27,601 nucleotides of DNA from a virus. Shown piece after piece: positions 1 to 27,601 of the stretch. The first letter of the stretch is position 1. Each line of letters starts with the position of its first letter. The stretch lies in the IMG/VR virus record IMGVR_UViG_3300032294_000234, positions 1 through 27,601 of that record; one strand, 5' to 3'. Under the pieces are notes generated by a model. The model was not told where the DNA came from. It searched no databases and was given only the letters and a program-made list of their open reading frames with translations. Made by a program: the position numbers and the translations under genes.

Positions 1-1
1 T

Positions 2-775
2 TCCTATAGCGGCTACGAAGTATTGAACATTGCTCCTGACAGCCCAATTTCTGCTGCTCAGTTCAAGATTGCTCAGTACGCTGCTGCTGTAACGATGAGC
101 GGTCTAGAAATGCTCCAAAACAGCTCCAAAGAAGCTATCATTGACCTCTTAGATGGTCGTATGCAAGTTTCTGAGGCACGCCTTTTGAACCGCATTTCGG
201 GTGACCTCTATGGTGACGGTACTGGTAACGGTGGTAAGAACATTGACGGTCTAGCTGCCGCAATTTCTACAACCCCAACCACAGGTACTTACGGTGGTAT
301 TAACCGTGCAAACTGGTCGTTTTGGCAGAACCAAGCTACTACTGGCTTGACCTCTACCAACACCTTGGCAAAAATGACTGAAGCTGCTATCAAGCAGGTT
401 CGTGGCACAGACAAGGCTGACCTGTACATTGCTGGTAACACCGCATATCAGTATTTCGTAGGCGCATTGCAAGCAATTCAGCGTATTACTACCGAAGAAT
501 CGGGTGCTGCTGGTTTCGCATCCCTCAAGTTCTACGGTGGCGGTACATCTGCTGATGTCGTACTCGGTGGTGGTATTGGTAACCAAGAGAACGCAAACTA
601 TATGTATCTCTTGAACACCAATTACATCTTCTTCCGTCCACACAAAGAGCGTAATTTCGTACCTATCGGTGGTGAGCGTCAAGCCATCAACCAAGATGCG
701 ATTGTTAAGCTCTACGGTTGGGCAGGCAATTTAACCACCAGCAACGCTTCGTTGCAGGGTATTTTGACCGTCTAA
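2..775 (+). CDS. Major capsid protein, 5'-truncated
   Basis: This is the C-terminal 257 residues of a phage coat protein, the shell subunit of the head. The reading frame is open to the first bases of the window, so the true start lies upstream; an internal TTG at 23 is not a convincing start. Supporting features are the segment NRISGDLYGDGTGNGGKNIDG, followed by a GTYGGINRANWSFWQ block, which is characteristic of coat proteins in podovirus-type phages that carry P22-like portal and adaptor genes. An HK97-type fold is expected from the family rather than seen. It is followed after 19 bases by a small head protein with an AAAGGAAA ribosome site, and upstream of the adaptor and nozzle genes, the standard order portal-scaffold-coat-adaptor. 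Portal is at the other end of the window, so the scaffold gene is probably just outside. Confidence 0.85.
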   Translation, partial: SYSGYEVLNIAPDSPISAAQFKIAQYAAAVTMSGLEMLQNSSKEAIIDLLDGRMQVSEARLLNRISGDLYGDGTGNGGKNIDGLAAAISTTPTTGTYGGINRANWSFWQNQATTGLTSTNTLAKMTEAAIKQVRGTDKADLYIAGNTAYQYFVGALQAIQRITTEESGAAGFASLKFYGGGTSADVVLGGGIGNQENANYMYLLNTNYIFFRPHKERNFVPIGGERQAINQDAIVKLYGWAGNLTTSNASLQGILTV

Positions 776-794
776 TTAGTAAAGGAAAACTATC

Positions 795-1103
795 ATGCCT
801 TATTCAGTACTCCCCATTTCAGGTGTTGACCTTAACGGTGTTACCCCTGAGAGCTTTGAATATATCAACGGTACAACCTTAATCGGTATCCCAAGTTATG
901 GCCCACTAGGCTCACAAACTTTTGGTAACGATGGTCGTCGTTATGTATTTGCAAGAGCCGCCGCAACGATTCCTGCTGGCACTACCGCCTGCACAGTCAA
1001 TGCGACAACCTTTGCTGTGACCGCATCAGGTGGAAGCTACATTTCCCCTGCTGAGTCCATGGTATCGGGTGACTATGGCTGGTTTGGTGCTACTAGCGTC
1101 TAA
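795..1103 (+). CDS. Small head-associated protein (possible decoration protein)
   Basis: A 102-residue protein of unknown family, read directly after the coat gene with an AAAGGAAA ribosome site seven bases before the ATG. It has no membrane segment or signal peptide and is rich in G, T, S and A, with short beta-prone stretches such as RRYVFARAAATIPAGTTACTV. Position immediately after the coat gene and in front of a strong terminator suggests it is made at coat-like levels, as head decoration or stabilising proteins are. That role is inferred from position and size only; no catalytic motif is visible. Confidence 0.6.
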   Translation: MPYSVLPISGVDLNGVTPESFEYINGTTLIGIPSYGPLGSQTFGNDGRRYVFARAAATIPAGTTACTVNATTFAVTASGGSYISPAESMVSGDYGWFGATSV

Positions 1104-1124
1104 CCGCAAATTGTAGTAAAAACA

Positions 1125-1160
1125 AGGGGCTATCTCGAAAGGGGTAGCCTCTTTTTCTTT
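1125..1160 (+). terminator. Intrinsic terminator after the capsid genes
   Basis: A 12-bp stem (1125-1136 with 1141-1152, including three G-T pairs) closes a GAAA tetraloop and runs into TTTTTCTTT. It lies between the coat/decoration pair and the downstream adaptor genes and would let capsid transcripts end here while partial read-through supplies the less abundant tail proteins. Confidence 0.88.
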
Positions 1161-1196
1161 AAACGCAGTACCTTAACCACTTAAGGAGTATTAAAA

Positions 1197-1844
1197 ATGG
1201 CAATTGAAAGCGACGTTCAAGATGCAGATTCACGCTTGGCAGTCAAGTTTTATAAGCGTGCAGTCAAGTTAGAGCATGAATCCAACGAGGCGGGGCGCCC
1301 AATATTTAAAGACTTTGATTTCGTAAGAATCATGGTCGCCGGCGATAACCTGACCGAAATCGACACTTACGCACAGGAAAGCCACAAACAACGGTTTCCT
1401 CGTCAATGGTTGCAATACCAAGCCACCCAAGATTCCAGCAATGAAATCATTGGAACACCAGTAGAGCAGTGGCCACTGATTAGCCAATCCCAAGCGCAAG
1501 AACTAAAAGGGGTCAAGTTTATGACGGTGGAATCCATCGCCAACGCATCTGACCTACAGTTACAGCGCATCGGCATGATTGCTGGTATGTCACCACACGC
1601 ATTCAGAGACAAGGCTCGAACGTTCCTAAATTTAGCCACAGAAACAGCAGAGGCATCAAAACGCGCAGAAGAAATTAATCAATTGAAGCAAGAACTTGCC
1701 AAAAAAGATGAAGAAACTGCTAAAATTAAGGCTGAAACTGATGCGAAGCTAGCCTTAATGCAAGAACAAATGGCGGCGATACTTGCGGCAGTTGGTGAAA
1801 AGAAACCTAAAACTCGTAAACCAAAAGTCGTAGAGGAAGCATAA
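1197..1844 (+). CDS. Coiled-coil phage protein of unknown function
   Basis: A 215-residue protein with a folded N-terminal part (about residues 1-145, containing RIMVAGDNLTEIDTYAQ and a W-rich middle) and a long charged alpha-helical tail from about 150 to 200 that reads as a coiled coil (KRAEEINQLKQELAKKDEE), ending in a basic KKPKTRKPK stretch. An AAGGAG ribosome site precedes the ATG. It is the first gene beyond the terminator and ends one base before the adaptor gene. Proteins of this layout occur between coat and adaptor genes in related phages, but the function is not established. A structural or assembly role is an inference; an alternative is a DNA-binding head-interior protein because of the basic tail. 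Confidence 0.7.
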   Translation: MAIESDVQDADSRLAVKFYKRAVKLEHESNEAGRPIFKDFDFVRIMVAGDNLTEIDTYAQESHKQRFPRQWLQYQATQDSSNEIIGTPVEQWPLISQSQAQELKGVKFMTVESIANASDLQLQRIGMIAGMSPHAFRDKARTFLNLATETAEASKRAEEINQLKQELAKKDEETAKIKAETDAKLALMQEQMAAILAAVGEKKPKTRKPKVVEEA

Positions 1845-1845
1845 T

Positions 1846-2769
1846 ATGAGCCAAACGATGCTCCAGCTAGTTCAGCAAGTAACCGCTGAATTAAACCTAG
1901 CAGTCCCCACCTATGTGGCCGGAAACACAAGCCAAGACGTGCAACAAGTTCTAGCGCTAATGAACGCGCAAGGATATGAATTGCTTAAAGAGACGGACTG
2001 GCAGGGTTTAGAGTTGGAGTATCGGTTTTATACCGATGCAGTGCAGTTTACAGGTAATACGGTAAGCGAAAACAGTTACGACATTATCGTGACCGGAAAC
2101 GCTACCGCCTTAAACGGTGATTATTCGATTACCGGCACCGGCATCAACCAAGATACCTACGTTTCTAGCGTAAGCTACGATTCAGGACTTAATAAGTCCA
2201 CTATTGTTATGAGCCAGCTTGCAAGCGGAACTTATACCAATGTGCAGTTTAATTTCTCGCAGACCAAGTACGACTTGCCAGCAGACTTTGAGACGATTAC
2301 CGATAACACCCACTGGGATAAGACCAAACACTGGCAGATGCTAGGCCCTGAAGATGCACAGCAGTGGCAATGGCTAAAGTCGGGTTATATCTCGACTGGC
2401 CCACGTATTCGTTGGAGGATTTTGGGTCAACAGTTTCAGATTTGGCCGCCATACAACACCAAAGAATACTTAGGCTTTGAGTATCGTTCCAAAGGCTGGG
2501 CGCGTAGTGCTACCGGTCAGGTAAAGAACAGCTTTACTGCGGACACCGATACCACCATATATGATGACCGTTTGGTTGTTTTGGGAACCAAGTTAAAGTA
2601 CTTCCAAATTAAGTCGTTTGACACGACCTCTTTGCAACAGGACTATTTCAGGGTTCTTAACGTGGTGAAAGCCAACGACAAAGGCTCTGCTAACCTTTCG
2701 TTTGCGCCTTACCCAAGCAAGGTGCTTATCGGTTACGCAAATATTCCTGATACCGGTTACGGAACTTAA
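1846..2769 (+). CDS. Head-to-tail adaptor (gp4/tail-tubular-A-like)
   Basis: This 307-residue protein resembles the adaptor that forms a ring below the portal in short-tailed phages. The N-terminal helix pair, followed by ALMNAQGYELLKETDWQGL, and the later block YDLPADFETITDNTHWD with WLKSGYISTGPRIRWRILG are typical of the family. Between them, about residues 66-140, sits a beta-rich, T/S/G-rich stretch that looks like an inserted Ig-like domain. The start overlaps nothing and follows the previous stop by one base (TAATATG). Next gene is the nozzle protein, two bases downstream, as expected for subunits of one tail complex. Homologues are often labelled only as structural; the adaptor role is from family resemblance and gene order. 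Confidence 0.72.
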   Translation: MSQTMLQLVQQVTAELNLAVPTYVAGNTSQDVQQVLALMNAQGYELLKETDWQGLELEYRFYTDAVQFTGNTVSENSYDIIVTGNATALNGDYSITGTGINQDTYVSSVSYDSGLNKSTIVMSQLASGTYTNVQFNFSQTKYDLPADFETITDNTHWDKTKHWQMLGPEDAQQWQWLKSGYISTGPRIRWRILGQQFQIWPPYNTKEYLGFEYRSKGWARSATGQVKNSFTADTDTTIYDDRLVVLGTKLKYFQIKSFDTTSLQQDYFRVLNVVKANDKGSANLSFAPYPSKVLIGYANIPDTGYGT

Positions 2770-2771
2770 AC

Positions 2772-4775
2772 ATGGCAGTTCCACAGCAAAGACGAGCCTT
2801 TACCGCATCGTTGGCCTCCCCGATTGGTGGGTGGAACGCACGCGATTCGCTGGCAGAAATGAACCCTTTAGATGCGGTTCAGCTGACAAACTTTTATCCA
2901 ACACCAACCGACGTCACAATGCGCAGGGGTTATACCCGCAGTAGCCTTATTACGACAAGCACTGGTGTTGTGACCCTGTCTACTATTACCCATGTGGGAG
3001 TGGTGGCAACCGCAACAACCTCAACGTCTCATGGTTTGGTAACTGGTGAGTTTATTTCCATAACAGGATGCACACCCTCGGACTACAACGGTGTTCATCA
3101 AATTACTGTTTTGAACAGCACCAGCTTTACATATACGATGGCAAGCGTGCCTGCAAGTAATGCAACGGTGGTTGGAACTTACACCATTGGAATCACCGAT
3201 TCTATTGAAACCCTGATGAATTACAGCAGTCCAACCCAAACGAAGCTGTTTGCGGCTGTAAATGGCTCGTTTTATGACTGTTCGACCAACCCAGCAACCC
3301 TGTCTTATGCTGGTAGTTTTGCAAATGACCGTTGGCAACACATCAATTTTTCAACCGCAGGCGGTAATTTCCTTGTTGCCTGCAACGGTGCAGACGCAAC
3401 CATGCTGTATGACGGAACGCGTTGGTATAAGATGGCTACCACAGCTACCGCGCAGACCATTTCTACCCTGACAAGTTCGGGAACAACCGCAACGGTTACG
3501 ACTTCTAGCGCTCATGGTTTGGTTACTGACAATCGTGTTGTCATTTCGGGCGCGACTGAGGCGCCTTATAACGGTACTTTTAGGATTACGGTCACCGGAA
3601 GCACGACTTTTACCTACACGATGGCTAGCTCGACCACGAGTCCTGCCACCGGAACCCCGATTTATTCAGTTTTAGGCATTTCCGGCATCAATAACAACCA
3701 ATTCGTACACGTCAACAGCCTGCAAGAGCGCATTTACTTTGTAGAAAAGGACAGTTTAGACTTTTGGTATTTGCCGGTGAACGCTTTAGGGGGTGCTGCA
3801 AGTCAATTTCCGCTTGGTTCAATTGCAAGAAGTGGCGGTTATTTGCAAGCAATGGGTACTTGGACGCTTGATGCTGGTTATGGTGTTGACGATTTGGGCG
3901 CGTTTGTCACCTCAATGGGTGAAGTCATTGTTTATAAGGGTACAGACCCCTCAGACCCAAATGCTTGGTCGCTAGTCGGTGTATGGCAAATGGGTCAAAC
4001 CTTTGCACGACGCTGTTTTTTCAAATATGCCGGTGACTTATTGCTCTTGACGCAGGACGGCCTTGTGCCGATGTCGGCATCATTGCAATCTAGCCGCCTT
4101 GACCCCCGCGTAAACCTGACCGACAAGATTTTCTATGCTGTCAGCCAAGCCGCAGACTTGTATTACACCCAATTTGGCTGGCAAATCAATTACTTTGCAC
4201 CGTTCAATATGCTGATTTTGAATATTCCTGTTTCAGATGGAATAGAACAGTTTGTCATGCATACCATTACAAAGTCGTGGGGTCGATTTACCGATATTCA
4301 GGCTTATTGCTGGGAGGTATCAGGCCCCGAAGGTATGTTCTTTGGTTCAAACGGTTATGTTGGCAAGTTTTACGACGGATTCTCAGATGCAGGCAACAAT
4401 ATCGTAGCCAACGCACAGCAGGCTTACTCTTACTTTGATTCAAGAGGCACGCTAAAACGGTTCACGATGGTTCGCCCAATTTTGCAGACCGATAACACAG
4501 TGCCTAACGTTCTTTGCGGCATTTCTACCGATTTTGACACCGTAAACCTATCCAACGAGATTACTTTTAACCCTAGTTTGGCCAGCGTTGGCATTTGGAA
4601 TACCAGTACTTGGGACAATGCAAACTGGGGCGCGGGTCTGACGGTTTCTAAGGTTTGGCAGGGTGTTACCGGTATTGGCTATGCTGGCTCGGTGAACCTT
4701 TCTGTGGCATCCCAAGGGGTTGATTTTCATTGGGCTAGTACGGACTATGTGATGGAGCGTGGCGGGGTTCTGTGA
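2772..4775 (+). CDS. Tail nozzle / stabilisation protein (P22 gp10-like)
   Basis: A 667-residue, beta-rich protein with the N-terminal PIGGWNARDSLAEMNPLDAVQL signature of phage stabilisation/nozzle proteins, which cap the adaptor and form the tail tube in short-tailed phages. The body has repeated aromatic and glycine-rich strands compatible with a beta-propeller (for example SLQERIYFVEKDSLDFWYLP). Two copies of a domain of about 70 residues are inserted at roughly residues 70-138 and 230-298; both contain the pattern HGLV-T, YNG and FTYTMAS. The last codon overlaps the GTG start of the next gene (GTGA), which implies translational coupling. The family assignment rests on the N-terminal motif and position after the adaptor; the propeller fold is inferred. 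Confidence 0.75.
   Translation: MAVPQQRRAFTASLASPIGGWNARDSLAEMNPLDAVQLTNFYPTPTDVTMRRGYTRSSLITTSTGVVTLSTITHVGVVATATTSTSHGLVTGEFISITGCTPSDYNGVHQITVLNSTSFTYTMASVPASNATVVGTYTIGITDSIETLMNYSSPTQTKLFAAVNGSFYDCSTNPATLSYAGSFANDRWQHINFSTAGGNFLVACNGADATMLYDGTRWYKMATTATAQTISTLTSSGTTATVTTSSAHGLVTDNRVVISGATEAPYNGTFRITVTGSTTFTYTMASSTTSPATGTPIYSVLGISGINNNQFVHVNSLQERIYFVEKDSLDFWYLPVNALGGAASQFPLGSIARSGGYLQAMGTWTLDAGYGVDDLGAFVTSMGEVIVYKGTDPSDPNAWSLVGVWQMGQTFARRCFFKYAGDLLLLTQDGLVPMSASLQSSRLDPRVNLTDKIFYAVSQAADLYYTQFGWQINYFAPFNMLILNIPVSDGIEQFVMHTITKSWGRFTDIQAYCWEVSGPEGMFFGSNGYVGKFYDGFSDAGNNIVANAQQAYSYFDSRGTLKRFTMVRPILQTDNTVPNVLCGISTDFDTVNLSNEITFNPSLASVGIWNTSTWDNANWGAGLTVSKVWQGVTGIGYAGSVNLSVASQGVDFHWASTDYVMERGGVL
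2979..3185 (+). repeat. First copy of a duplicated beta domain in the nozzle gene
   Basis: This encodes about residues 70-138. It shares the order STIT...ATATTSTSHGLVTG, ISITG, YNGVHQITV and SFTYTMAS with the second copy. The copies differ at many codons, so the duplication is old at DNA level. Confidence 0.75.
3459..3665 (+). repeat. Second copy of the duplicated beta domain in the nozzle gene
   Basis: This encodes about residues 230-298. The matching landmarks are STLTSSGTTATVTTSSAHGL, VVISG, YNGTFRITV and TTFTYTMAS, in the same order and spacing as in the first copy. Confidence 0.75.
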
Positions 4776-5212
4776 GAACTGTTACTACAGAGAACCAACG
4801 TTACTTGGGTGAATGGCTTGTTAGAATACTTAACTTTCCGTTGCCTGAAAACACGCAGTGCATTGGTCAAATGAGAGATGGAAATTTAGTAGCGGTAGCG
4901 GGATACACAAACTTTATGCCAAAGGCTTGTGAGATTCATATTGGTAGCGTTGGTGAACATTGGGCAAGTAAAGATTTTTTGTGGGCGGTGTTTGATTACC
5001 CCTTTAATAAACTTGGTGTTAGCGTTATACTAGGGCAAATCTGTAAGGATAATGAAGATGCCTTAAGATTAAACCGACACCTTGGTTTTAAAGTTGTAGC
5101 CGAAATACAGGATGCCCACATGGAAGGCGACTTGGTAATTATGGCGATGCGTAAAGAGGACTGTCGGTGGCTCAATATCCGATGCCCTCTAAAACAGACG
5201 ATGGAGGCTTGA
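4772..5212 (+). CDS. GNAT-fold acetyltransferase-like virion-region protein
   Basis: A 146-residue protein with a GNAT layout: N-terminal strand-helix, a central strand LVAVAGYTNF, and a helix-strand end with KDNEDALRLNRHLGF followed by VVAEI, which corresponds to the conserved region where N-acetyltransferases hold the acetyl-CoA tail and close the fold. GNAT-like proteins sit at the same place in short-tailed phages; the T7 internal virion protein gp13 has a similar ending. The GTG start overlaps the stop of the nozzle gene (GTGA). Whether it still transfers acetyl groups or is only structural cannot be read from the sequence; the classical Q/R-x-x-G-x-G/A acetyl-CoA loop is not obvious, which favours a structural or degenerate enzyme. 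Confidence 0.72.
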   Translation: MRTVTTENQRYLGEWLVRILNFPLPENTQCIGQMRDGNLVAVAGYTNFMPKACEIHIGSVGEHWASKDFLWAVFDYPFNKLGVSVILGQICKDNEDALRLNRHLGFKVVAEIQDAHMEGDLVIMAMRKEDCRWLNIRCPLKQTMEA

Positions 5213-5213
5213 T

Positions 5214-6662
5214 ATGGGTGGTGGTGGATTTTTAGGATTAGGGCCAAGACCAAGTGCGCCCGCCGCACCGGATTACACTGGTGCCGCGCGCGAAACTGCG
5301 GCTGGAAACCTTGAAGCGGCACGCGCCAACATAGCGGCAAACCGCGTTAATCAATATACCCCTTACGGAAACCTTGTTTACGAACAATCCGGAACTGACC
5401 CTTATGGCAATCCAATGTGGAAAGCCACGCAGACTTTTAGTCCTGACCAACAAGCGCTTTATGAATACGATGTAGCTGCCAGCAAAGGCTTAGGACAGTT
5501 ATCTCAAACTGGTCTTGATTATGTTCGTGGAATGATGGCTAGTCCATTCAGCACTGAATCTTTACCAGCCTTACAAAGTCAATTGACTCCCGCACAATTA
5601 CAGCAATTTACCGGTCAAGCTAATCTCGGACAATTAAGCGATGCGGAAGCGCAAATGCGTGCTGGTCAGGCTCCAAACCTACAAACCTCGCTTGGCCAAA
5701 ATGTGGGTATGAGTGGCTGGGACAGGGCAAGTGGTTTATTAATGAATCGCCTAGAACCCCAATTACAGCGCCAACAGGAGCGTTTAGATGCGCAGTTGGC
5801 ATCACAAGGCATTCCTATTGGTTCTGAGGCATATACCCGTGCTAAACAAGACCTTGCAATGCAACAAAATGACGCTCGTATTCAAGCACAGTTGCAAGCA
5901 CAAGGTATTCAACAAAATCTGTTCGGTCAAGAGTTGGCCGCTGGTCAATTTGGCAATCAAGCGCTGTTGGGTCAAAATCAGGCTCAGCTTGCAAACCTTG
6001 GATTTTCTAATCAAGCAATGCAACAAGACTTTGCTAACCGTATGGCTGGCATGGGATTCAACAACCAACAAATTCAGCAGATGTATCAGAACCAAGTTGC
6101 ACAGCAACAAGCCAATAACGCTATTGCACAGCAACAATTTGCTAATCAGCTAACCGGTGCCAACCTTGCTAACTTTGCAAGACAGCAAGGATTTGGAGAG
6201 TTGGGTTATATGCGTAATGAGCCACTAAACACACTTAATGCGGTGCGTAGTGGAGCGCAAGTTCAAGGCCCACAATTTGTAAACCCTGCCCAACAAGCGG
6301 TTACCGCTGGCCCTGACATTTTAGGCGCAACGCAAATGGGTTACAACGCTCAGTTGGCAGACTTCAATGCAGGACAAGCCGCACAAGCTAACCTAAATCA
6401 AGGTCTAATGGGATTGGGCGCGGCAGGAATTATGGCATTTTCTGACCCAAGATTAAAAGAAAACATTAAAGCAATTGGAGTATTAACCAACGGGCTTACT
6501 CTTTACAGCTTTGAGTATAAAGATGAAGTTAAGCGCCATCCATTGGCTGGTGATGGTGTACATGTTGGAGTTATGGCAGATGAAGTTGAGCAAGTATTCC
6601 CATATGCTGTCACGACTCTTGATGATGGTTACAAAGTTGTTAATTACGGGCTACTACCATGA
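5214..6662 (+). CDS. Q-rich virion protein with C-terminal S74 chaperone domain
   Basis: A 482-residue protein with three parts. Residues 1-150 are A/G/P-rich with a NRVNQYTPYGNLVYEQSG block common in podovirus ejection-type proteins. Residues about 150-390 are helical and very rich in Q, N and A (for example QQNDARIQAQLQAQGIQQ). The last 73 residues begin with SDPRLKENIK (Ser410-Asp411) and contain GVMADEVEQVFP and DGYKVVNYGLL, the marks of the intramolecular chaperone/peptidase S74 domain, which trimerises and cuts itself off before the serine in fibres and endosialidases. The downstream long coiled-coil end of many S74 domains is absent. The ATG follows the previous stop by one base. Role: probably a trimeric or ejected tail component; placement between GNAT-like and ejection-type genes favours the latter. 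Confidence 0.75.
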   Translation: MGGGGFLGLGPRPSAPAAPDYTGAARETAAGNLEAARANIAANRVNQYTPYGNLVYEQSGTDPYGNPMWKATQTFSPDQQALYEYDVAASKGLGQLSQTGLDYVRGMMASPFSTESLPALQSQLTPAQLQQFTGQANLGQLSDAEAQMRAGQAPNLQTSLGQNVGMSGWDRASGLLMNRLEPQLQRQQERLDAQLASQGIPIGSEAYTRAKQDLAMQQNDARIQAQLQAQGIQQNLFGQELAAGQFGNQALLGQNQAQLANLGFSNQAMQQDFANRMAGMGFNNQQIQQMYQNQVAQQQANNAIAQQQFANQLTGANLANFARQQGFGELGYMRNEPLNTLNAVRSGAQVQGPQFVNPAQQAVTAGPDILGATQMGYNAQLADFNAGQAAQANLNQGLMGLGAAGIMAFSDPRLKENIKAIGVLTNGLTLYSFEYKDEVKRHPLAGDGVHVGVMADEVEQVFPYAVTTLDDGYKVVNYGLLP

Positions 6663-6994
6663 AAAGAATGATGCCAAGCTATATGCCAACGCAAGATTTG
6701 ACAAAACCTCAAGAGGTTTCAGGTGTGCAACCTATATTCCAAAACATCGGTAATCAACAAGCCATGCAAAATATGGCCATGCAACAAGGCATGGGGTTAA
6801 CTCAGCAAGCTGGTCAAATTGGTCGGCAAGGTGGTGGTGGAATGAATCCTATGATGCTCGCACAAATGTTAAGAGGCGGCAAAACAGGTTCTTATTTATC
6901 TTCCATAGCGCCAATGATTCGTTATGGCGCAGGTAATGTTTATGGTGGTTTTGGTCAAGGTCAGGTTCCCACAACGACTACTGGTATGGATTAA
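6659..6994 (+). CDS. Small Q/G/M-rich virion-region protein
   Basis: A 111-residue protein with low-complexity composition, including MQNMAMQQGMGLTQQ and a GRQGGGGMNPMM linker. No enzyme motif, signal peptide or clear membrane segment is seen. Its ATG overlaps the stop of the S74 gene (ATGA), so it is translated by coupling, and the next ejection-type gene starts two bases after its stop. The composition matches its neighbours, which suggests it belongs to the same internal or ejected protein set; that is inference from context. Confidence 0.6.
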   Translation: MKRMMPSYMPTQDLTKPQEVSGVQPIFQNIGNQQAMQNMAMQQGMGLTQQAGQIGRQGGGGMNPMMLAQMLRGGKTGSYLSSIAPMIRYGAGNVYGGFGQGQVPTTTTGMD

Positions 6995-6996
6995 TT

Positions 6997-8295
6997 ATGT
7001 CAACACTACCTACAAACACTGGAATTGGAACATTACCACCGGAGTTGTTTGCACAGCAACAACAGTTAAACCGCCAGCAACAAATGGCTCAGTTGCTTTT
7101 GCAACAGGGAATGCAACAACCTCAAGGTCAAATGGTTAGCGGTCGCTTTGTTGCACCTAGCTTTTTTCAATATGCCACTCCTCTTGCACAAACTTTTGCG
7201 GCCACACGTTTGCAAGAAAAAGGCGACAAAGCCGCTGTTGATTTAGCAGAAGCGTTGCGCAAAAACCGTATGCAAGAGGCTGAAAGCATTATGGCTGCAC
7301 AAACACCTGATGAGCAATTAAAACTTGCCATGGGTGGATATTCGCCACTTTCACAGCAATTGGCTGGCAAGTTGTTAGAGCGTAAATTTGAAAAGCCTAA
7401 GTGGGAAAAAGCAAGCATCCCAACACCTGATGGTGGTTCAAGAGAAGGATGGGTTAATGTTAACTCTGCCAACCCATTGTCAACCTTTGTTGAGGGTGGA
7501 ACTAAGCCTGCATTCAACGTGTTAGAAGGCGCTCGTTTCCAATATGACACCGGCATGAGATTACCAAACGGCGGTGCCATGCCAGCAGTCGCGCCCGCAG
7601 TAGGCACGATGCCAGCCGCTATGCCAACAAGCGGTGCTGTTCCAAGCGCACCAGCAGTTCAAACCGGCGCTCCTATGGTTGGCGCTCCGGCTATGGGTGG
7701 AATGTCGCCAAGGGCAAGAGACGAAGCCAGCAAACAAATTCTTGTTGATGTTGAAAAGCGCCGTATTGAGAACTTGGAAAACGCGCCTCGCGCCATTGCA
7801 ACCATTGAGGACACCTTACGAAACGTTAGCGATTTAATTGGCGATGCTCGTATTGTTAAAGACCCCAAGACCGGCAAAGAGCGCATTGATTACACCGTCA
7901 CACAAGATGGCAAACAAGTTCAAGGGCGCAAGCCACAAGCTGGTTTTGAATTGGCTGTTGGTGCTGGTGTGCCAAGCTGGTTGCCATTCCAAGGCGGTAC
8001 GGATGTTGCAAATTTCCGCGTGCGTTTAGACCAAATTAAAGACAGAACATTCCTTGAGGCTTTCCAACAGCTTAAAGGCTCTGGTCAAATCACCGAAAAA
8101 GAAGGTGAAAAAGCGACCTCTGCATTAAATCGCATGAACCTTGCACAGTCTGAGGTTGAGTTTATTAAAGCGGCGCGTGAATTTGAGGAAAACCTAAATC
8201 GCGGCATGGCTTTGGCTAAACAAAAAGCTGGAATACAAGATGGCGCACCGTCTGCTAAATTGCGCTGGAATCCAACATTAAAACGGTGGGAATAA
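6997..8295 (+). CDS. Putative internal virion / DNA-ejection protein
   Basis: A 432-residue protein. The N-terminus is Q-rich (FAQQQQLNRQQQMAQLLLQQ), the middle, about 195-235, is a low-complexity A/P/M/G linker, and the C-terminal third is helical with FLEAFQQLKGSGQITEKEGE followed by LNRMNLAQSEVEF. This block, which reads as an aggregate of helices, recurs in phage proteins annotated as ejection or structural proteins. It ends in KLRWNPTLKRWE. It is packed between other genes of the same type, one base from the next. Role in crossing the host envelope during genome entry is inferred from context and composition. Confidence 0.65.
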   Translation: MSTLPTNTGIGTLPPELFAQQQQLNRQQQMAQLLLQQGMQQPQGQMVSGRFVAPSFFQYATPLAQTFAATRLQEKGDKAAVDLAEALRKNRMQEAESIMAAQTPDEQLKLAMGGYSPLSQQLAGKLLERKFEKPKWEKASIPTPDGGSREGWVNVNSANPLSTFVEGGTKPAFNVLEGARFQYDTGMRLPNGGAMPAVAPAVGTMPAAMPTSGAVPSAPAVQTGAPMVGAPAMGGMSPRARDEASKQILVDVEKRRIENLENAPRAIATIEDTLRNVSDLIGDARIVKDPKTGKERIDYTVTQDGKQVQGRKPQAGFELAVGAGVPSWLPFQGGTDVANFRVRLDQIKDRTFLEAFQQLKGSGQITEKEGEKATSALNRMNLAQSEVEFIKAAREFEENLNRGMALAKQKAGIQDGAPSAKLRWNPTLKRWE

Positions 8296-8296
8296 T

Positions 8297-9934
8297 ATGC
8301 CGCAGATTGTTGAAGTCGTTGGGGTTGGCCCTGTTGAGTTTCCTGATGGAATGTCTAAAGAGGACATGGCGGCGGCTTTGTCAAAATTACCACAAGGTCA
8401 AGCACAAGCGGCGCCTAAACCAGTTTCTGCTTACGACCGCTTTTTAGAAAGCCTGCGCAACCCACAAACCGGTGGCAGAAGTGGTGTAGTTGGCCCAGCA
8501 TTAGTTGGTGGAGCAGGTGAGCTTATTCGAGGCGCTGGCGCTCTTACCCAATTTGCATTTCCAAACGCTGGAAACCGCATGGTTGAGGTGGGCGAGGCAA
8601 TGACCCAAGGCGCTAAAAGCGTGGCTCCTGTATCAGCAACCGTTGGTCAAATTGGCTCTTATGTTTTGCCTTTTGGTGCGGCGCAAAAAGCCACAAGCGC
8701 TATTGCACAAGTTCCACAAGTTGCTAGAACCATCGGAACATTACCAAGCTATGCCCGCGCTATGGGGCAACAAGCCGCTATTGGTGGTGCCACAGGATAT
8801 GCGTTAACCCCTGAACAACAAGGTCGGGGTGAAGCCGCCGCATTTGGCGCGATTGGCGGGGCTGGTGGCGAGTTAATTGCGCCGATTGCTAGAACTACAG
8901 GCAAAGCTATGGCAGAGGCGCTTGGGCTTTCTACAGGGGTTGGTGGCGAACCTATACGTCAGGCTTTTAGGGCAGGACAGACCGGCAACCAGCAATTTGT
9001 GCAGAATATGCGCGGTCAAGTACCAGTAACAGACCTTTTAGAGCAAGCCCAAGGTGCGATGCAAACCCTAAAGCAAAATCGCAGAGCTGCGTATGAGCAA
9101 GGTTTTCAAAGCACTCAAGCAAACCCTGTTTTCTTGGACTTTAAGCCAATTGAGCAGAAGTTTGATAATGCCATTCAAGCCTTGACCGTAAAAGGGGTTG
9201 GCGGGGTATCGGCATCAAAGGTCGGTCAAAAGACCTTGGACGATGTGGCTGAAATTAGGGCTGTTATTGATGAGTGGAAATCTAAGCCTGAACTGCACAC
9301 AGCGGAAGGTTTAGATGCCTTAAAACGCAGGGTTGATGACGTTTATAGCAACGATATGTCTAACACTGCTAAAGGTATTCTTACTCAAACCCGCAATGTG
9401 ATTAAAAACACAATTGTTAAGCAAGACCCAAATTATGCAAAAACCATGCGCGATTACGAAGGTGCGTTGGGTTTAGAGCGTGAACTAGAAAAGGCATTGT
9501 CTTTAAACGACCGAGCGTCAATCGACACCGCTTTGCGTAAATTGCAGTCTTTAGGGCGCGATAACGTCAACACAAGTTACCAATATCGTAAAGATTTAGC
9601 TGACGTTTTGCGTCAAGAAACCGGTGTGGACTTGATGCCGGCTGTTGCTGGTCAGTCCTTAAATACATTAACCCCGCGTGGACTTCAGCGTGTTTTGCCA
9701 AGCATTACAGCAACCAGCGGTGTAACGGGCGCCGCTTTGGCTGGGCCTGCCGCCGCAATTCCGTTGGCAACCTTGCCTTTTCAAAGCCCACGTTTAGTTG
9801 GTGAGGCTGTTTATGGTGCCGGTAGGGCATCTAGACCAGTTCTTGACTTGGCAAATAGCGGAACACCGGAACAAAGACAGCTGGCTAAATTATTGATTAT
9901 GAAAGCCGCAGAACAAGGAGCAAGAGATGAGTAG
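8297..9934 (+). CDS. Putative internal virion / DNA-ejection protein
   Basis: A 545-residue protein. It opens with a small domain containing VEFPDGMSKEDMAAALSKLP, a motif found at the N-terminus of many large phage internal proteins. Residues about 60-220 are rich in A and G with several hydrophobic stretches (for example GAVSATVG-like and AAIGGATGYAL regions) that could insert in membranes; residues 235-420 are charged helices with DALKRRVDDVYSNDMSNTAKG; a further A/P-rich hydrophobic segment lies near 475-500. This arrangement fits proteins ejected with DNA to bridge the envelope. The gene overlaps the next by eight bases. Function is inferred; no catalytic motif was recognised. Confidence 0.65.
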   Translation: MPQIVEVVGVGPVEFPDGMSKEDMAAALSKLPQGQAQAAPKPVSAYDRFLESLRNPQTGGRSGVVGPALVGGAGELIRGAGALTQFAFPNAGNRMVEVGEAMTQGAKSVAPVSATVGQIGSYVLPFGAAQKATSAIAQVPQVARTIGTLPSYARAMGQQAAIGGATGYALTPEQQGRGEAAAFGAIGGAGGELIAPIARTTGKAMAEALGLSTGVGGEPIRQAFRAGQTGNQQFVQNMRGQVPVTDLLEQAQGAMQTLKQNRRAAYEQGFQSTQANPVFLDFKPIEQKFDNAIQALTVKGVGGVSASKVGQKTLDDVAEIRAVIDEWKSKPELHTAEGLDALKRRVDDVYSNDMSNTAKGILTQTRNVIKNTIVKQDPNYAKTMRDYEGALGLERELEKALSLNDRASIDTALRKLQSLGRDNVNTSYQYRKDLADVLRQETGVDLMPAVAGQSLNTLTPRGLQRVLPSITATSGVTGAALAGPAAAIPLATLPFQSPRLVGEAVYGAGRASRPVLDLANSGTPEQRQLAKLLIMKAAEQGARDE

Positions 9935-10205
9935 AAATGGTTCGGGAGTTTACAACCTACCCGCCGGCAATCCAGTGGTGGCCGGCACCACGATTACTGC
10001 AAGCTGGGCAAACAACACGATGAACGATGTTGCGGCTGCTTTGACTGGTTCTTTAGCCGCAGACGGACAGACTCCAGCAACCGGAAACCTCAATATGGCA
10101 AATAACCGTATTATTTCGGTAAGCGACCCTGTTGGTTTGCAGGACGCGGCAACATATAATTTTTTACAAGCCGGCACATACGATATTAACGGTGGAACTT
10201 TCTAA
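9927..10205 (+). CDS. Stand-alone tail-fibre anchor-like protein
   Basis: A 92-residue protein that matches what is normally only the N-terminal anchor of long phage tail fibres: YNLPAGNPVVAGTTITASWANN, then LAADGQTPATGNLNMANNRI. In full fibres these motifs are followed by hundreds of residues; here the gene stops after TYDINGGTF. The stop is followed directly by the ribosome site of the lysis genes. It overlaps the preceding ejection-type gene by eight bases. It could be a minimal adaptor on which another fibre is built, or a remnant of a deleted fibre. The absence of a frame-shifted continuation downstream argues against a recent break. Confidence 0.7.
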   Translation: MSRNGSGVYNLPAGNPVVAGTTITASWANNTMNDVAAALTGSLAADGQTPATGNLNMANNRIISVSDPVGLQDAATYNFLQAGTYDINGGTF

Positions 10206-10215
10206 GGTGGAAGGC

Positions 10216-10446
10216 ATGGCATTTGAAATAGACCCTGTTCGCTATGGTGTTCTTTGGCAAAAAGTCGAAGACTATGAGCGCAAATTTGAATCGATGGAAA
10301 AGAAAATCGATGTAATGGAAGCCGACATTAAGAAGTTGGTGAATATGGCCGAACGTTCAAAAGGTAGCCTTTGGGCGCTGATGGGTGTTGCCTCGGTCGG
10401 CGGTGGAATTATCACTTACATTACAGACTTTTTTGTACGCAAATGA
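10216..10446 (+). CDS. Small coiled-coil membrane protein of the lysis cassette
   Basis: A 76-residue protein with an amphipathic coiled-coil half (about residues 12-45, KVEDYERKFESMEKKIDVME) and one C-terminal membrane segment (about 52-70, LWALMGVASVGGGIITYI) ending in a short basic tail. This is the layout of XhlA-type haemolysin/holin-accessory proteins. The ATG at 10216 is chosen because an AAGGTGGAAGG ribosome site precedes it; an upstream in-frame ATG would overlap the preceding gene with no ribosome site. Its stop overlaps the next start (ATGA). A role in lysis is inferred from topology and position. Confidence 0.68.
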   Translation: MAFEIDPVRYGVLWQKVEDYERKFESMEKKIDVMEADIKKLVNMAERSKGSLWALMGVASVGGGIITYITDFFVRK

Positions 10447-10796
10447 ACGAGCAAATTGAATCCGCAAAAGAAGTCGCTGGTAAATCCATCGGCAAACAAG
10501 GTCTTTTCTATATCACCTTTATTGTGGTGATTGGTGTGGGCGCCTCGATTGTGCTAGAAGAATCTAAGATGGCCGCAGTCATGGGCTTGCTTGGCGCATC
10601 ATTGACCGCCCTTATTTCTATGCTAAACGGTGTTGCGGGCGCGAGTCCAAAGCAGGAAAAGCCTGAGTTTGAAATCATGAAACAGCTAATTGAGCGTTTA
10701 GACCGTATGGCTGACCGCGACCCAATGTCTGTTGCTGTTGACGGTGACAAGGTGCTGGTTCGCAAAGGCGAAAACGAAACCGCCATCGGGAGGTAA
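10443..10796 (+). CDS. Putative holin with two membrane segments
   Basis: A 117-residue protein. Two hydrophobic helices lie at about residues 19-37 (LFYITFIVVIGVGASIV) and 44-67 (AAVMGLLGASLTALISML), separated by a short charged turn; the C-terminal half is soluble with KPEFEIMKQLIERLDRMADR and a small beta hairpin. The start is the ATG overlapping the preceding stop (ATGA). It lies between two other membrane proteins and a muralytic enzyme, so a holin or antiholin role is likely but which of the three forms the lethal hole is not evident. Confidence 0.65.
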   Translation: MNEQIESAKEVAGKSIGKQGLFYITFIVVIGVGASIVLEESKMAAVMGLLGASLTALISMLNGVAGASPKQEKPEFEIMKQLIERLDRMADRDPMSVAVDGDKVLVRKGENETAIGR

Positions 10797-10797
10797 T

Positions 10798-11202
10798 ATG
10801 TTTCCACTAACCGCGCTGTTTGACGTTGGCATGAAGGTCTTGGATAAATTTATTCCTGACCCCGAAGCTAAAGCAAAAGCCCAGCAGGAACTATTACGAC
10901 TCCAACAAGAAGGTCGTTTGGCTGAACTGCAAGCCGATAATATTGAAGCCCAAGAGGTCACCAAGCGCCAGCAGTCGGATATGGCATCAGATTCTTGGCT
11001 GTCTAAAAACATCCGTCCAATGACCCTGATTGCTATTTTGGTGGGTTATTTTGTGTTTGCCGGTATGTCAACATTTGGCATGAACGCTAACGAGAAGTAC
11101 GTCGAACTGCTAGGTCAGTGGGGTATGCTAATTATGTCGTTCTACTTTGGCGGCAGAACGCTCGAAAAGATTATCGATATGAAGGCTAAGAAGGATGCTT
11201 GA
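10798..11202 (+). CDS. Putative holin, 3TM gene-transfer-agent type
   Basis: A 134-residue protein. After an N-terminal amphipathic part (FIPDPEAKAKAQQELLRLQQ) it carries hydrophobic segments at about residues 73-95 (IRPMTLIAILVGYFVFAGM) and 104-122 (LLGQWGMLIMSFYFGGRTLE), the organisation of the holin family named for gene-transfer-agent release (GTA_holin_3TM). The ATG at 10798 is chosen because GGGAGGT lies just upstream and overlaps the end of the previous gene. The gene overlaps the endolysin by eight bases. Assignment comes from the FYFGGRTLEK ending and the context next to the endolysin. Confidence 0.75.
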   Translation: MFPLTALFDVGMKVLDKFIPDPEAKAKAQQELLRLQQEGRLAELQADNIEAQEVTKRQQSDMASDSWLSKNIRPMTLIAILVGYFVFAGMSTFGMNANEKYVELLGQWGMLIMSFYFGGRTLEKIIDMKAKKDA

Positions 11203-11812
11203 ATCACAGCTATTAGCCCTTGGGATAGACCCAAAGTGGACAGAGGCTTTAAACAACGCATTCAATAAGTATCAAATTAACACCCCAAGGCGCCAAGCCT
11301 GCTTTTTAGGGCAGTGTATGCACGAATCCGGTGGGTTCAAGTTTATGCGCGAAAACCTGAACTATTCTGCCCGCGCTTTAATGGCGACGTGGCCAAGCCG
11401 GTTCCCTGACGCTGACACCGCTACCCAATTTGAGCGCAACCCAGAAAAGATAGCCAACAAGGTCTATGGCGGCAGAATGGGTAATACCGAGGACGGTGAT
11501 GGCTGGAAGTATATCGGGCGCGGGTTGATTCAATTGACCGGTAAGGATAACTATGCGGCGGCTAGCGAGGCTTTAGGGGAGGACTTGGTATCTAACCCCC
11601 AGCTTGTGGAAGAACCGCGTGTGGCCGCTTTAACAGCCGGCTGGTTTTGGAATAAAAAAGGCTTAAATACTTTGGCAGACCAAATGGATATTGCCACCAT
11701 GACTAAACGCATCAATGGTGGCAACCTTGGTATTGCTGACCGTCAAGAAAAAATCAACAAAGTGCTGACAATATTAACTTCTCAGCCAAATAATCAAAAA
11801 GACGAATATTAA
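11195..11812 (+). CDS. Endolysin, glycoside hydrolase family 19
   Basis: A 205-residue muralytic enzyme of the chitinase class I/GH19 type that would cut the glycan strands of peptidoglycan once the holin opens the inner membrane. The catalytic glutamate is in CMHESGGF (Glu44); a second acidic residue is likely Glu53 in RENLNYSARAL. The substrate groove block WKYIGRGLIQLTGKDNY and the GWFWNKKGLN and RINGGNLG motifs are all present, so the domain is full length. No N-terminal signal peptide or binding domain is seen, so release depends on the holin. The last 39 bases overlap, tail to tail, a small gene read on the other strand. Confidence 0.92.
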   Translation: MLESQLLALGIDPKWTEALNNAFNKYQINTPRRQACFLGQCMHESGGFKFMRENLNYSARALMATWPSRFPDADTATQFERNPEKIANKVYGGRMGNTEDGDGWKYIGRGLIQLTGKDNYAAASEALGEDLVSNPQLVEEPRVAALTAGWFWNKKGLNTLADQMDIATMTKRINGGNLGIADRQEKINKVLTILTSQPNNQKDEY

Positions 11813-11977
11813 GGCAGTAATGTAGATTTTCCGCGCCCAATATTGCTTACGCAAGCGGGCTGGGTCGTAAATCAACCAAGACTGCAAGTTCAGCATATCG
11901 GGGTCGTTTTCAACATATTGTGGTTTCCGGTAATTAATGCCAATTTTGACCTTGCCGGTGTTGTAAGGAGTGTTCAT
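11774..11977 (-). CDS. Small protein with C-terminal membrane anchor
   Basis: A 67-residue protein, unknown family. The N-terminal 40 residues are polar (KVKIGINYRKPQYVENDPDM) and a single hydrophobic segment (about residues 49-64, KIYITALIFVFLIIW) ends the protein, so it would be tail-anchored. The ATG overlaps the stop of the upstream 35-residue gene (ATGA) and an AAGGACAGG ribosome site precedes it. It is the last gene of the distal leftward operon and overlaps the end of the oppositely read endolysin. Function unknown; a membrane-level superinfection or lysis-timing role is possible but not shown. Confidence 0.55.
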   Translation of the reverse strand: MNTPYNTGKVKIGINYRKPQYVENDPDMLNLQSWLIYDPARLRKQYWARKIYITALIFVFLIIWLRS

Positions 11978-12081
11978 TTCCAGCCTGTCCTTTCAATAAA
12001 AACCCACATTAAAAAGCCTGCCAAAACTGCGCCCATAATACAGGCGCCTAAAATATCCCAAAAGGTTGGTTCTTTATTCAT
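11974..12081 (-). CDS. 35-residue single-pass membrane protein
   Basis: A tiny gene starting at ATG 12081 with an AAGGAG ribosome site seven bases upstream. The product begins MNKEPTFWDILG, has one hydrophobic helix (CIMGAVLAGFLMWVFI) and ends in a basic ERTGWK tail. It follows the 92-residue gene by ten bases and overlaps the next gene by ATGA, the coupling used throughout this operon. Good ribosome site, coupling and a clean membrane segment make it likely to be expressed. Function unknown. Confidence 0.6.
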   Translation of the reverse strand: MNKEPTFWDILGACIMGAVLAGFLMWVFIERTGWK

Positions 12082-12091
12082 GACCGGCTCC

Positions 12092-12370
12092 TTATCGTGC
12101 GGTTACTTTTAAGGTAATCACTGCGGTGGTTTTGGTGTGCTTGGCAATCAAGTCTGCTGGAATGTTTGCCTCGGCAAATACCGCCTTGTTATCCACTACG
12201 TTGCGTTGTGAGAGCGTTACGCAGGCTTTGTAAAGGTTGCCCTCTATCTTACCCTCAGTTTGCTTGAGTTCGGCTTTTATGGCCTCTGCTTGTGCCTCTA
12301 AATCGGCGATTTGAGCCAACAACATACCGAGTTGGTCTACTTTGGTTATTGCTAGGTCTAATACTTGCAT
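12092..12370 (-). CDS. Early coiled-coil protein of unknown function
   Basis: A 92-residue protein, first gene of the distal leftward operon. Residues 15-45 are a heptad-like helix (AQIADLEAQAEAIKAELKQT), followed by EGNLYKACVTLSQRN and a beta-like end ITLKVTAR. Small early proteins with this pattern, a helix and then EGNLYKA, are common in phages of Proteobacteria, without a known job. An AAAGGA ribosome site lies nine bases before the ATG, on a leader with a hairpin at its predicted 5' end. It is under the operator-controlled promoter described at 12371-12464. Confidence 0.72.
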   Translation of the reverse strand: MQVLDLAITKVDQLGMLLAQIADLEAQAEAIKAELKQTEGKIEGNLYKACVTLSQRNVVDNKAVFAEANIPADLIAKHTKTTAVITLKVTAR

Positions 12371-12464
12371 TTTGGTGTCCTTTCTATCTCACTCCCCAAT
12401 GGAGTAAGGACAGATTAAGACTTCTTAACACCCAAGTCAAGCAATACTTATAGGGATAAACCCT
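12371..12464 (-). promoter_or_regulatory. Early leftward promoter module 1 (operator, promoter, hairpin leader)
   Basis: On the minus strand: an AGGGTTTATCCCT inverted repeat (12464-12452), CTATAAGTATTGCTTG, a -35 TTGACT (12440-12435), 17 bases, and a -10 TAATCT (12417-12412). A perfect TTAAG-N4-CTTAA operator lies at 12415-12428. Transcription should start near 12405, exactly where a 5-bp hairpin begins (12405-12391, loop ATTGG). The leader is 35 nt and ends with an AAAGGA ribosome site. Parts and spacing match the modules at 15236 and 15973. Confidence 0.8.
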
Positions 12465-12616
12465 AGGGGTGGGGTCAAGATTTGGCTTTTTATTGCAAAT
12501 GGGCGGGAAAGCCACAAAACCGCGCAATTTCGGCATCCTCTTGAGGTGGCTTAACAACCCCAAAGTCTGCCTACTTGGTCGTGAAGAGCGCTTTTGGCGC
12601 CACCTTTCGGCATTGC
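12465..12616. other. Gene-free spacer between the two leftward operons
   Basis: No convincing gene or strong intrinsic terminator is seen between the end of the exonuclease gene and the promoter of the distal leftward operon. Short open frames on the minus strand (20 and about 48 codons, starting MPKGG and MPKLR) lack properly spaced ribosome sites, and the second one would run through the promoter. A CCTCAAGAGG palindrome and AT-rich tracts are present. Confidence 0.5.
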
Positions 12617-13384
12617 CTATATGTTATTACGAATCCGGTAAAACTTAAGCAGGCACGAGAAACATTCCCACCCCTTTTGGAGGTCTTCTTCCGATACACC
12701 CACGACTTTAACCTCGTTGGTGGTGCCATTCACAAAGCAAATAGCCGCATTCGCCTTGGGGATTGCTAGACCCTGCCGGTATGCCGCCAATTGCATGATA
12801 TGCTCAAAGTACACCTCGGCTTTGTCGAGAGGGGCATCTTTTGTCTTGAAATCCACGACTGCCCCATCCCATTTCTGATGATAGTCCGCGCGGCTCATCA
12901 AATCGCACTTGCCACCAAACCCATTCGGATGCGCAAAAGACTTCTCTGAGAGCCACAAACGGTTGCCAAAATGGGTGTTTACAGCCTCCTCCACAATCTT
13001 GACGTATGGCGGCAATTCCGGAATATACACACCCTCATAAAACGACTGAATGATTGCGTGTATGGTTTCGCCACGCTCGGCGGCCTTGCGTCCGGTTTCC
13101 TTGGAGTCCTGCATGACCCGCGAAAGCCACTCCTGTTCCGGTTCACCGTCAAGCCTTGGTAAGGTTAGCGCGGCTAGGAGGACTTGTTGCTGTTTCCATG
13201 TATCAAGGCCTGCTTTTGATAGCAATCCGATAATTGTTGTAACACTTGGCAAAAGTCCAAGTTTCCGCGCGTCGCGAAGCGTTGTTGCACGCTCGTTCCC
13301 GTTAGCCCCAACCGTTGTATAGGCTGGACTGCCATCTTTTGAATACCAGTGTCCACTTTCTGCCACCTTTTCTTTAACAATCAT
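12617..13384 (-). CDS. PD-(D/E)XK exonuclease, RecB/Cas4-like
   Basis: A 255-residue nuclease. The RecB-like motif series is present in order: RGETIH (His109), GGKCDLM (Asp161), VVDFKTK (Asp178, Lys180) and QLAAYRQ (Gln198, Tyr202). These make the metal site used by phage recombination exonucleases that resect double-stranded ends. The length fits a stand-alone exonuclease rather than a helicase fusion. The ATG at 13384 has an AAGGAAA ribosome site. It is the last gene of the proximal leftward operon, with an SSB-type protein two genes upstream, an arrangement that suggests single-strand annealing or replication repair. A separate annealing protein is not recognised, though one of the unknown genes here could serve. 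Confidence 0.85.
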   Translation of the reverse strand: MIVKEKVAESGHWYSKDGSPAYTTVGANGNERATTLRDARKLGLLPSVTTIIGLLSKAGLDTWKQQQVLLAALTLPRLDGEPEQEWLSRVMQDSKETGRKAAERGETIHAIIQSFYEGVYIPELPPYVKIVEEAVNTHFGNRLWLSEKSFAHPNGFGGKCDLMSRADYHQKWDGAVVDFKTKDAPLDKAEVYFEHIMQLAAYRQGLAIPKANAAICFVNGTTNEVKVVGVSEEDLQKGWECFSCLLKFYRIRNNI

Positions 13385-13386
13385 TA

Positions 13387-14022
13387 TTATTTCCTTAGTT
13401 CTTCAAAGTTGTAAAACCATTCGTCTTTAGCGCTCCATTTAGCATGATTCTCAACGCTATACACTTGGGTTGGTATCTTAAAGTCAGGTGTTTTAAGAAC
13501 AGCAGGTACTAACGACACATCGTACCAAAGGCAACGGTTATTAGGCTGGCAGGCAAATTGCCCATTGTCCAGCTTAATAAAGTTGTAACTTTTATGCTCT
13601 TCCACTCCCTCACTAAAGCTAGTGTCAATGCGGTTAGTATCAGGCGATGCAAAGTCAATGGTGAACAAATAGTTACCAAAATGAAACTGCTTATCTTTGC
13701 CAAAAAACTTAACCTTTAGCCCACGCAAGTTAGACTTTTCAATAACCGCCATGTCGTATGACAAACAATCCCATATTTGCAAGTAATCTAAAGGCAACGG
13801 TTCTGTCACCTCTTTCCATACATACGCATTTATAGGCAGTTTGTCGTACAACGCACCGTAGTTGGTTAGCATGGACTCAATGCGGAACGCTTGCCCCTTG
13901 ATGGCTTTGGCGGTCATCCAAACGCAAGGTTCTAATTCACCATGTCCTTGCTCGTGGTTGTAAAGAAACTCTTTACGCACAAAACACTTAACCGGTGGTA
14001 TGTTAACGACTAAAAATGTCAT
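13387..14022 (-). CDS. Unknown early protein between SSB and exonuclease
   Basis: A 211-residue protein of no family I recognise. It is rich in aromatic residues and strands (KVKFFGKDKQFHFGNYLFTI, CLWYDVSLVPAVLKTP) and has no membrane segment. The ATG comes three bases after the stop of the SSB gene and has no clear Shine-Dalgarno, so it is probably translated by reinitiation and made in proportion to SSB. It ends two bases before the exonuclease start. Its place in the recombination operon makes an accessory or annealing role worth considering, but the sequence gives no direct support for this. Confidence 0.68.
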   Translation of the reverse strand: MTFLVVNIPPVKCFVRKEFLYNHEQGHGELEPCVWMTAKAIKGQAFRIESMLTNYGALYDKLPINAYVWKEVTEPLPLDYLQIWDCLSYDMAVIEKSNLRGLKVKFFGKDKQFHFGNYLFTIDFASPDTNRIDTSFSEGVEEHKSYNFIKLDNGQFACQPNNRCLWYDVSLVPAVLKTPDFKIPTQVYSVENHAKWSAKDEWFYNFEELRK

Positions 14023-14025
14023 GGC

Positions 14026-14637
14026 TTAAAATGGGATTTCGTCGTCAGGCATTGGGTTGGCCGCATATTCTTCCTCGCGCTTCTGCTTGCCGCGCCACTC
14101 AGAGGATTCTGTAATCTTTTCTTTGTAATACTTTGGCAGGGCATCGTACTTGGCTTGGTCAAACTCTTGTAACCAAAAGTGCGTGACCGCGTTCACACCC
14201 TCCGGCAGGCTGTTGCGCAGGGCTGTTGGTACCGCGCTAATGGTTGAAACGTTGGCATATTTACCATCCTCGGAGTGGACGACCGATAACATACAGAACT
14301 TACCGAGCAAGTTCTTCATGTCAAAGTTCTTTCTGTCCTCGGCTGTCATCTTCTTGCCTGACCAGCTTTCTAGGTCTTTGCGCAGGGTGGACTGGTCGCC
14401 AAGGCTTACGGTGTAACGCTTACTAACGATTAATGGCTTGCCGTCGTCTGTTTTTAACTTTTCGCCGTTTTCGTCCTCACCATGCAATTCCCAAGTCAAT
14501 ACGACCTTGTGCATGATTTTGGTATCGCCATTCCAAACAACGGATTGGTGGCCAAGGTCAATGCAGGAGTAAAGCCTTGCAAGATGGTTACCTGCGGGCG
14601 CGATTTTAAATTCTTTGGTTGTATCTGAAATAATCAT
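14026..14637 (-). CDS. Phage single-stranded DNA-binding protein (DUF669-like)
   Basis: A 203-residue protein that resembles phage ssDNA-binding proteins of the DUF669 type. The N-terminal 140 residues are beta-rich with KEFKIAPAGNHLARLYSCID and VVLTWELHGED, compatible with an OB fold; the C-terminal 60 residues are a charged linker ending NPMPDDEIPF. This end mimics the acidic DDDIPF tip of bacterial SSB that recruits recombination and replication proteins. The ATG at 14637 is chosen because GAGGA lies just upstream; an earlier in-frame TTG has no site. It follows the 127-residue gene by eight bases. It would protect single strands made by the exonuclease. Confidence 0.78.
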   Translation of the reverse strand: MIISDTTKEFKIAPAGNHLARLYSCIDLGHQSVVWNGDTKIMHKVVLTWELHGEDENGEKLKTDDGKPLIVSKRYTVSLGDQSTLRKDLESWSGKKMTAEDRKNFDMKNLLGKFCMLSVVHSEDGKYANVSTISAVPTALRNSLPEGVNAVTHFWLQEFDQAKYDALPKYYKEKITESSEWRGKQKREEEYAANPMPDDEIPF

Positions 14638-14645
14638 GGCTGTCC

Positions 14646-15029
14646 TCAAAATGGTTCAAATTCTGCTTGTTTGCTATACCGGTGAACGATGATGCTGTTG
14701 TTTTCGCGGTCAATCGTGGTGGAATAACTGCCTTTGCCCCAATTGGTCGACATATAAGCACACAGCGAACTGCGTAACGTTTCCATGTCAAACTCATCGA
14801 TTGGCACCTCGCCCACCGTATCGTCGGTCATATCTTTAATAAACGGTAAGTAATGGTTGCGCAAGGTTCCCATCGGGTAATGCAGTGGCCCACGCTTTTT
14901 GCGCTTGTTAAACAGGACTTCTAGGCTGCCATGTTTGTTTCCATCGCTGTCCACGATGGCATACATCAGGTTGCAGGATTTGAGCATACTGATGGCTCGT
15001 TGCAGGGTAATCTTTTCTACGTTATTCAT
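14646..15029 (-). CDS. Unknown early protein of the recombination operon
   Basis: A 127-residue soluble protein with no recognised domain. It starts with a helix (VEKITLQRAISMLKSCNLMY), continues with a strand pair and a basic KRKKRGPLHY stretch, and ends STTIDRENNSIIVHRYSKQ. The ATG overlaps the stop of the preceding 69-residue gene (ATGA). The basic patch could contact nucleic acid; that is inference only. It is the second gene after the operator-controlled promoter and so is among the first made. Confidence 0.66.
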   Translation of the reverse strand: MNNVEKITLQRAISMLKSCNLMYAIVDSDGNKHGSLEVLFNKRKKRGPLHYPMGTLRNHYLPFIKDMTDDTVGEVPIDEFDMETLRSSLCAYMSTNWGKGSYSTTIDRENNSIIVHRYSKQAEFEPF

Positions 15030-15235
15030 TTGAGACCTCCGTAAGGGTTTAGGTCAGCAAACACTTCACGCAGGAAGTTGCGTTGACGGTCAATGGGCGC
15101 GAACCCACAGCCATAACGCAGAAGGTCAATTTGCTCTTTGGATAAGTCTGTGCCGCCCTCCAGCACATCGAAGATGCGTTCAAGTTCACCTTGAAGCTGT
15201 AGTAAATCATTGGTTTGCGATTCTATTTCACTCAT
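15026..15235 (-). CDS. Small helical early protein, first gene of leftward operon
   Basis: A 69-residue protein. ATG 15235 is chosen because GAAAGGAA lies seven bases upstream, and the predicted transcript starts at 15271; a longer in-frame version would start inside the leader hairpin. The N-terminus is a coiled-coil-like helix (ESQTNDLLQLQGELERIFDV); the rest, DLSKEQIDLLRYGCGFAP, is helical and charged. No family recognised. It is the promoter-proximal gene of the recombination operon and is coupled by ATGA to the next. Confidence 0.66.
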   Translation of the reverse strand: MSEIESQTNDLLQLQGELERIFDVLEGGTDLSKEQIDLLRYGCGFAPIDRQRNFLREVFADLNPYGGLK

Positions 15236-15319
15236 ACGAGTTCCTTTCAAATATTCACCGGCCAATCCGGTAACACCATGTTAAACTATCTTAATTCCAA
15301 AAGCAAACTTTATTTATAG
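15236..15319 (-). promoter_or_regulatory. Early leftward promoter module 2 (operator, promoter, hairpin leader)
   Basis: On the minus strand: CTATAAATAAAG (from 15319), -35 TTGCTT (15306-15301), 17 bases, -10 TAACAT (15283-15278). An operator TTAAG-N4-TTTAA, one mismatch from the palindrome, lies at 15281-15294. The predicted start at 15271 is the first base of a 5-bp hairpin (15271-15257), with the same ATTGG loop as module 1 but a different stem. The leader is 36 nt and ends with GAAAGGAA before ATG 15235. Confidence 0.78.
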
Positions 15320-15321
15320 TA

Positions 15322-15357
15322 TTGTGTTGATAGGTATTCCCTGTTAAGATACCCTAA
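15322..15357 (+). promoter_or_regulatory. Repressor-gene promoter with operator over the start codon
   Basis: A -35 TTGTGT (15322-15327), 17 bases, and a -10 TAAGAT (15345-15350) place the start of transcription at about 15357, the A of the regulator ATG, so the transcript would be leaderless. There is no Shine-Dalgarno. An operator-like TTAAG-N4-CCTAA (15344-15357) covers the -10 and the start codon, one mismatch from the consensus. Its centre is 63 bp, about six helical turns, from the operator of the divergent leftward promoter. Confidence 0.65.
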
Positions 15358-15587
15358 TGAATCCAACAGCCATTATTAACATCTTGGGCGGTGCAACCAA
15401 GGTCGCCAAACTCTGCGGAGTTTCGGTGCCTGCGGTCTCTATGTGGCAAAAAAGCGACATTCCGCGCGATAAATTGATATTTTTAGCCGCAACGCTAGAA
15501 CGCGAAACCAATGGGTTAATTACCCGCAAAACCCTGTTTCCCACGACTTATGGGGTAATTTGGCCGGAGTTGCAAACTAAGCAGTAA
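15357..15587 (+). CDS. YdaS/Cro-like helix-turn-helix repressor
   Basis: A 76-residue DNA-binding protein. A helix-turn-helix spans about residues 13-31 (ATKVAKLCGVSVPAVSMW), followed by SDIPRDKLIFLAATLERE and the C-terminal TRKTLFPTTYGVIWPEL typical of the YdaS family of Cro-like phage regulators. No catalytic or cleavage domain is present, so it is not a LexA-type, SOS-cleaved repressor. It is divergent from the leftward recombination operon. The gene appears leaderless, and an operator overlaps its start, so it probably represses itself together with the early promoters. A candidate RNA promoter overlaps its 3' end. Confidence 0.82.
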   Translation: MNPTAIINILGGATKVAKLCGVSVPAVSMWQKSDIPRDKLIFLAATLERETNGLITRKTLFPTTYGVIWPELQTKQ

Positions 15588-15599
15588 TTTGGTTATACT
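15570..15599 (+). promoter_or_regulatory. Promoter for candidate structured RNA
   Basis: -35 TTGCAA (15570-15575), 18 bases, -10 TATACT (15594-15599), overlapping the end of the repressor gene. Predicted start near 15606. It lacks the CTATAARTA element and the TTAAG operator found at the early promoters, so it would be expressed independently of the repressor. Confidence 0.6.
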
Positions 15600-15605
15600 G
15601 TGCTG

Positions 15606-15727
15606 GCAGATTAGAACCTGCTTTGATTTACCAGCCAAGACCCTTTAGGGTTGCTTTGAGCGTTTTGGAAAGGCTGGCTGGTCTTTTCTAAAACGGTTCT
15701 AACTTAGAGCAACCTTAAGGGGTTTTT
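15606..15727 (+). ncRNA. Candidate structured RNA with competing folds
   Basis: About 120 nt with no gene. Fold A: helix 15611-15618 with 15695-15702 (TTAGAACC/GGTTCTAA, perfect), nested helix 15630-15636 with 15676-15682 (ACCAGCC/GGCTGGT, perfect), inner hairpin 15640-15643 with 15648-15651, and a weak terminator (15711-15715 with 15720-15724) followed by TTTTT. Fold B: a 12-bp helix 15647-15658 with 15705-15716 (three G-U pairs) that would form a pseudoknot with the two outer helices and destroy the inner hairpin and the terminator. The two states look like a termination switch or a compact regulatory RNA. It matches no family I know; reality of the transcript is inferred from the promoter and pairing. 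Confidence 0.5.
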
Positions 15728-15972
15728 CTATTTCTGCGGTCACAGTTGGACGGGAACCGACGCCAGCGACTGCGATACAAGTGCTACTGGGGGATAGTTG
15801 TTGCAACAGCACATAAACCGGTGGCGAAGATAGTGCCGGTACAACGAAAGACTGTCGGGTTCTGTTGGCTCCATGAGGCAGATTAAGGCGAACCTAGGAA
15901 GGCTGGGTTCGTTTCACCAAAAGGCAGAAGTTAATTATTACTAACATAATTATATAAAATACTGCAAAATCA
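15728..15972 (+). other. Gene-free stretch, GC-rich with pairing potential, then AT-rich
   Basis: No open reading frame of credible length or ribosome site is seen. From 15733 to 15915 the composition is more GC-rich than its surroundings and several helices can form: 15754-15761 with 15854-15862 (one bulge), 15781-15785 with 15808-15812, 15817-15821 with 15836-15840, and a 9-bp hairpin 15889-15897 with 15903-15911 followed by only three T. It could be the continuation of the upstream RNA if the weak terminator is read through, or a separate RNA or replication site. From about 15928 to 15965 it is strongly AT-rich (TTAATTATTACTAACATAAT). Confidence 0.4.
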
Positions 15973-16066
15973 AGGGTTTAACCCTATAAATAATGCTTGC
16001 ATATTTAAGAAACCTTAACATATACTGTCATTACTGCATGAGCAGTGAATATATGAAAGGTTCCAC
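15973..16066 (+). promoter_or_regulatory. Early rightward promoter module 3 (operator, promoter, hairpin leader)
   Basis: AGGGTTTAACCCT (15973-15985, perfect palindrome), CTATAAATAATGCTTG, -35 TTGCAT (15997-16002), 18 bases, -10 TATACT (16021-16026). A perfect TTAAG-N4-CTTAA operator lies at 16005-16018, between the boxes. The predicted start at 16033 is the first base of the hairpin ACTGC-ATGA-GCAGT (16033-16046). The 34-nt leader ends with GAAAGG six bases before the GTG at 16067. All elements match the two leftward modules. Confidence 0.82.
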
Positions 16067-16357
16067 GTGAAACATATTGAGTTCTTTTGCATTAGCTTTT
16101 TTATAACCATGTGCGTTGGTATTCAAACCACCAAAGCCCAAACCTACGTTATTACCAACCCCCAAGGCTTTCAGACCGGCACCGTTCAAATACAGGGCAA
16201 CCAAGCGCAAGTCGTGAACAACGCTGGGGTTACGGTGCAAAACCTGACCATTTACCCCAACCAAGTTGTTACACCGCAGGGATATGCGGTTGGTGTGCCA
16301 AGCTACAGAGTGCCGCCAAGCCCACCATCACCTACTAGCCCACGTGTGTTGCAATGA
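16067..16357 (+). CDS. Secreted early protein of unknown function
   Basis: A 96-residue protein with an N-terminal signal peptide: MKH, a hydrophobic core FFCISFFITMCVGI and a likely cleavage after TTKAQ or TKA. The mature part is Q/N/V-rich with short beta repeats (NPQGFQTGTVQIQGNQAQVV) and ends in a proline-rich SPPSPTSP tail. The GTG start is set by an AAAGG ribosome site and the 34-nt leader. It is the first gene of the rightward operon and therefore made early. Periplasmic or outer-membrane location is expected; a role in excluding other phages is a possibility but unproven. No lipobox is evident. Confidence 0.72.
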   Translation: MKHIEFFCISFFITMCVGIQTTKAQTYVITNPQGFQTGTVQIQGNQAQVVNNAGVTVQNLTIYPNQVVTPQGYAVGVPSYRVPPSPPSPTSPRVLQ

Positions 16358-16512
16358 CCTACCTTATTTATGATGAGTTTGGCGACCTGATTCGCAAGAG
16401 CAGTTCACGTCAAGAGGCTCGGTATTTGCTTAAGATTTACCAAGGCTGGACGATGAAAGCCATTAAAAGCAAGCCGGTAGACTTATCACACTTAGGGGAG
16501 GCACCATTTTGA
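16354..16512 (+). CDS. Small conserved phage protein, 52 residues
   Basis: A 52-residue protein beginning MTYLIYDEFGDLIRKSSS and continuing QEARYLLKIYQGWTMKAIK. The YLIYDEFGDL-R-K start followed by a GWT block is seen in many short phage proteins of unknown function. Its ATG overlaps the stop of the secreted protein gene (ATGA), and its last bases overlap the TTG of the next gene. It is soluble, with an alpha/beta feel. Function unknown. Confidence 0.65.
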   Translation: MTYLIYDEFGDLIRKSSSRQEARYLLKIYQGWTMKAIKSKPVDLSHLGEAPF

Positions 16513-16607
16513 TTGAGACTGTAATGATTGTGTTCGCAATTGCTACCTTTGTGGTTTTTGCGTTGTTTATGATTGTTGCCGCATTTCTTTACTACTGGAT
16601 GGACTAA
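16509..16607 (+). CDS. 32-residue single-pass membrane protein
   Basis: A tiny gene that begins with TTG at 16509, overlapping the previous stop (TTGA), with GGGGAGG eight bases upstream. The product is almost entirely one hydrophobic helix (VMIVFAIATFVVFALFMIV) ending in LYYWMD. The stop overlaps the ATG of the replication-associated gene (TAATG). The strong ribosome site and double coupling argue that it is translated. An inner-membrane location is predicted; function unknown. Confidence 0.55.
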   Translation: MIETVMIVFAIATFVVFALFMIVAAFLYYWMD

Positions 16608-16984
16608 TGACCTTTGAAGCCTTTTACTTAATGTACCCGCGCAAGATTGGCAAGCGTGCGGCAGAAAAGTCGTGGAACCGGTTGACTAAGGATGAACAGC
16701 AGGAGGCTTTGGCCGCTTTGCCTAATCATCTTGCATATTGGAAGTTTAAGCAGACCGAAAAAGATTACATTTGCCATGCATCCACGTGGCTCAATCAGGG
16801 CAGGTGGGAAGACGAGCTAGAGTTTGAACGCGCTAAAAAGCCGGAGTTGCCTTGGTATAGCACCAACGAACTAACGCTTAAAAAAGCCGCCGAGGTTGGT
16901 GTTAGACCGTATGCTGGTGAGGATTGGCCACAGCTGCGCGCCCGCATTAGTGAACAAATGAAACGGTTGGAAGAGCAGATGTGA
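16607..16984 (+). CDS. Replication-associated protein (helicase-loader-type C-terminal domain)
   Basis: A 125-residue protein whose body matches the C-terminal region of many phage replication proteins: FEAFYLMYPRKIGKRAAEKSW near the start, then the ICHASTWLNQGRWEDE block at about residues 55-70. In those larger proteins this region follows a winged-helix DNA-binding domain and helps load the replicative helicase. Here it stands alone, without the usual N-terminal domain and without a helicase gene nearby, so it may use the host helicase. The last 25 residues are a charged helix. The start overlaps the previous stop. Exact biochemical role is inferred. Confidence 0.65.
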   Translation: MTFEAFYLMYPRKIGKRAAEKSWNRLTKDEQQEALAALPNHLAYWKFKQTEKDYICHASTWLNQGRWEDELEFERAKKPELPWYSTNELTLKKAAEVGVRPYAGEDWPQLRARISEQMKRLEEQM

Positions 16985-17154
16985 ATGATGAAAAGCAAAG
17001 AATCAATTACCTTGCTCACTGGTACATTGGTGTTGGTGAGCGTAGGGGTTGGCACAAAGTTAAAGAGTTGATAGCGCAGTACCCTGAAGATGCCGAAAAG
17101 GTGAGAGAAAGGATGAAAGAAATATGGAAAAATACGACCCGCACGAAGCAATAA
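16981..17154 (+). CDS. Small basic early protein, 57 residues
   Basis: The gene starts with GTG at 16981, overlapping the stop of the upstream gene (GTGA). The product is MNDEKQRINYLAHWYIGVGE continued by RRGWHKVKELIAQYPEDAEK and a basic helical end, so it is a small helical, charged protein. It is not recognised. Its end overlaps the next gene by 31 bases. Coupled start and typical amino-acid composition support it; there are no catalytic motifs. Confidence 0.55.
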   Translation: MNDEKQRINYLAHWYIGVGERRGWHKVKELIAQYPEDAEKVRERMKEIWKNTTRTKQ

Positions 17155-17453
17155 ACTTCATTTACACAAACTCTGATGCGTATGCAGTAGCAAAAGGACA
17201 CCTTGCAGAGCTTGAGGTTTGGAAGTCCAGCCTAAAGGCAATCAAGATGGCAGAGTCCAACGAGCAGACGGTGACTGCGCAAGAGCGTGAGGCTTACCGG
17301 TCTGAGGATTACCAAAACCTTTCCAAAGCAATTGGTGAGGCAACACGCCAAGTTGAAGCCATGCGCTGGAAGTTGGAAGCCGCCAAGATGCGGTTCCAAG
17401 CGTGGCAAACCGAATCTGCTAATAACCGTCAAATTGAAAGGCTTACCACATGA
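17124..17453 (+). CDS. Conserved phage helical protein of unknown function
   Basis: A 109-residue, nearly all-helical protein. It starts EAINFIYTNSDAYAVAKGHL and continues with WKSSLKAIKMAES, a short polar gap, and a second long helix EATRQVEAMRWKLEAAKMR with WQTESANNRQ at the end. This two-helix pattern recurs in phages next to replication and recombination genes, without known function. It overlaps the upstream small gene by 31 bases and is coupled to the next gene by ATGA. An antiparallel coiled-coil fold is likely. Confidence 0.68.
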   Translation: MEKYDPHEAINFIYTNSDAYAVAKGHLAELEVWKSSLKAIKMAESNEQTVTAQEREAYRSEDYQNLSKAIGEATRQVEAMRWKLEAAKMRFQAWQTESANNRQIERLTT

Positions 17454-17620
17454 CCCTGACAGAAGAGTTATTAATCCTAAAGATGAACATAAAAGGCTTT
17501 GAAGCTGCGCTTGCTAAAAACGATATTGAGTTGATGCTTGATATTGTGGTTGACATCGCCGAATCCGCGCAAAAACTAGAATCCATCACCTTTGACCATG
17601 CAAACAAAACTGATGCGTAA
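17450..17620 (+). CDS. Small acidic helical protein, 56 residues
   Basis: Starts at ATG 17450, overlapping the previous stop (ATGA). The product begins MTLTEELLILKMNIKGFEAA and continues with a leucine/isoleucine-rich acidic helix (DIELMLDIVVDIAESAQKLE). It is likely a small helical dimer. Its last 23 bases overlap the next gene. Unknown family; kept because of the coupled start and the even spacing within the operon. Confidence 0.52.
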   Translation: MTLTEELLILKMNIKGFEAALAKNDIELMLDIVVDIAESAQKLESITFDHANKTDA

Positions 17621-17972
17621 TGCGTATGCCACGCATACAGACTATTCGGAGTTCAAAGGGCTGATTGCTGAAAACCCCCACTTTGTGCCGAGCAACGTGG
17701 ACGGTATATGTGAGCGCAAAGGCAAGTTCTTGGTGATGGAGTGGAAACGCGAGGGCGAGAAGGTCAGCAAAGGTCAGCAGATTTTGTTACAGTCATTAGC
17801 CTCACTTCATAACTTTATGGTTGTGATTATTTACGGAGACACTGACAACCAAACGCGGATTGGCAAGTATTACATCGTCCAGCCGACCGGAAGTTGTATT
17901 TTGGCTGGCAACGGCATTAATATGTTTAAAGAATATTACAGAACATGGTACGACTGGGCAGATGGCAAATAA
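17598..17972 (+). CDS. Small PD-(D/E)XK-type nuclease-like protein
   Basis: A 124-residue protein with the spacing of a PD-(D/E)XK nuclease core: Asp35 in SNVDGICERKGKF, then Glu48-x-Lys50 in LVMEWKREGE, then Gln60 in SKGQQILL, with strands on either side (FMVVIIYGD). This resembles small phage endonucleases or junction resolvases of the same superfamily. ATG 17598 is taken as the start, but there is no Shine-Dalgarno there or at the next ATG at 17613, so reinitiation after the upstream gene is likely and the exact start is uncertain. It sits next to a Ref-like protein and RusA. The superfamily is supported by motifs; the substrate is inferred. Confidence 0.6.
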   Translation: MQTKLMRNAYATHTDYSEFKGLIAENPHFVPSNVDGICERKGKFLVMEWKREGEKVSKGQQILLQSLASLHNFMVVIIYGDTDNQTRIGKYYIVQPTGSCILAGNGINMFKEYYRTWYDWADGK

Positions 17973-18237
17973 ACAGGAACGGGAACATTATCAAAAAATG
18001 GCATCCATCGGCTGCATTCTTTGTGCGCATCTCGGCTACACCGAGTCGCCTGCCGAACTCCACCATATACGAAATGGAAGTACTCGAAGAAGCGACGCGC
18101 CTATTATCCCCCTCTGCCCTAATCACCATCGATTTCCACCCGATGGATTTCACCACTTGGGTCGGAAAGCATTTGAGCGCAAGTTTGGACTCACCCAAGA
18201 GCATTTATTACAAATGGCACTGGAAAAACTGTGTTGA
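17962..18237 (+). CDS. Ref-like RecA-dependent nuclease family protein
   Basis: A 91-residue protein with the metal-ligand pattern of the Ref (recombination enhancement function) family: CILC (Cys18, Cys21), ELHHI (His34-35), PLCPNHH (Cys52, His55-56) and the later FHHLGRKAFERKFG. P1 Ref cuts DNA within RecA filaments. The ATG at 17962 is chosen over an upstream start that would lie in the preceding gene's sequence in another frame; overlap with that gene is 11 bases. The protein is shorter than P1 Ref and lacks its basic N-terminal arm, as do many phage homologues. It lies between a nuclease-like gene and rusA, a common pairing. Confidence 0.75.
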   Translation: MANKQEREHYQKMASIGCILCAHLGYTESPAELHHIRNGSTRRSDAPIIPLCPNHHRFPPDGFHHLGRKAFERKFGLTQEHLLQMALEKLC

Positions 18238-18596
18238 TATTGTCACTCCCACTGCCGCCATCTGTGAATCATTACTGGGGGAGCGCAGGAAACCGCCGGT
18301 TCGTAAGCAAAGCGGGAAAAGAGTTCAAGCTGAAAGTGCAGGAATATGTGCTGGAATACCGAGTCCCGAAATTGGGAACCGCCCGCCTGCAAATGACGGT
18401 GACATTGCACCCCCGCGACAAGCGTAAGCAGGACATCGACAACCGAATCAAGGCTTTGTGGGATGCGTTAGCTGATGCCGGTGTTTTTGACGATGACGAG
18501 CAGATTGATGTTTTAATCGTTGAACGCGGTCAAATTAAAAAGGGTGGCGCCTGCCGCGTAATCATTGAGGTTTTAGATGCTTATCAAAAATCTTAA
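18231..18596 (+). CDS. rusA: RusA-type Holliday junction resolvase
   Basis: A 121-residue endonuclease of the RusA family, which resolves four-way junctions by paired cuts. The N-terminal LPLPPSVNHYWG, the acidic core KRKQDIDNRIKALWDAL (Asp68, Asp70) and the later acidic DDDEQIDVL (about Asp87 to Asp93) are the family marks. It is full length. The start is GTG at 18231, overlapping the preceding stop, with the second codon TTG as an alternative. It would process branched intermediates made by the recombination-based replication suggested by the exonuclease and SSB genes, so that concatemers can be packaged by the terminase. Confidence 0.9.
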   Translation: MLILSLPLPPSVNHYWGSAGNRRFVSKAGKEFKLKVQEYVLEYRVPKLGTARLQMTVTLHPRDKRKQDIDNRIKALWDALADAGVFDDDEQIDVLIVERGQIKKGGACRVIIEVLDAYQKS

Positions 18597-19257
18597 GGTT
18601 ACTGAATACACCGAGGACTATTACAACGAGCATAAAGAGGCTGGGCTGGATTACCTTGGTCATGGGTATTGGCAAGAAGAATACGCAAAAATGGTCACAG
18701 AAGCCTGCAAACCGCCCGCAGACGGCTTTGTTGTGGACGCTGGGTGTGCGTGTGGCTCAATCCTGAAAGGCTTCCAAAAGCTCAATTTGCGCGTTTTGGG
18801 GGCTGATTTAAACCAACATATGATTGATATTGGGCGCGAACACTTTGGCTTTTATGCCAACGAACTAGTCTTTGGCTCAATATCTAATTTGCCGGCGCTC
18901 ACTGAAAGCGTTGATTTAGTCCACACCGCCCAAGTTTTAGAGCATATTCCGCAAGAACACATGGACGACATTTTGCGTGAGTTTGCCCGCGTTTTAAAGC
19001 CAACCGGTCGTGCGTTTATCTGTTTGGATGCGGTGAAAGACGGTGAAACCAAGGAAATGTACATGGGCGACCCAACCCACGTAAATATCCAACCTATACA
19101 GTACTGGTACAGGCTGTTTCAAAAACATGGTTTTATGTTTAATGTTGAGGCATACAACCGGTTCGTGCGGTCAAAATACAAACCAACAGAAGAGCAAAAA
19201 AACAATTTTTTTGACGAATATCCGTATTGGAGTGTATGGATTTTGCAAAAAACCTAA
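18577..19257 (+). CDS. Class I SAM-dependent methyltransferase
   Basis: A 226-residue enzyme with a Methyltransf_11-type fold. The SAM loop is VVDAGCACGSILKG (Asp54 to Gly60), the acidic residue binding the ribose is in LGADLNQ (Asp77), and the motif ending SVDLVHTAQVLEHIP and FARVLKPTGRAFICLDA follow in order. There is no DPPY/NPPY motif, so it is not an adenine or cytosine DNA enzyme; the substrate (small molecule, sugar or protein) is not evident. It overlaps rusA by 20 bases, with GAGG upstream of the ATG, and ends the early rightward operon. Confidence 0.82.
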   Translation: MLIKNLKVTEYTEDYYNEHKEAGLDYLGHGYWQEEYAKMVTEACKPPADGFVVDAGCACGSILKGFQKLNLRVLGADLNQHMIDIGREHFGFYANELVFGSISNLPALTESVDLVHTAQVLEHIPQEHMDDILREFARVLKPTGRAFICLDAVKDGETKEMYMGDPTHVNIQPIQYWYRLFQKHGFMFNVEAYNRFVRSKYKPTEEQKNNFFDEYPYWSVWILQKT

Positions 19258-19285
19258 TATAATTGCGTAACTACAGGAGTTTCCT
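19258..19285 (+). promoter_or_regulatory. Possible promoter and hairpin ribosome site before 19286
   Basis: A perfect -10 TATAAT at 19258-19263 has no good -35 at 17 bases (TATGGA at 19235-19240). An AGGA-GTT-TCCT hairpin (19275-19285) places the Shine-Dalgarno AGGA in a stem just before the ATG. Activator-dependent transcription is possible. Confidence 0.35.
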
Positions 19286-19645
19286 ATGCAAGAAAATTGC
19301 TCACTCTTCTTGGCAACGTTGCTACATTCAGCAACAAACACCCATTTCTTTCATTGGAGTACCGACTCCTTTTCTAAGCACATGGCTTTGGGCGAGTATT
19401 ACGACGAGATTGTGGATTTGACCGACCAATTGGCAGAATCGTATATGGGCAAGTATGGTAAGCTGACCAGCTTTCCAAGCGTGTATCACCAACCCAGCGA
19501 ACCCATCAAATACTTGGAATCATTGCAAAAGTTTGTGGCCGAAGCCCGCATGGATTTGCCGCAAGACTCTGAGTTGCAAAACATTATTGATGAGATTGCA
19601 GACCTTATTAACACCACGACTTATAAACTTAAGTTCTTGAAATAA
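19286..19645 (+). CDS. DUF5856-like, ferritin/Dps-reminiscent phage protein
   Basis: A 119-residue helical protein. Helices run from about 5-35 (FLATLLHSATNTHFFHWST), 37-57 (HMALGEYYDEIVDLTDQL), 72-95 and 97-117. The H-x3-HW/H-ALG-YYD-D-E arrangement recalls the four-helix bundle of Dps and ferritin-like proteins, and small phage proteins of this sort are grouped as DUF5856. A complete di-iron site was not confirmed. An AGGAGT ribosome site precedes the ATG. The gene lies in front of four small basic proteins and the packaging genes. Iron or oxidative-stress function would be inference. Confidence 0.7.
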   Translation: MQENCSLFLATLLHSATNTHFFHWSTDSFSKHMALGEYYDEIVDLTDQLAESYMGKYGKLTSFPSVYHQPSEPIKYLESLQKFVAEARMDLPQDSELQNIIDEIADLINTTTYKLKFLK

Positions 19646-19656
19646 AAGGATATTTT

Positions 19657-19842
19657 ATGCCACTCGTTAAATCCGCAAGCAAAGAAGCAGTCGGTAAAAA
19701 CATCAAAAAAGAGATGGAAGCCGGCAAACCTAAAAAGCAAGCAGTCGCGATTGCTTTGTCAGAACAACGCCGCATGGCTAAAGGTAGCCGCAAAGCCAAG
19801 CTAGAAGACGCTTACGCTAAATACATCGAAGAAAAAGCATGA
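19657..19842 (+). CDS. Small basic protein, DUF6496-like
   Basis: A 61-residue lysine-rich helical protein: MPLVKSASKEAVGKNIKKEM then AGKPKKQAVAIALSEQRRMA. The motif MP-VKS-S-KAV--NIK-EM-AGKP-KQAVAIAL is widespread in phages and was grouped as DUF6496. An AAAGGA ribosome site precedes the start, and the ATG of the next gene overlaps its stop by four bases. It has neither membrane segment nor catalytic motif; DNA or RNA binding is suggested by charge only. Confidence 0.78.
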   Translation: MPLVKSASKEAVGKNIKKEMEAGKPKKQAVAIALSEQRRMAKGSRKAKLEDAYAKYIEEKA

Positions 19843-20105
19843 GTCGTCGCGACCAAATTCGTGCTGCAATGGATAAGCACGATAAGCCTATCGCTAAAAC
19901 GACAAAGGGCAAAGGTCGCCACTACTTATCAACCGAAGAGGGCGCCGGCATGACTGCGGCGGGACGTGCGGCTTATAACCGCAAAAACAACGCTAATCTA
20001 CAAGCACCAACCCCAAGTGGCCCAAGGCACGACAGTTTCTGCGCAAGGTCTAAAGGCTGGACTGGTGAGCGTGGTAAGGCGGCTAGAGCAAGGTGGAAAT
20101 GCTAA
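19839..20105 (+). CDS. Small basic protein, DUF6321-like
   Basis: An 88-residue protein with GKGRHYLSTEEGAGMTAAGRAAYNR in the centre, continuing with HDSFCARSKGWTGERGKAARARWKC. This EGAG-TA-GR-AYNR and DSFCAR pattern marks a phage family of unknown function (DUF6321). Two cysteines flank a basic region. The start overlaps the preceding stop by four bases, and the stop TAA overlaps the next ATG by one base. Strongly basic, with probable nucleic-acid contact. Confidence 0.78.
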   Translation: MSRRDQIRAAMDKHDKPIAKTTKGKGRHYLSTEEGAGMTAAGRAAYNRKNNANLQAPTPSGPRHDSFCARSKGWTGERGKAARARWKC

Positions 20106-20287
20106 TGAAAGACGGACTTTATGCCAATATTCACCGTAAACGCGCTCGTATTAAGGCGGGTTCCAGTGAACGTATGAAACGTGCTGGCGAAGAAGGTAGA
20201 CCAACCGCCAAAGATTTTAAAGAATCTGCTAAGACTGCTAAGAAACCCCGCCGGCAAGTAATTGCCGATGCTATGAAGGATATGTAA
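20105..20287 (+). CDS. Small basic phage protein of the MK-GLYANIH family
   Basis: A 60-residue protein. The ATG at 20105, overlapping the previous stop (TAATG), is chosen over the upstream GTG and ATG because AAGGTGG is well spaced for it and because relatives begin MK-GLYANI. Sequence continues HRKRARIKAGSSERMKRAGE and EGRPTAKDFKESAKTAKK. Members are common in phages and lie beside DUF6321 proteins. Function unknown; basic, mostly disordered or helical. Confidence 0.72.
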   Translation: MKDGLYANIHRKRARIKAGSSERMKRAGEEGRPTAKDFKESAKTAKKPRRQVIADAMKDM

Positions 20288-20436
20288 TGGAACACATGAA
20301 CCGCAAATTCAAAAAAGGCGACAGTTTACTAAGGCCACATCAAGAAACTACGCTCGAAAAGAATCAAAAAGCCCGCGAAAAGCGCAAGGCTATGTTGATG
20401 AAACACTTTAATAAGTTTGCGAAGGATATAGCTTAA
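20287..20436 (+). CDS. Small basic protein, 49 residues
   Basis: Starts at ATG 20287, overlapping the preceding stop (TAATG). The product, MEHMNRKFKKGDSLLRPHQE, continues with a strongly basic helix (EKNQKAREKRKAMLMKHFNK). It is the last of four small basic genes and is followed by a promoter. Coupling and composition support it; it is not recognised. Confidence 0.58.
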   Translation: MEHMNRKFKKGDSLLRPHQETTLEKNQKAREKRKAMLMKHFNKFAKDIA

Positions 20437-20477
20437 CTGTACAATTTAAGCATCATTAACTAATCACTTGGTTAACC
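20417..20477 (+). promoter_or_regulatory. Promoter upstream of the methyltransferase and packaging genes
   Basis: -35 TTGCGA (20417-20422), 17 bases, -10 TACAAT (20440-20445). An operator-like TTAAG-N4-ATTAA (20446-20459), one mismatch from the early operator, lies on the predicted start (about 20452). A GGTTAACC palindrome abuts the ATG at 20478 and no Shine-Dalgarno is evident, so translation of the next gene may be weak or regulated. It is a candidate late-operon promoter. Confidence 0.55.
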
Positions 20478-21662
20478 ATGCAAATACAAGAAGTCGCTGT
20501 AGAAGCGTTAATCCCTTACGCTAAGAACTCAAGAACCCACTCCGATGCACAAGTGGCGCAAATTGCCGCAAGCATTAAAGAGTTCGGGTGGACTAACCCA
20601 ATCCTGATTGACGGCACCAAAGGCATTATTGCCGGACATGGCAGGCTGATGGCCGCCCGCAAGCTGGGCTACAACAAGGTTCCGGTTATCCAGCTAAAGG
20701 ATATGACCGAAAGCCAAAAGAAGGCTTATGTCATTGCAGACAACCAGCTGGCTATGAACGCAGGCTGGGATATAGACTTATTAAAAATAGAGGTGGCCGA
20801 CTTGCAAGAGGACGGATTTGACCTTGAACTTCTAGGCTTTGATAACAAGATGCTGGACTCCTTGCTGGAGCCGGAGGTCAAAGACGGTTTAACGGACGAG
20901 GACGCTGTTCCTGAACTGCCAAAAGAACCCAAAACAAAGCTGGGCGACATCTATATCTTGGGTGAACACCGCCTGATGTGCGGGGATAGCACCAGCATTG
21001 ACGCTGTTGAGACCCTGACCGACGGTTTAGTGGATATATTGGTAACTGACCCACCGTACAACGTAGCGTACGAGGGTAAAACTAAAGAAGCCTTAACCAT
21101 TCAGAACGACTCTATGGGTGACGACGCTTTCCGTCAGTTCTTACGCGATGCATTTGTTGCGGCAGACGCAGTCATGAAACAGGGCGCGGTATTCTACATT
21201 TGGCACGCAGATTCCGAGGGATATAACTTTAGGGGCGCCTGTAAAGATGCCGGCTGGAAGGTGCGTCAATGCTTAATATGGGCAAAAGACAGTATGGTTA
21301 TGGGCAGGCAAGACTATCACTGGAAACACGAACCCTGCCTATATGGCTGGAAAGAGGGCGCCTCTCACCTTTGGGCGGCAGACCGTAAACAAACGACCAT
21401 CATTGAGTGCAAACGACCTAGGGTAAACGATATACACCCTACCATGAAGCCTGTGGAACTGATGGAATACCAAATCCTCAACAACACCAAAGGACAGGAC
21501 GTTGTGTTGGACTTATTTGGGGGTAGCGGCTCAACCCTTATTGCTTGCGAGAAAACCGGCAGGAAGGCCCGTTTAATGGAATTAGACCCCAAGTATTGCG
21601 ACGTCATCGTAAAGCGTTGGGAAGAATTCACAGGTAAGACTGCTGAACTTTCGGAGTTATAA
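20478..21662 (+). CDS. ParB-domain/DNA methyltransferase fusion
   Basis: A 394-residue fusion. Residues 1-90 are a ParB-type domain (IPYAKNSRTHSDAQVAQIAA, then AGHGRLMAARKLG); residues about 155-390 are a DNA amino-methyltransferase with the catalytic motif DPPY (191-194) before the SAM-binding motif LDLFGGSGST (344-353), the order of the beta class, probably N6-adenine. HPTMKPVELM joins the two. Such fusions are common in phages beside terminase. It abuts terS with no gap. It could mark genome DNA against host restriction or for packaging. No cognate restriction enzyme is seen. The recognition site cannot be predicted. Confidence 0.87.
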   Translation: MQIQEVAVEALIPYAKNSRTHSDAQVAQIAASIKEFGWTNPILIDGTKGIIAGHGRLMAARKLGYNKVPVIQLKDMTESQKKAYVIADNQLAMNAGWDIDLLKIEVADLQEDGFDLELLGFDNKMLDSLLEPEVKDGLTDEDAVPELPKEPKTKLGDIYILGEHRLMCGDSTSIDAVETLTDGLVDILVTDPPYNVAYEGKTKEALTIQNDSMGDDAFRQFLRDAFVAADAVMKQGAVFYIWHADSEGYNFRGACKDAGWKVRQCLIWAKDSMVMGRQDYHWKHEPCLYGWKEGASHLWAADRKQTTIIECKRPRVNDIHPTMKPVELMEYQILNNTKGQDVVLDLFGGSGSTLIACEKTGRKARLMELDPKYCDVIVKRWEEFTGKTAELSEL

Positions 21663-21992
21663 ATGGCACAAGGTAAAACGCACGTTCCTACAAAAGATAG
21701 CAGGGAAACCGCCAAGCGCTTATCTGCGTTGGGTGTTCCACATGAGGACATAGCCACAAGGCTAAAAATTAGCGCCGACACGCTGGTCAAGTATTACAAA
21801 GAAGAACTTGATGAGGGCAGGATTGATGCCAACGCGGCTATTGCAGGCACCCTGTTCCAACAGGCTAAAAAGGGTAATACTGCGGCGGCAATCTTTTGGT
21901 TAAAGACTCGCGCCCGCTGGAAGGAAACTCAGGTCAACGAGGTGTCCGGTGCAGACGGTGGCGAGATAAAGATTTCATGGGCAGATGCCTAA
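21663..21992 (+). CDS. Terminase small subunit
   Basis: A 109-residue protein with an N-terminal helix-turn-helix-like region (RLSALGVPHEDIATRLKISADTL continued by VKYYKEEL), fitting the DNA-recognition domain that finds the packaging start. The following helix AAIAGTLFQQAKKGNTAAAIFW and KTRARWKE are typical of small terminase subunits of this phage group. The ATG abuts the methyltransferase stop with GGAG just upstream, and the gene overlaps terL by eight bases. No pac or cos site could be located. Confidence 0.82.
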   Translation: MAQGKTHVPTKDSRETAKRLSALGVPHEDIATRLKISADTLVKYYKEELDEGRIDANAAIAGTLFQQAKKGNTAAAIFWLKTRARWKETQVNEVSGADGGEIKISWADA

Positions 21993-23325
21993 TATCAAGC
22001 TAAAGTATCGTCCGCGCCCAATATTTGAGGACTTTCACAAACGCAATCAACGCTGGGCAGTTATCGTGGCTCACCGCCGCGCAGGAAAGACTGTCGCTTG
22101 TATCAACGAATTAATCGTCAAAGCTCTGCTAGAAAAGAAGCCACAAGCAAGGTATGCCTATATAGCGCCATACTATGCCCAAGCCAAAACCATCGCTTTT
22201 GACTATTTGATGCAGTTTTCTGAGCCTTTTAGGAAGCGCCACAACGTGTCGGAACTGTGGGTGGAATTGGTCAATGGGGCGCGAATCAGGCTGTTTGGTG
22301 CCGACAACCCTGATGCCCTGCGGGGTTTATACCTTGATGGGCTTATTTTGGACGAATACGCAGATATGAAGCCCAGCGTGTGGGGTAGCGTCCTAAGACC
22401 CTTACTTTCAGACCGTATGGGTTGGGCTGTATTTATTGGAACTCCAAAGGGCCACAACGCGTTCTACGACGTGTATCAATATGCCAGCTTGCATGGTGCG
22501 GATTGGTTCTGCAAAACTCTGCGTGCCAGCCAAACTAACATCATTGCCCAGCCTGAATTAGACGACGCTTTGAAGTCCATGACGGTCGACCAATACCAGC
22601 AAGAGTTCGAGTGTTCATTTGAGGCCGCCATTCTTGGGGCTATATTTGGTACAGAACTGCGTCTTATTACTGATGCCGGCAGGATTACCAAGGTTGAGCC
22701 TGACCCTATGTTTCCGGTTCATACCGCTTGGGACTTGGGCTTTAACGATGCCACAGCAATATGGTGGTATCAGGTCGTTCATGGTGAGATACGCGTGCTG
22801 GACTACCATGAGGCGCATGGCCAACCCATCGTTTACTATGCCAATCAAATCAAGGAGCGACCATACGAATATGGCACGCATTGGTTACCGCACGACGCAA
22901 GAGCCAAGACCTTGGCAAGTGGTGGCAAGTCAATAATTGAACAATTAATTGACAAATTACCCCAAAAAAGTGGAAATTTGTTTAAAATAGTTCCAAATCT
23001 GTCACTTCAAGACGGTATTCAAGCAGCGCGTATGGCATTAGCCCGCACTTGGTTTGATGGAATGAAGTGTCAAGAGGGGATTGAATGCTTGCGGCAATAC
23101 CAAAGGGAATACGATGAAGATAAAAAAGTATTTCGTGACAAGCCTAGACACGATTGGACGAGTCATGGAGCAGATGCTTTTAGGATGCTTTCTATTGCTT
23201 GGCGAGATGAAACTGAAATTGAAAAGCAAAATCAACCGCTTAAAGGTTTATTTGTTGGACAGACGGACGTAACCCTTGAAGAAATGTGGCGAAGCACACC
23301 TAAGACTACTCACCAAAGGTATTAA
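21985..23325 (+). CDS. terL: Terminase large subunit
   Basis: A 446-residue packaging motor. The ATPase domain has a Walker A-like AHRRAGKT (30-36) and a Walker B LILDEYAD (Asp123, Glu124), with the coupling motif in FIGTPKGHN. The C-terminal nuclease domain opens with TAWDLGFNDATAIWW (Asp250, Asp255), and a late DWTSHGADAFR is the final acidic motif. It is full length and follows terS directly, with portal three bases downstream. It pumps DNA into the head and cuts the concatemer; whether by headful or at cos ends cannot be told here. Confidence 0.95.
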   Translation: MPNIKLKYRPRPIFEDFHKRNQRWAVIVAHRRAGKTVACINELIVKALLEKKPQARYAYIAPYYAQAKTIAFDYLMQFSEPFRKRHNVSELWVELVNGARIRLFGADNPDALRGLYLDGLILDEYADMKPSVWGSVLRPLLSDRMGWAVFIGTPKGHNAFYDVYQYASLHGADWFCKTLRASQTNIIAQPELDDALKSMTVDQYQQEFECSFEAAILGAIFGTELRLITDAGRITKVEPDPMFPVHTAWDLGFNDATAIWWYQVVHGEIRVLDYHEAHGQPIVYYANQIKERPYEYGTHWLPHDARAKTLASGGKSIIEQLIDKLPQKSGNLFKIVPNLSLQDGIQAARMALARTWFDGMKCQEGIECLRQYQREYDEDKKVFRDKPRHDWTSHGADAFRMLSIAWRDETEIEKQNQPLKGLFVGQTDVTLEEMWRSTPKTTHQRY

Positions 23326-23327
23326 AT

Positions 23328-25607
23328 ATGAATGACACTCTGAATAAGACCTACGAGGATTGGTATAACACCATCGCCCAATATGACAAGGCTTTCAGGG
23401 AGTGGGAGGCAAGAGTTCCCCGAATCATTAAGCGTTATCGTGATGACAGCCGTACCCGTAACAACCCAAATGCTCGCTTTAATATTCTTTGGTCTAACGT
23501 CCAAGTCATTAAGCCAGCCATCTTTGCCCGCTTGCCACGTCCAGACGTAAGCCGCCGGTTTAGAGATAACGACCCAATCGCCCGCGTTGCATCGATGATG
23601 CTTGAGCGTGCCTTGGAATATGAGATTGAGCATTACAGCGACTACAAGTCCGCTATGGACAACGCTGTATTCGACCGTTTGCTCGGTGGACGCGGAACCG
23701 CATGGGTTCGTTACGAGCCACATATTGTTGCAGAGCAAAACGATTACAACTCCGGTTTGGCTGGTCAAGACGTAGGCAACGGAGTGCAAATAACGGAGGA
23801 TGCGGATGAAGCCGAGACGGAAGACGCTGAATTGGTGGAATCGCAGGAACGCATTGAGTATGAGTGCGCCCCTGTTGATTACGTTCATTGGCGCGACTTT
23901 GGCCATACTGTTGGTCGTACTTGGGAAGAAGTAACCGCTGTTTGGCGCAAGGTTTACATGAGCCGCCAAGCCTTAATCGACCGGTTTGGTGAAGAGGTCG
24001 GCGGCAAGATACCGCTTGACACCAAGCCTGAGTCGGACAAGTGGGCAAACAAACAAATGACTGCCGAGCATTACCAAGCCTGTATTTATGAGATTTGGGA
24101 TAAAGAGCAGGGTAAGGTCTTTTGGATTAGCAAGTCGATGGGTGAGATTCTTGACGAAAAGGACGACCCGCTACAGCTAGAAGGTTTCTTTCCATGCCCC
24201 AAGCCAATATACGCTACGCTCACCACTGACAGCTTAGAGCCGGTTCCTGACTTTGTTTTATACCAAGACCAAGCCAAGCAATTAGACACGCTGGCAGACC
24301 GCATTGACGGCCTTGTGAACGCTTTGCGTGTTCGCGGTGTGTATGACGCATCCGAATCCAGCCTTGCCCGCCTGTTCTCTGAGGGCGAAAACAACGCGCT
24401 GATACCGGTCAAGAACTGGCAAGCCTTTGCTGAAAAGCAGGGTATGAAGGGCGCGATTGACCTGATTGACCTTGCACCGTTTGCCCAAGCATTACAGATG
24501 GCTTACCAAGCAATGGAGCAAGTTAAGGGTCAAATCTACGAGATTATGGGTATCGCCGACATCCAGCGTGGTCAAACCGACCCCAATGAGACGCTAGGCG
24601 CCCAAATTATTAAGTCGAACAATGCTGCCGGACGTCTAAAGACCATGCAACACGCGGTCGTGGACTTTGCTACCGACTTGTTGCGTATTAAGGCACAGAT
24701 TATCTGCAAGCACTTCACCGAAGACACTATCGTCAAGATTAGCGGTGCAATGCAGTTAAGCCCGCAAGACCAACAGTTAATTCCACAGGCTTTAGCCCTG
24801 TTAAAAGACGAGCCAGCTAAGAACTTCCGCGTTGAGGTGACTAGCGACTCCATGATTTATCAGGACGAGCAACAAGAGAAAGCCGACCGCATTCAGTTCT
24901 TGTCAGCTGTCAGTCAATTTATGAACCAAGCGTTGCCAATTGCAACCACCGCGCCCGAACTGACCCCGCTTTTGATGGAAATGTTGAAGTTTGGTGTTAC
25001 TGCGTTTAAGGCTGGTAAGGGTATGGAAGGCCTCATTGATGAGACCGCCGACCAGTTCAGAAACCAAGCCAAGGCACAAATGGGGCAACCCAAGCCACCG
25101 CCACCTGAGGTTCAGAAGATACAGGCTCAAACCCAAGCCAAGATGCAGGAAATGCAGATGTCCGTCCAGCTTGAACAGCAGAAGATGGCCGCACAGATGG
25201 AAATGGAAAAAGCTAAACAAGAGTATCAAGCCCAAGAGAATCAGCTTAAGTTCCAGCTTGAAGAGCAACGCAATGCTCAAGACCGCGAAATGGAAATGAA
25301 ACTGGCTCAAATGAAGATGATGACCGAGCGCAATACCCAATTGTTGCTGGCTTACATCAACAACGGTGCCAAGATAGAAACAGCACGAATCAGCGCCGGA
25401 GTGGATAGCGGTGAGGGCATTGCAGAAAGCTACGACATGGACGAAGATATGGTCAAAGCTATGGAACACCCACTTGCACCTATTGCCAACGCAATCGCCC
25501 AAGGCAACCAAGAAATGACTGCCACGCTTGGGGCATTGATTGAGCGTTTAAATCAACCCAAACAAGTCGTTCGTGACCAAAACGGTAAAATCATAGGAGT
25601 TCAATAA
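23328..25607 (+). CDS. Portal protein, P22-type
   Basis: A 759-residue protein that forms the dodecameric DNA channel at one head vertex. It starts with a helical wing domain and RFNILWSNVQVIKPAIFARLPRP-type sequence typical of P22-like portals, followed by AVFDRLLGGRGTAWVRY and DFVLYQDQAKQLDTLADRID. The last 170 residues include a Q/E/M-rich coiled coil (about 580-680, for example QEMQMSVQLEQQKMAAQME), consistent with the long helical barrel of P22 portal. It lies between terL and structural genes, one overlapping base with the next start (TAATG). The acidic loop near residue 160-170 (EDADEAETEDAELVESQE) is variable in this family. Confidence 0.93.
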   Translation: MNDTLNKTYEDWYNTIAQYDKAFREWEARVPRIIKRYRDDSRTRNNPNARFNILWSNVQVIKPAIFARLPRPDVSRRFRDNDPIARVASMMLERALEYEIEHYSDYKSAMDNAVFDRLLGGRGTAWVRYEPHIVAEQNDYNSGLAGQDVGNGVQITEDADEAETEDAELVESQERIEYECAPVDYVHWRDFGHTVGRTWEEVTAVWRKVYMSRQALIDRFGEEVGGKIPLDTKPESDKWANKQMTAEHYQACIYEIWDKEQGKVFWISKSMGEILDEKDDPLQLEGFFPCPKPIYATLTTDSLEPVPDFVLYQDQAKQLDTLADRIDGLVNALRVRGVYDASESSLARLFSEGENNALIPVKNWQAFAEKQGMKGAIDLIDLAPFAQALQMAYQAMEQVKGQIYEIMGIADIQRGQTDPNETLGAQIIKSNNAAGRLKTMQHAVVDFATDLLRIKAQIICKHFTEDTIVKISGAMQLSPQDQQLIPQALALLKDEPAKNFRVEVTSDSMIYQDEQQEKADRIQFLSAVSQFMNQALPIATTAPELTPLLMEMLKFGVTAFKAGKGMEGLIDETADQFRNQAKAQMGQPKPPPPEVQKIQAQTQAKMQEMQMSVQLEQQKMAAQMEMEKAKQEYQAQENQLKFQLEEQRNAQDREMEMKLAQMKMMTERNTQLLLAYINNGAKIETARISAGVDSGEGIAESYDMDEDMVKAMEHPLAPIANAIAQGNQEMTATLGALIERLNQPKQVVRDQNGKIIGVQ

Positions 25608-26011
25608 TGCCAACCAACCTCAAATATTCCAACGGAACGCGAAACGCACAGCAGGTGGGTTTGATTACCTACGCAGGGTCGGGCGCGAAGATTAACATTT
25701 ATTCCGGTAGCCAGCCTGCTAACGCAAACACTGCAATATCAGGGCAAACCTTACTTGTTACCCTGACGATTAGCGGTTCGTTTGGTACGGACAGCAACGG
25801 AACGATTACTTTGTCGACTGTAACCAACGGAACAGCTGTTGCAACCGGCACAGCATCGTTCTTTCGGATTACCCAGTCGGACAATACAACGGTGGTTATG
25901 GACGGTTCTGTGGCTACCAGCGATGCCGATTTAGTCTTAAACAATACAAGTATTGCAACCGGTCAAGTCGTAAGCATTTCCGCAGGAACCATCATCCGAG
26001 CCAACCAATAA
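25607..26011 (+). CDS. Beta-rich structural protein of unknown role
   Basis: A 134-residue protein of short strands and T/S/G/A-rich loops: QVGLITYAGSGAKINIYSG, then LLVTLTISGSFGTDSNG and SFFRITQSDNTTVVMDGS. No signal peptide or membrane helix. It begins on the base shared with the portal stop. Small proteins of this sort follow portals in phages of this group and are often labelled structural. It may be a fibre- or collar-attached subunit; this is inferred from composition and place. Confidence 0.6.
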   Translation: MPTNLKYSNGTRNAQQVGLITYAGSGAKINIYSGSQPANANTAISGQTLLVTLTISGSFGTDSNGTITLSTVTNGTAVATGTASFFRITQSDNTTVVMDGSVATSDADLVLNNTSIATGQVVSISAGTIIRANQ

Positions 26012-26020
26012 GGATAAATT

Positions 26021-27454
26021 ATGGCTTTAGTCCTTAAAGACAGGGTCAAAGAAACGACCACAACGGTCGGGACTGGCTCGTTTGCGCTTGCTGGTGCGGT
26101 GACCGGATACGACTCTTTTGGTCAAATCGGGTCAGGAAACACCACATACTATGCGGTTTACCTTGATGGCGGCTCGGAATGGGAGGTTGGCATCGGTACT
26201 TATACCGCGCCCAGCACGCTTTCCCGCGATACTATCTTGGCATCGAGCAATTCAGGGTCAATCGTCACCTTTTCTGCTGGTCAGAAGACCATTTGGTGCG
26301 ACTATCCTGCTGGTAAGGCTGTATATACCGACGCAAGCGGCTCGATTAGCCAAACGATTGTCAATATTTCGGGCATTACAGGCGACATTTCGACCCCTGA
26401 TTCCATTACTTTTGACACAACTGCCGCAGAAGCCTCTGCAACCGGTAAGTTATTTTGGGATGATGGCGACGGAGTCCTCTCAAACGGTCTAAAAGGCGGC
26501 AACGTCACGCTACAAATAGGAACGCAGGAGTTTGCCCGCGTTTATAACGACAGCGGCACGACCTTAACCAAGGGGCAGGCGGTCTATATTTCAGGCGCAC
26601 AGGGCAACCGCGTAGCTGTCAAGCTGGCAAGAGCCGATGTTGAGGCTACATCCTTTGGAACCATCGGTTTGGTCGCTGAAACCATGACCAGTGGTGCAGA
26701 AGGTTTCATTATCGTATCGGGCGCCCTGTACAAGTTAAATACATCCGGTCTTGTGGCCGGCGCAACCGTTTATTTGTCGCCAACCACTGCGGGCGCGGTC
26801 ACCACGACTAAACCCCAAGCACCTGACCAGCTTGTCGTTATCGGCTGGGTGGAGCGGGTTAATAACATAGTCGGTTCAATCTACGTCAAGATTGATAACG
26901 GTTACGAACTAGACGAACTGCATGACGTCCGAATAACCAGCCCACAAAGCGGCAACGTCCTGATTTATGATGCCAGCACAACTCCTGTGGGTGTGTGGAA
27001 GAACGCAAACCTAACCGATGGCACCGGCATTACGATTACCGAGGGCGCAGGGTCAGTTACCATCACAAACGCTGGGGTCACCCAAGCAACAGCCGGAACC
27101 GGAATATCGGTATCAAGCGGCACTGGTAACGTCACAATTACCAACACCGCGCCCGACCAAACGGTTGCCTTGACTGCTGGCACCGGAATCAGTATCAGCG
27201 GAACATATCCTAACTTTACGATTACAAACGCTGGTGTTACACAGTTAACCGGAACCGCTAACCAAATAACGGTGTCGGCCAGCACAGGAAGTATTACCTT
27301 AAGTCTGCCTGCCACTATTAACGTCAACATCAGTGGCAACGCGGCAACGGTAACAAACGGAGTTTATACAACAGGAAGTTATGCCGACCCTACTTGGATA
27401 ACTAGCCTTGCCGGTAGTAAAATCACAGGAACAATCGATGGCGGTAGTTTTTAA
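26021..27454 (+). CDS. Tail-fibre-like structural protein with beta repeats
   Basis: A 477-residue protein. The N-terminal 90 residues are an attachment-type domain (YDSFGQIGSGNTTYYAVYLD, TLSRDTILASSNSG) that recurs at the start of phage fibre-like proteins. The middle (170-300) contains FARVYNDSGTTLTKGQAVYI and a GWVERVNNIVGSIYVKID block typical of fibre stalk domains. The last 140 residues repeat AGTGI-V/I-S-G---TITN, a beta-prism-like module. It ends AGSKITGTIDGGSF with no S74 or other chaperone domain. The next gene starts 12 bases later and is another fibre-type protein. Host-range role is likely but inferred. Confidence 0.7.
   Translation: MALVLKDRVKETTTTVGTGSFALAGAVTGYDSFGQIGSGNTTYYAVYLDGGSEWEVGIGTYTAPSTLSRDTILASSNSGSIVTFSAGQKTIWCDYPAGKAVYTDASGSISQTIVNISGITGDISTPDSITFDTTAAEASATGKLFWDDGDGVLSNGLKGGNVTLQIGTQEFARVYNDSGTTLTKGQAVYISGAQGNRVAVKLARADVEATSFGTIGLVAETMTSGAEGFIIVSGALYKLNTSGLVAGATVYLSPTTAGAVTTTKPQAPDQLVVIGWVERVNNIVGSIYVKIDNGYELDELHDVRITSPQSGNVLIYDASTTPVGVWKNANLTDGTGITITEGAGSVTITNAGVTQATAGTGISVSSGTGNVTITNTAPDQTVALTAGTGISISGTYPNFTITNAGVTQLTGTANQITVSASTGSITLSLPATINVNISGNAATVTNGVYTTGSYADPTWITSLAGSKITGTIDGGSF
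27018..27245 (+). repeat. Three imperfect repeats in the fibre-like gene
   Basis: The encoded motif GTGI-I/V-S/T...G-V/F-TITN(AGVTQ) occurs three times at intervals of about 24-28 residues, with near-identical stretches such as ACAAACGCTGG at DNA level. Such repeats are common in fibres and do not show the A-to-N pattern of mutagenic retrohoming. Confidence 0.6.
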
Positions 27455-27466
27455 AGGAAATTAGAT

Positions 27467-27601
27467 ATGCCAACAACCATTAAGCTAAAAAACAGCGTAA
27501 CGACTACAAATGCCCCAAGTTCATTGGCGCAGGGTGAAGTCGCTATTAACATTACCGATAAAAAGGTATGGGTGGGAAATGCCGCCACAACCCCAATTCA
27601 A
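27467..27601 (+). CDS. Fibre-type protein, 3'-truncated by the window
   Basis: Only the first 45 residues are visible. The start, MPTTIKLKNSVTTTNAPSSL then AQGEVAINITDKKVWVGN, is the common N-terminal motif of phage tail-fibre and baseplate-attached proteins (LA-GE-A-N--D--VYVG). An AAAGGAAA ribosome site lies 12 bases after the previous stop. The gene would continue beyond the window. The family of the distal part cannot be told. Confidence 0.7.
   Translation, partial: MPTTIKLKNSVTTTNAPSSLAQGEVAINITDKKVWVGNAATTPIQ

Follow-up and report, generated by a model that had tools for sequence, protein, structure and literature searches.

The window, the whole stretch of 27,601 nucleotides analysed here, carries an early region in which a small gene for a P22-type Cro protein lies between a leftward and a rightward operon, with a further leftward gene beyond the first of these (Table 1). 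The leftward operon encodes proteins of 69 and 127 amino acids, an NGO0469-family replication initiation protein, a phrog_3704 protein and a PD-(D/E)XK nuclease; the 92-residue protein has no Pfam, PHROG or NCBIfam match. The core genes hold their places across the related loci. Each of these four transcription units has a single copy of a 14-bp palindrome, TTAAG-N4-CTTAA, in or against its promoter (sites O1 to O4), and the two outermost promoters have a second inverted repeat, TAGGG-N5-CCCTA, upstream. A consensus scan for promoters and terminators gave results no better than those from shuffled sequence.

Table 1. Positions of the regulatory sites, predicted leader hairpins and transcription units of the early region
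Feature	Position	Strand	Sequence or content	Context or basis
O1	12415-12428	-	TTAAGAAGTCTTAA, perfect TTAAG-N4-CTTAA	Between -35 TTGACT (12440-12435) and overlapping -10 TAATCT (12417-12412)
O2	15281-15294	-	TTAAGATAGTTTAA, 1 mismatch	-35 TTGCTT (15306-15301), -10 TAACAT (15283-15278)
O3	15344-15357	+	TTAAGATACCCTAA, 1 mismatch	Over -10 TAAGAT (15345-15350) and cro start site
O4	16005-16018	+	TTAAGAAACCTTAA, perfect	In spacer between -35 TTGCAT (15997-16002) and -10 TATACT (16021-16026)
Second inverted repeat	12451-12465	-	TAGGGTTTATCCCTA	10 bp upstream of O1 promoter -35
Second inverted repeat	15972-15986	+	AAGGGTTTAACCCTA	10 bp upstream of O4 promoter -35
Hairpin, predicted 5' end of O1 transcript	12391-12405	-	ACTCC-attgg-GGAGT	
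Hairpin, predicted 5' end of O2 transcript	15257-15271	-	ACCGG-attgg-CCGGT	
Hairpin, predicted 5' end of O4 transcript	16033-16046	+	ACTGC-atga-GCAGT	
92-aa protein gene under O1	12092-12370 (12370-12092, promoter reads left)	-		31 relatives
Leftward early operon under O2	12617-15235	-		Domain/profile matches, synteny
cro	15357-15587	+	76-aa P22-type Cro/YdaS-like protein, inferred repressor	
Start of rightward early operon under O4	16067-16984	+	Includes replication-initiation-like protein (16607-16984)	

The transcripts predicted from these promoters fall into two kinds. The ATG of cro lies only seven bases beyond the end of the -10 box, a spacing kept in most relatives, so the cro mRNA is predicted to be leaderless. 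At O1, O2 and O4, and not at the cro promoter, a hairpin follows about ten bases after the operator, and the stems of these hairpins differ in sequence yet keep their pairing. Stem-loops at 5' ends have a role in protecting mRNA or helping translation, and the leader hairpins of O1, O2 and O4 probably do one or the other.

The palindrome in the window and in its relatives

The first-pass annotation had described perfect copies of the palindrome at O1 and O4 and copies with one mismatch at O2 and O3, all overlapping or abutting a -10 box. A scan of the whole window bears this out, with exactly two perfect copies, the two mismatched ones (O2 reading TTAAACTATCTTAA, one mismatch to TTAAGN4CTTAA) and a sigma-70-like promoter at all four sites. 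Dinucleotide shuffles give an expectation of 0.02 perfect copies, and of 1.2 sites with zero or one mismatch against the 12 present. The claim that the copies are not accidental thus stands for the perfect pair, none of which falls outside a promoter, and is reinforced by the conservation described below; it does not stand for near-perfect matches taken by themselves, which discriminate poorly. One-mismatch matches alone are weak evidence because eight of the ten in the window fall away from these promoters: five in coding-looking sequence, one (1181) in a Shine-Dalgarno sequence, one (12541) between genes and one (20446) at a putative late promoter. Abundant equal matches away from promoters, which the first-pass annotation had named as grounds for rejecting the idea, are thus absent for perfect sites, although one-mismatch sites would supply them.

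Relatives were collected by searching viral contigs with the 76-residue protein, which gave 41 loci, and by a profile scan, which found 502 relatives, of which the best 80 were kept. The 93 loci analysed include the window and some near-identical sequences, up to 92 of them are scorable at a given site, and most of the related records are fragments from metagenomes, of unknown completeness. About 90 viral loci with a gene for this small Cro show the four sites at corresponding positions. With at most one mismatch, O1 is present in 68 of 73 loci (perfect in 58), O2 in 92 of 92 (perfect in 61) and O4 in 77 of 85 (perfect in 74); O3 has one mismatch in 86 of 92 loci and is perfect in none. Across the 19-25 distinct sequences of each site, the arms hardly change and variation falls on the four central bases; O3 is the exception, as the -10 box constrains its left part. 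Among 44 loci used as a spacer control, TTAAG-Nk-CTTAA has 83 matches in 51 distinct contexts at k=4 and no more than two at any other k between 0 and 12; in 19 whole records the motif read backwards has a single match, compared with 40 perfect sites read forwards. The sites themselves are thereby established by sequence and conservation.

Cro as the candidate ligand

The 76-residue protein scores above the Pfam cut-off for P22_Cro (PF14549; 3.5e-9, 36.7 bits against a cut-off of 30.2) and also for YdaS_toxin (1.2e-7), and it matches PHROG repressor families. Profile comparison with P22 Cro gives a probability of 95.8 over 37 columns, the sequence similarity being restricted to the N-terminal helix-turn-helix region of about 37 residues. 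An AlphaFold model (pLDDT 90.5) consists of helices only, the all-helical Cro fold, and the best Foldseek matches in the PDB are Xfaso1 Cro, YdaS, N15 Cro and P22 Cro, with probabilities of about 1 but E values of only 0.02-0.2 and TM scores of about 0.5. Each related genome has one P22_Cro match.

The sites resemble the operators of P22. A consensus for the P22 operators was not found in the open literature searched, and their sequences were read directly from the P22 sequence record: the annotated OL contains an OL1 core, TTAAGACTTCTTAA, identical to O1 over 14 bases, and OR3 is TTAAGTCATCTTAA. The TTAAG-N4-CTTAA core has the 5-4-5 spacing of the P22 class, and the PL promoter of P22 shares with the O1 promoter a TTGAC -35 box, a 17-base spacer and a -10 box overlapping the operator. 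Because the protein is of the P22 type by profile and fold, with a Cro of the same Pfam family in P22, and because O1 matches OL1 within the same promoter geometry, the operator belongs to a kind already known. Its arrangement, to judge from the same comparison, is a variant: P22 has its operators in tandem groups of three at PL and at PR, and it has the c2 repressor and an integrase, whereas the window has four single sites, one per promoter, no c2 or integrase that could be found, an apparently leaderless cro, and the extra inverted repeat and leader hairpins.

Other characterized systems offer further comparisons. YdaS of the Escherichia coli O157:H7 prophage CP-933P has the fold and family of the window's Cro and acts as a Cro on divergent promoters, against the CI analogue PaaR2, but the consensus of its operator repeat is GTTTAGTAA rather than TTAAG (PMC8630535). 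The CII-like gene ydaT, which lies downstream of ydaS in CP-933P and Rac, has no counterpart here, where cro is followed by noncoding sequence that includes an RF02932 RNA. The CI-Cro-CII region of Acinetobacter phage Ab1656-2 has a related Cro and 5-4-5 palindromes beside cro, but its half-sites are TTAGG, several sites lie between cI and cro, and the phage has CI, CII and an integrase. Acinetobacter phages whose recognition helix reads PPSVSGW or PSSVSGW, compared with VPAVSMW here, carry TTAGG-N4-CCTAA beside cro. A half-site that changes along with the recognition helix in these temperate outgroups is suggestive only, and the covariation rests on few lineages because most loci recovered from viruses with the Acinetobacter Cro as query are near-identical.

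The sites might be operators whose main ligand is another protein, such as a regulator of the phage that no profile covers, a host repressor or the CI of a related prophage, and of which Cro occupies just a subset. Precedent exists, since in P22 the c2 prophage repressor binds these operators (annotation of BK000583) and the Cro of phiKO2, which like that of N15 has the all-helical fold of the window's Cro, recognizes a single operator among several, OR3 (PMC4997575); several early genes here, moreover, are without assigned function. Against this, no HTH_3 or S24 protein besides Cro was found in the related records searched: HTH_3 exceeds its cut-off only in the controls P22 and Ab1656-2, no second HTH_3 regulator does so in the window or the relatives searched, and the weak matches in relatives are Cro itself. 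The cro gene also adjoins two of the sites, and its product belongs to a family whose P22 member recognizes this very sequence. We consider a different main ligand unlikely. A shared operator with the Cro/YdaS-like protein as its ligand, as the first-pass annotation had proposed, remains the best reading, and family, fold, the match to P22 operators and the lack of another candidate make Cro most likely the protein that would bind.

A quite improbable alternative is that the motif is mostly promoter or leader sequence kept for RNA polymerase, with the palindrome as a by-product. All four sites do overlap or touch promoter elements, and promoter function alone explains the left half of O3, which contains the -10 box; but O1 and O4 take up the spacer, a region in which sigma-70 requires no particular sequence, the arms are fixed around a variable centre, a single spacing is enriched, and in P22 this sequence represents an established class of operator. 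A chance resemblance within AT-rich intergenic DNA, for which the one-mismatch matches in coding DNA could be cited, has a negligible probability given the excess of perfect copies and is refuted by conservation: at the level of sequence, recurrence in the relatives and 5-4-5 as the sole enriched spacing settle the point.

Proposed early regulation and a probable second input

The second inverted repeat accompanies O1 and O4 only, not O2 or O3, and the shorter pattern AGGGN5CCCT occurs in the window at these two places alone. All 25 occurrences of exact TAGGG-N5-CCCTA lie within 90 bases of an operator. Among 76 promoters with a good box, the gap from the end of the box to the -35 is 8-12 bases in 53 and 20-21 bases in 15, which corresponds to one or two turns of the helix and is the spacing expected of a protein in contact with RNA polymerase; in the relatives, the box is lacking at some O1 and O4 promoters. 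A second input probably acts at O1 and O4 through this repeat, and its phasing points to an additional early regulator. Together with the P22 operator match, the leader hairpins and the missing CI partner, the repeat goes beyond what the first-pass annotation had described.

Searches for lysogeny genes covered three families, PF00589 (integrase), PF00717 (S24 peptidase) and HTH_3. Neither integrase nor S24 peptidase was found in the window or in 23 further related records (15 related records, including two complete circular genomes, and eight longer contigs), and both searches detected the positive controls P22 and Ab1656-2. With no PF00717 match and no HTH_3 protein other than Cro, the records searched contain no CI-type repressor that would oppose Cro. 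Absence of lysogeny genes is likely, not proven, because the completeness of the records is unknown and some modules, such as those with serine integrases, would escape the three families.

We assign a probability of about 80% to the reading in which the P22-type Cro uses the 14-bp sites as its operators, the sites together forming a Cro-only early shut-off circuit, of which repression, binding order and timing are what we infer. Upon infection the four sigma-70 promoters would fire, and cro would be translated from its apparently leaderless mRNA. Cro dimers on TTAAG-N4-CTTAA, in the spacer between -35 and -10 or over the -10 box, would then exclude RNA polymerase, occupying the perfect O1 and O4 first, then O2, and O3 at the promoter of cro itself last; the late filling of an always imperfect O3 would give delayed negative autoregulation of cro. 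Late transcription may be kept on from a promoter at about 20440, which precedes methylase and terminase genes and has only a doubtful operator match.

The usual account of Cro makes it one half of a lysis-lysogeny switch. With a Cro regulon that is conserved in the absence of a CI partner, the role of Cro itself, in the timing and shut-off of early transcription, would become testable, and the natural variants of four sites with one small protein form a data set linking recognition helix to operator. For the broader proposal we see evenly balanced odds: a large group of freshwater phages, apparently obligately lytic, may run a Cro-only early programme built on four P22-class operators, one per promoter, with weak autoregulation of a leaderless cro and another regulator at TAGGG-N5-CCCTA, one or two helical turns upstream of two of the promoters, a Cro circuit with no lysogeny decision.

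Rejected sites and neighbouring features

Several further candidate sites were set aside. A parS-like sequence, GGTTCCACGTGAAACA (16059-16074), is a ribosome site plus a GTG start, which is TTG in one relative, and its distance from O4 varies. A fifth operator, TTAAGCATCATTAA at 20446, is doubtful; it is unlike the variable-centre operators because its centre, too, is conserved in distant relatives, inside a conserved leader segment that follows a -10 box. That segment (20430-20480, TTAAGCATCATTAACTAA..ACTTGGTTAA), ahead of a ParB-domain DNA methylase gene, is a putative late promoter and leader. The one-mismatch site at 12541-12554 (TTGAGGTGGCTTAA) is conserved in close relatives only and is possibly an accessory site or part of a terminator. 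A perfect site at 12199 in one relative (G002) has no promoter context and lies in coding-looking sequence.

Between cro and O4, a noncoding stretch is conserved (15590-15930), with a possible promoter of its own at 15570-15599, at the end of cro. It includes an RNA of family RF02932 (Betaproteobacteria-1) at 15739-15860 (101.6 bits), a family present in 6 of 14 relatives searched. Five other loci (L061, L068, L078, L082 and L105) have in this interval an RNA module on the 3' side that is unrelated to it and matches no Rfam family at E 0.01; its 22 distinct sequences yield 48 consensus pairs, of which 15 show changes on both sides (with no shuffle control). The 5' part of the stretch seemingly comes in two types, which mix with both 3' modules. 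A host genome scan returned unconvincing metagenome bins. Further along the window, two methyltransferases are encoded, a SAM-dependent methyltransferase (18577-19257) and a ParB-N/N6-N4 DNA methylase fusion (20478-21662).
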